Assembly: GCA_003211135.1 (NCBI GenBank) | Contig: QCTN01000001.1 | Span: 1-64,000 of the forward strand | DNA from: Prochlorococcus sp. AG-673-L20 | GTDB lineage: Bacteria > Cyanobacteriota > Cyanobacteriia > PCC-6307 > Cyanobiaceae | Length of the DNA stretch: 64,000 bases | Reading direction: 5' to 3' | Shown: positions 1-64,000 of the stretch, in pieces | Layout of the letters: every line of letters begins with the position of its first letter | Numbering within the stretch: the stretch's first letter is position 1 | Position numbers and translations under genes: made by a program | The notes under the pieces: generated by a model | Database searches by the model: none | Seen by the model: only the letters and a program-made list of their open reading frames with translations | What the model was told of the DNA's origin: nothing

Positions 1-144
1 CCAAGGCGCTATAAAAACTTCTCCCAAACCATGAAGTGCAGCTCCAGTAGGTAGATGATCTAAAACAAGTAAACTGTGGGAGAGAATAAAAAGTAAACTC
101 GCAAAATATCTAAAAAAAACAAATTGCCAATTGCCAGAATCCAT
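1..144 (-). CDS. N-terminal part of a membrane protein, continues beyond window start
   Basis: Reverse-strand open frame MDSGNWQFVFFRYFASLLFILSHSLLVLDHLPTGAALHGLGEVFIAPW..., no stop before the window edge. Confidence 0.5.
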   Translation of the reverse strand, partial: MDSGNWQFVFFRYFASLLFILSHSLLVLDHLPTGAALHGLGEVFIAPW

Positions 145-270
145 ATTTTTTATATTTTTAAGAAATATAGTTCAATGCATATAATATTGAAATAGATTTA
201 GTATGTGGATATTACTTTTTGTAGTTTTAAATACTAAATATGGTTCCAAGCTAAAGTAAAAAGTTAACAA

Positions 271-1419
271 ATGAAGAGATATATGTTTTCAAATTATCGT
301 CCTAAAAATAATTTTGATGAATACTTTAAAGATAATTTAAATTCTGCCAGAGAAATTTTAACCCCCTTATTATCTTCCCTAGATTACATGGGTTTAGATG
401 AACTAAACAGAAATCATTCGGCGGCCAAGAAGTTATTACTAAGACATGGAGCAACTTTTAGGTTAAACGACACAGGCTTAAAAGGTACAGAAAGAATATT
501 ACCTTTTGACCCTTTACCGAGAATAATAAGTAAGCATGACTGGATAATCTTAGAAGAGGGCTTAAAGCAGAGACTTGAGGCAATAGATCTTTTCTTAGAT
601 GATATATATAATTCTCAAAATATAATTAATGATGGAATAATTCCAAGGGAATTAATTGAGAGCTCGGATGGATGGAGGCCTCAAATGATGGGTTTTAGGC
701 CTCCATTAAACAAATGGTGTCAAATATCAGGACTCGATTTAATAAGAGATGGAGAAGGTACTTGGCATGTTTTAGAGGACAACTTAAGATGTCCCTCTGG
801 TGTGGCTTATTTTTTGGAGAATAGACTAGTGATGAAGAATATCTTCCCTAATCTTTTCTCAGGCAGGATAGTTAAACCTATTGATGAATACCCATCATTT
901 TTATTAAAGACTCTCCAAGAACTAGCTCTTTGGACTGATACACCAAAAATAGTATTATTAACACCTGGGATTTTTAATAGTGCATATTTTGAACATAGTT
1001 ATTTAGCTCAAGAAATGGGTATTCAATTAGTTCAAGGTCATGATTTAATTTGTAACGATGAATATGTCTTAAAGAACCTTCCAAAACTTGTTGTCAAATC
1101 AGTCTCTGAAGCTGGTGGTTATGGAATGTTAATTGGTCCCCAATCAACTACAACTGAGATAAATGAATTTTCTGATAAAATCAAAAATAATCCTAGAAAT
1201 TTTATAGCTCAACCTACTTTAGAACTTTCAACAGTTCCATCATTATGTGATGGTGAACTTTATCCATGTCACGTTGATTTAAGACCCTATATTTTAAGGG
1301 GAAAGGATTCATGGATAAGTCCAGGAGGTCTAACTCGAGTTGCTTTAAAAAAAGGATCATTAGTAGTCAATTCATCTCAAGGAGGAGGTTGCAAAGATAC
1401 ATGGGTTGTAGGAAATTAA
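271..1419 (+). CDS. Circularly permuted ATP-grasp type 2 protein (DUF404/DUF407), apparently lacking a central segment
   Basis: Family motifs: GTERILPFDPLPRIIS, IPRELI, ISGLDLIRDGEGTWHVLEDNLRCPSGVAYFLENR, LTPGIFNSAYFEHSYLA, KLVVKSVSEAGGYGMLIGP, SQGGGCKDTWV. Confidence 0.85.
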   Translation: MKRYMFSNYRPKNNFDEYFKDNLNSAREILTPLLSSLDYMGLDELNRNHSAAKKLLLRHGATFRLNDTGLKGTERILPFDPLPRIISKHDWIILEEGLKQRLEAIDLFLDDIYNSQNIINDGIIPRELIESSDGWRPQMMGFRPPLNKWCQISGLDLIRDGEGTWHVLEDNLRCPSGVAYFLENRLVMKNIFPNLFSGRIVKPIDEYPSFLLKTLQELALWTDTPKIVLLTPGIFNSAYFEHSYLAQEMGIQLVQGHDLICNDEYVLKNLPKLVVKSVSEAGGYGMLIGPQSTTTEINEFSDKIKNNPRNFIAQPTLELSTVPSLCDGELYPCHVDLRPYILRGKDSWISPGGLTRVALKKGSLVVNSSQGGGCKDTWVVGN

Positions 1420-1420
1420 A

Positions 1421-1819
1421 ATGCTTTTAAGTCGTGTAGCTGAATCTCTTTATTGGATTAATCGTTATTTAGAACGTGCGGAAAATATATCTCGTTTCGT
1501 TGAAGTTAGTGAAGCGATGTCATTAGATTGTCCACCAGGCAGTGCTGAACCATGGCTGCCTCTAATTGATGCTTCAAGTGATAGAGAAACATTTGATTCA
1601 AGATTTCCTGAAAAAAAACAGGATGACGTTATTAATTTTTTAATTAGGGACCGAATAAATCCCAACAGTATAATCTCTTGTATTACTTATCCCATCCAAA
1701 CAATATCTAACAGATCTTGGGAAATTATTATCTATGGAAAAATTTTAAATAATATTATTAATAAAAATCAAATTGTGGATAATGATTCTTGTTTTAGTAA
1801 ATCACTTTGTAGAGGTTGA
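1421..1819 (+). pseudogene. Truncated/decayed alpha-E domain (DUF403) protein
   Basis: N-terminus MLLSRVAESLYWINRYLERAENISRFVEV is classic alpha-E; only 132 aa versus ~300 expected; homology fades after DRINPNSIISC. Confidence 0.7.
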
Positions 1820-2094
1820 TATAATCTTTTTTTTGAATTTTTATCAATAAAATTTGTAATTGCATTGTAGTTTCTATTAGGAGGATTTATTTGGTTTTTA
1901 ATTAAAATAATAAACGTGTAAATCAATGGAAGTACAAGCGATAAGGAGGCAATAATAGCAATTATTTGATTAATTTTAATCAATGGCTTTTTTACTAGAG
2001 GGTCACCACATAACCCACATATTAATTCACCAGATGTTGATTTTTTTTGAAATTGATATTTGGGATTACAGTATGGACAATAGTAATTTTTCAT
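1768..2094 (-). CDS. Small zinc-ribbon membrane protein
   Basis: CPYCNP...CGLCGDP ribbon followed by a TM segment; 108 aa; ATG start. Confidence 0.65.
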   Translation of the reverse strand: MKNYYCPYCNPKYQFQKKSTSGELICGLCGDPLVKKPLIKINQIIAIIASLSLVLPLIYTFIILIKNQINPPNRNYNAITNFIDKNSKKRLYQPLQSDLLKQESLSTI

Positions 2095-2222
2095 GGATTA
2101 AAACAAAATTATTTTTCTTATTATTAGAAACATAAAAAATTTATTTTGTAATAAGACTTCTAGCCAAAATAAGATTTTTGAAGTAAAAGATTTATACCAA
2201 GAGTTCAATTTAGTACCTTTCG

Positions 2223-2366
2223 CTATGAATAGAAATGGTGTGATCTCTGATCATCTATATCTGCTATGAGATCATGTTTCTTTAATTTTTTAAGAACATT
2301 TTTGTATTCGATTTCATTAACAGCTCTAGCTAATAAATCAGAAAAAAATCTAAGTTTTTTTGACAT
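2223..2366 (-). CDS. Conserved-looking 47 aa microprotein
   Basis: ATG ORF: MSKKLRFFSDLLARAVNEIEYKNVLKKLKKHDLIADIDDQRSHHFYS*. Confidence 0.5.
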   Translation of the reverse strand: MSKKLRFFSDLLARAVNEIEYKNVLKKLKKHDLIADIDDQRSHHFYS

Positions 2367-2456
2367 TATTTTATCTCTATCCAAGTAAAGTTTCTTATTA
2401 CAATAGATAGCTAAAAAAATATAATAATGCCAAAGATTTTTTTTTAGCCCAAATAA

Positions 2457-2484
2457 AAAGGAGAGCTTTTAAAAGCTCTCCTTT
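2457..2484. terminator. Perfect inverted repeat, terminator-like
   Basis: AAAGGAGAGCTTTT/AAAAGCTCTCCTTT with A/T-rich flanks on both sides (possibly bidirectional). Confidence 0.6.
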
Positions 2485-2988
2485 TATTCTCTTACTTATT
2501 TTATCTATGAAAATTAACAACTTACCTAAATCATTGATCCTTGTTGTTAATTACTAATCAGCTAAAAATGACCTTAAAAACTAATTGTTTTTAACTGGGG
2601 CAAAGACTCTAGAATTGAACTTTTTCCTGTAGGGCACCTAAACGATGCGGAAGAAGTAAGTTCAGATATTAATAAAAAATAATTGGAGCAGTTAATTAAA
2701 TTAGTTCGGAATTATACCGAAATTGCAGGCAGGCTATCGATCATTTTGAAAGACCTCCTAAAACTCAACAATCACAAATTAATTAAAAACTTTTAATAAA
2801 ACAATCCGTTTTTATACGCATTGATTTTTAATCCAAAATGTCCGATAGTTATAATCAATTTGTCAATTTGTCAATTTTTAGTTTTAAATTTCATATATTT
2901 CTTGTTTAGTTTTTTAGTAAGTTTTGCTTATTTCTTTTCTTATCTCTCTCGTTTATGTTAACCCTAAATGAATTGAGGAAATCTATTT

Positions 2989-3162
2989 ATGACTAATTCA
3001 AAAATTCAAAATAATCACAATAATGATATTAATAATAAAAAAAGTAATCCCGTAGATGAATATTTACAGTGTCTTTCATATTGCGATATTCATCCAAAAG
3101 GTATTGATAATGATTGCGAAGTGATTTGTATTGAGAGACATTTGAAAACTAATTATTGGTAA
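2989..3162 (+). CDS. Small Cys-containing hypothetical protein
   Basis: ATG ORF: MTNSKIQNNHNNDINNKKSNPVDEYLQCLSYCDIHPKGIDNDCEVICIERHLKTNYW*. Confidence 0.5.
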   Translation: MTNSKIQNNHNNDINNKKSNPVDEYLQCLSYCDIHPKGIDNDCEVICIERHLKTNYW

Positions 3163-3179
3163 ATATATAAGCTATAAAA

Positions 3180-4253
3180 TTACTTGAACCCTTTTGAAGA
3201 GGAATTTGTTCGGACTTTAAAATTCCAAACAGTTACAACACCCATCGCATTAACTGCAGCTAAAGCGCAGTCATCGGGTCTCCAAGCAATATCTCCAACT
3301 AAATCTCCAGCAAAAGCAGCTCCTACAGGATCCCCATTTCCGTCGTTTTTAAGAAAACTAGCTACTACTGAACCATCTCTTGAACCTGAAGCAACTAGCA
3401 AACCTTTGTTAGAAAAAGCTAGGCTAGAAATTGGTTCAGTGTGATGACATAATTCTCCCGGCATTGTTCCTTCAGGGCCATTTCCTGAAAAACTCCATAC
3501 TGTAATTCTTTCGCTACCACTAGTTGCTAATAGCATGCCACTATCATCAAAAGAAAGGTGAGAAGGCTTTCCAGGATAACCTGTCATTTCAGCATCAAGT
3601 CCAGTTGATCTACGCCAGAAATGTACCGAATTATCTTGACTCCCACAGGCCACAATATCTCCATCAGGGCTTAACTGCATCGAAACTAGTGAACCTTGCC
3701 ATTCAAGTTTCTGATTAGTCTTTTTATTTGCTACATCAAAGAAAGTTACGCGTCCGTAGCATGCAGTTGCTAATTCATTCTTATTCGACCACGATATCGC
3801 ACTTACTGTACTTGGATGTTCTTCTGAAACCCATTGTTCATTACCATCTTGATTAAATACAAACACTTTTTTGGAAAAAGCTACGGCTAAATATAAACCT
3901 CCATTTGACCAACTTAAATGTTCTACCCAACCTTTACCAAGTTTAATGGCTTTAATTTCCTCCCCATTATTGCAATTTAATATTCGAACTATTCCGTCTT
4001 GCCCTGAAGTTGCAAAAATCTCTCCATTCGGATGGATAGACATTGCGAGAAGACCTCCGGAATGGGCTTCATCCTTTTTCCAAATAAGCTTTCCTGTATC
4101 TCCTTCGAACCCATAAAGCCCTCCGACTACGTCTCCAACGATAAAGAGTTTCCCTTTTAAAGCCCAACCACAAACTATTGCATAATCATCAACTTCAGCA
4201 GACCATCCTTCATGAAACATGCCTCTAGGGCTAAAAGGTTCTATATCAGGCAC
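3180..4253 (-). CDS. WD40 repeat protein in the zinc locus
   Basis: Repeated WD-like blades (IHPNGEIFATSGQDGIVRI, LSPDGDIVACGSQDNSVHFW, FSNKGLLVASGSRDGSV); overlaps the end of the CobW gene. Confidence 0.85.
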   Translation of the reverse strand: MPDIEPFSPRGMFHEGWSAEVDDYAIVCGWALKGKLFIVGDVVGGLYGFEGDTGKLIWKKDEAHSGGLLAMSIHPNGEIFATSGQDGIVRILNCNNGEEIKAIKLGKGWVEHLSWSNGGLYLAVAFSKKVFVFNQDGNEQWVSEEHPSTVSAISWSNKNELATACYGRVTFFDVANKKTNQKLEWQGSLVSMQLSPDGDIVACGSQDNSVHFWRRSTGLDAEMTGYPGKPSHLSFDDSGMLLATSGSERITVWSFSGNGPEGTMPGELCHHTEPISSLAFSNKGLLVASGSRDGSVVASFLKNDGNGDPVGAAFAGDLVGDIAWRPDDCALAAVNAMGVVTVWNFKVRTNSSSKGFK

Positions 4254-5599
4254 TTATCAAATCCCTCTTGCATTTCTTTTTCATTTAGATTTCTTCCAAT
4301 AAACACGAGTTGATTTCTTCGTGGTTCATTTCCCCATTCTTTATCTGGTTGGGCCGTAAATAACATATGAACCCCTTGAAATACTATTCGGCGTGGGTTG
4401 CCAGAATAACTAATAAACCCTTTTGTTCTGAATATATCAACGCCTTTCTCGGAAAGAAGTCTTCCCATCCAAGTATTCAACTTTTCAGGATCAACATCTC
4501 CAAAACGCTCTATTGCAATTGATCCAACTTCATCATCATGTTCATGTTCTGCGACCCAGTTTCTTTCAGTTTTAAAAGGAATTTCCTTAACATTATTTTG
4601 GGAATCTATTTTTAGCACTTTCATATTGAATTCTTCAGCAGTATGTTGTGAGAACAATCCAACTTTTGACGCTTTTTTTACATCCAAAATAAAAGATTTA
4701 GATCCTTTGTTTTCCAACTTAAGACTTACATGCTCATCATATGGAATAGTATTTCCAGGTTCTAAGTTTTTAGCTTTTTCTGCATAAAGTCTTACAGAGG
4801 CTTCTGCACCCTCTTTTAATTCTTCTTCACTAAATCCTTGATTAGCAAAAGCTACTATGGACATTTCAGGATCAGGTCCTTCTTCAAGTTTTAATTCATA
4901 TTTTCCAGGCTCAAGCTCATAAACTCCTGACCATTCAAAAGGATATTCAGGTTCTAAGAAAGTTGGTCTACGCTTTAAAATTTGGTCAAGATCGAATGCA
5001 CTCAAATTTAAAACTGTCTCAATAGGAACCTCTGCTTTCTCTGCTCGAATAATACGAGTCATTCTATTCATATCTCTTAATCTTGATTCAAGGTTATCAA
5101 GAGCATCATCTGAGACTAAATCAGTTTTATTAAGGACTAAGACATCTGCAAATGCCACTTGCTCAGAACTCTCATCACTACGCCCAAGTTGTTGATCAAT
5201 ATGAGCTGCATCAACTAATGTAACTATTCCATCAAGTGTGAATTCAGAACTAATTTCTTCATCCATAAAAAATGTTTGAGCAACAGGACCAGGGTCAGCT
5301 AACCCAGTTGTTTCAACTAAAACGTAGTCAAATTTATCCCTTCTTTTCATTAAATTACCAAGGACTCTAATAAGATCTCCGCGAACAGTACAACAAATAC
5401 AACCATTAGACATTTCAAATACTTCTTCATCAGCGTTTATAACCAATCCTTGATCAATTCCAACTTCTCCATATTCGTTCTCAATTACAGCGATTCGCTT
5501 ACCATGCTCTTCGCTTAATATTCTATTAAGAAGGGTCGTTTTGCCAGAACCAAGAAATCCAGTCAGGATTGTTACAGGTACTTTTTCGTTAATACTCAT
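4241..5599 (-). CDS. COG0523/CobW-family G3E GTPase, putative zinc metallochaperone, with an inserted extra domain
   Basis: GFLGSGKTT Walker A, metal-binding motif CICC (SNGCICCTVRGDL), NKTD, CobW_C domain near the C-terminus. Confidence 0.92.
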   Translation of the reverse strand: MSINEKVPVTILTGFLGSGKTTLLNRILSEEHGKRIAVIENEYGEVGIDQGLVINADEEVFEMSNGCICCTVRGDLIRVLGNLMKRRDKFDYVLVETTGLADPGPVAQTFFMDEEISSEFTLDGIVTLVDAAHIDQQLGRSDESSEQVAFADVLVLNKTDLVSDDALDNLESRLRDMNRMTRIIRAEKAEVPIETVLNLSAFDLDQILKRRPTFLEPEYPFEWSGVYELEPGKYELKLEEGPDPEMSIVAFANQGFSEEELKEGAEASVRLYAEKAKNLEPGNTIPYDEHVSLKLENKGSKSFILDVKKASKVGLFSQHTAEEFNMKVLKIDSQNNVKEIPFKTERNWVAEHEHDDEVGSIAIERFGDVDPEKLNTWMGRLLSEKGVDIFRTKGFISYSGNPRRIVFQGVHMLFTAQPDKEWGNEPRRNQLVFIGRNLNEKEMQEGFDKCLI

Positions 5600-5682
5600 T
5601 AACCAATTAACCTAAATAAAATAATGTCTAAAATTATATTAGTCATTATTTGATAATGAAAACCGTTATCTTATAGAAAAGT

Positions 5683-7182
5683 TTAATTTTGAAGAGAATT
5701 CCAGGTGACTTCAAGGTTGGAGCCTGCTTCTTTATCACATGATCCACCTAATGAATTTACAATGGTACATGTATTGTGAACTGCAACTGAAACTGTATTC
5801 CCTGTCATCATTAATCCATCAACAAATATTTGATTAGAAGCTAAAGGAACTGAACTCTGTCTACTCAAGTTTTTTAATAACTTAGAAGCTGGTATTTGTT
5901 CAGGAAATATTGCCTTAACATTTTCTTCATCAAGCATCTTCAACGTTGATTGAATATTGTCAGGTCTTAGACTTGATGAGTCACCAAGAAAATCTAGTAA
6001 GCTAATAGTCTCAAATCCAAAAGCATCGCCGTAATATTCCATTGCCTTATGTTTAGATACAATAACTCTGTTGGATTCTGGAATTGTTGAGACCTGTGCA
6101 ACAATCCAGCTATCGAGTTCTTCTAGTGTTGAATCTACTGAAGCAAAGCTCGCATTGATTGATTTCCTGTCAGATCTATTAAAAACAGATATATCTTTCT
6201 TTAAACTTTTACTTACAACTTCTCCCATTTTTATAATGTTATGAGGATCATGCCAAACATGAGGATCTAATCCTCCGTGATCATGGTGGTGATGTCCCTC
6301 TCCTTCATCTGGAACTTGTGCAATTGGTTCAACATCGCTATTAGATAAATCTTTAAAGAAGTGTTCTTCGGCTTCAAACTCAAAAGGCATATGTTCAGTA
6401 AAGAATGTATATTGGCCATCTTCTTGAATTTCTACATTAAATACTGTACTCTCCCTCCCTTGATCAAAATTAAGAACATAGGCTTTATTACTCACTACGA
6501 GAGTTCCATTATTTTTTTTGTTTATTGAATTCTTAGATCCTAATAGCTCTTTAGCTAGTTCTTCAGAAGATTCAATATCGTTTGATTCGAGAACCACCAT
6601 TTTCATAGCTGGATCTGCATATTCCCCGCCTACCTTTGCGAATGACCATTTGTAGGAACCTTTAGAGAGTTGAAATTTGCCTGCCCATTCAAATGAACCT
6701 TCGGCATGGTCATCATGTCCAGCGTGATCATCATGTCCATCATGTCCATCATGATCATCTCCTTTTGCTGCAGAGTGATCATCATGCTCACCATGATCAG
6801 AGTGGTCATCTACATCTATAGCACTTACACCAATTACAACTGTTTGAGGCTTACCCTCCCAATTTTTCATACTTGGGGTCATCTCTTTCCCTAGAGTAAA
6901 AACTTTATCCGCACTGTTAAGTAATTGAGCTTGTCTTGGAGTTATTTTAAAGTCATGTACATCTTGTTTTCTATCAACCAAACAGGTTACTTCATCAGAA
7001 GGTAAGGCAATAGATTTTACTAAATCGCAAGTGAGTGGCTCTACAGCTACATATGATTTTTCTTTCGCTAAAACATCTTGACCAACTGTTGATAATAATA
7101 CGGATCCAGCTAATAAAGAGTTTTTGATAACAGAAAGATTAGATCTCTTATTACTAAAAATTACTTTTTTAAAAATTGACAT
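5683..7182 (-). CDS. znuA: Zinc ABC transporter substrate-binding protein (ZnuA-like) with His-rich loop and inserted domain
   Basis: Cluster A-I SBP: LDPHVWHDPHN, SKHKAMEYYGDAFGF, NVKAIFPEQIPASKL; HDGHDGHDDHAGHDDHAEG and HHHHDHGG stretches; divergent from znuC. Confidence 0.88.
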   Translation of the reverse strand: MSIFKKVIFSNKRSNLSVIKNSLLAGSVLLSTVGQDVLAKEKSYVAVEPLTCDLVKSIALPSDEVTCLVDRKQDVHDFKITPRQAQLLNSADKVFTLGKEMTPSMKNWEGKPQTVVIGVSAIDVDDHSDHGEHDDHSAAKGDDHDGHDGHDDHAGHDDHAEGSFEWAGKFQLSKGSYKWSFAKVGGEYADPAMKMVVLESNDIESSEELAKELLGSKNSINKKNNGTLVVSNKAYVLNFDQGRESTVFNVEIQEDGQYTFFTEHMPFEFEAEEHFFKDLSNSDVEPIAQVPDEGEGHHHHDHGGLDPHVWHDPHNIIKMGEVVSKSLKKDISVFNRSDRKSINASFASVDSTLEELDSWIVAQVSTIPESNRVIVSKHKAMEYYGDAFGFETISLLDFLGDSSSLRPDNIQSTLKMLDEENVKAIFPEQIPASKLLKNLSRQSSVPLASNQIFVDGLMMTGNTVSVAVHNTCTIVNSLGGSCDKEAGSNLEVTWNSLQN

Positions 7183-7208
7183 TCAATAATTTATTAAATA
7201 CTTAAAAA

Positions 7209-7223
7209 TGATAATCATTTTCA
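7209..7223. promoter_or_regulatory. Putative Zur/Fur box in the znuA-znuC divergent promoter
   Basis: TGATAATCATTTTCA, 7-1-7 near-palindrome (6/7 arm match). Confidence 0.6.
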
Positions 7224-7321
7224 TAATTAATGGCAATATTTGGTATCAATTGTTATGAAATAAGTATGGATTCCTTAATATTGATAAAATAATGGTCTAA
7301 CTGTTTTAAATATATTTTTTG

Positions 7322-8092
7322 ATGGCTACTTTAATTGCAGAAAATTTAACTTATTCTTATTCAAAACAAAGCAAGCCAGCTTTAAATAAGGTTTCAGTTC
7401 AAATAAAACCAGGAACATTGACTGCCCTAGTTGGGCCAAATGGAGCTGGTAAATCAACTCTTTTGAAATTATTGCAAGGACAAAATAATCCTGATATTGG
7501 AGATATAACTATTGATGGTGAAAGTTTAGTTAGAACTAGATCCCAGATTGCACTTATGCCACAAAGAAGCTCAATGAATTGGAAATTTCCTATTACTGTT
7601 GAAAAATTAGTCTCTTTAGGTCAAATAAAATATTCAAAATCAAAAAATACAAATCCATTCCAAATAAAGGCTCTTCTTGCAAATCCAAAATCTTGGGTTA
7701 ATAAATGTTGCGAATTGGAAGCAACAATGCAAAGAGTTGGCATTTCAAATCTTGCAAATAGAAGACTTGATTCTCTTTCAGGTGGACAACAACAAAGAGC
7801 ACTTTTGGCTAAAACTTTAATGTCTCCTGCAAGAATTCTTCTGCTAGATGAACCATGTGCTGCATTAGATCCTCCCGCAAAGGACGATTTTCTTAAGATA
7901 GTCCGACAACTTGCAGACGCAGGCTTAGCTTTGTTTATAAGTAGTCATGATTGGGGCTCATCTCTCAATAGTTATGATCATGTAGTTGTTTTAGATAAAA
8001 CAGTATTAGCAACCGGAACTCCCAATTCAATACAAGGCAAATTAGATGATCTTAATATTAGTTCTTTAAAAGAAAATAATTCTTGTGATTAA
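7322..8092 (+). CDS. znuC: Zinc/manganese ABC transporter ATP-binding protein
   Basis: GPNGAGKST, LSGGQQQRALLAKTLM, LLLDEP; ATG at 7322 preferred over the TTG at 7319. Confidence 0.9.
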   Translation: MATLIAENLTYSYSKQSKPALNKVSVQIKPGTLTALVGPNGAGKSTLLKLLQGQNNPDIGDITIDGESLVRTRSQIALMPQRSSMNWKFPITVEKLVSLGQIKYSKSKNTNPFQIKALLANPKSWVNKCCELEATMQRVGISNLANRRLDSLSGGQQQRALLAKTLMSPARILLLDEPCAALDPPAKDDFLKIVRQLADAGLALFISSHDWGSSLNSYDHVVVLDKTVLATGTPNSIQGKLDDLNISSLKENNSCD

Positions 8093-8100
8093 AGATATTA

Positions 8101-8511
8101 TTAAATTTGACTCTGAGCTTGATAACAGTTTTGGCAAAGGCCGAAATATTCAAGTGTATGAAACAAAAGTTGAAATTTTTTTGGGTTTTTCTTAGGACTA
8201 TGAATATCTTTTACCGGACAACCTTCCATTTTGGAGGTTTCTCCACATTGAACACATGTCAGATGGTGAATATCTCTATCAACAGGAGTGTAAAGTACTT
8301 CACCTGTTGGAAGATGTCTAGATCGAATCAATCCATGTTTTATAAGAGCTTGAAGATTTCTATAAACTGTTGTCAAACCCATAGATTTGCCTTCGATAAT
8401 CAATTGCCTATGCAATTCTTGACCACTCAATTCATCATCACATTTTTTAAGTTCTTCAAGAAGTTGCTCTTGTCTTTTGGTAATGTCAAGCTTGGTTACC
8501 ATCATTTTCAA
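8101..8511 (-). CDS. zur: Fur-family transcriptional regulator, probably Zur
   Basis: Fur fold: LSGQELHRQLI..GLTTVYRNLQALIKHGL, HHLTCVQCG, CQNC; embedded between znuC and znuB. Confidence 0.85.
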   Translation of the reverse strand: MKMMVTKLDITKRQEQLLEELKKCDDELSGQELHRQLIIEGKSMGLTTVYRNLQALIKHGLIRSRHLPTGEVLYTPVDRDIHHLTCVQCGETSKMEGCPVKDIHSPKKNPKKFQLLFHTLEYFGLCQNCYQAQSQI

Positions 8512-8558
8512 GATGTTTTAATGTCCTGTTTTTTTGATCATAACGAATCATACGATTA

Positions 8559-9347
8559 ATGTCTTTTTTAAACAACTGGTGGTTTATACCTTTAATAATT
8601 ACTATTTTCTCTGGAATCTTATGCCCAGCTATGGGAACAGTATTGATTACTCATAGAAGACTATTACAAGTAAATTTAATTTCTCATTGTGTTTTACCGG
8701 GGCTAGCTCTAGCTCTAGCTCTAGGTATTCATCCCTCAATTGGAGGAGTTATAAGTGGTCTTGTTGGTGCAATTATTGCGGAGAGTTTAACTAATAAAAA
8801 AAGTGAAAATTATGAAGCAGTTATGAATACAATTCTTGCTGGCATGCTTGGTTTTGGGGTTTTACTAATTCCACTTCTTGGGATAAGAATTGATTTAGAG
8901 GCAGTATTATTTGGGGATTTATTAACCGCAAATCTTGGCGATTTATTAAGAACAATTATTGCTTTTCTAACATTCATTTTATTAGTAACATTCGGATATG
9001 AAAAAGTTGTATATGTCGGATTAGATCCAGAGGGCGCCTCAGCTAGTGGAATAAATGTGTCTTTGTTAAACCTAGCTCTAAGTTTCACGACGGCACTAGT
9101 TATCGTTAGTTCAATGTCAGCTGTTGGAGTAATTTTAGTAATTGCATTACTCTCAACACCTACTTTATTAGGACTTGATAAAGCACAAAGTCTTAGGATT
9201 GCAATGATGAGATCTTCATTCTTTGGACTTTGTATTTCTCTATTGGGTTTTATTCTTTCAATTGTTTTTAACTTATCTCCTGGTCCTGCAATAAGTGTTA
9301 TTTGCGTTGCTTCGTTAATAATTCCAAAAATTGGAAATAAATTTTAA
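8559..9347 (+). CDS. znuB: Zinc/manganese ABC transporter permease
   Basis: ABC-3 family permease, many TM segments: LISHCVLPGLALALALG, DPEGASASGINVSLLN. Confidence 0.9.
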   Translation: MSFLNNWWFIPLIITIFSGILCPAMGTVLITHRRLLQVNLISHCVLPGLALALALGIHPSIGGVISGLVGAIIAESLTNKKSENYEAVMNTILAGMLGFGVLLIPLLGIRIDLEAVLFGDLLTANLGDLLRTIIAFLTFILLVTFGYEKVVYVGLDPEGASASGINVSLLNLALSFTTALVIVSSMSAVGVILVIALLSTPTLLGLDKAQSLRIAMMRSSFFGLCISLLGFILSIVFNLSPGPAISVICVASLIIPKIGNKF

Positions 9348-9355
9348 AACTTTTT

Positions 9356-9502
9356 TCAAAGTTTAAATGTCCAATCAGAATTAAGGACCTCCGCTTCTGG
9401 ATTGTTTCTTAAAGCCACTTCAATAGCATCTTTCTTATTGTTTGCTATCACAACTTCATCAAACTCTTTGCCGTCTTTTTTTAAACTTACTTTGAAGCGC
9501 AT
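9356..9502 (-). CDS. 48 aa conserved-looking small protein
   Basis: ATG ORF: MRFKVSLKKDGKEFDEVVIANNKKDAIEVALRNNPEAEVLNSDWTFKL*. Confidence 0.55.
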   Translation of the reverse strand: MRFKVSLKKDGKEFDEVVIANNKKDAIEVALRNNPEAEVLNSDWTFKL

Positions 9503-9595
9503 TGAAATATTAAAAAGTCATTTCTATCTTAAATATTATTAGAAAGAAAATAAATACTTCATTGCAAAAAATTTAATTTATAAATTGAATCTTAT

Positions 9596-9844
9596 TTAAT
9601 TATTTTGAAGCTTTTCTACTACACTTTCTTTCTCAATTTTTGCGACATCTTGAAGTCCGTTAGCATCAAACCAAGGAGCACTTTCCCAATCAAATCCTTC
9701 TCCAAAGGTATTATCTGGTGCAGCGACATACCAATGACACGAAGTATCCGGAACATCTACTGCACACTTTGACCAATCAGCCTCCCATTGAGGAACTTGA
9801 ACCCACATAACAGAAGCTAGAAAAATAGAAATAATAAAATTCAT
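9596..9844 (-). CDS. Small hypothetical protein with signal-like N-terminus
   Basis: 82 aa, MNFIISIFLASVMWVQVPQWEADWSKCAVDV... Confidence 0.55.
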   Translation of the reverse strand: MNFIISIFLASVMWVQVPQWEADWSKCAVDVPDTSCHWYVAAPDNTFGEGFDWESAPWFDANGLQDVAKIEKESVVEKLQNN

Positions 9845-9853
9845 AATTTTTGG

Positions 9854-9994
9854 TTAGCAAAATTTAGAGAGATTCTTTTCACATTCTTTTTTTCTTTTCC
9901 TCCAATATTCTTCTACTATTTGATAATTATGTTTAGCTTTAAAGTCTTCTTGATTATTTTCTTTTTTTATAAAAAATGTGTTTTTTCTTTTCAT
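9854..9994 (-). CDS. 46 aa basic microprotein
   Basis: ATG ORF: MKRKNTFFIKKENNQEDFKAKHNYQIVEEYWRKRKKECEKNLSKFC*. Confidence 0.4.
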   Translation of the reverse strand: MKRKNTFFIKKENNQEDFKAKHNYQIVEEYWRKRKKECEKNLSKFC

Positions 9995-10165
9995 AAAATC
10001 CTCCACTCGTTGAGAAGTTTATAAGACAGATTTATTATTTTGGAAAGTGGATTTATACTCAAATAATTTATTTTTAAGCTTAGTTATTTTTTTAAGTATT
10101 CAGAGTTTAAGTTTAAAAAAAATGGAATTTGTATATATAATTTAAAGAATCTAATTAATAATAAA

Positions 10166-10312
10166 TTAAATTATTATTTGCTTCGTTATAGGAATATATT
10201 TATCAGGATTCTCGTCAATGTATCTAAATGAATATTTTACAATTCCTCCAATAATCGAAAAAAGGACAATTGTAGTAAAAATGTAAATTACTTTCTTGTA
10301 ACTTTTTTTCAT
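10166..10312 (-). CDS. 48 aa single-TM microprotein
   Basis: ATG ORF: MKKSYKKVIYIFTTIVLFSIIGGIVKYSFRYIDENPDKYIPITKQIII*. Confidence 0.45.
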   Translation of the reverse strand: MKKSYKKVIYIFTTIVLFSIIGGIVKYSFRYIDENPDKYIPITKQIII

Positions 10313-10569
10313 TTGAAAATATCTTGTACCAATCCAGATATTCTAGTTTTATTTTTTAATAAGTAAATAAATACAAATAGGGATTAGTACCGTAGCTTTT
10401 TTAATTCGAATAATTGTAGATTAATTGAATTAGAAACTCCTCACACGCATTCTTCTAATATTGCAAAATGATTGAACTATAGTTTGAGTATTTTTTATTT
10501 TAGCTTTGTGACAGTTAATATACTTACCCAATAAGTATTTACTCTTTCAAGAAATCATGTGAACTTTAA

Positions 10570-10662
10570 ATTGTGTGTAGGAGAGGTTTACTAAATCGGT
10601 GGAAACAAGGAAACACTTGATTTTTTAGAACCAATTTAGGCCCCTTTTAGGGGTCTTTTTTA
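10570..10662 (+). ncRNA. Yfr2-family cyanobacterial small RNA
   Basis: Hallmark duplicated GGAAACA motif (GGTGGAAACAAGGAAACAC, 10599-10616) then a GGCCCCTTTTAGGGGTCTTTTTT terminator; 5' end estimated. Confidence 0.75.
10638..10661 (+). terminator. Rho-independent terminator of the Yfr2-like RNA
   Basis: GGCCCCTTTTAGGGGTCTTTTTT. Confidence 0.75.
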
Positions 10663-10950
10663 TTTGCTGTAAAGGTTGTATTTATTTAATAATTTGTTGA
10701 AGTTTTCAACTCTTTCATTTTTCTCCTTTAAAGGTCTTGAAAAATCAAGGACTGCAGCACAACATAATTGCCAGCAAGATTTTTCCTTAAGTTCTAATTT
10801 ATTGCATATATCCTTTGGAGCCATTGTTAATGTATTTATCTCAGAAATATGTTGAATGGTTTCCCATAATTCTCCTTCTAGAAAGTCAAGTTCAATACTA
10901 GATAATAATTCTGTGGCTATATAATCTTTTATTAGTTCAGTTAATTCCAC
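10660..10950 (-). CDS. Hypothetical protein
   Basis: 96 aa, ATG start: MELTELIKDYIATELLSSIELDFLEGELWETIQHI... Confidence 0.6.
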   Translation of the reverse strand: MELTELIKDYIATELLSSIELDFLEGELWETIQHISEINTLTMAPKDICNKLELKEKSCWQLCCAAVLDFSRPLKEKNERVENFNKLLNKYNLYSK

Positions 10951-11089
10951 AATATTTAGATTTATTGAAACTTAATTCTAAATCTTAGAAGTTTTTAGGT
11001 CTTCTATAAGATATAAATTTTACTAAATATTATTCCACCAAATTTTTATTTTTGTTGGTTAGATTAAGAAAAGTTCATGCTTGCTTTTA

Positions 11090-11473
11090 ATGAAAATCTT
11101 TTTTATAAGTTTTTTTATATTCATAGGATTTATATTTCCCTCAGCTTCATTTGCTTCTCACATTGAATTGAGTGAGTGTGTTGAAATAGCACATTGTGTC
11201 AGAGAAGAATGGGAAGTCGACTCAATCGAACAACCTTTTAAGGAAGTTAAAGAAATTATCGAGAATACCCCAAGATCAGTAATAGTTGAACTTGACGGAG
11301 ATTATCTTCATGCTGAAGTAACAAGTAAATGGATGAAATACGTTGACGATTTAGAAGTATCTTTTGTTCCTGAATCTCGTAAATTGCTTGTTAGGTCTGA
11401 ATCTAGAGTCGGTGAAGGTGACCTAGGTGTGAATCAGAAGAGGGTTGATTTATTAAAATCGAAGTTGTTTTAA
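11090..11473 (+). CDS. DUF1499-family secreted protein
   Basis: Signal peptide; VIVELDGDYLHAEVTSKWMKYVDDLEV..LLVRSESRVGEGDLGVNQKRVDLLK matches DUF1499. Confidence 0.75.
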   Translation: MKIFFISFFIFIGFIFPSASFASHIELSECVEIAHCVREEWEVDSIEQPFKEVKEIIENTPRSVIVELDGDYLHAEVTSKWMKYVDDLEVSFVPESRKLLVRSESRVGEGDLGVNQKRVDLLKSKLF

Positions 11474-11614
11474 TTTATTTAAATCCATATTTGTTTAAAA
11501 ATATTTATAGATAATAAATTAAACTCTTTAATATTAATTGATTTTGAAAATGTAATATTTATAATCTTCTTTAACCAAAGCATTATTATTAACAGTTGTT
11601 ATTAAAGAATTTAA

Positions 11615-11902
11615 ATGATAATAAAACTAATTTTATTATTTATTTTTGGAGCTATTTTTTTTTGGTTCTACAAGAACATAAGGAAACGAGGTTTTCTATG
11701 GATAGCTATAGGATTATTGCAAATTGGAATACTAGTATTATTTATTGGAAGCTTTTTTAAATTGTTTCTTACTTTACCTTCTAACTTATATATAAAGTTG
11801 ATATTTTGTCTTACATACGTTTGGTGTACTGTAGGCATAAATGTTAATTTTATGATTCCTTTAATCGATTTAATTGATAAAAAAATTGATAAATATAAAT
11901 AA
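11615..11902 (+). CDS. Small multi-TM hypothetical protein
   Basis: 95 aa, three hydrophobic stretches. Confidence 0.5.
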   Translation: MIIKLILLFIFGAIFFWFYKNIRKRGFLWIAIGLLQIGILVLFIGSFFKLFLTLPSNLYIKLIFCLTYVWCTVGINVNFMIPLIDLIDKKIDKYK

Positions 11903-11985
11903 TTTTCAAATTATTTTAAATTTATTATTTAATAAAAGTAATTTTTCTCTATTGGCAAAATGACAAAAGACAGTAGATTAAGTCT

Positions 11986-12189
11986 ATGAAAAAATATTTT
12001 CTTAATTTTTTAAGTATTTTTAAGCATAAAGATACTAAAATCTATTCTATTCAAGAGTTAAATCAACTTAGGCAAATAGAGAAAAAAATTCAATTAGCGA
12101 GAAAATCTCGAGCATACATCTCAGATTTAAACAAAAGGCAAAAATCATGGGTTGAAAAAAATAATAGAAAGTCCAGAAAAGTATCCTAA
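11986..12189 (+). CDS. Small basic hypothetical protein
   Basis: 67 aa ATG ORF MKKYFLNFLSIFKHKDTKIYSIQELNQLRQIEKK... Confidence 0.45.
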   Translation: MKKYFLNFLSIFKHKDTKIYSIQELNQLRQIEKKIQLARKSRAYISDLNKRQKSWVEKNNRKSRKVS

Positions 12190-12211
12190 ATAATTTCTAA
12201 TATATGGATTT

Positions 12212-12246
12212 ATAAGAACAAGAATCTTATTAATTCTTGTTCTTAT
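12212..12246. terminator. Bidirectional-looking hairpin
   Basis: TAAGAACAAGAAT..ATTCTTGTTCTTA. Confidence 0.5.
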
Positions 12247-12343
12247 TTGACAGTCTTTTTCTGGTATATCTAGTTTTAAATGCTAAATCAGTAATTATAA
12301 ATATTCCAAGTAAAAGAATAATTATTCCTATGAAGTATTTCAT
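12230..12343 (-). CDS. 37 aa single-TM microprotein
   Basis: ATG ORF: MKYFIGIIILLLGIFIITDLAFKTRYTRKRLSNKNKN*. Confidence 0.4.
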   Translation of the reverse strand: MKYFIGIIILLLGIFIITDLAFKTRYTRKRLSNKNKN

Positions 12344-12382
12344 ATAATCCTATTATTAAAAATAAAAATTTTTTTGTGAAGT

Positions 12383-12790
12383 TTATTGGGTATGCCAATT
12401 TATGATAATATCAAGCGATTCAGAAAGATTTCTAGTGACAGGACAATCTTCAGAAGCACTTTTTATAAAATCAATTTTTTCTTTTGATAAGTCATCAGGA
12501 ATATAAATATCTATATTTAGTTGTGCTATTTTCCTTTCTTTATTCTTAGTCATTATTTTTTCTATATTTAAATAAATATTTTTTAATTCCCAACCATTTG
12601 ATCTGGCTTTGATAGACATTATCGTTAGAAGGCAAGAGCCTAAAGAGGTTGCGAGTAAATCAGTTGGTGAGAAGTTTTCACCTTTCCCGCAATGATCTAT
12701 AGGTGCATCAGTTGTGATTAGATTCCCAGATTGGAGATGTTTAGCTTCGCATTTTAAGTCCCCTAAATAAGAACATGTTATTTTACTCAT
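12383..12790 (-). CDS. OsmC family protein
   Basis: APIDHCGKGENFSPTDLLATSLGSCLLTIMSIKA and CPVTRNLSESLDI motifs. Confidence 0.9.
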   Translation of the reverse strand: MSKITCSYLGDLKCEAKHLQSGNLITTDAPIDHCGKGENFSPTDLLATSLGSCLLTIMSIKARSNGWELKNIYLNIEKIMTKNKERKIAQLNIDIYIPDDLSKEKIDFIKSASEDCPVTRNLSESLDIIINWHTQ

Positions 12791-12797
12791 TTAAAAA

Positions 12798-13016
12798 CTA
12801 TAAATTAGAACTATTGTTTTTAACTTCAGGATATGAAGTCATTATTGCATCAGCTAAATCGCTCAACATATCAGCTATGTATTGTGGTGGGCATTCAAGT
12901 TCGTTGATATAAGCAACACATCTCTTAGAAAGATCGGTATAGGCAGGAAGAATGATATTATCGATTTGCAGTTTTGTTGGTTCCCATCTATTAAAATTTT
13001 TTTTATCCATAAACAT
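12798..13016 (-). CDS. Hypothetical protein
   Basis: 72 aa; YINELECPPQYIADMLSDLADAIMTSYPEV; immediately upstream of the OsmC gene. Confidence 0.55.
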   Translation of the reverse strand: MFMDKKNFNRWEPTKLQIDNIILPAYTDLSKRCVAYINELECPPQYIADMLSDLADAIMTSYPEVKNNSSNL

Positions 13017-13078
13017 TTTTATATATGCTAAGTGAGTTATTTAAAAAGATATAAGTAGTTGAGCATATGCTAATTAAA

Positions 13079-13321
13079 TTATTTTTCAGATCCAAATTCT
13101 TCTAAACAATATTCAATCAATTTCAACGAGTCATTTATAGTTCTCTTATTTTTGTTTTTAAGATCAAAACATTCATTCAATATTTCAGCTGATTTTTTTA
13201 ATTTATTATTTTTTTCATTTTTTAAATCACTAGAAATAACAAAATCACGATATGTTTTTAAACTAAAAAGGAAGATTATAGATAAAAAAATTACAGAGAG
13301 AGTTATCCTTAAATTTTTCAT
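13079..13321 (-). CDS. Small secreted/TM hypothetical
   Basis: 80 aa with N-terminal hydrophobic segment. Confidence 0.5.
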   Translation of the reverse strand: MKNLRITLSVIFLSIIFLFSLKTYRDFVISSDLKNEKNNKLKKSAEILNECFDLKNKNKRTINDSLKLIEYCLEEFGSEK

Positions 13322-13411
13322 TTATTTATTGTTTTTATCTAATCTTTTAGATTAATTAATATGTTCTATTGAATTATCTTATATGTTATTTATAAATAAT
13401 GTTCTTAAGTA

Positions 13412-13513
13412 CTAAATAATTATATTTGTAGTAGCAGCAATAGTAATAGCAACAATTGAGACAAATATATATGGAACTACTTTTATAGGTATATAAATAT
13501 TTTTCTTTGACAT
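13412..13513 (-). CDS. 33 aa single-TM microprotein
   Basis: ATG ORF: MSKKNIYIPIKVVPYIFVSIVAITIAATTNIII*. Confidence 0.35.
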   Translation of the reverse strand: MSKKNIYIPIKVVPYIFVSIVAITIAATTNIII

Positions 13514-13604
13514 AATGTTATTTTCTTTTAAATATAATCATTATTTAATATATTCTTAAGTCTCCAAATATACTAAAACTTAATTTTGAAAAACATTTAT
13601 TTAT

Positions 13605-13808
13605 TTAAATTTTCATCAAATAAAGAATCTCCAGATCCTGCCTTGAATCAGATATTTTCCTTTTCAAAAAACTTAATTCTTCTTGATTCATTTTTGATTC
13701 TTTGATCATCATTTCTGCTTGATCAATAGCATGCTCAATATTTGTTATCTTAATGTCTCTTATTGTTGGATTCTCCTTGCAGATTTTTATAGTTTGTGAA
13801 TCAAGCAT
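13605..13808 (-). CDS. Small hypothetical, probable helical protein
   Basis: 67 aa ATG ORF. Confidence 0.45.
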   Translation of the reverse strand: MLDSQTIKICKENPTIRDIKITNIEHAIDQAEMMIKESKMNQEELSFLKRKISDSRQDLEILYLMKI

Positions 13809-13988
13809 AATTCATTTTAATAATTACTTTTAAAATTCTGTTGGTTTAGTAAAAAAAATTTCTAATCGCAAAACTCATCAAAATTAATTAATATAAAGTT
13901 AAGAACTTTAATCTTAACTAACCTTCTCTTCATTTGATCGAGTGGGTTTTTTTTATGGTGTAATATGTCTCTAGCGTAAATTTAAAAT

Positions 13989-14339
13989 TTGGAAAAATCA
14001 AATCAAATCCCTGAGGAAAATTCAATTGAATCATCTTCTGAGATAAAGAAAGAAAGTAATAAAGACGAGAATGTTAAAGCATTTACTGAATTTCTTGAAA
14101 AAGCAAGTAATCAAAACATTAAAGAAGAAAAAGCAAACTCTGATTTAAAAGAAAAAAAACCAGAATTTAAAGATAATTCTCTTTTTAAAAGAATTCTCAA
14201 TGATGGATTTGATGGAATTTCATCAAATCCTAACTACAAAATGTTGGCTCTATTAATAATTCTATTGATTAATTTGTCTTTATTTTTTGTTATTGGAAAT
14301 GTAGGTAAAGCTTTCTTGAGAAATGCAGGAATAATGTAA
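13989..14339 (+). CDS. Hypothetical protein, charged N-terminus and one C-terminal TM
   Basis: 116 aa, TTG start. Confidence 0.5.
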   Translation: MEKSNQIPEENSIESSSEIKKESNKDENVKAFTEFLEKASNQNIKEEKANSDLKEKKPEFKDNSLFKRILNDGFDGISSNPNYKMLALLIILLINLSLFFVIGNVGKAFLRNAGIM

Positions 14340-14432
14340 TAGCTTAAATATATCCGTTTAGAGTTTAAACTTTACATTATTGGGTTTAAAAAGAATCCGT
14401 GATAATTTTATTTAAATTTTAATTTATCAATA

Positions 14433-14594
14433 TTGAAAAATAAAGAACCTGAAAATCCTGTAGTTTATCTTTCTAATTTAATTAAAAAGCTAGATGTAAA
14501 AAACAGAAATGGAATAGTTGCTTTAGCAATTGTTAATTTACTAGTTATTCTTTTGTTTAAATTTTATCTGAAAGGATCCGGTTTATTATCTTAA
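14433..14594 (+). CDS. 53 aa single-TM protein
   Basis: TTG ORF: LKNKEPENPVVYLSNLIKKLDVKNRNGIVALAIVNLLVILLFKFYLKGSGLLS*; resembles the C-terminal half of the preceding ORF in layout. Confidence 0.4.
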   Translation: MKNKEPENPVVYLSNLIKKLDVKNRNGIVALAIVNLLVILLFKFYLKGSGLLS

Positions 14595-14609
14595 ATTTTG
14601 TTGTAATCA

Positions 14610-14951
14610 TTACTCAGCGTTTTCAAATTGTTTAGCTAACCTGAAAGCCTTTTTGATAATGAGAAACCCTCCATACGCTCCAGCTAGTAAAGGTAAAACA
14701 ATTAAAGGATTTGGCGAATAATCTGAATAATTCTTTACACCATCAACATATTCATATCCTGAACATTTTAGGTAAAGGAAAGTAAAAAATGTAATACTCC
14801 ATCCAATAATTGATAAGACCCCACCTTTTTTATCTCCCTCGTAAAATCTATCTAAACCTAAACCCCAACCCCCAATTAAGAATATTCCTCTTACAACAGA
14901 ATTTTTTTCTTTATTTTTTAGCATAAATTTTAAAATGTTCATACTGAACAT
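14610..14951 (-). CDS. TM2 domain-containing protein
   Basis: GWGLGLDRFYEGDKKGGVLSIIGW pattern typical of TM2. Confidence 0.7.
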   Translation of the reverse strand: MFSMNILKFMLKNKEKNSVVRGIFLIGGWGLGLDRFYEGDKKGGVLSIIGWSITFFTFLYLKCSGYEYVDGVKNYSDYSPNPLIVLPLLAGAYGGFLIIKKAFRLAKQFENAE

Positions 14952-15060
14952 AACTCATTTATTCCAATCCTGCGAAGTTCCCTTAAGTAGATTTACTTGA
15001 TTCTGATTTTTATTTCTAGTTTATTAGCAATTAACACTTTGATAAATCATAAGAGATTTT

Positions 15061-15816
15061 TTATTTAGAGTTAAGTAAGGATATTGTTGGTCTGATATAA
15101 ACAAAAGTTGATCCATAAATATCTTTCATTACTCTTAACTCGTCATCTAAATAAATTATGGATACTTCGCAAGAGGGTGATTCTTTATTCCAAGGCAATT
15201 TATTCCATACTTCTTTAACTGGATACCACCTTTCCATTAATAGCGTACTAAACAATGGAATCTTATTAAGTCCATCAACTTTTGAGACTTTGGTTTTTTT
15301 CAAATTCATTTTAAGTACCTTATCTTCTAAAATTAAATCATCAGCAAGCGTTATCACTCTTCCTCCAAAAGTAGGAAGAAGCTTAAACCATCCAAGAATT
15401 GGAATTGTTGTAAGCCCAAATATTGTGGTATCAAATGTTGATAAAAATTCTTTTTTATCAAAATCAATATTTTGAGCAATTCTTCCAATGGTAGAAAGAC
15501 CAAATGATCCAACTTGTAATTGATGTAGTTTAAAAAAAAGATTACTTTTAAATTCATCATTTAACGCTTTTTCTATAGCTAAAAAGAACGGTGAACTTCT
15601 AAATAATTCAACAGTTGAATAAATTAATTCCCACTCGCCAGATAATTTTTCTTCAGAAACTTCCATATTAAAATTTTCAAGACTCTTTATAAGTTTTTCC
15701 ATCTCTTTCGATTTTTCTTGATACATAGGAGCAATTAATTTATTCAGTCTTTGCCCCCTGTCAGTAATAGCTGCTATTTGATATATTTTCTTTTTTATCT
15801 CTTCAATATCAGTCAT
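15061..15816 (-). CDS. PAP/fibrillin family protein
   Basis: LSGEWELIYSTVELFRSSPFF motif and lipocalin-like C-terminus (YLDDELRVMKDIYGSTFVYIR). Confidence 0.8.
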   Translation of the reverse strand: MTDIEEIKKKIYQIAAITDRGQRLNKLIAPMYQEKSKEMEKLIKSLENFNMEVSEEKLSGEWELIYSTVELFRSSPFFLAIEKALNDEFKSNLFFKLHQLQVGSFGLSTIGRIAQNIDFDKKEFLSTFDTTIFGLTTIPILGWFKLLPTFGGRVITLADDLILEDKVLKMNLKKTKVSKVDGLNKIPLFSTLLMERWYPVKEVWNKLPWNKESPSCEVSIIYLDDELRVMKDIYGSTFVYIRPTISLLNSK

Positions 15817-15903
15817 AATTAGATTTTACAAATTTTATATTAATTTATTTTATTAGCATTGGTGCTACTTAAATGTTCTTTTATTGGTTGGATATTAATT
15901 TGT

Positions 15904-16086
15904 TTAATATTCTCCCCATCTTTTGCCAATTTCAAAACCCCATTTGGAAGTTAAGCAAATTACTTCTTCATGATTTTTACAATCAGACAACTCTTTCTTT
16001 TTTATAGGATTTTTTTTAATTAATTCCGATATCTTGTTTAATTGTTCTATTTTTTTTAGGAAATTAACTAAATCTTTTTCAGCCAT
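15904..16086 (-). CDS. Nif11-like short protein
   Basis: MAEKDLVNFLKKIEQLNKISELIKKNPIKKKELSDCKNHEEVICLTSKWGFEIGKRWGEY; internal ATG preferred over 16155. Confidence 0.5.
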   Translation of the reverse strand: MAEKDLVNFLKKIEQLNKISELIKKNPIKKKELSDCKNHEEVICLTSKWGFEIGKRWGEY

Positions 16087-16093
16087 TTTGATA

Positions 16094-16201
16094 TTAAGAT
16101 GTATATTTCTGGTCGTAAGTGAAAATATAATATAAAACCCAGCCAACTCCACCAATTAAAATTGCAACCATTACATTTACTGACCAAACTATTTCTATCA
16201 T
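16094..16201 (-). CDS. 35 aa single-TM microprotein
   Basis: ATG ORF: MIEIVWSVNVMVAILIGGVGWVLYYIFTYDQKYTS*. Confidence 0.4.
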   Translation of the reverse strand: MIEIVWSVNVMVAILIGGVGWVLYYIFTYDQKYTS

Positions 16202-16334
16202 TTTATTTTTATTAATAGGAATATATTAACTAAATTTCTAATTAAACTTGTAATCGAATTTAGCAAAGATCTAAGTATTGTTTAAACATATATATATCTG
16301 TACTATATTTGTTTTAAAGTACACATCTTAAAAC

Positions 16335-16514
16335 ATGGGAGAAGCTAAAAGAAGAGAAGAATTAGGATTACCGCCTAGAAAGAATAACGTAGCAAAAAAT
16401 GCTTCAAAAAGTAATTTAAATCAAATCTTGAATAAATATCCTTTTGCTCCATACATCTTGGGAATTTCTCTCCTTACGATTTTAATAATCGATCTAGTTA
16501 ATTACTATAAATAG
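16335..16514 (+). CDS. DUF2839-like small membrane protein
   Basis: MGEAKRREELGLPPRKNN...YILGISLLTILIIDLVNYYK*. Confidence 0.55.
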   Translation: MGEAKRREELGLPPRKNNVAKNASKSNLNQILNKYPFAPYILGISLLTILIIDLVNYYK

Positions 16515-16636
16515 TTTTATTTAAAAAAATTTCATATCTTAATTTTTAATTCATAAATCTGAATTCTTTTGTTCCGCATTTATAAAAATATTTCTCCATA
16601 ATTAATAGATTACTTCATTAAAAACTAGAATCGCCA

Positions 16637-16939
16637 ATGTTTGATAATATCGGTACCGCCTTAGTCCAAGCAATAGGATTTTTTGGTGTTTTTGGATATT
16701 TTGTTTATCAGCTTTTATCAGATGGTAAAAAACCAATACAGAATCAATCTAAATCTCCTGTTAAAAAACTAAATCAGAAAAAAGATTTAAATGATAAACC
16801 TAAGAAGAAAGGATTATTTGGTAGAAAAAAAGAACTCATAACTGAGGATGTGAAACCAAAGAAAAAAGGATTGTTTGGTAAAAAAGTAGAGCCTGTAAAA
16901 GTTATAGAAGAACCTAAAAAGAAAGGTTGGTTCAAGTAG
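16637..16939 (+). CDS. Single-TM protein with repeated Lys-rich PKKKGLFG motifs
   Basis: PKKKGLFGRKK / PKKKGLFGKKV / PKKKGWFK in a 100 aa ORF. Confidence 0.65.
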   Translation: MFDNIGTALVQAIGFFGVFGYFVYQLLSDGKKPIQNQSKSPVKKLNQKKDLNDKPKKKGLFGRKKELITEDVKPKKKGLFGKKVEPVKVIEEPKKKGWFK

Positions 16940-17031
16940 GGAATTTAAAAGAATTTAAAAACAATTGTGATATCTTTTATACAAAAAAATTTTTATTATA
17001 TTTTTATAATGAGTTTAGTATATTTAATTAA

Positions 17032-17163
17032 ATGAATCATAGAGAAATTTCAAAAAGATATAGTGATTTAATTGATAGAGCAGATCACGCAAATGGTAGA
17101 AAAGAAATTGTTGGTTTACTTAAAAAAGCTGCTAAATTAAAATCCAAAATTGAAATTAACTAA
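17032..17163 (+). CDS. 43 aa microprotein
   Basis: ATG ORF: MNHREISKRYSDLIDRADHANGRKEIVGLLKKAAKLKSKIEIN*. Confidence 0.4.
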   Translation: MNHREISKRYSDLIDRADHANGRKEIVGLLKKAAKLKSKIEIN

Positions 17164-17253
17164 TAATCACTAGAAAATTTATAATTTTTCTAAATGTAAA
17201 ATTTATTTAAACAAAAAAATATTCATGCGATAATCATATGAAATTTTTAAGTT

Positions 17254-17424
17254 ATGAATAAAAAAGGTTATACAACTGAAAGCGGTGGAAGACAAAATGG
17301 ATTCGCAATTGAACCTGAAATTAATCCAATAACACAAGGAGAATCCAAAAAATCATTTTTCTTATTCTTAGGGATATTATTACCTTTCTTAATAGGTGGG
17401 ATTTTTTATTTTAAAACGCTTTGA
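17254..17424 (+). CDS. ssl1498/Psb34-like light-harvesting-like protein
   Basis: YTTESGGRQNGFAIEPEIN N-terminus plus one C-terminal TM, as in the ssl1498 family. Confidence 0.6.
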   Translation: MNKKGYTTESGGRQNGFAIEPEINPITQGESKKSFFLFLGILLPFLIGGIFYFKTL

Positions 17425-17435
17425 ATAAAATATTT

Positions 17436-17615
17436 TTATAAATCATTTTTGGAAATATATTCTTGAGAACTAATAATATCCTGCATTAGTCCCTGGGAAG
17501 ATGAGTTGAATCCATTTTTCTCAAGAAAAGTTTTAACTTCCTTAAATTTTTTTTGAATTTTTTTGGTGTAAGGTGTTGTCATTAAATAATCTTCTTGTTC
17601 AGTGGAGTAGTTCAT
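17436..17615 (-). CDS. 59 aa hypothetical protein
   Basis: ATG ORF: MNYSTEQEDYLMTTPYTKKIQKKFKEVKTFLEKNGFNSSSQGLMQDIISSQEYISKNDL*. Confidence 0.5.
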   Translation of the reverse strand: MNYSTEQEDYLMTTPYTKKIQKKFKEVKTFLEKNGFNSSSQGLMQDIISSQEYISKNDL

Positions 17616-17789
17616 TAAATTTAATTCTTAATTATTGTTACCTTAAATTTTGCTAAATATTATATGAATAATGAAGTTATAACCATTACAAAAAATGCTT
17701 ACTAGTAATAAATACTTAATTTGTCGAAATTAATTTTTCTTTTTTTAGGCAAATATCATTATTAGTTATTTTTTCTTGATTTTTTAATA

Positions 17790-18074
17790 TCAAAGAGTGC
17801 TTATTGTAACTAGTTCCATCAAATCTCTTGATCTCAAATAGTCTTGAAATACATCAGAATAAAACGCTCTTTTTGCAGCTATCTTAGATTCGAATTCTAT
17901 TACTATGCCTAGTTGACCCCCATCCCACTTGTTTGAATTGGAATCTTGAGTAATGTCTTTTTTTACTACAATCCCACCGACTGATTTTATCCACGGCAAA
18001 ACTGTTCTTATGTATTCGAGAAACAAATCGGTATTTGGTATCGATATTTTCTTAAGCCAGTAACTCTTTGTCAT
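17790..18074 (-). CDS. DUF1330-like protein
   Basis: YWLKKISIPNTDLFLEYIRTVLPWIKSVGG...IVIEFESKIAAKRAFYSDVFQDYLRSR. Confidence 0.6.
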   Translation of the reverse strand: MTKSYWLKKISIPNTDLFLEYIRTVLPWIKSVGGIVVKKDITQDSNSNKWDGGQLGIVIEFESKIAAKRAFYSDVFQDYLRSRDLMELVTISTL

Positions 18075-18152
18075 GAAATCAAAACATTTTCAGTAGAATA
18101 TAGCACATTAAGGTAAGTATTTTTGCTCAAGTTATTTTGTAAATCTTTTTAA

Positions 18153-18695
18153 ATGAATTTAGAAGAACAATTATTGGACTTACTCCTCTCAAGTCCTAAT
18201 ACAAAAAAGATTAAAAATATAGCTGAAGAACTAGAGATGGAATCAAAATTCACTCTTAGCAAAGATATTGAAAAGTTAAAAGGAGTATGGGAGCTTAGAT
18301 GGAGTAGTTCAAAAGCTCCATATCTAAATTACTCTCCTTTAGTTGATAATCTTCAATTTCTTGATCCGTTTAATCTAAATGGTTTGAATTTACTCAAACC
18401 TAGAGGAATTAATTCAATTATTGGAACAGGAATAGTAGCAAAATTGAGATCTTTAAATGAAAATAAAATTGGAGTTAGTTTTACTCATGCTGGAATAATT
18501 GGACCTTATATTGGGATAAGGAAGATAAATGCTTTGACTATAATTAAAAAAGAACAAAAAGGATGGTTAGAAATTACTTTTTTAAGCAAAGATCTTAGAA
18601 TTTGCAGGGGTGATAAAGGAACTTTATTTATTCTCAGAAGAATTAAAGACAATATCTTATTCGAAAGGTTTCAAGAATTTATTGAGTCTCTCTAA
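18153..18695 (+). CDS. PAP/fibrillin family protein (second copy type)
   Basis: LKGVWELRWSSSKAPYLNYSP...WLEITFLSKDLRICRGDKGTLFILRR. Confidence 0.75.
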   Translation: MNLEEQLLDLLLSSPNTKKIKNIAEELEMESKFTLSKDIEKLKGVWELRWSSSKAPYLNYSPLVDNLQFLDPFNLNGLNLLKPRGINSIIGTGIVAKLRSLNENKIGVSFTHAGIIGPYIGIRKINALTIIKKEQKGWLEITFLSKDLRICRGDKGTLFILRRIKDNILFERFQEFIESL

Positions 18696-18702
18696 ATTGT
18701 TT

Positions 18703-18996
18703 TTATCTTTTAATCCAAATATTTTTTAAGAAAAAGAATATTGGCACATATTTAAAGGTCTCTTTTGGTATCTCATATGACAAGAATTTTATTAATTCCT
18801 CTATCCAATAACCCAGGTCAAGTCCAAATAAATATCTTTCCAAAACGAACCAAAATTCATTATCAAATATGGTTCTTAAATTAAGGTAGATATATTCCCA
18901 ATGGAATGTGTTCCAATATTTTTGTAAAAAAGAAGAGATTATTAGCCATAATGATACGAATAAAAAACTTATTATAAATTTGTAGACCTTTTTCAT
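18703..18996 (-). CDS. Hypothetical membrane protein
   Basis: 97 aa, N-terminal TM, aromatic-rich. Confidence 0.5.
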   Translation of the reverse strand: MKKVYKFIISFLFVSLWLIISSFLQKYWNTFHWEYIYLNLRTIFDNEFWFVLERYLFGLDLGYWIEELIKFLSYEIPKETFKYVPIFFFLKNIWIKR

Positions 18997-19120
18997 TATT
19001 AATATCTAAATAAAATAGATTTCTATAAGAATTTCCTTAACTTAATATAATTTGTATTTTTTTGTATTTCCACAAAATATGATCAAAAAAAAATAATAAA
19101 AAATTTCTTGTGAATAATTA

Positions 19121-19249
19121 TTATTTGTCTTTTTTAGTTAGATTTTGTGCATTGATATTTTTATTTCTTAAATTAAATCCTAAAAATAAAAAAGTTAAAT
19201 AAATTAAAATACTACCAAGTAGTATTATTAATATTTTTGAAATGTCCAT
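19121..19249 (-). CDS. 42 aa single-TM microprotein
   Basis: ATG ORF: MDISKILIILLGSILIYLTFLFLGFNLRNKNINAQNLTKKDK*. Confidence 0.35.
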   Translation of the reverse strand: MDISKILIILLGSILIYLTFLFLGFNLRNKNINAQNLTKKDK

Positions 19250-19416
19250 TAGTATTTTTTTTTTAATATAGCTTATGAATATAAATTAAAATTTAGTTTT
19301 TAAAAATTAAAGATTAAATATTAAATATTATTCCGCATTAATTAGTAGTAATTTACTAAACTAAATAAAATAAAAATAAAAATTAAAATTAAAATTAAAT
19401 TAAATATTTAAGATAT

Positions 19417-19821
19417 ATGCCAATAGTTTTCGCTTGGAGCCTTTGCCTTTCTGTAATAGTTGTTTTACTTTCGACAATTCCTTTGACTCTCGGAAGATTA
19501 AAAGCTGGCTATTCTGTGGAGAACATGTCTGCACCAAGAGCATTATTTGATAAACTACCAGACTTTGGTAAAAGAGCAGTTTGGTGTCATCAGAATTGCT
19601 GGGAAAGTATTTCTATTCATGCTCCAGCTTGCATCCTTTGTCTAATTACTTTACCTGATTCAAACCTCTCATTAATAGCTGCTTGGATGCACCCTTTCTT
19701 ACGTTTTTTGTATATAGGCGCTTATGTTTTTAATATTCCTATTGCTAGAGGTTTAATATGGGCGTCTGGAGTTTTTACTACACTTGTCTTATACAAGGAA
19801 GGGATATTCCAACTAATGTAA
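19417..19821 (+). CDS. MAPEG family protein
   Basis: RALFDKLPDFGKRAVWCHQNCWESISIHAPACIL...HPFLRFLYIGAYVFNIPIARGLIWASG. Confidence 0.8.
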   Translation: MPIVFAWSLCLSVIVVLLSTIPLTLGRLKAGYSVENMSAPRALFDKLPDFGKRAVWCHQNCWESISIHAPACILCLITLPDSNLSLIAAWMHPFLRFLYIGAYVFNIPIARGLIWASGVFTTLVLYKEGIFQLM

Positions 19822-19826
19822 TTTAA

Positions 19827-20699
19827 CTAAATTAGGAGTTTTTCTAAATCTTTTAATTCAAAATCATTTATTAGTTTAACTTTATTAGCTCTAGCTAGTT
19901 TTTGTGCGGATTTAGTAAAACCAGATTTTGAAACTAATACTGCATGAGTTCCTTTCCAATACAACTTTCCCGCTGATATTTCTTGAACTGCATTGTTTCC
20001 TACTGCTTTTTTATGATTTTTACATTGAATACAAATCCTTAAATTATCAATGGAGGCAATCAAATCTACTCCTTGGTCTCCCGTGATAGGTGTTTCTTTT
20101 ACTTTCCACCCATTTTTTATGAGAATTTCCATGCAATAATTTTCAAATATAATTCCTTTTTTATAGTTTTGATTATCTTTATTCGATGTATTATTTTCTA
20201 TTAAATTTAAGCAAGATTTTTCTATTTGACTAGCTATAAATACAAACCAGTCTTCATTCTCCAAATTCCTACTAACACCAATTATTTCATCATTAATAAT
20301 TGGATTAATCTTTCGATAAGATTTCCATTTTTCAAAAAAAATGTCCTGACCTGAGAATTTTTTTAAAATGACTTTTTCCCAAAAGTAAGGAATACCCTCT
20401 TTAAATCTTTTTGAACCATTATTAATGCTACTCCTAATTAATTTAGCATCGAGAGGGGGATTGCCAATCCACTTTTTCAAGTCTTCGTTACCATAAGCAT
20501 CTATAACTTTTAATCTAATTCTTTCCTCCAATAAATTGTATTTATTTTCTTCAATAAGTTTATTCAACGTTTCTATGAAGTAATTTGCATTTAAGGCATT
20601 ATTTAATTTATTTTTTCTTTTATTTAATAGAAATGCTCTAAGGATAGTTATAAAAAATAAACAAACTAGAGAAACTAAAATAATAAAAATATTATTCAT
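19827..20699 (-). CDS. Mrr-catalytic-domain (type IV REase-like) nuclease with N-terminal TM
   Basis: C-terminal GWKVKETPITGDQGVDLIASIDNLRICIQCKNHKKAVGNNAVQEISAGKLYWKGTHAVLVSKSGFTKSAQKLA (D...QCK nuclease core). Confidence 0.85.
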   Translation of the reverse strand: MNNIFIILVSLVCLFFITILRAFLLNKRKNKLNNALNANYFIETLNKLIEENKYNLLEERIRLKVIDAYGNEDLKKWIGNPPLDAKLIRSSINNGSKRFKEGIPYFWEKVILKKFSGQDIFFEKWKSYRKINPIINDEIIGVSRNLENEDWFVFIASQIEKSCLNLIENNTSNKDNQNYKKGIIFENYCMEILIKNGWKVKETPITGDQGVDLIASIDNLRICIQCKNHKKAVGNNAVQEISAGKLYWKGTHAVLVSKSGFTKSAQKLARANKVKLINDFELKDLEKLLI

Positions 20700-20724
20700 T
20701 ATTTTTTATATTTATTATTTTTAG

Positions 20725-21012
20725 TTAAAAAGATTTTGTTTTTCTTATTATAAAATCATTTTTTGTAATTAAAGTTGAGTTTTTTACATCAAACCCATTT
20801 ATTGCTGAAATCTCCCCTTCAATACCTTCTAATGTTAATTGTTCAATAATACCCTTAATAACTTCGTCTTCCACTAATTTTCTATCAATTCTTTCGGGTG
20901 TTATATCTGTAAGCCATTTAGATGTCTTTTTTTTTACAACTTCAGTTGGATTAGTTATTTTTAAGTAAATGGCCATTTTAAAATATTTAGATTTAAATCT
21001 ATTATAAGTCAA
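20725..21012 (-). CDS. Hypothetical protein
   Basis: 95 aa; likely start at MAIYLKITNPTEVV (in-frame ATG, 13th residue). Confidence 0.5.
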   Translation of the reverse strand: MTYNRFKSKYFKMAIYLKITNPTEVVKKKTSKWLTDITPERIDRKLVEDEVIKGIIEQLTLEGIEGEISAINGFDVKNSTLITKNDFIIRKTKSF

Positions 21013-21018
21013 GTCTTT

Positions 21019-21219
21019 TTATTCCTTATCTTTGTGATTACTTTCCCATTCAAGAAATTGAAAAATAATAATCGCAAAGATTGAAAAGAATATAATAAAA
21101 AGACCTAGCCATCCTATAAATTTGTTATCAGTAAAATGATTTGTTAGAGAAGATGTTTCCTGATATGTTGATTCCATTTGATATTGATATGAATCAAAGA
21201 CTAATAATATTTCCTCCAT
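21019..21219 (-). CDS. Small single-TM hypothetical
   Basis: 66 aa, one TM near the C-terminus. Confidence 0.45.
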   Translation of the reverse strand: MEEILLVFDSYQYQMESTYQETSSLTNHFTDNKFIGWLGLFIIFFSIFAIIIFQFLEWESNHKDKE

Positions 21220-21272
21220 TAGCGAATAAATTTAATTTTTTTAAATATTTAATAAATTAACTAATAATATTA

Positions 21273-21686
21273 TTATCCGTTTAATTTTAAAAAAGCTTCT
21301 GATATGAAATCAGGCCTTTTCCTAATGATAGAGAAATTATTTTTATTAATTAGAACCAAATTAACCTCAGCCATGGTCAAAACTTTTTTACTTTTGTTAA
21401 TGAATTTTGAAAGAATTTTTATTTTTGGACTCTTGCTTATTTTAAATACAGTTTCTATTGTTATATTATCTCCAATAAGTAATGGAGATAAATACTTTAT
21501 TGAAGTGTCAATTAATGGTAACTCAAAACCATTTTTAATAAGATCAACATAATTTATACCCGCTTTTGAAAGTGCATTTATTCTGCCTTCTTCTAGCCAA
21601 TTAAAATATGTACCATGCCACATTACACCTGCATGATCTGAATGTTGTGGTAATACTATCTTTTTAATCTGCCAAATTTTTTTCAT
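21273..21686 (-). CDS. 4HBT-type acyl-CoA thioesterase
   Basis: QHSDHAGVMWHGTYFNWLEEGRINAL hotdog active-site motif. Confidence 0.85.
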   Translation of the reverse strand: MKKIWQIKKIVLPQHSDHAGVMWHGTYFNWLEEGRINALSKAGINYVDLIKNGFELPLIDTSIKYLSPLLIGDNITIETVFKISKSPKIKILSKFINKSKKVLTMAEVNLVLINKNNFSIIRKRPDFISEAFLKLNG

Positions 21687-21806
21687 TTTCTAAGAATTCA
21701 TGGAAATTATATGTATATTTATAATCAAATAAATTAAAATGTAGATAGTGTAGTTAGTTCATCTTAATTAAAATAAAAATATAACAAAAACTATATTTTA
21801 AAAATT

Positions 21807-22043
21807 ATGTTTAATCGCAATTATAAAAAAAGAAAAATGAAGAAAATATTCCAATGGAGAGAATATTTAAATTGGAAACAAATGACTTCAACTCAAAAAA
21901 TTAATTTTAAACGAGCATGCTTATTTCCTTTCTTAGTTTATTTCGTTTATGTTTTTCTATTTAAATATTCAATGGCTATTCTTATAGTTATTGGAATCTA
22001 TTTTTTGGTAAGATTCAAGAATAGAAATAAATTAAATAAATAA
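21807..22043 (+). CDS. Small hypothetical membrane protein
   Basis: 78 aa, ATG start. Confidence 0.45.
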   Translation: MFNRNYKKRKMKKIFQWREYLNWKQMTSTQKINFKRACLFPFLVYFVYVFLFKYSMAILIVIGIYFLVRFKNRNKLNK

Positions 22044-22148
22044 GTTTGAATCTATCCTAAAAATCATATATTTAGAATTGTTTTAAAATTAATAAATTTC
22101 TTTTTTAAAATTTTATATTCGTAAGATAATATTTTAACTGAAATTTTT

Positions 22149-22382
22149 ATGAAAAATATCATCTTATGTACTCTTGTTTTTGTTTTTTCCTTTTTTTTTA
22201 ATTTTAGTAATTGCTTTGCCGATGAAATTGGTGAGGAATTAAGTAATGATATATCTATGGAATCAAAATCTAGTGATATTAAAGATAAAGGTGATACCCC
22301 TAAATCTTCTAATGAGGATATATTTGGGGATGAACAAGCTTTCCCATTTATCGCAGGTTTAGGAAAAAATGCTGCACATTAA
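22149..22382 (+). CDS. Small secreted hypothetical protein
   Basis: 77 aa with signal peptide MKNIILCTLVFVFSFFFNFSNCFADE. Confidence 0.5.
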   Translation: MKNIILCTLVFVFSFFFNFSNCFADEIGEELSNDISMESKSSDIKDKGDTPKSSNEDIFGDEQAFPFIAGLGKNAAH

Positions 22383-22427
22383 TTCAAAGTATATCCTTTT
22401 AATTAAATCATTTTTAAGTAAAAGCTA

Positions 22428-22592
22428 TTGAACGGTCTTAGAGTTATAGAGCTTTCTGAAGCACTTAATGTTGACAGTTCTGATCTGTTAGCCGTTTGTG
22501 CAATCTTAAAATGTAATGCGAGTTCAAGATTGAGTATGCTTACGTTTGAAGAATGTAAATTAATTACGGATTACTATGAAAGTAATTTTTAG
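22428..22592 (+). CDS. 54 aa protein resembling the IF2 N-terminal subdomain
   Basis: TTG ORF: LNGLRVIELSEALNVDSSDLLAVCAILKCNASSRLSMLTFEECKLITDYYESNF*. Confidence 0.45.
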   Translation: MNGLRVIELSEALNVDSSDLLAVCAILKCNASSRLSMLTFEECKLITDYYESNF

Positions 22593-22627
22593 ATGTTTTC
22601 TTCTTACAAAGATCAGGCTAACTTAAT

Positions 22628-22882
22628 CTAATCAATTTCTTGTATCATAGAAACTAATGTTTCATGAATTTCATCCTCTGAAATTTCATTTTTAAAATTT
22701 ATAAATGCATACTTACCATCATATTTAATTTTCATGAATTGACTGGAAATTTCTTCCAAATATGCCTCCTTAAAGGCTGAAATTTTTCCGTAATATTTAA
22801 GATATTTATGTACAGATTCAATATGATCATTATTCATATGTTTACAAACTCTTTCACTTGTCTTTGAACTAATTATTTTCAT
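22628..22882 (-). CDS. DUF2470-like domain protein
   Basis: CKHMNNDHIESVHKYLKYYG matches the MNxDHxdal..y DUF2470 signature. Confidence 0.7.
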   Translation of the reverse strand: MKIISSKTSERVCKHMNNDHIESVHKYLKYYGKISAFKEAYLEEISSQFMKIKYDGKYAFINFKNEISEDEIHETLVSMIQEID

Positions 22883-22899
22883 TTTAAAATTTTATTATT

Positions 22900-23907
22900 T
22901 TAGGTTAATATTTTTTGATCATTATTTAAAGTTTTAATGGCTTTATTTATTAATACTTTAACCTCATTGGCGTCTATTGCTCTTACTAATTTATTCCGAA
23001 GGTTGGTGGCTCCTTGGAAATTTTTACAAGTCCATGAAATATGTTTTCTGGCTATTAATAAGCCATGACTGCCCTTTTCATTTATAAGTTCATCTAAATG
23101 TTCAATAATCAATAACAATTTTTCTTCAATATTTGGTTCTTTAAAACCTTTAAGTTTTTTAACTGCATAATCTATTTCTCCTATTTTCCATGGAGAACCA
23201 AGTATGCCTCTTCCAATCATTAAACCATCAGCATTTGTTTTTTTGAGGCAATTAAGTGCGTCCTTAGGATTCTTGATATCTCCATTTGCAATAACTGGTA
23301 TTTCTAAAAGTTCTTTAATTTTACCAATCATATCCCAGTCTGCTTTACCTGAAAATCCTTCTTTTCTCGTTCTCCCATGTAAGGTTATCATTTCAGCTCC
23401 TGCATCTTGAAGCCTTAATAGAAATCCCTCTATATTTTCATCTTTATTGTTCCAACCAAGTCTTGTTTTTACTGTAACAGGTACTTTGACAGCATTTGAA
23501 ACCCTTTTTACTAATTCCACAGCTAATAAACGATCATTAATTAAAGCACTTCCACCCCCTTTCTTGGAGATTTTTTTCACTGGACAGCCCATATTTATAT
23601 CAATCAGAAATGCGCCTGAATCTTCTGCCAGTTTTGCTGCCTCTGAAACAGCGAAGGGTCTATTATCAAATATCTGAACACCTATAGGACCTTGTTCTAA
23701 TTCAAGTTGTTTAATTTTTTGAGTGCCATATCCATGTTTTAGACTTGTTGCATTAATCATTTCTGTAAATAGTAGGGAGTCTGGAGACCATTTCCTTACT
23801 AATTTTCTAAATATTTTATCGGTAACTCCTGCTAGAGGAGACAAAATTACTTTACTATTTATTATTCTCGATACACCTTTACCTCTTAATTTTATAATTG
23901 AAGACAT
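22900..23907 (-). CDS. dus: tRNA-dihydrouridine synthase
   Basis: LSPLAGVTDKIFRKL, IDINMGCPVKKISKKGGGSAL, TVKTRLGWN, TLHGRTR, ANGDI, MIGRG. Confidence 0.93.
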   Translation of the reverse strand: MSSIIKLRGKGVSRIINSKVILSPLAGVTDKIFRKLVRKWSPDSLLFTEMINATSLKHGYGTQKIKQLELEQGPIGVQIFDNRPFAVSEAAKLAEDSGAFLIDINMGCPVKKISKKGGGSALINDRLLAVELVKRVSNAVKVPVTVKTRLGWNNKDENIEGFLLRLQDAGAEMITLHGRTRKEGFSGKADWDMIGKIKELLEIPVIANGDIKNPKDALNCLKKTNADGLMIGRGILGSPWKIGEIDYAVKKLKGFKEPNIEEKLLLIIEHLDELINEKGSHGLLIARKHISWTCKNFQGATNLRNKLVRAIDANEVKVLINKAIKTLNNDQKILT

Positions 23908-24055
23908 TATTTAAAATCATATTTGTTGTATATTATAAATTGCATAATTAACATTCATTAGTTCCTGTTTTTTATTCTTAAAAATTTAAATAGATTTCTT
24001 TTTATTGTCTTAATTAGTTACTGAATTTGCTAAATTAGTAAATATTAATTTTTTT

Positions 24056-24463
24056 TTGGGTTTTGTATTTTTGATTCTTTTATTATCAATTCTTCTTCCA
24101 ATATTTCTTTTTATTGCTCCTATTAATGTTTTTGCAATTCAAGGGGGTCTTGATTTGTCTAGTGCTCAAACTTCAGTAGGTAAAAGGTTTGCTAAGGTTT
24201 TCTGTGATGCTAAAAATGAGGGATTAGATTCTGAATTTGCAAGTGAATATGCTTTAAATAATACATATCTAAAATTTGTTGCTTTCCCCGACGATAATCA
24301 ATATTTAGATGAACTTTGGGAATTTACTTCTAATAATATTTTAGATAACTGCGGAGACAAAATTAATATTAGCGATTTAAAAGAATTAGAAATTTTCTTT
24401 AAGGAAGAAGGTATTATTGCTTCGAATAGAGAGCTTTATTTACCGGCTTTTGAAAATAATTAG
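24056..24463 (+). CDS. Secreted hypothetical protein (paralogous to 43565..43966)
   Basis: TTG start, signal peptide, SVGKRFAKVFCDAKNEGLDSEFASEYA; no database hit claimed. Confidence 0.55.
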   Translation: MGFVFLILLLSILLPIFLFIAPINVFAIQGGLDLSSAQTSVGKRFAKVFCDAKNEGLDSEFASEYALNNTYLKFVAFPDDNQYLDELWEFTSNNILDNCGDKINISDLKELEIFFKEEGIIASNRELYLPAFENN

Positions 24464-24502
24464 CCTTAATTTTTATGATGTACTAAAGTACAATCAGAAT
24501 AT

Positions 24503-24874
24503 TTGAAATTGATGAATTTTTTTGGTTTAAATTCTCCAGTAATTTTTATAATATCAGCTATTGTTCTTATAATTTTAGGACCAAAAAGAATAGAGAAAGG
24601 TTGGTTGTTATTCAAACGTTTATTAAAGTTTTTACTTAGTAATAAAGAGGATATTTCTACAGATAGATTAAATTTAGGATCGCAAATAAAGGTAATTACA
24701 GTTAAAGATGAGGAAGTAGAAGCAAAGTCAGAGGAACCAGAGGTAATTGCAGTTAAAAAGGAGGAAGTAGAAGCAAAGTCAGAGGAACCAGAGGTAATTG
24801 CAGTTAAAGAGGAGGAATTAAAAGCAAAGTCAGAGGAACCAAAGGTAATTGCAGTTAAAGAGAAGGAAGTATAA
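24503..24874 (+). CDS. TatA/TatB-like single-TM protein with 17-aa repeats, ending at an apparent premature stop
   Basis: FIISAIVLIILGPKRIEKGWLLFKRLLKFL (TatA-like) then VIAVK-EEVEAKSEEPE repeats; frame stays open after TAA at 24872 to about 24972. Confidence 0.65.
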   Translation: MKLMNFFGLNSPVIFIISAIVLIILGPKRIEKGWLLFKRLLKFLLSNKEDISTDRLNLGSQIKVITVKDEEVEAKSEEPEVIAVKKEEVEAKSEEPEVIAVKEEELKAKSEEPKVIAVKEKEV

Positions 24875-24946
24875 GCAAAGCCAGAGGAACCAGAGGTAAT
24901 TGCAGCTAAAGGGGAGGAATTAAAAGTAAAGTCAAAAAAGAATCAA
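24692..24946 (+). repeat. 51-bp tandem repeat, about 5 copies
   Basis: Unit GTAATTGCAGTTAAAAAGGAGGAAGTAGAAGCAAAGTCAGAGGAACCAGAG starting at 24692, 24743, 24794, 24845, 24896 (last divergent). Confidence 0.9.
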
Positions 24947-25090
24947 CCTAAACCAAACAAAATAGTAAAATAATTATAACTAAAAGAAAATAAACCTAAA
25001 AATTATTCATACTCATTACTAAATATCGAAAAATTGGAGCTTATTAAGTTTATATGGTTAAAAAAGTGATTTCATAAAATTTTATTCATA

Positions 25091-25570
25091 TTAAGAATCT
25101 AATGCCACTTCTATTGCGGCAATTAGATTCTCATCGAATGGCTGGATACCAGGTTTAAATCTTGCAATCACATTACTGTCTTTACCAATTAAGAATTTTT
25201 CAAAGTTCCATTCAACATCACCCTTTGGTTCTACTTTATTTAATGTTGTATATGGTTCAGTAGTATTACCTTTCGCGTGAACTTTTTCCATAATTTCGAA
25301 TTCAACACCAAATTTTGTAGAACAAAAGTTCTTTATCTCTGTGAGAGAATCAGGCTCTTGATTCCCAAAATCATTACAAGGAAAAGCAAGAATTCTTAAC
25401 CCTTTTTTAGAGTATTTATTGTGAAGCTTTTGAAGATCCTCATATTGAGCAGTATTGCCACAATAACTAGCAACGTTTACTACCAAAATTACATTTTCTG
25501 AATATTGGCCCAGCTTTTTTGCTTCTCCGCTTGCTGATATAACAGTTGTGTTTTGTACATCTACTACCAT
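25091..25570 (-). CDS. Glutathione peroxidase family protein
   Basis: VNVASYCGNTAQYEDLQKLHNKY, FPCNDFGNQEPDS, WNFEKFLIGKD. Confidence 0.92.
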   Translation of the reverse strand: MVVDVQNTTVISASGEAKKLGQYSENVILVVNVASYCGNTAQYEDLQKLHNKYSKKGLRILAFPCNDFGNQEPDSLTEIKNFCSTKFGVEFEIMEKVHAKGNTTEPYTTLNKVEPKGDVEWNFEKFLIGKDSNVIARFKPGIQPFDENLIAAIEVALDS

Positions 25571-25720
25571 ATTTTTTAATAAATTTATCTTATGAAGATA
25601 GCATTGAAAAAATGTTTTTGCGTTCTTTTGGATCTTATTTGCCTATTATTTTTATTTGTAATTTTTATTAAAAAGTTTTTTCTCTGATTATATAATTAGA
25701 AAATATGAATTAAATTTATT

Positions 25721-25963
25721 TTGGATCCCTTAGACCCCCTTACCGAAATTATTAAATCTGGACAAGGCTTTTACCCTTCAATTGCTCTAGAACGAATACT
25801 TTGGGTAATGATGGCTTTTTTCTTTCTTGGTGCTATTTCATCTTCGATTACAAAAGGAATGAAGCAAAATGATTGGTTCGGAAATAATTCATTTTTGACT
25901 AGTTTAAAAGCTAATAAAAGAAAAGATAAACTCTCTAACAAGTTATCTGATGATGATAAATAA
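25721..25963 (+). CDS. Small single-TM hypothetical
   Basis: 80 aa, TTG start: LDPLDPLTEIIKSGQGFYPSIALERILWVMMAFFFLGAISSSITKGMKQNDWFG. Confidence 0.5.
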   Translation: MDPLDPLTEIIKSGQGFYPSIALERILWVMMAFFFLGAISSSITKGMKQNDWFGNNSFLTSLKANKRKDKLSNKLSDDDK

Positions 25964-25980
25964 ACATAATTTGTTCTGTG

Positions 25981-27153
25981 ATGGGTATTTTTAATTTTAT
26001 TCCAAAGAAAATATTATTACTTGGCAGTGGCGAACTCGGAAAAGAGTTAGTGGTTGAAGCCAAAAGATTAGGTTTAGAAGTAATAGCTATTGATAAATAC
26101 GAAAATGCCCCTGCGATGCAATTAGCTGATAATTCTTTTGTCATAGATATGAGTGATAAGGAAATTTTAAAAAAAAAGATAAAAGAACTTAAACCTGATT
26201 TTGTAGTTCCCGAAATTGAAGCTCTATCAATTGAAGCTTTAAAGGAATTGGAAGAAGAAGGAATAAATATCGTTCCTAATGCTAGAACCGTTGAAATAAC
26301 TATGAATAGGGATAAAATAAGAAATCTTGCATCTAAAGAATTAAAGATAAAAACTGCAAAATTTAGTTATGTTTTTAATGTTGATGAGTTACAAATAAAA
26401 TCATCTGAAATAGGCTTCCCTCTTTTGCTAAAGCCTCTAATGAGTTCATCAGGAAAAGGTCAAAGTTTAGTTAACAGGAAAGAAGATCTATTGTTAGCCT
26501 GGAACGATGCCTTAAAAAATTCAAGAGGAAAAATAGTTGGTGTAATAATTGAGGAATTTTTAAATTTTGATTATGAATTTACTCTCTTAACTATTAGAAA
26601 AGATAGTGGGGAGAATGTATTTTGTGAGCCAATAGGTCATGAACAATACAAAGGAGATTATCAATGTAGCTGGCAACCATTGGACATGAATCAATCCTTG
26701 ATTAATGAAGCCCAAGAAATGACAACAAAAATATTAAATAATTTAAATGGTTCGGGTATATATGGGGTTGAGTTTTTTGTAAAAGGTAAAGAGGTTATAT
26801 TTTCAGAATTATCTCCTAGGCCTCATGATACGGGAATGGTCACCTTAGTTAGTCAAAACATAAACGAATTTGAATTACACTTAAGAGCCTTTTTAAATCT
26901 ACCCATACCAAATATTTCACTATTAAAGCCATCAGCAACCAGAGTAATAATATCAGATAAAGAATCTAATACTCCCTCATACTCTGGACTAAACGAGGCA
27001 TTAGAATCAGAGAATACTAAAGTTCTAATATTTGGGAAACCAACAGCAAAGAAAGGAAGGAGAATGGGGGTAGTCCTTTCAACAAATGATGACCTAAATA
27101 TTGCTCGAGAAAATGCGGACAAGTCAGCACTTAAAATAAAAGTTGTTTCCTAA
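25981..27153 (+). CDS. purT: Formate-dependent phosphoribosylglycinamide formyltransferase
   Basis: KKILLLGSGELGKELVVEAKRLG, SSSGKGQS, ELSPRPHDTGMVTL, ATRVI; ATG at 25981. Confidence 0.93.
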   Translation: MGIFNFIPKKILLLGSGELGKELVVEAKRLGLEVIAIDKYENAPAMQLADNSFVIDMSDKEILKKKIKELKPDFVVPEIEALSIEALKELEEEGINIVPNARTVEITMNRDKIRNLASKELKIKTAKFSYVFNVDELQIKSSEIGFPLLLKPLMSSSGKGQSLVNRKEDLLLAWNDALKNSRGKIVGVIIEEFLNFDYEFTLLTIRKDSGENVFCEPIGHEQYKGDYQCSWQPLDMNQSLINEAQEMTTKILNNLNGSGIYGVEFFVKGKEVIFSELSPRPHDTGMVTLVSQNINEFELHLRAFLNLPIPNISLLKPSATRVIISDKESNTPSYSGLNEALESENTKVLIFGKPTAKKGRRMGVVLSTNDDLNIARENADKSALKIKVVS

Positions 27154-27255
27154 TTTATAGAATATTAAATAAACATTATAAAAAAACTACTTATTTCCTT
27201 CGTTTTTGTTTTCTGTCTTTGTATGTAATATTTGAATGTATTATTATTTTTTTCT

Positions 27256-27453
27256 ATGATAGAAAACTATAAAGGTTGGGATATAACTTTGACATGGGAT
27301 GATAAGCATTCTTTTGGGCATAAATCTAGTATTAACGATACTTTTAACCAAAAAGAAAAATGGAAAGGAGTTAATTTAAATGGTAATAGAATTTATGGAG
27401 CATCCCTTAAGGAAATAAGACATATTATTGATTATCCAAGGCTACATAATTAA
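27256..27453 (+). CDS. Small hypothetical protein
   Basis: MIENYKGWDITLTWDDKHSFGHKSSINDTFNQKEKWKGVNLNGNRIYGASLKEIRHIIDYPRLHN. Confidence 0.45.
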   Translation: MIENYKGWDITLTWDDKHSFGHKSSINDTFNQKEKWKGVNLNGNRIYGASLKEIRHIIDYPRLHN

Positions 27454-27469
27454 TTATTTATAGAAATAA

Positions 27470-27667
27470 TTAATTTTCTTCTTTTTGATTATTATCATCA
27501 ATTAGTTCGTTTGCAAGTTCTCTTAAATCACCTTTAATTGATACCCATGTAAAAGCAGCAATAAAAACTGTAGCTGATATTGCTATTGTAATTGTTTCTA
27601 AAGGACCTAATCCTAATGCAATTGCAAACATGTAAAAATTAAAATAATAATTTATTATATTCCACAT
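27470..27667 (-). CDS. Small single-TM hypothetical
   Basis: 65 aa, ATG start. Confidence 0.45.
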   Translation of the reverse strand: MWNIINYYFNFYMFAIALGLGPLETITIAISATVFIAAFTWVSIKGDLRELANELIDDNNQKEEN

Positions 27668-27828
27668 TATTAATTAGTTTTAATTGAGTATTCTTTTGAA
27701 ACTTAATTTAATTAATCTTTAAACGTTATGTATAAATAATCTTTAATATTTTTCTTCTTAAGAAATTTTTTTATATATGGATTTTTAATAAGAAATATTC
27801 AGGAATTATTTGTTAAAATAAAAAAATT

Positions 27829-28065
27829 ATGATGCAAAAAAAATGTCCACAATGTAAGAATTTAATCTCAGTAACCGCGCCTACTTGTCTATTCTGTGGT
27901 AGACCTAATAAATTTGTAACTAATAATTACGTAAAAAAAAAGTGGAATAAAGAATATAAAAAAAATCGATTTAGTAATTTTAAAATACTAATCTCTAAAA
28001 AGATATCTTTGCTTTTTATTATTATTGGAATTTTAATAATACTACTTATAAGTTTATATAGATAG
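27829..28065 (+). CDS. Zinc-ribbon single-TM protein
   Basis: MMQKKCPQCKNLISVTAPTCLFCGRPNKF followed by C-terminal TM. Confidence 0.6.
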   Translation: MMQKKCPQCKNLISVTAPTCLFCGRPNKFVTNNYVKKKWNKEYKKNRFSNFKILISKKISLLFIIIGILIILLISLYR

Positions 28066-28073
28066 AATAATTA

Positions 28074-30683
28074 TTAATTTAAAATTGCATCTATAACTTC
28101 TCTTGTATTTGATGAAAGATTACTTTTTTTAATGTAATCAAGAACTTTAACTATATTTCTTTTATAAGGATTTTCATATTGCCTAAAAGTACTAAATATT
28201 TTTAAAAAACGTGAAATTACTATTGGATTTGATTTGTCATATTCTAGAATTTTATCTGCGATATATTTATAACCTGATCCATCTGTGGAGTGGAATAATG
28301 AATTTCTTGTTACGTATGCATTTAATATAGATCTTAATGTATTGGGTGATTTGACATCAAAATATTCATTTTTAAAAAGAGCTTCAATATTTTTTTGATT
28401 ATTATTTATCTCAAGAGATGCTTTAAAAAAGAACCAATTATCTAAGACTACTGGATTGTGTTTCCATTTATTAAAAAAAATATTTGCTATTAATTCTCTT
28501 TCCGGACAATTAATCCTTGTGAATACATTCAAAGCAGCTTTTGAAAGAGTCATTGAATTACTATCTATATAACTAATTACTTTATTTTTAATTCCTTCAT
28601 ATTTACTATGTAAAAGTAACCTCCATATTGTTTCTATTAGTTTTCTTTCATCCTTACCCTCAGGCCATATTTTAGTAATGTTTTTATCAATCTCTTTAAG
28701 CTTATTCAGTAGTTCTACTTTTAATTTAGAACCAAAAAGATAATTTAAGTCGTCAATAGTTTTATAAATTTTTAATGGATCGACTTTCTTGATCTCTGAT
28801 TCTATTTCAGAGAAGGTTGGGATACTAAGTATTTCAGATAAGAGAGATAAATTTATACTTTTATTATTCATTATTATTGATCTTAATGTTGTTATTAATT
28901 TATTTTCAATATTAATATCGGGTTCTTCATATATTCTTTTGCAAATTATTTTTTTATATATACCTTTTATCGTGTCATATATCGTGAAATAATCAGTTTC
29001 AAATTCTAGTATTAATAATTTCTCTGCAAATGTAGTATCTGTTTCCCATTTAATAGGAGCTGAGAAATTTCGAAAATAAGAAATTATTGGGCTATCAAAT
29101 TTGGAGTTTATATTTTCTAAAGTGAATTCTTCTTCCTTTTCTTTTAAGATAAGTGTCTTATTTATTTTTTCATAACTATTCAAGAATATTGCAATATTAA
29201 TAGGAATTATTAGAGGTAAATCGTTATAAAGATTTTTTTTATTTGAATTTATTTGCGAGACTTGTATTTTAAGGATTTGTTTTTCTTTATCCCATTTTCT
29301 TTTAAACTTAACTAGTGGCGTTCCATTTTGTTTATACCAAGTTTTAAATTTTTCAATATTTATTTCTTTGTTATTCTCTAAAATCTTATCAACAAATTGA
29401 TCAATAGTTGCTGCTTTCCCATCATAAGAAGAAATAAAATTACTAAAACCATTATTAAAGTTTTCATCTTTTACTAATGTTTTAAGCATCCTTATTATTT
29501 CTGCTCCTTTTTCGTAGATAGTAGTTGTATAAAAATTGTCTATCTCTAAATATTTTTCAGGTCTCACTGGATGTGATGTTGGACCAGAGTCTTCTCTAAA
29601 TTGTGCTTTTCTTAAGAATTTTGCATCTTCAAGTCTTTTTATTGAACGATTATGAAGATCTGCTGTAAATTCCTGATCTCTAAATACTGTTAAACCCTCT
29701 TTTAGGGATAATTGAAACCAATCTCTACAAGTTATTCTATTTCCCGTCCAATTATGAAAGTACTCATGAGCGATTACACCTTCTATACGCTCTAGCTCTT
29801 GATCAGTCGTAGTCTCTTTATTTGCAAGTATTAATTTAGAGTTGAAAATATTGAGGCTTTTATTTTCCATCGCTCCCATATTAAAATGCCTAATTGCAAC
29901 AATATTAAATAATGATAAATCGTATTCAAGATTATATTTTTCTTCGTCCCATTTCATTGACTTCTTTAATGAATTAATTGAATGTTGTACATATTTTTCA
30001 TCACCTTTTTCCACGTAAATATTTATTTCTACTTTCTTATTAGATTTAGTATTGAAGTTATCTTTTATGCAGTTCAGTTTTCCCGCAACTAAAGCGAAAA
30101 GATATGAGGGTTTAGGATATGGATCTTCCCATATCACTTCGTGCCTTCCGTGTTCAAGATCATTTGCTTTGACTAGATTTCCATTAGAAAGTAAAACAGG
30201 ATAATCTTCCTTATTTGCCTCTATCCTTACTTTGTATTTACTTAAAATATCAGGTCTATCAGAATGGTAACTTATTCTTCTAAAGCCTTCTGCTTCGCAT
30301 TGCGTAGTAATAATTCCATTACTTTCATACATTCCTAAAAGTGAAAAATTCTCCTTTGGTTTAATTGTTCCCACAATCTTTAAGGTAAAAGTTTTTTTGA
30401 GTATGGGTTTAATTAATAATCTATTTTTTTGTATTGAATAGTTATTTTCTTCTAATAAAGATTCATCTAAATATATCTTTTCAACAAATATATCTATCCC
30501 ATCAAGAATAAGGGTATTTATATTAATATTCTTTTTGATCAATTTTAGTTCGGTTTTAACAATTACTCTTTTGTCTTCAATTATGAAATCCAAAAAAATA
30601 TTAGGTATTTCATAATCAAAGGATTTATAATCCTCCAGTTTTATATATGGATTATTGTTCTTATTGTCTGAAACGTGAAGCAT
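28074..30683 (-). CDS. pepN: Aminopeptidase N (M1 family)
   Basis: GAMEN motif (NMGAMENKSLNIF), HEYFHNWTGNRIT zinc site. Confidence 0.95.
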   Translation of the reverse strand: MLHVSDNKNNNPYIKLEDYKSFDYEIPNIFLDFIIEDKRVIVKTELKLIKKNININTLILDGIDIFVEKIYLDESLLEENNYSIQKNRLLIKPILKKTFTLKIVGTIKPKENFSLLGMYESNGIITTQCEAEGFRRISYHSDRPDILSKYKVRIEANKEDYPVLLSNGNLVKANDLEHGRHEVIWEDPYPKPSYLFALVAGKLNCIKDNFNTKSNKKVEINIYVEKGDEKYVQHSINSLKKSMKWDEEKYNLEYDLSLFNIVAIRHFNMGAMENKSLNIFNSKLILANKETTTDQELERIEGVIAHEYFHNWTGNRITCRDWFQLSLKEGLTVFRDQEFTADLHNRSIKRLEDAKFLRKAQFREDSGPTSHPVRPEKYLEIDNFYTTTIYEKGAEIIRMLKTLVKDENFNNGFSNFISSYDGKAATIDQFVDKILENNKEINIEKFKTWYKQNGTPLVKFKRKWDKEKQILKIQVSQINSNKKNLYNDLPLIIPINIAIFLNSYEKINKTLILKEKEEEFTLENINSKFDSPIISYFRNFSAPIKWETDTTFAEKLLILEFETDYFTIYDTIKGIYKKIICKRIYEEPDINIENKLITTLRSIIMNNKSINLSLLSEILSIPTFSEIESEIKKVDPLKIYKTIDDLNYLFGSKLKVELLNKLKEIDKNITKIWPEGKDERKLIETIWRLLLHSKYEGIKNKVISYIDSNSMTLSKAALNVFTRINCPERELIANIFFNKWKHNPVVLDNWFFFKASLEINNNQKNIEALFKNEYFDVKSPNTLRSILNAYVTRNSLFHSTDGSGYKYIADKILEYDKSNPIVISRFLKIFSTFRQYENPYKRNIVKVLDYIKKSNLSSNTREVIDAILN

Positions 30684-30753
30684 ATTTAATTAATTAATCC
30701 TCTGAACTAAATAATTTATTAAAGAGCATTATGTGCATGATAAATTAAAATAA

Positions 30754-31119
30754 TTAGTTTTCTCCTAATTGACATATATGATCTTTGATTACTCCAGATG
30801 GAAGTAACTCGTACAATATCGGATTTTTATCTTTTACCAATCCCTCTTGATTTATTTCGTATCTCCAATCCCACTTTCTGTCCGTAAATGATAAGTAATC
30901 TTTTCTAAGAGAATATGGTAGCATTAGCTTTTTTTCATTCCAATCTATATTAATAAATGCTCCAGGTTCAATTTCAGAGATGGTTTTAACTATTGAGAAA
31001 TCTCCATTAATATTATTTCTAATTACTAAATCGAGCTTAATATTGTCGCAAAAATAGGATGTGTTTAGTGCAAATAGACAAATTGTTGAAAAAAATAACG
31101 AATAAATTTTAAATAACCT
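30754..31119 (-). pseudogene. Secreted protein-like frame without a canonical start codon
   Basis: Open frame (TAA)RLFKIYSLFFSTICLFALNTSYFCDNIKLDLVIRNNINGDFSIVKTISEIEPGAFINIDWNEKKLMLPYSLRKDYLSFTDRKWDWRYEINQEGLVKDKNPILYELLPSGVIKDHICQLGEN*; no ATG/GTG/TTG before the signal-like segment. Confidence 0.4.
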
Positions 31120-31189
31120 TTATCTTTTTCTATTTTATTAGTTTATAAGCACTAACGATATAATCATAAATTTTCTTTATTAAAAATAT

Positions 31190-31906
31190 CTAAATTTTTA
31201 CAGAATCCATAGTTTTTAAATTTACCAAGTTACATTTTACTTCTTTTGCATATTCCTGAACTGATATAAATTTGTTTAAAAGGCCAGTATATTTTGCTTC
31301 TCCTCCAGCAGTACTTGAAAGTATATATTTTGGATTAAAAGTTTTTATTAATTTGGGAAGCACATCGGCCCCTTTTACAAAAGATCCAACAAGAGGAAGT
31401 TCAAGGTTAATTATTGGAGTTATGACTGCATCTAATTCTTGAGAATTAACGTTTTCATCAAGATAACCATGTGGTTCTATGTAGAAACCCTTGCCTTTAT
31501 CGTCTTTTACTATGTATCCATTTTCTATTTGTGGTACGGGAGCACCAGCAGTAGCTTCTATTTCTAGATCCTTTTGCATGATTTTTTCTGTTGGTTTAAG
31601 AACTTTGATCGAAGTAAAGCCTAATTTTTCAAGAATTCCTTTTGCACTATTGGGGCAGATGATATCAATATCTTTTTTAAACTTTTTTAATGAAGGAACA
31701 TGGCAATGATCGGGTAAGCCTTGCGTCAAGAGAATTATATTAATGTCTTCCTCAATTAAAATTTCATTATCTAGTGAACCTTTGAAAAACCATTCTCCTG
31801 GAGGGAATATCAAATCACCTGTAAGCCAGGGATCTATTATTAAGTTGGTTTTATCAAATTTGATTAACCAACCGTTTGAACCTAGATATTTGGCTTCAAA
31901 AGTCAT
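31190..31906 (-). CDS. MBL-fold metal-dependent hydrolase-like protein
   Basis: YLGSNGWLIKFDKTNLIIDPWLTGD, LLTQGLPDHCHVPSL (degenerate HxHxDH). Confidence 0.8.
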   Translation of the reverse strand: MTFEAKYLGSNGWLIKFDKTNLIIDPWLTGDLIFPPGEWFFKGSLDNEILIEEDINIILLTQGLPDHCHVPSLKKFKKDIDIICPNSAKGILEKLGFTSIKVLKPTEKIMQKDLEIEATAGAPVPQIENGYIVKDDKGKGFYIEPHGYLDENVNSQELDAVITPIINLELPLVGSFVKGADVLPKLIKTFNPKYILSSTAGGEAKYTGLLNKFISVQEYAKEVKCNLVNLKTMDSVKI

Positions 31907-32050
31907 TATTCGTTATAAGTATAAATAGACTATAAATTAAATTTGTAAATATTGAGTAAAAATTTTCTATGGGTTTGGTATATCAATTAATTCTGTGATG
32001 AGATATTTTTCAATCTAATTTGTTTTATTTAATGGTTTTCAAAAAATTTA

Positions 32051-32356
32051 TTAATGTTTAGCTTCATTTAATATTTGAAATGATTTCTTTTTGAGATTAA
32101 ATATGAGTACTTGATTTTCTTTTGATTTACTCTTTAAAGTTTTTTCTTTTAATGATTCAATAGGAATTAATGCTAATCCTCCAGTCCCTGAAAATATAAT
32201 TGGCATGGTTACATTTTTATTGCCATTCATTTTTTGTAAATCTATAGCTTGTGAAACAATATTTTTAGCTCTTTCAAATCCATGATGTTCTATCAATTCA
32301 GACCATAATGAATTTACTGACTCATATTTTGAAAATTCAATTTGTATACTTTTCAT
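32051..32356 (-). CDS. Hypothetical protein
   Basis: 101 aa, ATG start. Confidence 0.55.
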   Translation of the reverse strand: MKSIQIEFSKYESVNSLWSELIEHHGFERAKNIVSQAIDLQKMNGNKNVTMPIIFSGTGGLALIPIESLKEKTLKSKSKENQVLIFNLKKKSFQILNEAKH

Positions 32357-32398
32357 TAAAGATTTAAGGAAAACTAAATTTTTCAGTGAGATATTTAT

Positions 32399-32584
32399 TT
32401 AATTTCTATTTTTAAACCCATCCATCACTAATTGCAACATATCAATAACGTCACCATCAGTTAAATCAAGATCTTTTTTTAAATCATTGCATGTTAAATT
32501 CATTTCTAGCGCAGCTTCTGCCATATGATTTATTTTCTGATCTTTACCACCTAAAGATATAAATGGATTGAAGTTTTCTATCAT
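32399..32584 (-). CDS. Small hypothetical protein
   Basis: 61 aa, helical: LGGKDQKINHMAEAALEMNLTCNDLKKDLDLTDGDVIDMLQLVMDGFK. Confidence 0.5.
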   Translation of the reverse strand: MIENFNPFISLGGKDQKINHMAEAALEMNLTCNDLKKDLDLTDGDVIDMLQLVMDGFKNRN

Positions 32585-32691
32585 TACTTTTTGATATTAC
32601 TTATATGTTCTAGCTAAGAAATAATAAATTATCTTCTAATCACAAATAAGCTTAAAAATATGTCATTTATTAATTTGGAGGGAATCATTTT

Positions 32692-33072
32692 TTAAACCAA
32701 AGAAGTTGGCACACCTTTTGCAATTAAAGCTAATCTTCTTGCTCTTACAAGGAAGGGAAACAATAAATTCGTTCTTTTGTTTGATTTAAAGATATTTGAT
32801 AAGAGTCTTAAAAGTTTGCCAGACGGGTTATTTATTTGATTGCATATTTTATTTATTGCTTCAGCCCCATGAAATATATCATCATCCTTAAGAAGGATTG
32901 CTCCTCTATCTATGTCATAACCTTTCTCTAAAAGAGATTTAATTATTTTGGGATTTTTTCTACCATCGAGAATAGAAATTTTATTTATTTTACTTTTAAG
33001 TTCTAAAAGTTCTGCAAAATGATTACAAAAAGGACATTCTCCATCATATATAAATGTTAAATTTGTATTCAT
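32692..33072 (-). CDS. DCC-family thiol-disulfide oxidoreductase (DUF393)
   Basis: TFIYDGECPFCNHFAELL (DxxCPFC). Confidence 0.88.
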   Translation of the reverse strand: MNTNLTFIYDGECPFCNHFAELLELKSKINKISILDGRKNPKIIKSLLEKGYDIDRGAILLKDDDIFHGAEAINKICNQINNPSGKLLRLLSNIFKSNKRTNLLFPFLVRARRLALIAKGVPTSLV

Positions 33073-33292
33073 AACGATTTATTCTTCATGATTTGATCTT
33101 AAGTGAAAAATCAGTGACCTGTTGTCCCTCAATGACTTATAAATTAAGTATTCCATTTGTCAAATATTTATGTAGCAACAAAACCATTCCTTCATTGAAT
33201 TACTTTCGAATTACAAAGAAATGTCTCAATTTGGGTATATTCCCTTCAATAATTCTGTATGCTAGCTCCGAGATAATTGTATTTAAAATTTC

Positions 33293-33430
33293 ATGAATTT
33301 TTTAGCTTCATTCGCTATTGGCGGTTTTAATCCTTGGGCCGCAGGTGTTGGGATTGGTTCTTTAGTCCTATTTGGGCTTGTTGGTTTAGTCGCTGGACCA
33401 AACCTTAGCAAATTTGATACTGAGGAATAA
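33293..33430 (+). CDS. 45 aa single-TM protein
   Basis: ATG ORF: MNFLASFAIGGFNPWAAGVGIGSLVLFGLVGLVAGPNLSKFDTEE*; followed by a terminator. Confidence 0.6.
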   Translation: MNFLASFAIGGFNPWAAGVGIGSLVLFGLVGLVAGPNLSKFDTEE

Positions 33431-33460
33431 ATAATTCATATTTTTTAATTTGAATTTTAA

Positions 33461-33489
33461 AAGACTCTTTTTGAGTCTTTTTTTTTTAG
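33461..33489 (+). terminator. Rho-independent terminator
   Basis: AAAAGACTCTTTTTGAGTCTTTTTTTTTT. Confidence 0.75.
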
Positions 33490-33536
33490 CAGTTTTAGGA
33501 ATTTTTTTTTAGAGTAATAAATATAAAAAAAATTAA

Positions 33537-33803
33537 ATGTTATTAAACCCTTTTGCTCCTCTAGCTTTCATTAAAATTTCCTCTCTCAAAGCAACTACAT
33601 TTTTTCTACTAGTTCTTCTCATAAAGTCTAATTTACTTAGATTAAAAGGGGGTTTGATAGGTGGCCTGTTTGCTTTGATACTTATTTTAGGAATATTAGC
33701 TTCTACATCTATTGCGCTAGGTTCACTAATTTATGCTTATAGAGTCAAAAATAAATCAGAAGAAGATAACACTGTGCAAGATCTTGAGACAGTGAACATA
33801 TAA
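33537..33803 (+). CDS. Small hypothetical membrane protein
   Basis: 88 aa, hydrophobic C-terminal half. Confidence 0.5.
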   Translation: MLLNPFAPLAFIKISSLKATTFFLLVLLIKSNLLRLKGGLIGGLFALILILGILASTSIALGSLIYAYRVKNKSEEDNTVQDLETVNI

Positions 33804-33834
33804 TTTTAATCAAATTAATTAATAAATAATGTTA

Positions 33835-33951
33835 TTAGAAAGGTGTTCCGGGTACAAAATGTAATACTAAAAATCCAAATCCAGCAGCAAAAACGATTGA
33901 AACTGCGATAATCAGAAGGCCTGAAGCCATACCACCCTGTTCAAATGCCAT
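33835..33951 (-). CDS. 38 aa single-TM protein (photosystem-like small subunit style)
   Basis: ATG ORF: MAFEQGGMASGLLIIAVSIVFAAGFGFLVLHFVPGTPF*. Confidence 0.55.
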   Translation of the reverse strand: MAFEQGGMASGLLIIAVSIVFAAGFGFLVLHFVPGTPF

Positions 33952-34019
33952 AAAATGTAGTTATTTTTTATAAATATAATTCAAATACAAGATAAAAGTA
34001 ATTGTGTAAATTACTCATA

Positions 34020-34205
34020 TCATCCAAATTTGTTATTTATTGTATAAAGTAGCAAAAATATAGAAGATAACGAAAGAAATATTCCGAAAATTATTAGCGG
34101 TTTTGATTTTTCATTATCTTCTTTTTTAGTAAGTTTTTTAGATAAAGATGTATTTTTATCTTTATTAATAATATTTGAAAAAGGTTTTTTCACATTAAAA
34201 AACAA
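34020..34205 (-). CDS. Small single-TM hypothetical
   Basis: 61 aa, ATG start. Confidence 0.4.
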   Translation of the reverse strand: MFFNVKKPFSNIINKDKNTSLSKKLTKKEDNEKSKPLIIFGIFLSLSSIFLLLYTINNKFG

Positions 34206-34218
34206 ATTTAATAGGTTA

Positions 34219-34536
34219 CTAATTCATTGATTTAAATAAGTCTTTGTGATAGTCGACAATGTTTTGACAACTGGTCACAGGTGTAAATTCCATATGAATT
34301 CCAAATTTTGCTCTCCAAGGGGCAAAATGTTCAAAAACTTCCTTATCACTATAAGCTTTACAAAGACAAACTACCCTTCCTTCACCAGGAGCATGTACTC
34401 TAAAGAGCATCTCGAAATTTTCAGTTTTATCAGCTTTGGCCATTTCGCCATTATCCCATGCTTCTACAAAAAGTTTATAGGCCTTAACTTGATTATCAAT
34501 ATCTGGAAATTGACAATCCGCAAGATACATTTGCAT
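34219..34536 (-). CDS. DUF3303-family protein
   Basis: MLFRVHAPGEGRVVCLCKAYSDKEVFEHFAPWRAKFGIHMEFTPV. Confidence 0.7.
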   Translation of the reverse strand: MQMYLADCQFPDIDNQVKAYKLFVEAWDNGEMAKADKTENFEMLFRVHAPGEGRVVCLCKAYSDKEVFEHFAPWRAKFGIHMEFTPVTSCQNIVDYHKDLFKSMN

Positions 34537-34624
34537 TAGTTTTTTTATTATTTATGTATATTATCTGTCAAATTCAAACTTATTTCTTGCACTGTTTTAA
34601 TTTGAACATCATATAGGGTTTTTT

Positions 34625-34780
34625 TTACGGTATGAAATGAGATGATAATATTTCTAGAAATTTTCCAATATCTTTTTTATATAAACTGTCAGTAATTTTT
34701 AGAGAGAACAATTCATTTTCGTTCAATTCTTCCTTTTGATTATCAAAATTAACATTTCCTTTAAACGTAATGTTTTGCAT
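34625..34780 (-). CDS. 51 aa microprotein
   Basis: ATG ORF: MQNITFKGNVNFDNQKEELNENELFSLKITDSLYKKDIGKFLEILSSHFIP*. Confidence 0.4.
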   Translation of the reverse strand: MQNITFKGNVNFDNQKEELNENELFSLKITDSLYKKDIGKFLEILSSHFIP

Positions 34781-34872
34781 GAAAAAATAATTTATTACTA
34801 TTTAAAATTTAAGCAATTTATCTGAAATGGCAATTTTCTTTACATAATGTTTTGTCTTTTTAGACTTAATAT

Positions 34873-35190
34873 CTATATAAACTTACCTATTAGGTAAAAA
34901 ATTGTGTTTAATATACTTAAGACTACGGTAATAAATGATGCTAGAACAGGCAATAGATTAAACCATAATTGGGATGTTTTCATGGCTGAATCTATTGGTA
35001 AAAACTTTCCACTCCTTTTTATTCTTATTTGTAACCAAAAAATTGACAATGGATAAATTACCTTTGCGAAAGTAATAAATACAGAAATTAAATACCCTTT
35101 TTTTGAATAGAGTATGTAACCTGAAAATAAATATAAAAACCAAATAAGGGATCTTTGAAATAATAATAATTTTTTGCTTCTGCTACTCAT
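34873..35190 (-). CDS. Hypothetical membrane protein
   Basis: 105 aa, three hydrophobic segments. Confidence 0.55.
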   Translation of the reverse strand: MSSRSKKLLLFQRSLIWFLYLFSGYILYSKKGYLISVFITFAKVIYPLSIFWLQIRIKRSGKFLPIDSAMKTSQLWFNLLPVLASFITVVLSILNTIFYLIGKFI

Positions 35191-35206
35191 TTTTTTATTT
35201 AATCAT

Positions 35207-35668
35207 TTAAAAATTTTTTATCATCTTATATCTTTCAAATGTTATATTCTTTATAATTATTTTTTCTTTACGAATTATTTTCCAGCTATTTTTTAGAAAT
35301 AATTCATAACTAATTAAGCTAGCCTCAGTCGTTAAGAAAGGTAAACCCTCTCTTATTGCTTCCTTTTCTATTTTTTGAAGTAACTTTGTCCCATAACCTT
35401 TCCTTTGTGAATCTCCTCTGCAATATAAGAGGGAAATTCTATTATTTGGATATCTTAAGGCAAAAGCAATTATTTGATCTCTTTCATTAATAAGCCATCC
35501 TTTACCTTCCTTTAAGGATAAATTAAAATATTTATTATCCCAAGCTTGACTTGCCCAAGCTCTTTTTTGTTCTAAAGTATAAATTTTCTCATCTATAGAA
35601 ATTATTGAATCAAAATATATTTTTTTTAAATCAAGTTGATCTTTTTGGGTAATTTGTTTTAAATTCAT
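35207..35668 (-). CDS. GNAT family N-acetyltransferase
   Basis: ISLLYCRGDSQRKGYGTKLLQKIEKEA (R/Q-x-x-G-x-G/A); internal ATG at 35668 avoids overlap with the next gene. Confidence 0.8.
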   Translation of the reverse strand: MNLKQITQKDQLDLKKIYFDSIISIDEKIYTLEQKRAWASQAWDNKYFNLSLKEGKGWLINERDQIIAFALRYPNNRISLLYCRGDSQRKGYGTKLLQKIEKEAIREGLPFLTTEASLISYELFLKNSWKIIRKEKIIIKNITFERYKMIKNF

Positions 35669-35688
35669 TGAGTTAAGTTCAAATTGCA

Positions 35689-36387
35689 ATGTCAAATAAA
35701 AATATTGTGGCAATAGGAGGTGGAGGTTTTGGAAGGTCCTTAGGTGAACTTAAGATAGAGAAATATATTACTTCATTAGTTAAAAAGGAAAGACCAAAAA
35801 TTTGCTTTATTCCCACTGCATCAGGAGATAATAATTCATATAAATTAAATTTTTATAGAGCTTTTTCAAAATTAAATTGTATAACTAGTCATCTTGATTT
35901 CTTTTCAAGAACAGAAAACTTGGAAAAAAAAATTCTATCCCAAGATATTATTTATGTTGGTGGAGGAAACACAAAAAGTATGTTGGCGGTTTGGAAAGAA
36001 TGGGATATGCAGAATATTCTGAAAATTGCTTATGAAAAAGGGATTATAATGAGTGGTGTCAGTGCCGGAGCGATATGCTGGTTTGATCAAGGAATTACGG
36101 ACTCTTTCTCTGATAAATTAGAGATAATAAATTGTTTGGGAATAATAAAAGGGATAGCTTGCCCTCATTATGATGAGGAAAAAGAAAGAGAACCTTTCGT
36201 AAAAAAAATAATTAAAAACCAAAGAATTGATTCTTGTATTTGTATAGAGGGCAATTGTGCCTTGCATATTAAAAATGATTTTAATTATGTATCAATTAAT
36301 TTTGGAAATAAAAAGAAGTGTATAAAAATATCTAGCGAAAATAATAAATTAATTAAAGAATATTTTAAAAATTATGATTGTATATAA
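35689..36387 (+). CDS. Peptidase S51 (dipeptidase E-like)
   Basis: AIGGGGFGRS, ICFIPTASGDN, IYVGGGNTKSMLAVW, MSGVSAGAICWF. Confidence 0.9.
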   Translation: MSNKNIVAIGGGGFGRSLGELKIEKYITSLVKKERPKICFIPTASGDNNSYKLNFYRAFSKLNCITSHLDFFSRTENLEKKILSQDIIYVGGGNTKSMLAVWKEWDMQNILKIAYEKGIIMSGVSAGAICWFDQGITDSFSDKLEIINCLGIIKGIACPHYDEEKEREPFVKKIIKNQRIDSCICIEGNCALHIKNDFNYVSINFGNKKKCIKISSENNKLIKEYFKNYDCI

Positions 36388-36391
36388 AAAG

Positions 36392-36793
36392 CTATATATC
36401 TTCGTTTTTTGCTATTGATACTAATTCCATACCCTTATATTTTATAAAAGAAGCTGTCCATATTTCTTTTGATAAATTACCTAAATATTTTAAAAATTGT
36501 GTTGTATCACCGTCTCTTATCCATTCAGATTTTATAAATGGAAGTTCTTTCTGCATTCTTTTTGGATGCATATGAACTAATAGTAGGCCTTTATCTTCGG
36601 ATACTCTTTTTAAGGCTCCTTCATCACTTCTTTGGAAAACTCTTAAAAGAAGATTTAGAATTACTTCTTCCCCAAGTTTAATTAAATTACCTTCTTCTAG
36701 TTTTTCTTTAATCTCTTTCCCACCTAAAGGCATGGCTCTGACGTTATTTTGCTCTATTAATGCAATTGCAATTAGATAATCCTGACTTGCCAT
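36392..36793 (-). CDS. Hypothetical protein
   Basis: 133 aa, ATG start. Confidence 0.6.
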   Translation of the reverse strand: MASQDYLIAIALIEQNNVRAMPLGGKEIKEKLEEGNLIKLGEEVILNLLLRVFQRSDEGALKRVSEDKGLLLVHMHPKRMQKELPFIKSEWIRDGDTTQFLKYLGNLSKEIWTASFIKYKGMELVSIAKNEDI

Positions 36794-36971
36794 ATTTTTT
36801 TGTAATCTTGTTTAGATTATTCTAACCCCTCGACCTCTTCATATATTTGATTTAATAAGAATAATTGTATTAATAAAAATACAAAATTATAAGGCAATTT
36901 TTTGTAAGTTCTTCCAATCTTTATTTTCCTCAAAATATAATTATTTTTATAATTTTTTATTGCTTATCATT

Positions 36972-37205
36972 ATGAAAACTTCATTTTTATTATTATCGCG
37001 ATTAGTTTTAGGTTTATGGACCTCTTGGCCAGGGATAGTTATGCCTAATAATTGGAAATGCTTTAAAGATATTATTGAAAAATCTTCCAAAGAACTAATC
37101 TCTTTAAAGGTAGCTTTGGCTGTTTCTCCAAATTACATATTAAAAGGTTATAGAATAACTAATAATTTAAAAATAAGAGTTGTATTTGACGCATGCTTTC
37201 GTTAA
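36972..37205 (+). CDS. Small secreted-like hypothetical protein
   Basis: ATG at 36972: MKTSFLLLSRLVLGLWTSWPGIVMPNNWKCFKDIIEKSSKELISLKVALAVSPNYILKG... Confidence 0.5.
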   Translation: MKTSFLLLSRLVLGLWTSWPGIVMPNNWKCFKDIIEKSSKELISLKVALAVSPNYILKGYRITNNLKIRVVFDACFR

Positions 37206-37239
37206 CTCTTTTACCTTATAAATATTTTATAATTGGAAC

Positions 37240-38058
37240 ATGTTAAATGATTTAAGATTCGAATTATCTTTTAAAAATACTTTTCAATTAGAAAATAAAC
37301 TTAATTTTTGCATATCCAACAATATTAATAAAATCAATATCCCATGCAAAGGGGTAATAAAAAAAGATTTCTTAAATGAGACTATAAAATATATTGGTGA
37401 AAACTATAAAAATTTAGATGTCATATATCATTATAGTCTCTATCATCAATATACAAAGAATAGAAAATATTCATATTTAGAGTTTTTAAATTTTATCAAA
37501 AAATGTAAGTTTTATAAAAATAAGGAAATTTTACTAGTTTCAGGATCTAATAAGAAAAAAAACTTTGAAGTATTAGATGTATTGAAAGATTTTAAAAATG
37601 AAAAAAATTTAAATATTAATATAGGAATTGCTTATAACCCTTACTTGAAAAATCATTACAATATTTGTGGAGAAAGAGAAAGAATAAAAAAGAAATTTTC
37701 TTCTAGATTAACTAAATCAATCTGGCTTCAATTTGGAACTGATATTAAATTACTTGAAAAAGAAATTAATTTTTTAAAAGATTCTGTTCTAAATAATTCA
37801 TTTCATAGTAAAGATAAAAATGTGAAAATTTTCGGAAGCTTATTAATTCCATCAAAGGAATTTATTTCTCGATTTAAATTTCGTCCATGGAAAGGGGTTT
37901 TTATTTCAGAGAATTATCTTAGTTCACTAGATGATTTTTACGCATTTACAAAAGATTTAATTGAAATCTATCTTGATAATAATATTTGTCCAATAATTGA
38001 AACTGAATGTTCTTCAATAAAAAAATTACAAGATATTCATTCTTTAATTAAAAAATAA
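37240..38058 (+). CDS. TIM-barrel protein, possibly MTHFR-like
   Basis: FELSFKN.., YHYSLYHQY, KEILLVSGSNKKK, NINIGIAYNPY.....E.ERIKKKFSS.....WLQFGTD resembles the methylenetetrahydrofolate reductase fold pattern. Confidence 0.5.
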   Translation: MLNDLRFELSFKNTFQLENKLNFCISNNINKINIPCKGVIKKDFLNETIKYIGENYKNLDVIYHYSLYHQYTKNRKYSYLEFLNFIKKCKFYKNKEILLVSGSNKKKNFEVLDVLKDFKNEKNLNINIGIAYNPYLKNHYNICGERERIKKKFSSRLTKSIWLQFGTDIKLLEKEINFLKDSVLNNSFHSKDKNVKIFGSLLIPSKEFISRFKFRPWKGVFISENYLSSLDDFYAFTKDLIEIYLDNNICPIIETECSSIKKLQDIHSLIKK

Positions 38059-38071
38059 CAAGGTAATAATT

Positions 38072-39235
38072 ATGATTAATGATACTTTTTATGATATCGC
38101 GATTATTGGTGGGGGAATATCTTCATGTGTATTTTCATCTTTTCATCTGAAAAACGGCTACCAAGGTAGGATTGCGATAATAGAAAATGGTAGAAATCTT
38201 GGAGGACGTTCTAGTACAAGAAATAGTATTAGTAATAGTGGGTGGCAACTCAATCATGGTTCCCCTAATTTCAATATTTGCAACAGTAATAATAATCAGT
38301 TGTTGAAAACTTACATTCAGGAATTATTAGATTCAAAAATTATCCAATCAGATCCTTCTGATTTAATTGAATTATATGAAGATCATAGAGATCAAAAAAA
38401 AATAATCTGTGATTTTCATAGTTGCAAAAATTATATTTCAAGCTCTTCTATGACTGATTTATCAAGAAATATAATTAAACGTAATAATTTGAATAATCAA
38501 GTTGATTTTTTCTTTCAAACTTTAATAGTCAAATTAAAATATGAAAACAATTGTTGGATTTTAACCTCAAAAAATGGCTATAAATTTAAAGCAAAATTTC
38601 TTGTATGTTCAAGTAATTTAATTTTACATAAAAGATCTTTAGATATTTTGAAGATAAATCAAATACCATTGAGGGAAGCTATTCCAATAAATAATGATAT
38701 AAAAATTGATACAATTTTAAATCTTCTTAATAAGCAAGAATATGTTCAAAGATTAACTTTTTTGATTTATACAAAATCCAATTATAGTTATAAAGATAAC
38801 TATAAGGATAGATTTAGGTATTTCCTTTTAAATAATTTTCTAGAAGAAAAATTTAAATTTGAAAGGATTATATTTCAAAAACAAATTAATAACCAAATAG
38901 GAATTGTCCTACATACTAGAAATAAAAAATTTATAACTGAATATTTTCAATGCAAGAATAAAAAGAAATTTAAAAATATCTTATTAGATAAATTCAATCA
39001 AATATTCGATGCAAATTCTTATATAAATAAACTAATAGATTATCAGGATATTTCTACGATGATATGGAGAGCATCTCAACCATCTGGTATAGGGATACCT
39101 GAAAATTTGCAAGTTTGTGATAAATATAATATAGCTTTTTGTGGCGATTGGTTTGATTTAGAGGGGTTTGGTAGGATTGAAGGTGCAATATTGAGTGCTT
39201 TAAAATTGTCTTATAAGATTAGTTCACTATATTAA
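38072..39235 (+). CDS. FAD-dependent oxidoreductase (amine oxidase/renalase-like)
   Basis: DIAIIGGGISSCVFSS, IIENGRNLGGRSSTR, GSPNFN, C-terminal NIAFCGDWFDLEGFGRIEGAILSALKL. Confidence 0.85.
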   Translation: MINDTFYDIAIIGGGISSCVFSSFHLKNGYQGRIAIIENGRNLGGRSSTRNSISNSGWQLNHGSPNFNICNSNNNQLLKTYIQELLDSKIIQSDPSDLIELYEDHRDQKKIICDFHSCKNYISSSSMTDLSRNIIKRNNLNNQVDFFFQTLIVKLKYENNCWILTSKNGYKFKAKFLVCSSNLILHKRSLDILKINQIPLREAIPINNDIKIDTILNLLNKQEYVQRLTFLIYTKSNYSYKDNYKDRFRYFLLNNFLEEKFKFERIIFQKQINNQIGIVLHTRNKKFITEYFQCKNKKKFKNILLDKFNQIFDANSYINKLIDYQDISTMIWRASQPSGIGIPENLQVCDKYNIAFCGDWFDLEGFGRIEGAILSALKLSYKISSLY

Positions 39236-39824
39236 TTATTTTTTTTAATAGAAGGTCAATATCACTTTTCTTCCTAATGACAATTGTGTTGAAATAATTT
39301 CTTGAATTACATTTCTTTTTATTTTTATGAAATAATTCCCATGCTTTTATAAAGTCTCTTTTTGCAAGATCTTTACTTTTCCCTCTTTCTAAAAAATCTC
39401 TTTTAATTACTCTATTCAAACAAGTTTGTTTATTAGCTTTTAGTTTAATTAAAAGGCAATTTTCTTTTGAAAGAGTTTTTAATATTTCTTGTCCAAATAT
39501 TCCTTCTATAATAAGAAATCTTATATTTTTAGTATTTTGATATACTTTTTTTATAGATTTACTTTTGAAATTATATTTATAATAGAAATCAGAGAATCCG
39601 TTTTTTACAATAAATTCTAGATCTCTTTTAAATAATCCAAAGTTGAAGCTTATTTTTCTGTCAAAATAAGAAGTTAATGTTCGTGATAATATTTGACTTA
39701 ATATACCTGTTCTGTAGTAATTATCTGTATTTAATATTATTCCATTTTTAATTTTTTTTAAAATCCTTTCGGATAGTGTAGTTTTTCCGCTTCCAGATGG
39801 TCCACTAATAACTATTAATTGCAT
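39219..39824 (-). CDS. P-loop kinase (uridine kinase-like)
   Basis: ISGPSGSGKTTLSERIL, ILNTDNYYR, FLIIEGIFG. Confidence 0.75.
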   Translation of the reverse strand: MQLIVISGPSGSGKTTLSERILKKIKNGIILNTDNYYRTGILSQILSRTLTSYFDRKISFNFGLFKRDLEFIVKNGFSDFYYKYNFKSKSIKKVYQNTKNIRFLIIEGIFGQEILKTLSKENCLLIKLKANKQTCLNRVIKRDFLERGKSKDLAKRDFIKAWELFHKNKKKCNSRNYFNTIVIRKKSDIDLLLKKIINIVN

Positions 39825-40331
39825 ATTCAAAAATCAGTTGAATAATATTGAAGAAATGTATCTCATAATAATTAAGTCAAAAAAAATTAATAAGTCAATT
39901 TATTATTAAATTTTGGTATGGTTTTAGCTTAATAATATGATTAAATTCGTTTTTACCTTAGAAATTAAATTTCGGATTTATTTTTAGTATGGATATGTAA
40001 AATTAATTCAAAGAATTTTTTATTAACTTAAATTAAAAAAATACCAAATTTTCAGTTAAATCTCTAATTTGAATTATTAAACTGCAAAAAATAAATTTAT
40101 TATTTCATTCTTGGATTAGATCAATAAATTAAATATGAACTTTAAAAATATTTATATAGTTCCGCATTTAATTTCTAACTTGCATCATAAATAAATATAT
40201 GACTTAATATAGATGTAAATAAAAATTAATTTCTATCATTTCTTTTTAAAATTATTATTGATTGTTTGAAAAAATTAATTTATTTTTTTATTGAAATGTA
40301 GAATTTATTAAATTATCAAATTTTTGAATAA

Positions 40332-40664
40332 ATGATTACTAAATTTTTAAGAAAGTTAAAATCAATCCTATTTAAGAGCGAGACCTCTACAGAAATTCCT
40401 TTACCTAAAAAAACTGTATCAAAAACCAAGAAGAAGTCTGTAAAGTCTTCTAAGGCCTCTAAACCTAAAACAAAGAAAGATGATTCGAAAAAAATTATAG
40501 AATCTTTTAAAGCTATTCCTGGGGTAGGAGCTAAGAGTGCAGAGGCCTTTTATAAGGCTGGTTTTAAAACTCCAAAGTCAATTACTTCTGCAAAAGATGA
40601 AGATCTTCTTGCTGTTCCTGGAGTTGGAATCAATCTTGTTAAGAAACTAAAGAATATTAAATAA
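40332..40664 (+). CDS. Helix-hairpin-helix protein with Lys/Ser-rich N-terminal region
   Basis: AIPGVGAKSAEAFYKAGFKTPKSI..LLAVPGVGINLVKKLK duplicated HhH motifs. Confidence 0.75.
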   Translation: MITKFLRKLKSILFKSETSTEIPLPKKTVSKTKKKSVKSSKASKPKTKKDDSKKIIESFKAIPGVGAKSAEAFYKAGFKTPKSITSAKDEDLLAVPGVGINLVKKLKNIK

Positions 40665-40804
40665 AAAAATATCAATATTATTGATGGATAAAGATTAACT
40701 ATTGAATTTTAAAATAGTTAATCAATTTATTTTCTAAAATTTCTTAGTATTCAATTATAAATTTCCACCTTTTAAATAATTAAAAATAATTGTAATCTTA
40801 CAAA

Positions 40805-40981
40805 TTATCTTCTTCTTGCTTTTCTTCTTTGTTGTAATTTTCTCTTATATTTTTCAATAGGAGTTTCATGATGTCTTAATCTTTTTAAATCAGCAAATAT
40901 CCCTGATTTTGAGACTTGCCTTTTAAATCTTCTAAGGGCAGATTCTATTCCCTCATTTTCTCCAACAGTAACTTGAGTCAA
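40805..40981 (-). CDS. rpsU: 30S ribosomal protein S21
   Basis: TTG start; [58 protein letters not shown]. Confidence 0.93.
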
Positions 40982-41070
40982 AATTTACTAAATAAATGTA
41001 ATTATATCATTTTAACGGATCTTTTAAGGATTTTTATAACTCAATATTTTAAGAATAACTTGGAAGATTC

Positions 41071-41535
41071 TTATTTTCTTTTAGCCCAATTAAGAAAATT
41101 CTTCTTTGGGTTAAGTATATCTTCTGTGGATTCAAAATAATTCTTTGACCAACTTTCCTTAGATAGTCCTACAAATAACATCAAATTTAGAGGATATTGA
41201 TCACTATCTGAGCAGTTTCTAAAATCGTCTCTAAATAAAAATATTTCTTTATTTAGCGCAATAGAAATTCCTAGTTCTACCATTACTCCCTCATCTGGAG
41301 GGGTACCGTTAACAATCGCAAAAATGCAATCACATGACTTTAAATCGTTGAAATTTGCTTTTGCTAGGTCATAAGCCCAATTATTTTTGTTTGTTATTAA
41401 ATGTTTTGTTCTCTCAAAGGGTTCATAAACTTCTACATTTAAATTTTGAAATATTTTAATGAATTCAGGTATTAGATTTTTAGTTTGTTTTGAAAACCCA
41501 TATGGATTAGCTAAATATAATTTTTTTTTATTCAC
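41071..41535 (-). CDS. Nucleoside 2-deoxyribosyltransferase family protein
   Basis: KLYLANPYGFS, DLAKANFNDLKSCDCIFAIVNGTPPDEGVMVELGISIALNKEI. Confidence 0.87.
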   Translation of the reverse strand: MNKKKLYLANPYGFSKQTKNLIPEFIKIFQNLNVEVYEPFERTKHLITNKNNWAYDLAKANFNDLKSCDCIFAIVNGTPPDEGVMVELGISIALNKEIFLFRDDFRNCSDSDQYPLNLMLFVGLSKESWSKNYFESTEDILNPKKNFLNWAKRK

Positions 41536-41948
41536 TTTAGCCTCCTTTTACTTTTGTATTCATTTTCATCTTTAAGCTCATTTTCTTTATTTTCCCATGG
41601 AAATACTATCCATTCTTCTTTAAGAGATAAATTTACGGTCTTCCACCAAATAGGTTTCTTTTTACTAACTAAGACAAAGAAATTAACACCTTCAATATTT
41701 TTATAATTACTTAATGTGATCCCAGTTTCATAAACATCATCAACTATCAGTGAATTTTTTAAGGGCTTATCAATTAATTGAATATTTAATTTATGACTTA
41801 AAGCCACAGCCATACAAAGGCCACCTCTTGGCACACCATAGACTCCTGATAATTTAAGTTTTATGCATTGCTTAGCAATATAATCAACACTTTTATCAAA
41901 TTCGTTCCAAGTAAAATATTTTGTCATTCTAATTATGTTTGTGTTCAA
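41532..41948 (-). CDS. Phosphoribosyltransferase family protein
   Basis: KLSGVYGVPRGGLCMAVALSHKL, SLIVDDVYETGITL; ATGA overlap with the following gene. Confidence 0.85.
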   Translation of the reverse strand: MNTNIIRMTKYFTWNEFDKSVDYIAKQCIKLKLSGVYGVPRGGLCMAVALSHKLNIQLIDKPLKNSLIVDDVYETGITLSNYKNIEGVNFFVLVSKKKPIWWKTVNLSLKEEWIVFPWENKENELKDENEYKSKRRLK

Positions 41949-42114
41949 TTATTGGCGCAAAGTTTGAGGCAATTACACTCAATAGTGCTACTACTTGTTC
42001 GTTAGGACAATTGGTCTCAGTTTTTAATTTTTCGCATTCTTTAATTATATTTCCATATATTTCTTCAACAATTCCGTTCATTTGCTCTTGATTAAATGAA
42101 TATGGCTTATTCAT
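41929..42114 (-). CDS. Small hypothetical protein
   Basis: 61 aa, ATG start, overlaps the PRTase start. Confidence 0.5.
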   Translation of the reverse strand: MNKPYSFNQEQMNGIVEEIYGNIIKECEKLKTETNCPNEQVVALLSVIASNFAPIIEHKHN

Positions 42115-42188
42115 ATTTTTATTCCTAAATATATTTATTTTTACTTATTTATTAAATAAGTAAACATTTTTATTTCAATAATATGAAA

Positions 42189-42725
42189 TTATTTCCACAT
42201 TGGTTCATTTGAAACTTTATTTTTTATTGAATTTGGCTGATATTTATGTAAATTTTCAATTTCCATAGCAAATTTTTTTGATTCTCCTTTTATGCTTTCA
42301 CTTTTAATTAAATTATATAATGATACTCTTCTTCTTATTTTCAAAAGACCAAGACAGATTTCCCATATTTCCTTATCTTTATATTTTTCTAACCAGAAAT
42401 CAAATATATTTTCTAAAAAGTTTAATGGAATATTAAATGAAATTCCAATAGGCGGTTCATCTAATAAAAAATTATTACTTTTTAAATCATTCATTAAATT
42501 CTCTAAATTCAAGTTTATTGCATTAAGTATGTCCTTAGCTGATTCATATCCTATTAGCTCTTTTCTATGACATTCCAAAAGAGTTTTATCATCAAGTATT
42601 TTTAAGTCACTATTTTTGACTCCAATTAGCCAAAAACCCTCATCATTTACTATTCCACTAGCTAAAAACAGAAATAAGTATTTATTTTTCAAAAAAAAAA
42701 TAATCTCTTTGTTCAGTTTTAGCAC
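42189..42725 (-). CDS. Hypothetical protein
   Basis: 178 aa, start region MLKLNKEIIFFLKNKYLFLFLASG. Confidence 0.6.
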   Translation of the reverse strand: MLKLNKEIIFFLKNKYLFLFLASGIVNDEGFWLIGVKNSDLKILDDKTLLECHRKELIGYESAKDILNAINLNLENLMNDLKSNNFLLDEPPIGISFNIPLNFLENIFDFWLEKYKDKEIWEICLGLLKIRRRVSLYNLIKSESIKGESKKFAMEIENLHKYQPNSIKNKVSNEPMWK

Positions 42726-42916
42726 TAATGGACAATAAATAAAATAGCTTTGCTACTAAGTCAGATTAATTTATTCTCGCGATTTAGAAAAAGTATCGAT
42801 ACCATAAGGTTTTACGATGTTTGAATGGAAAGAGTTGATGCTAATGTTTATAGATCCACTTGATCTATTAGTAAATTATATAAACTTATCTTTACTTAAA
42901 AACAAAACTATACAAT

Positions 42917-43144
42917 TTATTTTTTCTTAGGAAATAATTTCCCAATTTTTTGTTGTTGAATATACTCTCTTTCATTTCTTATTTTTTTGTCTTCTACTGA
43001 TTCTTTATTAACACTTACTGCGTAAATGATATAAAAAATCATTCCACTAAAAATTAATCCTATAAATAAAATAAAAATCCCAATAGGTTCTGTGGGGCTA
43101 AAGATTTTTAGATCTATCCCTGAATTTAGAAAAATATTCATCAA
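42917..43144 (-). CDS. Small single-TM hypothetical
   Basis: 75 aa, MMNIFLNSGIDLKIFSPTEPIGIFILFIGLIFSGMIFYIIYAV. Confidence 0.5.
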   Translation of the reverse strand: MMNIFLNSGIDLKIFSPTEPIGIFILFIGLIFSGMIFYIIYAVSVNKESVEDKKIRNEREYIQQQKIGKLFPKKK

Positions 43145-43176
43145 AAATATAACTAATTAAAAACTATTATTTGAAT

Positions 43177-43398
43177 CTAGTTAATTTCTTCATAACCATA
43201 GTAAGTTGCATTATTTGAATTTTTATAACCTATAGCAGCCTCCTTAGGGTTTTGAGCATCAAACTTTCTTGCTCTAGCATGTATCATATTAAATGGAAAT
43301 ATTGCTGCTCCAACAAAGAAATGGAGTATTAAAAAATCAGAAGGTAATCCGTTTGTCCAATCTGGGAAGAAAAGAAGTGTCACTAATAAATGGTCCAT
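43177..43398 (-). CDS. Small hypothetical protein
   Basis: 73 aa, hydrophobic middle, HARARKFDAQNPKEAAIGYKNSNNATYYGYEEIN tail. Confidence 0.55.
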   Translation of the reverse strand: MDHLLVTLLFFPDWTNGLPSDFLILHFFVGAAIFPFNMIHARARKFDAQNPKEAAIGYKNSNNATYYGYEEIN

Positions 43399-43564
43399 AT
43401 AATCAAATCTAAATTTACCTATAAATACTATTACTAAGTTCCATCTATTGTTGTTATTATTTAATAAATTGAAATCTTAATTACTACTATTTCCAAGACA
43501 TTTATTTACTATAAGAGTCTTTAAATATTAAAATAATATCATTTCTAGTAATAAATAAAGCGAT

Positions 43565-43966
43565 TTGTTCAGACTTTTTTTTAGCTTTGTATTTTTCGCG
43601 GTTGTTTTATTACATCCTTTAAGTACATTTGCCTCTCATACTTCTGACCCTACAGTAAGTCTTCTTCAAAATAGAATATCAAAAAATTTTTCAAAAAAGT
43701 TTTGTAAAGCAATACAAAATGGATTGTCAAAGGATGAAGCTATGACATCAGCTATAGTTAAAACCGAAAATATTGTTTCATTTTTATATAATCCTCAAAA
43801 AAAATGGATTGAAAAAGACGATTTGGCTAGTCAAATTTCTATAAAAGTTATAAACGAATGTGGATGGTCTTTTGGATTGATCGGTAAAGAGGGTATAAAT
43901 TATTTTAAATCATATTTTGTAGAAATCTATGACAAGACAACTCCTGATAAGAAATTATCTAATTAA
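43565..43966 (+). CDS. Secreted hypothetical protein (paralogous to 24056..24463)
   Basis: TTG start, signal peptide ending TFASH, NRISKNFSKKFCKAIQNGLSKDEAMTSAI. Confidence 0.55.
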   Translation: MFRLFFSFVFFAVVLLHPLSTFASHTSDPTVSLLQNRISKNFSKKFCKAIQNGLSKDEAMTSAIVKTENIVSFLYNPQKKWIEKDDLASQISIKVINECGWSFGLIGKEGINYFKSYFVEIYDKTTPDKKLSN

Positions 43967-43975
43967 ATTAACTTT

Positions 43976-44170
43976 ATGAATAATATTGCTGATAAATATG
44001 TAATTATTGTTATTTTGGCAACTATCATTATTGTTTTTGGTTTCATTTTTTCTGTAAAATCACCAGAAAGAAAAGTGATTGAATCCCCTATAATGTGGAA
44101 AGAAGAATTTTCTACCATATATTTCTTTGAACAAAACTTAGTTGATTTGAAAAAATCTTATCATGTTTAA
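43976..44170 (+). CDS. Small single-TM hypothetical
   Basis: 64 aa, ATG start. Confidence 0.45.
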   Translation: MNNIADKYVIIVILATIIIVFGFIFSVKSPERKVIESPIMWKEEFSTIYFFEQNLVDLKKSYHV

Positions 44171-44280
44171 ATTTCTTTTTATTTATATACTTTTTTTATA
44201 ATTAAAAATAAAATTTAACAAATTTAGGTCAATAAAAGAAAGCCTTACTTAATTTAAAGATTAATTAAAAAAATAATAAA

Positions 44281-44622
44281 TTATGTTATGAAGTTCAATA
44301 AGACAGAAGCCAACTTTAAATCATCCTTTAACCATGCTCTAATTGCCATCGATCTTCTTGGATCATAGAAATTTTGATCCCTATACCAATTAAGTACTTC
44401 TGTATCAGATTTTTTCCCGTTGCAAGATAAACAGCAAGGAACGCAATTTTTCGTAGTAGTTTCTCCTCCTTTTGATCTTGGATGTAAATGATCAAGAGAT
44501 TCAGAAGGATTGCCGCAATAAATGCAGGTATTTTTAGTTAATTTATGGAGAGAATCTCTCCAGTTTTTATTGCTAATTTTAGGACATAGTTGATCAAGGT
44601 AAATTGCATCTTGCTTATGCAT
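44281..44622 (-). CDS. HNH endonuclease
   Basis: CIYCGNPSESLDHLHPRSKGGETTTKNCVPCCLSCNGKKSD. Confidence 0.92.
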   Translation of the reverse strand: MHKQDAIYLDQLCPKISNKNWRDSLHKLTKNTCIYCGNPSESLDHLHPRSKGGETTTKNCVPCCLSCNGKKSDTEVLNWYRDQNFYDPRRSMAIRAWLKDDLKLASVLLNFIT

Positions 44623-44761
44623 AATAATCTTGAGAATTATGATAATTTTAACAATTTTTCTTTAGTTCTGAATAACTTTAAAAATTTCAAACTATTTTAT
44701 AAATATGTAATGTTAATATTATTTAATTGAAATTATTTTTAATAGGTAAGAACTATATTTA

Positions 44762-45574
44762 ATGCTAATAACTGTTACATATTTACCTATTTACAACGAA
44801 TTTAACTTTAATAACAACTTTTTAATATTTTTAATTTCTTTTATTTCTAATACATTTTCAGCCATTTCTGGAGGTGGTGCTGGATTAATTCAATTACCTG
44901 CCTTGATTTTATTTGGATTACCTTATTATCAAGCTCTTGCTACCCATAAAGTTGCAACGGTTGCTTTGGGTTTAGGTGGGTCAATTAGGAATTTTAAAAA
45001 TCTTAGAAAAGATATTTATATTTTATGGCAAATATTATTATTTGGAACCCCAGGAGTTGTTCTGGGATCATCTATTGTTAAATTCCTTTATGAACAATAT
45101 TTGTATTTAATATTAGGTCTTATTTCAATAATCTTAGCTATATACTCTTTTCGTAAACCTGATTTAGGTTTGAATTCAATAAATAATATTATCAATTCAC
45201 GATTAGAATTGAAATTCATTACATCTATTTTTTTTATAGGAATCCTTAACGGTTCTGTCTCATCAGGAACTGGTTTATTAGTAACTATTTTATTAATTAA
45301 AACTTTTAAGATGGACTTCCTCAGAGCTGTTAGTTTAACTTTTTTTACAGTAGGTATTTTCTGGAATGCGATAGGTGCATTTTTTTTGAGCAGGATAGGT
45401 TCTATACCTATAAATTTATTAGTAATTCTTGTATTAGGGTCTTTTACTGGTGGATATTTTGGCGCTCATTTATCTAATTTAAAGGGAAATAAACTTATAA
45501 AAAAAACCTTTACTGTTGTATGCCTGCTCGTTGGTGTAAGTTTGTTAATAAAGTCAATTAGTTTCTTGATGTAA
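44762..45574 (+). CDS. TSUP (TauE/SafE) family permease
   Basis: AISGGGAGLIQLPALILFGLPYYQALATHKVATVALGLGG; multiple TMs. Confidence 0.88.
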   Translation: MLITVTYLPIYNEFNFNNNFLIFLISFISNTFSAISGGGAGLIQLPALILFGLPYYQALATHKVATVALGLGGSIRNFKNLRKDIYILWQILLFGTPGVVLGSSIVKFLYEQYLYLILGLISIILAIYSFRKPDLGLNSINNIINSRLELKFITSIFFIGILNGSVSSGTGLLVTILLIKTFKMDFLRAVSLTFFTVGIFWNAIGAFFLSRIGSIPINLLVILVLGSFTGGYFGAHLSNLKGNKLIKKTFTVVCLLVGVSLLIKSISFLM

Positions 45575-45575
45575 A

Positions 45576-45659
45576 TCAACTAACGGAAATGGCTAAAACT
45601 GCTGTGGTAGTTAAAAAAAGGCCAAGTGCTGCTGTAGCAGTTAATAATGAAAGGTTCAT
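45576..45659 (-). CDS. 27 aa hydrophobic microprotein
   Basis: ATG ORF: MNLSLLTATAALGLFLTTTAVLAISVS*. Confidence 0.3.
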   Translation of the reverse strand: MNLSLLTATAALGLFLTTTAVLAISVS

Positions 45660-45767
45660 CTTGAGAAAGATTTTAAAAATATTAATTATCTTCTTGGATT
45701 GAAGTTGTATTAAAAAATACTTTAAGACCTAATTTTTTTAAACTTTTTCTAATATTATTTGACGAAA

Positions 45768-45797
45768 AAAAAAGGCCTCACAATTGTGAGGCCGGGT
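45768..45797 (-). terminator. Strong GC hairpin followed by T-run on minus strand
   Basis: minus strand: GGCCTCACAATTGTGAGGCCTTTTTTTTTCG. Confidence 0.75.
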
Positions 45798-45905
45798 GAT
45801 GGGGAATCTTATTTTTAATCCAATTTAAATAAAAATGCAACCCCCCCCATCGGTAGTGCATCATGAGTGGTCTATAAACACTACAGATAGTGCTTTTTAG
45901 TTTGA
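45770..45905 (-). ncRNA. Candidate structured ncRNA upstream of the strong terminator
   Basis: No convincing ORF; GATGGGG..CCCCATC pairing arms, GC-rich relative to surroundings, C8 run, ends at a canonical terminator. Confidence 0.4.
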
Positions 45906-46062
45906 ATTTTAAATAGTCTTGCAATAGTGATAATGTTTTGTAATATTATGAGTTTTATTCAAGAAAATTAATTTTAAATTTAGATATTTATTATTCCTAC
46001 GAGCTTGTTAAAGCTTATATACAATGTATTATTCGTAAAAGTCATGCATAATTAAAAATTTA

Positions 46063-46290
46063 ATGATTGAATTATCTTTACTGACATTATTGAATTTTGT
46101 TGGGGACAATTTTTGTGAATATAGAAATGTAGGACATGATAATTATAAATCTTTACTCCTTTCTTATAGTGATGCGAGTGAAAAATTTGGTCCATTAGAA
46201 GTTAAGAAAGTAATTGAAAAATCAGATAATTTTAAAGTTGCTGCAGTTGCTATTGCAGCGATTAAGTGTCCTCAGCATATTATGGAATAA
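46063..46290 (+). CDS. Small hypothetical protein
   Basis: 75 aa ATG ORF. Confidence 0.5.
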   Translation: MIELSLLTLLNFVGDNFCEYRNVGHDNYKSLLLSYSDASEKFGPLEVKKVIEKSDNFKVAAVAIAAIKCPQHIME

Positions 46291-46556
46291 TGAAATTCGA
46301 AGTTAGAACACATAATGATGACATTTTGAAATCGTCTTTTTCTGTCTTATTACCTATTACTCTTCTTTCATTTATAGTAATCCTCTCTAATATTTCAATT
46401 AAACTTGGATCTATTTCAAGACATTATGAAATAAATTATCTTTGTAAGCTACTTACAATAGAAAAGTCATCATCGACTTTCAAGAAATTATCAAAATTAA
46501 CTAATCAAAACACCAAGCAAAAAATGTGGGATTTATGTAGAGAAATTGTTAAATAA
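46290..46556 (+). CDS. Small single-TM hypothetical
   Basis: ATG at 46290 overlapping the preceding stop: MKFEVRTHNDDILKSSFSVLLPITLLSFIVIL... Confidence 0.5.
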   Translation: MKFEVRTHNDDILKSSFSVLLPITLLSFIVILSNISIKLGSISRHYEINYLCKLLTIEKSSSTFKKLSKLTNQNTKQKMWDLCREIVK

Positions 46557-46559
46557 TAA

Positions 46560-47354
46560 TTAGCTAGAAGCTGAGGTGTAGTATTTCAGAGCAAAAAACC
46601 AAAATCTTCTTGAAACCATAAAAAATATTCCAGCAACAATTAGTTCAAATAATATTTCCCATACTTGGGCAATCCCAAGGATAACTTCAGAGGGAATTGA
46701 AGTTATGAATGCAATTGGAACAAAAATACTAAAGAATATCCTTAATGAAAATGAAAAAGAATTTAGAGGAAATCGTCCTATATAAAGAAAGGAGCGTAAG
46801 ACTTCTGTAGCATTCCATGTTTTTACAAACCAAATTGTTGTTGTTGATATTAAAAACCATAAACTATATAGAATTACAATAGAACAAAATAATGTCGTTA
46901 GGCATAAAAATAAAAAGCCTAAATTTATATTTATTTGATTAATACTTATGCAATAAAATAGTAGAGAAAATCCTAAAATTATTTCTAAAATTCCAGATGG
47001 AGATATTTTTTTTAAAGAAATAAAAAATTGACTATCTATAGGTTTAAGAAGAACAAAATCTAAGGTACCTTCCCTGATATGTTTCACTATTTCTGTAAGA
47101 TTTGGATTGAACCATGTATTAGTAATTCCATTTAGGATGGTATATATTCCTTGAATAACTAACGCTTGTTCAAAATTCCATCCCCCAATATTATCAGTAT
47201 TTTGGAAAAATATAGTTAATAGAAATAGGCTACCTATCAAGCTTAGAATTGCGGTAATAAAGTCAATTATTACGTTGTATTTATATTCCAATTCTGAAGC
47301 TATAGAAGTATATAAAAATAATGAATATATTTTTATATATTTTTTTATATTCAT
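46560..47354 (-). CDS. ABC-2 type transporter permease
   Basis: ABC-2/DUF990-like permease; ATG at 47354 overlaps the upstream gene stop (ATGA). Confidence 0.82.
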   Translation of the reverse strand: MNIKKYIKIYSLFLYTSIASELEYKYNVIIDFITAILSLIGSLFLLTIFFQNTDNIGGWNFEQALVIQGIYTILNGITNTWFNPNLTEIVKHIREGTLDFVLLKPIDSQFFISLKKISPSGILEIILGFSLLFYCISINQININLGFLFLCLTTLFCSIVILYSLWFLISTTTIWFVKTWNATEVLRSFLYIGRFPLNSFSFSLRIFFSIFVPIAFITSIPSEVILGIAQVWEILFELIVAGIFFMVSRRFWFFALKYYTSASS

Positions 47355-48142
47355 GAACCCATTGCGGTGTATTTTTTTGTTCCTAAAGACCATGTCCTCT
47401 TAAATATTGGGAAAAGAACTAAAATCCAAAATATCTGCATAAGAAATCCTGAAATTAAGTTTGTGTTATTTCCTGATAAGATATTCGCTGGAAAATCAAT
47501 TAAGTAAGGGAAAGGGGTTATGTAAATCCATGATTTTACAAATTCTGGAAATGATATTACTGGTGCTAAAAGTCCTGAAAGAAATAGAGTTGGGATAAAT
47601 AACAACCTTTCTATGGAAGAAGCCTTTTCTGTCCAAAAACATAAGCAAGCAATAATTGATTGAATCAGAAATTGAATTAAAAAAGAAAAAAAGGTAGAAA
47701 GACATGAACATAAGAATAGACCTAAACTAGGTATCCATAAACTTCCTGGATTTATAAGAAAAAAAATTATCGCAATTATTAAAGCAAAAGGAAAGCGTGT
47801 TATTTGTTCTGCTAAGTGTTGAGCTAAATATCTAAAGAATGGATTTAAAGGTTGAATCAAATATGGGGAAAGTTTACCTAAAAGAGCATCTTCTTCAAAA
47901 GTAAAGACAACCCAAACCACGGAAAATTGCCTTACAAAGAAAGCACTCAAAAAATATCTAGAGAGCATTTCATTACTTAAGTTAATAGATTCATTTAAGT
48001 TATTATTTGTCCATATATTGAGCATGAAAAAAGGTATTATCCCCGATATTGCCCATAAAGCTATTTCTACTCTGTATTCCAACATATTTGAGTACTGTAC
48101 TTTTAGTAATGTTATTAGCTTATTTTTATTTAAATTAAACAT
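47351..48142 (-). CDS. ABC-2 type transporter permease
   Basis: Multi-TM, LSPYLIQPLNPFFRYLAQHLAEQITRFPFAL (ABC-2 export permease pattern). Confidence 0.82.
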   Translation of the reverse strand: MFNLNKNKLITLLKVQYSNMLEYRVEIALWAISGIIPFFMLNIWTNNNLNESINLSNEMLSRYFLSAFFVRQFSVVWVVFTFEEDALLGKLSPYLIQPLNPFFRYLAQHLAEQITRFPFALIIAIIFFLINPGSLWIPSLGLFLCSCLSTFFSFLIQFLIQSIIACLCFWTEKASSIERLLFIPTLFLSGLLAPVISFPEFVKSWIYITPFPYLIDFPANILSGNNTNLISGFLMQIFWILVLFPIFKRTWSLGTKKYTAMGS

Positions 48143-48147
48143 TTATA

Positions 48148-49137
48148 CTATACTTTTTCCTTTACTAAAATGTTTCCAATTATTTCGTCAACAGGAGGTT
48201 CATTTATATATAAATCTTCGATTTCAAATTTGTTAAGAATCTTATTTAAAGTAGATTTAATAGAATCTTTTTTGATTGTTATTGTAATTTCTTTTTGATT
48301 TTGATTTTTAATAAAAAATCCTGAATTGCTTAGTTCTTTAGCATCTTTATCCGTCTTGCAAATAATTAGGATATCTTTAACAGGGGATATTTTTTTTAAT
48401 AGTTTTTCCAGTTCCCCATCATATGTGAGACATCCTTCGTGAATACATATCACCCTCTTGCATAAAGATGTAATATCTTTCATGTAATGACTAGTTAGAC
48501 AAATTGTTGCATTTGTTTCTTTATTATAAATCTGCAGAAATTTTCTAAGATTTCTTTGAGCATTAATATCTAGGCCTAGTGTAGGTTCATCTAAGAATAA
48601 AATATTTGGTTTATGTATTAAAGCTGCCAATAATTCTGATTTCATTCTTTGGCCTAAAGATAATTTTCGAACAGGTATATAAAGCTCCTTTTCAATCTCA
48701 AGCATATCTGACAGCTTTTTAATTCTTTTTTTTGCTTCAAATTCTGCTATGTCATAAATTGCGGCATTTAAATAAAAAGATTCTATTGGAGGGAGATCCC
48801 AAATTAGCTGTTGTTTTTGCCCCATTATTAAAGTTATATTCTTCAGGAAATTAGTATTTCTTTTGTAAGGCAGGTTACCGGCAACAGACAACTTTCCTTG
48901 GCTTGGGTAAATTAAACCACAGAGTATTTTAAGAATAGTTGTTTTCCCAGCACCGTTTGCTCCAAGAAAACCTACTATCTCTCCTTTTTTTATTCCGAAA
49001 TTTATATTTTTTATAACCTCAATACTTTTTGTTTCTCTTTTAAAAAAATGCTTAAGTGTACCCCTTAGTCCAGGTCCCTTTGAAGAAATATCAAATGATT
49101 TTGATAAATTTTCAACCTGAATAATATTCTCTTCCAT
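48148..49137 (-). CDS. ABC-2 exporter ATP-binding protein
   Basis: GFLGANGAGKTTILKIL, KLSLGQRMKSELLAALIHKPNILFLDEPTLGLD. Confidence 0.93.
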   Translation of the reverse strand: MEENIIQVENLSKSFDISSKGPGLRGTLKHFFKRETKSIEVIKNINFGIKKGEIVGFLGANGAGKTTILKILCGLIYPSQGKLSVAGNLPYKRNTNFLKNITLIMGQKQQLIWDLPPIESFYLNAAIYDIAEFEAKKRIKKLSDMLEIEKELYIPVRKLSLGQRMKSELLAALIHKPNILFLDEPTLGLDINAQRNLRKFLQIYNKETNATICLTSHYMKDITSLCKRVICIHEGCLTYDGELEKLLKKISPVKDILIICKTDKDAKELSNSGFFIKNQNQKEITITIKKDSIKSTLNKILNKFEIEDLYINEPPVDEIIGNILVKEKV

Positions 49138-49221
49138 CTTATTTGATAAATCAGTTTTAATTTTGGATTCTATAAATTTTAAAAATCTAAATATATTTAT
49201 TTAGTTGAATATTACGATCAA

Positions 49222-49617
49222 CTATAAAACATCTTTTAGTGAAACAATAAGCCAAGTTATAAAATTAATCGGATTTAAAAGTTCACTGGATTTAAACTTA
49301 GGTTCGTAATTAATATTATTAACTACATTTAATATAAAATTATTTTCTTCATTTTTAATTCTGTTCACTTCTTTTTCTATTATGTTTCCTTTCTCATCAA
49401 GAATTAGAATTTCATTCTCAAAAAACCACTCATTTTTCCCATTTGATAAGTTTACAATCACACCAATACCCATACCATCAGTGATTTTGAAGTCACTTAT
49501 AATACACTCTGGTGAAATGGTTATCGCTTCAATTGTCTCTTTAGTTAATCTATCTTTTGAAAGCTCTAGATTAACCTTAACCGTGTTTCCTATTTTTACT
49601 TTATCCAAGATTGTCAT
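49222..49617 (-). CDS. PetP/DUF2862-like protein
   Basis: KVKIGNTVKV...ISDFKITDGMGIGVIVNLSNGKNEWFFENEI. Confidence 0.65.
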   Translation of the reverse strand: MTILDKVKIGNTVKVNLELSKDRLTKETIEAITISPECIISDFKITDGMGIGVIVNLSNGKNEWFFENEILILDEKGNIIEKEVNRIKNEENNFILNVVNNINYEPKFKSSELLNPINFITWLIVSLKDVL

Positions 49618-49683
49618 TTATGAGTTATTATACCTATTTAATTCTTGTAATTGTGATAAAGGATTAAATATAAATGCTAATCA

Positions 49684-49836
49684 TTATTGATTAGAGTTTT
49701 TAAATACGGCTTCTAAAATTTTTTTAATTGTGATCGCTAATATTCTCAGAAAAACAAAGCTTATGCCTAGCCACCCCAATAATACTGAAATTGATAATAA
49801 GCTTGAACTAAGATCTCGTTGTAAAAATTCCTGCAT
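49684..49836 (-). CDS. 50 aa single-TM protein
   Basis: ATG ORF: MQEFLQRDLSSSLLSISVLLGWLGISFVFLRILAITIKKILEAVFKNSNQ*. Confidence 0.5.
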   Translation of the reverse strand: MQEFLQRDLSSSLLSISVLLGWLGISFVFLRILAITIKKILEAVFKNSNQ

Positions 49837-49994
49837 AGAGAATGAAATTTTATTAAATAATTTTAATTTATATTTTTAATTTATTAGTTAATTAAATATA
49901 AATGCTTATAGATTATTGTTATTTACTTTAGTTTAAATCTACGATTTGATGATTTGATTTCATAAGCTAATATGAATTAAGTAAATTTATTAAT

Positions 49995-50090
49995 TTGGAT
50001 CTCTCTTTAAATTCATATTTAGGAATTTTTTTTATCCTAGTTGGCTTAATAGTTCGGATTAATTTTAAATTTATTATTCAAAAGGATTAA
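49995..50090 (+). CDS. 31 aa single-TM microprotein
   Basis: TTG ORF: LDLSLNSYLGIFFILVGLIVRINFKFIIQKD*. Confidence 0.3.
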   Translation: MDLSLNSYLGIFFILVGLIVRINFKFIIQKD

Positions 50091-50259
50091 TAATTTCCAC
50101 TTTTAAGTAAAAGATTTATTTAACTTTTTAAAATTACCTAGTACTTTAAAAATAGATATAGTTAACAAAAAAAAGATTGTTATTATATTTTGATTTTAAA
50201 ATTTAATTGGCTTTTATATTTTATATGACTAATAATAATCAAAACTATAAATTATTATA

Positions 50260-50430
50260 ATGAACAATGATTTGGAAACCTTTAATTATTTTGTTGATGA
50301 TCTACTTTCTTCGGAGGATAATTTATTAAAACATGAGCTCGATCTTCTTTTGATGCAGTATCTTTTTAATTCGATAGATCTAGATTTATTTAAGAAGCAG
50401 GATTTTGAAGAAGATATAAGTGTTGCCTAA
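50260..50430 (+). CDS. 56 aa acidic hypothetical
   Basis: ATG ORF: MNNDLETFNYFVDDLLSSEDNLLKHELDLLLMQYLFNSIDLDLFKKQDFEEDISVA*. Confidence 0.5.
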   Translation: MNNDLETFNYFVDDLLSSEDNLLKHELDLLLMQYLFNSIDLDLFKKQDFEEDISVA

Positions 50431-50442
50431 AAGTTCTTAATT

Positions 50443-50556
50443 ATGAAATATTTTTATGAAAAAGTATGGGTTCCTTTCTTTGGTGGAATATTATCAAAGT
50501 TTGTTTTCTTAATTGAAGGTAAACAAACAACAAAGAGAAAGAACAAAAAAACTTAA
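50443..50556 (+). CDS. 37 aa basic microprotein
   Basis: ATG ORF: MKYFYEKVWVPFFGGILSKFVFLIEGKQTTKRKNKKT*. Confidence 0.35.
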   Translation: MKYFYEKVWVPFFGGILSKFVFLIEGKQTTKRKNKKT

Positions 50557-50688
50557 AATTAACTGAAAACTTTGAATACTTTTTATAAGTATTTCATCGT
50601 TTATATATTGAAAGCAACAAAACATATTCTCTTAATTAATTAATTTATGCATGGTTAAGGTATCAAAAGAAATAGTATTAAAATTTTT

Positions 50689-50868
50689 ATGAATAACAAG
50701 CCTTATTTAAAACCATACACTGTACATTATAGAGACTTTCAAAATCTTAGATTAGAAAATTGTTTTTATGCAATAGATGCTTATGAAGCAAGAACATTGG
50801 CTATGGAGTTTAATAAATTTATAAATGCACATCCTAATAGTATTGATTTAATTAGATGCGAAAAGTGA
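50689..50868 (+). CDS. 59 aa hypothetical protein
   Basis: ATG ORF: MNNKPYLKPYTVHYRDFQNLRLENCFYAIDAYEARTLAMEFNKFINAHPNSIDLIRCEK*. Confidence 0.5.
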   Translation: MNNKPYLKPYTVHYRDFQNLRLENCFYAIDAYEARTLAMEFNKFINAHPNSIDLIRCEK

Positions 50869-50898
50869 TCTTTAAATAGATATTTGAAAGTTTATATT

Positions 50899-51609
50899 CT
50901 ATACACTTAAAAATTTATCAATAACTGTTTGGCTTAATTCACTTGTAGGGCCACTTGCAACAATTCCTCCCCTTTGCATTGCATAATATCTACTTGCCTG
51001 CCTAACAAAGTGTAAGTGCTGTTCAACTAATAAAACTCCGATACCAGTTTCTTTAATTATGAGATTTATAGCGTTTTCAATATCTAATACTATATTTGGT
51101 TGAATTCCTTCAGTAGGTTCGTCTAGTAACAATAATTTTGGTTTACCTAATAGTGCTCTCGCAATTGCAAGTTGTTGTTGTTGCCCTCCACTGAGATCAC
51201 CTCCTTTTCTTGATAGAAAGTCTTTTAAAATAGGAAATAAATCATAAATACTTGAATCAATATTTTTATTTTTAGATAAGCCTCCAGGGAGCGATTCCAT
51301 TCCCAACATTAAGTTTTCTTCAACAGTCAGATAAGGTATTATTTCTCTTCCTTGAGGAACATATGCCATTCCTTTTCTAGCTCTTTGATGTGGGGCCTTT
51401 CTATTTATATTTTCTCCAATAAAGTTTATTTCTCCTTTCTTTGCCTTTAATAGCCCTATTAATGATTTTAATAAAGTAGTTTTCCCTACTCCATTTCTAC
51501 CTATTAAACAGATCATTTCTCCAGATTTAAGGTTTAAATCTACATCTCTGAGAATATGGCTTTCCCCATAATAAGTATTTAATGATTTTACTTCTAGTAG
51601 ATGTTTCAT
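50899..51609 (-). CDS. urtE: Urea ABC transporter ATP-binding protein UrtE
   Basis: LNTYYGESHILRDV, GRNGVGKTTLLKSLIGL, GKGD/GGQQQQLAIARALL; position in urt operon. Confidence 0.93.
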   Translation of the reverse strand: MKHLLEVKSLNTYYGESHILRDVDLNLKSGEMICLIGRNGVGKTTLLKSLIGLLKAKKGEINFIGENINRKAPHQRARKGMAYVPQGREIIPYLTVEENLMLGMESLPGGLSKNKNIDSSIYDLFPILKDFLSRKGGDLSGGQQQQLAIARALLGKPKLLLLDEPTEGIQPNIVLDIENAINLIIKETGIGVLLVEQHLHFVRQASRYYAMQRGGIVASGPTSELSQTVIDKFLSV

Positions 51610-51611
51610 TG

Positions 51612-52367
51612 TTATTTCTCCGGTCTACCTAAATAAACATCAATTACCCTTTTGTCATTTTGAATAGTATCCATTGTACCTTCACATAATACTGTGCCTT
51701 GATTTAGAACTGAAACATTACTATCAAGTCTTCTTATGAATTCCATATCGTGATCAATAACAACCACTGTATTATCTCCAGATAATGATTTTAATAAATC
51801 TGCTGTCAAATCAGTTTCCTCATCTGTAAGACCTGCAACGGGTTCATCAACGAGCATTAAATCAGGTTTTTGGCCTAGTAACATTGCTATTTCTAACCAT
51901 TGTTTTTGACCATGTGATAAAGCACCAGCTTTTGAATTGATTTTTTTAGATAAGTTTATAACTTTCATTAAATGTTCTATTTCATCTAATTGATCATTTT
52001 TAATTTTTTTATTAATTAGATTTAAAGGACTTTTAGGAGTACTTACTGATATCTCAAGATTTTCTTTAACAGTTAGATTTTCAAATACTCTTGGGCTTTG
52101 AAATTTTCTTCCTACACCTAAACGTGCAATTTTATGTTCTTTTCTTCCTATTAGTGATTTTCCTTTAAAAAAAACATCACCTTTAGTAGGTTTTACTTTA
52201 CCTGTTATTACATCTAGAAATGTTGTTTTCCCTGCCCCATTTGGACCAATTACAGCTCTTAGTTCTCCTTTTTTTAAACTAAGGTTTAGATCATTTAATG
52301 CTAGAAATCCTTCAAAACTAACACTTATATTTTCCAATCTTAATAGAGAATTAGTCTTCTTATTCAT
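51612..52367 (-). CDS. urtD: Urea ABC transporter ATP-binding protein UrtD
   Basis: GPNGAGKTTFLDVITGK, LSHGQKQWLEIAMLLGQKPDLMLVDEPVAGLTDEE. Confidence 0.94.
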   Translation of the reverse strand: MNKKTNSLLRLENISVSFEGFLALNDLNLSLKKGELRAVIGPNGAGKTTFLDVITGKVKPTKGDVFFKGKSLIGRKEHKIARLGVGRKFQSPRVFENLTVKENLEISVSTPKSPLNLINKKIKNDQLDEIEHLMKVINLSKKINSKAGALSHGQKQWLEIAMLLGQKPDLMLVDEPVAGLTDEETDLTADLLKSLSGDNTVVVIDHDMEFIRRLDSNVSVLNQGTVLCEGTMDTIQNDKRVIDVYLGRPEK

Positions 52368-53496
52368 TTTTTAATCCCTCCGTTTCATTTTTAATTTCTA
52401 AACTTGGGTATGTTTCGATTTTCCTTTTCAAACCAAGTTTTTGAAGCAGATTCCTTGGTCCCTCTCCTTGTACCCATCCTAAAACACCTTCTGGTAATGC
52501 TGTAACTACTAGAATAAATATCCCACCCTGAATAAACATCCAGCTTGCCGGTAAAGCTTCACTTACTAAACTTTTTGCATAATTTATCAATACTGCTCCA
52601 AGTATTGCTCCCAATAAAGTCCCTCTTCCTCCCACTGCAACCCAAATAACCATTTCTATTGAAAATGGTACTGTCATAAATTGAGGAGATACTATTCCTG
52701 ATTGAACAGTATACAAAGCACCAGATATTCCTGCTAAACCACCTGCTATAGAAAATATTATTGTTTTAAATAAGACAGGATTGTAACCTGTGAATCTGAC
52801 TCTTGGTTCGTCATCTCTGATCCCTATAAGAATATTCCCAAATCTTCCTTTTACTACCCATTTTGAAAAAAACCATGCCGCAATAACTAATAAGGCTGTA
52901 AACCAAAAAAACATTCTTTGGATTGATTCTGAACCAACCATTTGTCCAAAAAGTTGAGTTACATCAGTTTTTAACCCGTTAGTACCATTAATAAGTTTTT
53001 GTTGTCCATTAAAGAAATTAAAGAATACTAAAAGAGCAGCTTGGGTAAGTATTGAAAAATACACACCTTTTATTCTGTTTCTAAAAACAAGAAATCCAAG
53101 TATTCCTGCAACTAATGCAGGTATAACCCAAATTGCAAATAAACTAAAGATTGGATTTCTAAATGGTTCCCAGAAAAAAGGTAAATTATCTACGCCATAA
53201 AGTCCAAAGAATTCTGGAATATTATTTGGAAATTCAGAAGAGCTTGTTATCTGTAGATACATTGCTGCACAGTAACCCCCAAGAGCAAAAAATATACCCT
53301 GACCAAGACTCAATAAACCAGTAAATCCCCAAATTAGATCTACACCCAAAGCAACAATAGCTAATGATAAATATCTACCTAGAAGATTCAATCTGAAAAC
53401 AGGAAGAATTGATGGAGCCGCGATAATAAAAGCAATAATGAGCACCCAAATAACAAAAGTTGTTTTTTTGCTTAGTTTTAAGTTTTTAAATTCCAT
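52360..53496 (-). CDS. urtC: Urea ABC transporter permease UrtC
   Basis: LivM-type permease, GLLSLGQGIFFALGGYCAAMYL, VAVGGRGTLLGA. Confidence 0.94.
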   Translation of the reverse strand: MEFKNLKLSKKTTFVIWVLIIAFIIAAPSILPVFRLNLLGRYLSLAIVALGVDLIWGFTGLLSLGQGIFFALGGYCAAMYLQITSSSEFPNNIPEFFGLYGVDNLPFFWEPFRNPIFSLFAIWVIPALVAGILGFLVFRNRIKGVYFSILTQAALLVFFNFFNGQQKLINGTNGLKTDVTQLFGQMVGSESIQRMFFWFTALLVIAAWFFSKWVVKGRFGNILIGIRDDEPRVRFTGYNPVLFKTIIFSIAGGLAGISGALYTVQSGIVSPQFMTVPFSIEMVIWVAVGGRGTLLGAILGAVLINYAKSLVSEALPASWMFIQGGIFILVVTALPEGVLGWVQGEGPRNLLQKLGLKRKIETYPSLEIKNETEGLKNE

Positions 53497-54650
53497 TAAC
53501 TCTCAACCATCCTTCCTTTCTGGGGGAATAAACCAGTAGGTTTGAATTGCAGGAATATTACTATTAACGCAAAAATCATAACTCTAGCCATACTAGTAGT
53601 TGCAAAGAAATTTATTGTATTTGATAGTGGTAGAGGCATATCAGGCCATATTGATAAAAGGCGACCAGCTCCAATTAAATCAGTCATTATTCCTATTCCA
53701 AAAGAGGCAAAAATTGTACCCAATAGGTTCCCTACACCTCCTAAAACTACAACCATAAAACACCCAACTATATAATTTCCTCCAACATTAGGCCCAACCG
53801 ATCCCAAAAGAGATACAGCAACACCTGCTACACCTGCTAATCCAGAACCAATTCCAAAAGTAAGAACGTCAACTTTTTCTGTTGAAATTCCAAGACAGTC
53901 ACTCATTTCTCTATTTTGAGTTACTGCTCTTATCCTCATACCCCAAGCACTTTGATTCAAAAATAATGTTATTGCAATTACAGATATTAAAGTAATTATT
54001 ATTATCATTAATCTTGTTTTTGGGAAGGTTGTTCCAAGAATTTCAACCTGACCCCTCATCCATGCTGGAGCCGTGACATCCACATTTCTTGCACTAGCTC
54101 GACTTAATTTGCTAACTGAAGATGAAATCAAATTACCGGAGAGAACTCCCGCTAAAGCTGCAAATATCCATGAACTAAATTTTACATATTTAAATTTTAT
54201 AGACTCTTTTATTTTTGATGAAAATACTGATGGTAGAAATAAACCTATTATGAGACTTATTACTAGTCCTGTCCCATAAGCTAAAGGAACACTGCGGACA
54301 AACTGTTGAAGTATAAGGCTTACTCCCCATGTTGCAAGTAAAGTCTCTAATGGACTTCCGTATAACTTTCTAATTACAGTTTTTTCTAAAAGTATTCCTA
54401 CTACTCCACTGACAATAAATGCAAAAAAGATAGATACTATAACGTAAGCGTTGTAATAGGGTTTTAATAGTGGGAGTTTGAAAATTAATTGAGTTACATA
54501 TGTTGTGTAAGCACCTAGCATCATTAATTCACCATGAGCAAGATTGATTACACCCATCAAACCAAATACAATAGCTAAGCCCAAGGCTGCTACTAGTAAA
54601 ACTGATCCGATCGCTACACCGTTGAATAAACTATCAAGAAGCAATTCCAA
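53496..54650 (-). CDS. urtB: Urea ABC transporter permease UrtB
   Basis: LivH-type permease, GLMGVINLAHGELMMLGAYTTYV, GIGSGLAGVAGVAVSLLGSVGPNVG. Confidence 0.94.
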   Translation of the reverse strand: MELLLDSLFNGVAIGSVLLVAALGLAIVFGLMGVINLAHGELMMLGAYTTYVTQLIFKLPLLKPYYNAYVIVSIFFAFIVSGVVGILLEKTVIRKLYGSPLETLLATWGVSLILQQFVRSVPLAYGTGLVISLIIGLFLPSVFSSKIKESIKFKYVKFSSWIFAALAGVLSGNLISSSVSKLSRASARNVDVTAPAWMRGQVEILGTTFPKTRLMIIIITLISVIAITLFLNQSAWGMRIRAVTQNREMSDCLGISTEKVDVLTFGIGSGLAGVAGVAVSLLGSVGPNVGGNYIVGCFMVVVLGGVGNLLGTIFASFGIGIMTDLIGAGRLLSIWPDMPLPLSNTINFFATTSMARVMIFALIVIFLQFKPTGLFPQKGRMVES

Positions 54651-54681
54651 TTTTAATAAGAAGAAAATTTAAGTGGATATA

Positions 54682-54712
54682 AGAAGAGGAGGCATCAAGC
54701 CTCCTCTTCTCT
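54682..54712 (-). terminator. Hairpin between urtA and urtB (partial terminator/processing element)
   Basis: GAAGAGGAGGCATCAAGCCTCCTCTTC inverted repeat in the urtA-urtB gap. Confidence 0.7.
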
Positions 54713-54731
54713 TTAGAAGTAAGCTTTGAAA

Positions 54732-56051
54732 TTAAAGCTTATATCTTTCTCCTTTAGATGGATCTGTCCAGTCACATGCATAACCTTTTGAACTAGGTTC
54801 AAATTGGTTCCATGCTTGTGGGTAGACAACTCCATCAGTTTCTTCAAGAATCTCGAATCCACCTTCTGGCTTGATTAAACCAATTCTTACTGTTTGAGCA
54901 AGGTGATGGTTAGGCATAACCTCAACTGGTCCTTGAGGAGCGTCGAATGTTTGACCTACCAGAGCTTCTCTAACAGCACTGTTCTCAAACGTGCCTGCAT
55001 CTTCAACTGCTTGTTTCCATAAATAAACCATGTTGTAAGCAGACTCCTGTGGATCAGCAACTACTCTGTCACTTCCATATAGAGCTTTGAAATCAGCTGC
55101 AAATTTCTTGGATTCAGGTGTATCGATAGACATCATGTAGTTCCAAGCACCATAATGGCCTTCTAAAAATTCAGGTCCAATAGTACTGATTTCTTCCTCT
55201 GCTATAGAGTAGTTCATTACATAATATCCATTACTAGGAGTGATCCCAGCATCCTGAATCTGTTTAAAGAAAGCAACGTTTTGGTCACCATTAAGTGTGT
55301 TGATAATTACTCCACCACCAGATGGCGCTAACGCTTTTTTGATCTTGGAAATAATAGGAGCAACTTCAGTATTTCCTAGAGGTAAATAATCTTCACCTAC
55401 AACCTTTCCTCCAAGTGATTTAAGTTGTTCTTTGGTAATTGTATTTGATGTCCTTGGGAAAACATAGTCTGAACCAACTAAGAAAAATGGCTTTCCAGCG
55501 GCAGGAGATCTCTTATACATAAAATCAGTTGCTGGTTCTGATTGTTGGTTTGGTGAAGCACCTGTGTAGAAAATGTTGTTTGAACATTCCTGAGCTTCAT
55601 ACTGAATTGGGTAGTAAAGGAATGCATCTTTTGATTCATACACAGGAAGCATTGCCTTCCTACTAGCAGATGTCCATCCACCAAATACAACTGGAACCCC
55701 ATCCTGGTCGATTAATTTTTTAGACTTCTCAGCAAAAGTTGGCCAGTCAGAAGCTCCATCTTCAACGATGTAATCGATTTTGTAGCTTTTGCCACCAACG
55801 GTTACTCCTCCGGCAGCGTTGATTTCTGCAATAGCCATTTTTTCAGTATCAACAAGAGTTGATTCAGATATAGCCATTGTTCCTGAAAGGGAATGTAAAA
55901 TACCAACAGTTACTGTGTCATCGAAACTTCCGGAAGTGTCTGAACCTCCTCCGCATGAAGTAACTGAAACGGCAAGAGAGGCAGTAGCTAAACCTGCCAA
56001 AATACGCCTTGAAATTCTCATGAATTCGTTTAAATTAGGTAATTGACCCAC
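54732..56051 (-). CDS. urtA: Urea ABC transporter substrate-binding protein UrtA
   Basis: Lipobox-like TSCGGG; VGILHSLSGTMAISES, FGGWTSASRKAMLPVYE, YPIQYEAQECSNNIFYTGA. Confidence 0.96.
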   Translation of the reverse strand: MGQLPNLNEFMRISRRILAGLATASLAVSVTSCGGGSDTSGSFDDTVTVGILHSLSGTMAISESTLVDTEKMAIAEINAAGGVTVGGKSYKIDYIVEDGASDWPTFAEKSKKLIDQDGVPVVFGGWTSASRKAMLPVYESKDAFLYYPIQYEAQECSNNIFYTGASPNQQSEPATDFMYKRSPAAGKPFFLVGSDYVFPRTSNTITKEQLKSLGGKVVGEDYLPLGNTEVAPIISKIKKALAPSGGGVIINTLNGDQNVAFFKQIQDAGITPSNGYYVMNYSIAEEEISTIGPEFLEGHYGAWNYMMSIDTPESKKFAADFKALYGSDRVVADPQESAYNMVYLWKQAVEDAGTFENSAVREALVGQTFDAPQGPVEVMPNHHLAQTVRIGLIKPEGGFEILEETDGVVYPQAWNQFEPSSKGYACDWTDPSKGERYKL

Positions 56052-56097
56052 ATTGGGGGGATAAAGTAAAAGTTATAAACGAGTGGGATTTAGTTTT

Positions 56098-56111
56098 GTA
56101 GCAGAGGTAAC
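56098..56111 (-). promoter_or_regulatory. Putative NtcA-binding site upstream of urtA
   Basis: minus strand GTTACCTCTGCTAC (GTN10AC, near GTAN8TAC) followed after 22 nt by TAACTT (56070-56075), the class-II NtcA layout. Confidence 0.6.
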
Positions 56112-56155
56112 ATTTTGTTGAATCCAATATAAAACTTCCGATTATTTTTTTGACT

Positions 56156-56761
56156 TTAAATGTTTGGTATTTGACCGACTAGATACTTAATAACGTCATC
56201 AACACCACTGCCGGAACTAAGATTTGTAAAAAACCATGGTTTACCATCTCTCATCATATCTGTATCGTTTTGCATAATATTTAAATTTGCACCAACCATA
56301 TCAGCTAAATCAATTTTGTTGATTAATAACAAATCAGATCTTGTAATCCCAGGACCTCCTTTTCTCGGAATTTTATCCCCAGCCGATACATCAATCACGT
56401 AAATAGATAAATCTACAAGTTCTGGACTAAAACTTGCCGCAAGATTATCTCCTCCACTTTCAACAAAAATAAAATCCAATGGATCATATTTGTTTTCAAG
56501 ATCCATTACTGCATTTTTATTAAGTGAACAATCTTCTCTTATTGCAGTATGAGGACAACCACCAGTTTCTACTCCAACAATTCTTCCTTCCTCTAAAATC
56601 TTTTTCTTTATGAGAAAATTTGCATCCTCTTTTGTATAAATGTCATTAGTAACAACAGCTATTTTATATTTCTTTTTAAGACCTATGCATAAAGTTTCAA
56701 CTAATGCTGTTTTTCCCGAGCCTACTGGGCCCGCAACTCCTACTCTTAATTTGCTGCTCAT
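56156..56761 (-). CDS. ureG: Urease accessory protein UreG
   Basis: [49 protein letters not shown]. Confidence 0.97.
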
Positions 56762-56764
56762 AAA

Positions 56765-57451
56765 TTAATTTCTAAAAAGTTTTGTATATAGATCATTATG
56801 GTTTTGTTGAGCCATAGATAAGCTTATATTCCCAACATAAAGATCATTAATATTACTGTCTACAATTTCTTGGGAAACTTCTGATATTAAATCCAACAAC
56901 TCAAGTTGAATAGTTTGTGCTTTTATTGAACCCATGGGTATAAGTCTTATTGCAGCACTAAGTTGATTCGCAGTCCATGCATATATAAAATTTTCGATCA
57001 TTTCTAATTTATTTATTTGAAAAGAGAAGCAAGCCCAACTCCATGCTAAAGACCAAGAGATATTTTTATTTTTTTCATATAAATATTCAAATCCAAATTC
57101 TTTAGTCAATTCAAAAAGTGATTTAGCCATTTGAGTCTGTTGATCTCTTATCTCAACAGTATCTCTAAAAGACAATAGCCATTTATCTAAACTCAATAAT
57201 CTTCCTTTGTTATTTTTGACATTATTAGCAACTTTTAATTCTACAAAAATTTCAAAAAATTCTATTAAACATTTTGCTTCAATTCTAATTTGCCCAATTT
57301 TTAATTCATTTGTAATTAAATCCCTTATGTGGTCTGATTCTTCTAAATTCTTAATTTTTAAAAAACTCTCTAATCCCTCAGAATAACAAAAACCTCCTAC
57401 AGGTAAACTTGGACTAATTAATAAATACTTAACTAAGTGATTTTTTTTCAT
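56765..57451 (-). CDS. ureF: Urease accessory protein UreF
   Basis: LISPSLPVGGFCYSEGLE, RLIPMGSIKAQ; between ureE and ureG. Confidence 0.94.
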   Translation of the reverse strand: MKKNHLVKYLLISPSLPVGGFCYSEGLESFLKIKNLEESDHIRDLITNELKIGQIRIEAKCLIEFFEIFVELKVANNVKNNKGRLLSLDKWLLSFRDTVEIRDQQTQMAKSLFELTKEFGFEYLYEKNKNISWSLAWSWACFSFQINKLEMIENFIYAWTANQLSAAIRLIPMGSIKAQTIQLELLDLISEVSQEIVDSNINDLYVGNISLSMAQQNHNDLYTKLFRN

Positions 57452-57893
57452 GATGAAAAGCTCCTATTTCTGGAAAAAACTTTTTTTCAACTTTTGAGAA
57501 AACAACATCAAAGTTCTTAAGCAATTCCTCAATTATGTAATCACTTTTAGTAAATAAGATATTTTCATTAATCTCAATTTCTACATGTCTATTTCCAAGA
57601 TGATAAGCAACTTTTATAAGCTCTTCATTCGTTTTAGCAGTAATTTCTATTAAATTTTCTTTTTGCGCAATGATTTGTACAAAGAGTGTTTTTTGATTTG
57701 TTCGAAGGATATCACCATCATTCAATTTTCCCTCTCTTGGTAATTGTAATTGAAGTTCTTGATTACAATCTGATTTTCTTTTTCCCCTAAAGACTCTTCT
57801 TTGATCAGAACTAAGTGTAAGGTTTAATAAATTACCCTCATGGCAATTTTGCTTAATCCAATCAGTTACAACAATTTCTTTTTTATTGCTCAT
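57429..57893 (-). CDS. ureE: Urease accessory protein UreE
   Basis: LTLSSDQRRVFRGKRKSDCNQELQLQLPREGKLNDGDIL, AYHLGNRHVEIEI. Confidence 0.94.
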   Translation of the reverse strand: MSNKKEIVVTDWIKQNCHEGNLLNLTLSSDQRRVFRGKRKSDCNQELQLQLPREGKLNDGDILRTNQKTLFVQIIAQKENLIEITAKTNEELIKVAYHLGNRHVEIEINENILFTKSDYIIEELLKNFDVVFSKVEKKFFPEIGAFHHEKKSLS

Positions 57894-57940
57894 AACAAAA
57901 TATTTTTAGTAACTTAGATAGAGTAATCAAGAAAACAATT

Positions 57941-58834
57941 ATGGCTAAATCTTCTTGGGAAGGTAATTGTTTCTTAAATTTTTTTAATAATAAATCAAGT
58001 TCTGAGAAAGACGATAAAACAATCTTTAAATCTAAATTTACATCTCCCTATAAATTACTAAAATGCAGTTATGACAAAGAGGGCAGATGTATTTTACCTA
58101 TACTTCATACTGCAGGAGGACTTGTTGGTGGTGATTTGCTTGAATTTGAAGCAAATATTGGAATTAATTCGAAAGTTTTATTAACCACCTCTTCAGCTCA
58201 GAAAGTATATGGTTCAGTTGGTAGATCAAAAATTAATCCTGAAGGGTCTTTTTCCTCGCAGAAAACAAAAATAAGTATTCTTGATAATTCTCATCTAGAG
58301 TACTTACCACAAGAAACAATAGTTTTTGCAAACGGATTATATTCTCAGGAATTTAATATTAATATTTCTGATAACTCTAGTTTTTTATTTACAGATTTAA
58401 TAAGACTTGGAAGATCTTCTGCAGGCGAATCAATTGAGAGCGGCGTTTTTAGATCAAAATTAGAGATTATGAGGAATGGAAATTTATGTGATGATTGGGA
58501 ATTTGTAGATCAAATTGAATTAAATAAATTTAGTTTTCAAGCTAAGAGTGGAATGGATTTTATGCCAGTTTTTGGTTCTTTAATTTGGATATGTGAAAAA
58601 GAATTTCCTAAATCAAAAATAATCGATTTAAAAAAAAATATAAAAATGATATTTAAAGAAAATGATAATTATTTGTCTTTAGGAACTTTAGAAAATGGTA
58701 TATCTATAAGATTCTTGGGTCATTCATCACAAGATGCAAGAAAATGTTTTTTTTCTATTTGGACACAAATAAGAACTGTTTGTGGGTTTTGTAAGCCAGA
58801 ATATCAAGGTGTATGGCCTTTACAAGATCAATAA
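57941..58834 (+). CDS. ureD: Urease accessory protein UreD
   Basis: [44 protein letters not shown]. Confidence 0.95.
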
Positions 58835-58894
58835 ATTACTGATTATGTTCATGAGTAACTTTTTTAAAGATAATTTTTAGATTAATTTTTAATT

Positions 58895-59197
58895 ATGCAC
58901 CTTTCACCTCAAGAAAAAGATAAACTATTAATTTTTTCAGCGGCACAATTAGCTGAAAGAAGACTTAATAGGGGTCTAAAACTTAATTATCCAGAAACAG
59001 TTGCTTTTTTAAGCTTTCAAGTTTTAGAGGGCGCAAGAGATGGCAAAAGTGTTAGCCAATTAATGTCTGAAGGTACAACTTGGCTTTCTAAAAATCAAGT
59101 AATGGATGGTATTTCTGAAATGGTCGATGAAGTTCAAGTAGAGGCTGTCTTCCCAGATGGTACTAAATTGGTAACTATTCACAATCCTATTAATTAA
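58895..59197 (+). CDS. ureA: Urease subunit gamma
   Basis: [34 protein letters not shown]. Confidence 0.98.
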
Positions 59198-59199
59198 TT

Positions 59200-59520
59200 A
59201 TGGAATATTTAATACCAGGCCAAATAATTCCTGAGGATGGCCATATCGAATTAAATTCTGGCAAGGATGTTAAAACTATATCCGTATCAAACTCAGGGGA
59301 TAGACCTATTCAAGTCGGATCCCATTATCATTTTTTTGAAACTAATAAATCTTTAATTTTTGATAGAGAAATAACTCTTGGTATGCGTCTAGATATCCCC
59401 GCAGGAACTTCTATAAGATTTGAACCTGGTGACACTACAGAAGTTAAACTAGTATCTTATTCAGGTTATAGGAATGTCTTTGGTTTTAATGCTTTAATTA
59501 ATGGTCCTTTAGATTCTTAA
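59200..59520 (+). CDS. ureB: Urease subunit beta
   Basis: [35 protein letters not shown]. Confidence 0.98.
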
Positions 59521-59525
59521 ATATT

Positions 59526-61235
59526 ATGTCTTATAAGATTAATAGAAATACTTATGCTCAAACATATGGACCTACAAAGGGAGATAGAGTAAGACTTGCT
59601 GATACAGAATTAATAATTGAAGTAGAAAAGGACTTTACTACTTATGGAGATGAGGTGAAATTTGGTGGAGGTAAGGTTATCAGAGATGGGATGGGACAGT
59701 CTCAAGTATCGAGAGATGATGGAGCTGTTGATACCGTAATAACTAATGCTTTGATAGTTGATTGGTGGGGAATTGTAAAAGCTGACGTTGGTCTGAAAGA
59801 TGGGAAAATTTGTGAAATTGGTAAAGCAGGAAATCCTGATATACAAGATAATATTAATATAATTATTGGATCTTCAACTGAAGTAATAGCTGGTGAGGGA
59901 CATATTCTTACCGCAGGATCTATAGATACACATATCCATTTTATTTGTCCTCAACAAATTGAAACAGCATTAGCTTCTGGTATCACAACTATGTTAGGAG
60001 GAGGTACAGGTCCAGCTACAGGAACCAATGCTACAACTTGTACTCCAGGTGCTTTTCATATATCTCGTATGCTTCAATCTGCGGAAGCTTTCCCTATGAA
60101 TTTAGGTTTTTTTGGTAAGGGTAATTCATCTAATAAGACAAATCTTTTTGAACAAGTAAATGCTGGAGCATGTGGTTTGAAATTGCATGAAGACTGGGGT
60201 ACAACTCCATCAACGATAAATACATGTCTTAATGTTGCAGATGCTCTAGATGTTCAAGTATGTATTCATACTGATACTTTGAATGAAGCAGGGTTTGTTG
60301 AGGATACTATAGCTGCTATTGCAGGTAGAACTATACATACTTTTCATACAGAAGGAGCAGGGGGTGGTCACGCTCCAGATATTATTAAAATTTGTGGAGA
60401 AAATAATGTCTTGCCAAGTAGTACTAATCCAACTAGGCCTTATACCAAAAATACTCTTGAAGAACATCTTGACATGTTAATGGTTTGTCATCATTTAGAT
60501 TCTAAAATTCCAGAAGATATTGCATTTGCAGAGTCAAGAATCAGGAGGGAAACAATAGCTGCGGAAGATATTTTGCATGATATTGGAGCTTTTTCAATTA
60601 TTGCAAGTGATTCACAAGCTATGGGAAGAGTAGGAGAAGTTATAACAAGAACTTTTCAAACCGCACATAAAATGAAAGTTCAAAGAGGTCCATTACCTGA
60701 AGACTGTGACAAAAACGATAATTATCGAGTAAAAAGATATATCTCCAAAGTCACTATAAATCCAGCTATTGCCCATGGAATTAATAAATTTGTTGGTTCT
60801 ATTGAAAAAGGTAAAATCGCTGATTTAGTTTTGTGGAAACCGTCCTTTTTTGGTGTTAAGCCAGAATTGGTTGTCAAAGGGGGTTCTATAGTTTGGTCTC
60901 AGATGGGTGATGCAAATGCTTCAATTCCAACGCCCGGACCTGTTCATGGTAGACCTATGTTTGCAAATTATGGACAATCACTTTTAAAAAGTTCTTTCAC
61001 TTTTTTGAGCAAAAATGCTATTGACCTTGATATTCCTAAAAGGCTTTCTTTGCAAAAAAATTGTTTAGCAGTAGAGAATACAAGATCTATTAATAAATTA
61101 GATCTTAAATTAAACAATAAATTACCAAATATTTCAGTTGATCCACAAACTTATGAAGTCTTCGCTGATGGGGAATTACTTACGTGCGATCCTCTAGAAG
61201 AAGTGCCAATGACTCAAAGATATTTTTTACTTTAG
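59526..61235 (+). CDS. ureC: Urease subunit alpha
   Basis: [53 protein letters not shown]. Confidence 0.99.
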
Positions 61236-62458
61236 TAATTGTTAATTAATTCTTTTTTGGTTGAATTTATTTCATTAGATCCTGCATTTGCTAAGTCCTC
61301 TTGAAGTTTATTTTCACAAGAAAGAACTCTTGACCAACTCGGAAGTTGTTGAGTTGTTGGATTGGATAAATAACCTTGAGTAGCAGGTCTTAATAATTTA
61401 GCAAATTTTTGGACTGACAATTCCTCTTCATGTCTGTCATATGGGAGCTTGTTAACTGCGGAATCTAATCCAAATTGTTTGACTCTATCTTCTCCTACTC
61501 TTTTGTAAAGTACTTCAAGTGTCGATAATTGAGTGCTTGTAAGAGTCTGAGCTTGATGTTCCATAAGTCCTCTCAAGACACTTGATAAAATTTCTGTACA
61601 CATTTTTTGGAGACCTTCTTTAGATGATGAGCCTATTGTTTTATGTTTATGATCAAATAAACCAAGGTCTACTTGAGCTATTTTTGAAGTTCTGACATTC
61701 CTATAAACTTCAGAAAGAAGACCTATCTCTAATCCCCAATCACATGGAATTCTTAAGTTCATAGCTAAATCTTTTGTGAATGCAAATTCACCAGCGAGAG
61801 GATATCTAAAAGATTGTAAATACTGTAAAAACGGCCCATTGCCAACTAATTGCTCCAAACTTGCTAATAAAGGACCAACAAATAATCTTGTTGCTCTTCC
61901 TTGTAACTGATTGGTTTCTAATGATAATCGACTATAGAAAGCTTTTACATAGGAAATTCCATATGATTCATCTAACAAGGGGAGAATCATTCTTGATGGA
62001 TATAATGGGCTAAATGTTCTTATATCGGCATCAAATAAGGCAACTACGTCAGATTTTCTTGTCGCAACCCCTATTCCTTGCCAAACTGCCCATCCTTTTC
62101 CTGGAGTTCCAAGTAGTTCTAGTCCATTTTTTTCTTGACTTTTTAATAGTTCGATTACAGAGGGTGAATTTGTCCATTGAATATGAACTGGGAATGGCAT
62201 TGAATCAAAAAATGACTTTGCAGATTTTACTTGATCTACAGTTTTTGCAGATAGAGCAATAACTAATTCATTTAATCCAGTAAGATTTTTTAAAACTTCT
62301 TTAATATCTCTTAGCGCAGGTCGTTCGAACTCTTCATAGAGACAAGGAATTAATATTGCTGTAGGTTTTTTTTTAAGACTTCTATTTAATTCTCTAAGTA
62401 AATCCTTAGTGACGCCATATTCATGTATTGTTGTGATTAAACCTTGTTGAAAGTCCAT
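61232..62458 (-). CDS. gpgS: Glucosyl-3-phosphoglycerate synthase-like glycosyltransferase
   Basis: GT-A pattern: [69 protein letters not shown]. Confidence 0.85.
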
Positions 62459-62508
62459 TTTCTATTTGATGTGCAGAATAGTGTTAATACTTCGATGGTT
62501 TTTTCAAA

Positions 62509-64000
62509 GTGACGCAAATTGATTCAGAGAAAAAATTAGATAGATTAAGACTTTGTAAATTGCTATCAACAATTTATAATGATCATACTACCGAAGAGCT
62601 TAACTTTATTTGTAATCAATTATTGCAGATTTTAGATAATTTCTCAGAGAAGTCTCGTTATGAAGAAATAAGTGAAGATAAAAAATGGGACGAATCTTAT
62701 GCTGTTCTAATAACCTATGCTGATGGTGTGTACAAAAAAGGAGAAGCTACACTTTTAACGCTTCAAGAATTACTAAGTAAATATTTTGGTAGTTTATCAA
62801 AAGTAGTTCATATTCTTCCATTTCTGAAATCAACTAGTGACGGTGGTTTTGCTGTATCAAGTCATAAGTCTTTAGAAGAAAAATTTGGTGGTTGGGAGGA
62901 TCTGAAAAGTATTTCTAATAAACATTATTTAATGGCTGATTTAGTTTTAAATCATGTTTCATCATCTCACCCATGGGTTCAGCAATTTATTAAATGCCAA
63001 GAACCCGGATTATCTAATGTCTTTTCTCCTTCACAAGATCTTGATTGGAACAGTGTTATCAGACCAAGGAGTTCATCTCTTTTTTCTCAAATAAATACAG
63101 AGGAAGGACAAAAACAAGTTTGGACAACTTTTGGTCCAGATCAAATTGATTTGAATTGGCTTAATCCCAAAATGACTTTAGAGTTTCTTAACTTGATTAT
63201 TATTTATTTATCAAATGGTATTAATTGGTTGAGACTAGATGCGGTAGGTTTTATTTGGAAGGAACCTGGTACAACATGTTTGCATTTACCAAAAGCACAT
63301 TCAATAGTAAAAATTTTAAGAATATTATTAAACGACCTTATAAAGGATGGCGTATTAATTACTGAAACTAATGTTCCACAGAAGGAAAATCTTTCTTATT
63401 TAATACCAGAAGATGAGGCGGACATGGCTTATAATTTCCCTTTGCCACCGCTTCTTTTAGAAGCAATAATTACTTCAAGAGCAGATATTCTAAATTCTTG
63501 GATTTGTGATTGGCCAGAGTTACCTAAAACTACAACTCTATTTAATTTCACTGCTTCTCATGATGGTGTCGGGTTAAGGGCTTTAGAGGGCCTTATGAAT
63601 GAACAAAGAATTAAAGATTTGTTGATTAATTGTGAGAAAAGAGGGGGTCTAGTAAGTCATAGAAGATTATCAAATGGAGAAGATAAACCATATGAATTAA
63701 ATATTAGTTGGTGGAGCGCAATGGAGGATCCCGGTAGAGATTCAAATCGTTTTCAATATGAAAGATTTTTGTTAACGCAATTACTTGTGATGTCACTAAA
63801 GGGGGTTCCTGCTTTTTATCTGCCAGCATTGCTGGCTTCAGAAAATGATATAAAAAGCTTTTCAATGACAGGACAAAGAAGGGATCTTAATAGGGAAAAA
63901 TTTAAGTTTGAGAAACTTTCTGCTGTTTTTAAAAATCCTGAATCTAATGCTAATAAAAATCTTAAATATCTTAGAAATGCAATGGATGTTAGAGCAAAAT
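62509..64000 (+). CDS. GH13 sucrose/glucosylglycerate phosphorylase-like enzyme (3' end outside window)
   Basis: GTG start; open frame to window end with MADLVLNHVSSSHPW, WLRLDAVGFIWKEPGT, LITETNVP, NFTASHDGVGLR. Confidence 0.87.
   Translation, partial: MTQIDSEKKLDRLRLCKLLSTIYNDHTTEELNFICNQLLQILDNFSEKSRYEEISEDKKWDESYAVLITYADGVYKKGEATLLTLQELLSKYFGSLSKVVHILPFLKSTSDGGFAVSSHKSLEEKFGGWEDLKSISNKHYLMADLVLNHVSSSHPWVQQFIKCQEPGLSNVFSPSQDLDWNSVIRPRSSSLFSQINTEEGQKQVWTTFGPDQIDLNWLNPKMTLEFLNLIIIYLSNGINWLRLDAVGFIWKEPGTTCLHLPKAHSIVKILRILLNDLIKDGVLITETNVPQKENLSYLIPEDEADMAYNFPLPPLLLEAIITSRADILNSWICDWPELPKTTTLFNFTASHDGVGLRALEGLMNEQRIKDLLINCEKRGGLVSHRRLSNGEDKPYELNISWWSAMEDPGRDSNRFQYERFLLTQLLVMSLKGVPAFYLPALLASENDIKSFSMTGQRRDLNREKFKFEKLSAVFKNPESNANKNLKYLRNAMDVRAK

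Follow-up and report, generated by a model that had tools for sequence, protein, structure and literature searches.

Several described systems come close to the locus analysed here. According to Haas et al. 2009 (PMC2770081), the prokaryotic members of COG0523 subfamily 5 have WD40 genes and znuABC as cluster neighbours, and several of them lie downstream of predicted Zur sites. In Synechococcus WH8102, repression by Zur and a rise at low zinc coincide in znuC, znuA and the two genes that follow, and in no other gene (PMC9337993). Accessory domains are known from zinc capture as well: in AdcA, a ZinT-like domain, which is a C-terminal lipocalin-like barrel with three His ligands, and a His-rich loop together aid zinc uptake (PMC7858048). 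The E. coli COG0523 GTPase YjiA (318 aa; PDB 1nij, 4ixm), the Zur-regulated Anabaena zinc exoprotein ZepA, which has a beta-sandwich domain (PMC10957091), and the beta-propeller protein AztD, a periplasmic or cell-surface zinc donor to AztC (PMC6689063), complete this set.

We explored a locus of this kind in a 64,000-nucleotide stretch of Prochlorococcus sp. AG-673-L20 DNA (contig QCTN01000001.1), hereafter the window. Two of its minus-strand genes, encoding a COG0523/CobW GTPase and ZnuA, contain the same inserted domain, and the relevant features are the following:

3180..4253, minus strand: WD40 protein gene, whose start overlaps the end of the GTPase gene by 13 nt
4241..5599, minus strand: COG0523 / G3E-family GTPase, 452 aa, with cobW at 8-184, the shared domain at about 219-332 and CobW_C at 359-451
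4604..4945, minus strand: shared domain in the COG0523 GTPase, about aa 219-332, in the interval between the GTPase core and CobW_C
5683..7182, minus strand: ZnuA-type zinc-binding protein of an ABC importer, 499 aa, with His-rich stretches flanking the shared domain on both sides
6313..6702, minus strand: shared domain in ZnuA, about aa 161-290, within the His-rich loop
7205..7221, no strand assigned: candidate Zur box AAAATGAT-a-ATCATTTT (AAAATGATaATCATTTT), a perfect 8-nt inverted repeat in the znuA/znuC interval
7319..8092, plus strand: ZnuC-like ABC ATPase (by sequence inspection), divergent from znuA
8101..8511, minus strand: FUR-family regulator, likely Zur as judged from its context
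8559..9347, plus strand: ZnuB-like ABC permease (by sequence inspection)

The GTPase matched the cobW nucleotide-binding domain (PF02492, E 2e-61) and CobW_C (PF07683, E 1.6e-24) in Pfam, and has a P-loop, GFLGSGKTT (GxxGxGKT), and a CxCC metal motif, GCICC, both of which are kept across a 21-row GTPase alignment save for S/A variation in the P-loop. ZnuA matched PF01297 (E 4.8e-43), with residues 274-475 as the best stretch. By inspection, the N-terminus of ZnuA is signal-peptide-like, which points to the periplasm, and the GTPase begins at its P-loop domain without a leader, which points to the cytosol; the WD40 protein also appears leaderless.

Like the members of COG0523 subfamily 5, the window GTPase adjoins a WD40 gene and ZnuABC-type genes, and by gene context it is a putative member of that subfamily; it also carries an inserted domain, which goes unmentioned in the consulted passages of that account (PMC2770081). 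Its core and C-terminal domain match YjiA, but YjiA is about 130 residues shorter and thus has no room for the insertion. The window ZnuA resembles AdcA: both are ZnuA-type binding proteins that combine a His-rich loop with an additional domain linked to the capture of zinc, but here the additional domain is predicted to be beta-rich, lies inside the His-rich loop and has no Pfam match; our best guess is that it is an accessory metal-binding module comparable to the ZinT domain of AdcA. Like AztD, the WD40 protein is a beta-propeller paired with a zinc-handling system, but it differs from AztD in its apparent lack of a leader and in its pairing with a putatively cytosolic GTPase.

The gene order of the window matches the znuC, znuA, next-two-genes order of WH8102, and from gene order we infer that the latter two are the COG0523 and WD40 genes. 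Gene order and the inverted repeat between znuA and znuC are consistent with Zur control of the window locus. In marine picocyanobacteria, the domain belongs to a zinc uptake locus whose control by Zur has been demonstrated in WH8102 (PMC9337993). An imperfect palindrome, GATAATGaaaacCGTTATC (window about 5652-5670), lies just upstream of the GTPase gene and is possibly a second Zur box.

A sequence-only reading of the window had proposed that the GTPase and ZnuA share a domain of ~110 aa, foreign to the canonical families of both proteins. The peptides that it quoted lie where it had put them, read on the minus strand; the shared segment is real, although slightly longer than proposed (about 120-127 aa), and its predicted placement was correct in both hosts, after the G3E GTPase core and before CobW_C (Pfam 8-184, 359-451) in CobW and inside the His-rich metal-loading loop in ZnuA. 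The canonical families do lack the domain, and the Pfam cobW/CobW_C and ZnuA models leave both segments uncovered.

Direct pairwise comparison of the two segments by BLASTP gave a modest match over the first 46 residues only (E 2e-5), and so short a match could be taken for chance, or for convergence of two beta-rich insertions. The broader comparisons argue strongly against this. Among 201 sampled genomes of the family, a search with the ZnuA segment retrieved the GTPase segment, with the same start and end, from dozens of picocyanobacterial genomes (best per-genome E 5.9e-7), and the reciprocal query with the GTPase segment retrieved the ZnuA segment in register (best E 6e-8). Profile-profile comparison of two separately built alignments with no common row, one of 11 ZnuA copies (A1) and the other of 35 GTPase copies (A5), showed them to be related (probability 99.5, E 1.8e-22, 102 columns); the match is in register and spans the full length, FTEH..EF end included, in agreement with the alignment up to FTEH..EEF that had been proposed. 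Moreover, in AlphaFold2 (AF2) models of the ZnuA copy and of the complete GTPase, the domain has the same strand order and one helix. The profile match, the reciprocal searches and the model topology thus refute chance or convergence, to which we leave a negligible probability, and we regard the homology of the ZnuA and GTPase segments as settled. Since the profiles are related and both segments fall outside the ordinary CobW_C and SBP families, the proposal of a shared, non-canonical domain stands.

No Pfam or NCBIfam family covers either segment. With 37 domain copies, Pfam returned nothing at E 0.01 save one marginal DUF7055, and neither this search nor NCBIfam gave a ZinT match in the inserted segment. 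A sequence search of the PDB with the domain returned nothing at E 1, and fold searches of the PDB and of viral models returned nothing at E 0.001 (best PDB TM about 0.3). Haemagglutinin heads and similar beta structures were rejected as fold relatives, their matches being at chance level only, and so were CBM35 (E 0.11) and Lsa27 (E 0.018) as identities of the domain, both lying under the family cut-offs. The limited set of papers searched does not mention the domain.

Eight positions are invariant in 37/37 diverse copies: F4, E5, W6, G8, G15, D30, H104 and E108 (numbering of the ZnuA copy). The AF2 model of the ZnuA copy is beta-rich and confident (pLDDT 90, pTM 0.84); it puts E5 at the N-end of strand 6-12, D30 at that of strand 32-39, and H104 and E108 right after strand 96-102, which is compatible with a single cluster at one edge of the domain. 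In the GTPase model the first ~70 residues are of low confidence, and its interdomain geometry was therefore left unused. We regard the segment as a previously undescribed accessory domain of roughly 115 residues with a predicted beta-rich fold of its own, for which we use the working name FEW-G domain.

Surveys found the domain well beyond this locus, in about ten or more phyla and in at least five host types of bacteria and archaea. The local picture given by the sequence-only reading was thus too narrow, and by its sequence matches the domain is a widespread module. Plasmid searches detected it in proteins of haloarchaea, both ZnuA and His-rich secreted or lipoprotein-like ones, as well as in a membrane protein of Alicyclobacillus and in COG0523 GTPases of proteobacteria. 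Scanning GTDB genomes yielded 188 confirmed loci; the 80 of them that were listed, many from metagenome bins, represent Pseudomonadota, Poribacteria, Acidobacteriota, Chloroflexota, Gemmatimonadota, Planctomycetota, Verrucomicrobiota, Lentisphaerota, Nitrososphaerota and others. All of these listed loci save one encode a GTPase or a GTPase fragment with the domain ahead of CobW_C; the exception, L128, is a CDF cation-efflux transporter from Paenibacillus that carries the domain C-terminally, with His-rich stretches on either side of it. ZnuA-type hosts occur in cyanobacteria, Bacillota and haloarchaea, and the hosts in Bacillota are ZnuA and small His-rich secreted proteins, one of which adjoins CbiM. 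The Alicyclobacillus membrane host had been considered NicO-like, an assignment that was dropped as Pfam assigns it no family. A further host, L092, is by sequence a COG0523 GTPase, broken in its C-terminal part, and not a lipoprotein-like protein.

The distribution over phyla is sporadic: the domain was present in 22/293 genomes of Cyanobacteria, 8/299 of Bacillota, 2/299 of Pseudomonadota, 6/200 of Planctomycetota and 12/201 of Chloroflexota, each draw containing the genome that seeded it. In the cyanobacterial sample (n=293) it was confined to picocyanobacteria and four others, a distribution that would set it apart from ZepA.

In a domain tree of 46 rows, the picocyanobacterial ZnuA copies clustered with Bacillota ZnuA copies (support 99/96), the picocyanobacterial GTPase copies clustered with the GTPase copy of another cyanobacterial-phylum lineage (support 99/99), and the haloarchaeal ZnuA copies clustered with haloarchaeal secreted proteins; a single origin of all ZnuA copies was nevertheless not rejected (p-AU 0.42). 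These groupings bear on the idea that the domain was copied from neighbour to neighbour inside the cyanobacterial locus, making a matched protein pair. The two genes are indeed adjacent and in the same orientation, and of the near-complete picocyanobacterial genomes, 23 carry the domain in both proteins and 4 in the GTPase alone, while in none of them does a ZnuA copy occur by itself. Yet forcing the picocyanobacterial ZnuA and GTPase sets into one clade was rejected (p-AU 0.0018), and with it, under the model used, a local duplication between the two genes; the ZnuA copy sides instead with Bacillota ZnuA, and the hosts belong to different compartments. We therefore regard local copying as extremely improbable.

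From the presence of the domain in both locus proteins, the sequence-only reading had also suggested a docking or zinc-handover role. The link to metal persists, but docking or handover between these two proteins is unsupported by their compartments and by the tree. Since, to judge from their N-termini, ZnuA would be exported and the GTPase cytosolic, direct handover of zinc from ZnuA to the GTPase of the locus is unlikely. The existence of near-complete picocyanobacterial genomes with the GTPase copy only argues in the same direction, as does the ZnuA copy being the sole copy in Bacillota genomes and on one haloarchaeal plasmid.

We favour, with roughly even confidence for and against, the proposal that the FEW-G domain is an accessory domain fitted into otherwise unrelated metal proteins, where it would bind a divalent metal and serve as an intramolecular relay or holding site. 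The hosts are nearly all metal-linked (ZnuA-type proteins, COG0523 GTPases, a CDF transporter and His-rich secreted or lipoprotein-like proteins), and outside the GTPases the domain is in most cases flanked by His-rich stretches, the two 40-residue flanks in ZnuA hosts holding on average 7.6 and 7.5 His. Metal handling is all that the hosts have in common, and we infer a metal site made of acidic residues and His. The invariant E5, D30, H104 and E108 at one domain edge would hold the metal, zinc in this locus, and in most hosts the domain would work as a relay or holding site next to His-rich stretches. The ZnuA copy would catch periplasmic zinc and, together with its flanking His-rich stretches, feed the binding cleft, a mechanism already put forward for AdcA with its ZinT domain and His-rich loop, and the GTPase copy would hold zinc, or present the client or WD40 side, while the CxCC site of the G domain loads and releases the metal; acting in separate compartments, the two copies would never meet. 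Judging from neighbouring genes, the metal context of the domain is not zinc-only, as some copies adjoin CbiM or urease genes. Against a metal role, H104 is the sole invariant His, and the upstream flank of the GTPase hosts is His-poor (0.5 His per 40 aa).

The linkage to WD40 proteins equally fits docking for the GTPase copy, which may hold metal or dock its WD40 partner. Where there is room, the gene immediately downstream of the domain-bearing GTPase encodes a WD40 protein in 76/77 listed GTDB loci (a match-based count), a WD40 match lies beside it in 17/17 loci of three phylum surveys, and the 11 best WD40 matches in Chloroflexota all come from genomes with a domain-bearing GTPase; the window WD40 protein itself is 30% identical to that of Paraburkholderia over 342 residues. 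The domain marks a COG0523 subfamily nearly always paired with a WD40 protein. These associations speak for a protein-docking module, through which the GTPase copy would bind WD40 and the other hosts another partner, the host alone handling the metal. However, outside cyanobacteria the stretches seen show no WD40 partner for the ZnuA, CDF and secreted hosts, the WD40 protein could instead bind the GTPase or CobW_C part, and the invariant E/D/H/E fit a metal at least as well, so that we consider a docking module rather unlikely. The domain might also be a general structural spacer or lid without a binding role, inserted wherever the fold tolerates a loop, and its sites, a surface loop in ZnuA and an interdomain linker in CobW, would suit such a role; yet eight positions, of which four are charged residues or His, do not vary between hosts or phyla, and this, together with the restriction to metal-linked hosts, makes a spacer improbable.

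If the FEW-G domain binds metal, as we favour, it would be an unrecognised accessory module for several known kinds of metal protein and an annotation handle for many hypothetical proteins. A wider proposal, which we hold only tentatively, is that it represents a new metal-binding fold and, on either side of the membrane, a general relay used by binding proteins, efflux transporters, GTPase metallochaperones and free-standing secreted proteins, the GTPase and WD40 protein forming an obligate zinc-delivery machine across phyla.

Several individual loci showed further particularities. In Bacillota, a small domain-bearing ORF (L200) adjoins CbiM and an ABC ATPase, which suggests cobalt or nickel rather than zinc, and a haloarchaeal secreted His-rich domain protein (L070, 3872-4423) ends a urease gene cluster, which suggests nickel. 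A picocyanobacterial ZnuA of 615 aa (L010 in G067, ORF 673-2517) has two tandem domain copies, and an 873-aa ZnuA ORF (L018 in G078) has two identical copies 323 residues apart, through either duplication or an assembly artefact. The domain-bearing GTPase of a Pantoea soli plasmid (L067) looks frame-broken and adjoins a repressor gene and zigA. Finally, on a Haloarcula halophila plasmid the GTPase-to-ZnuA gene run is present twice (L062 and L071); one of the two has a ZnuA frame that is interrupted within the domain, close to where the record ends.
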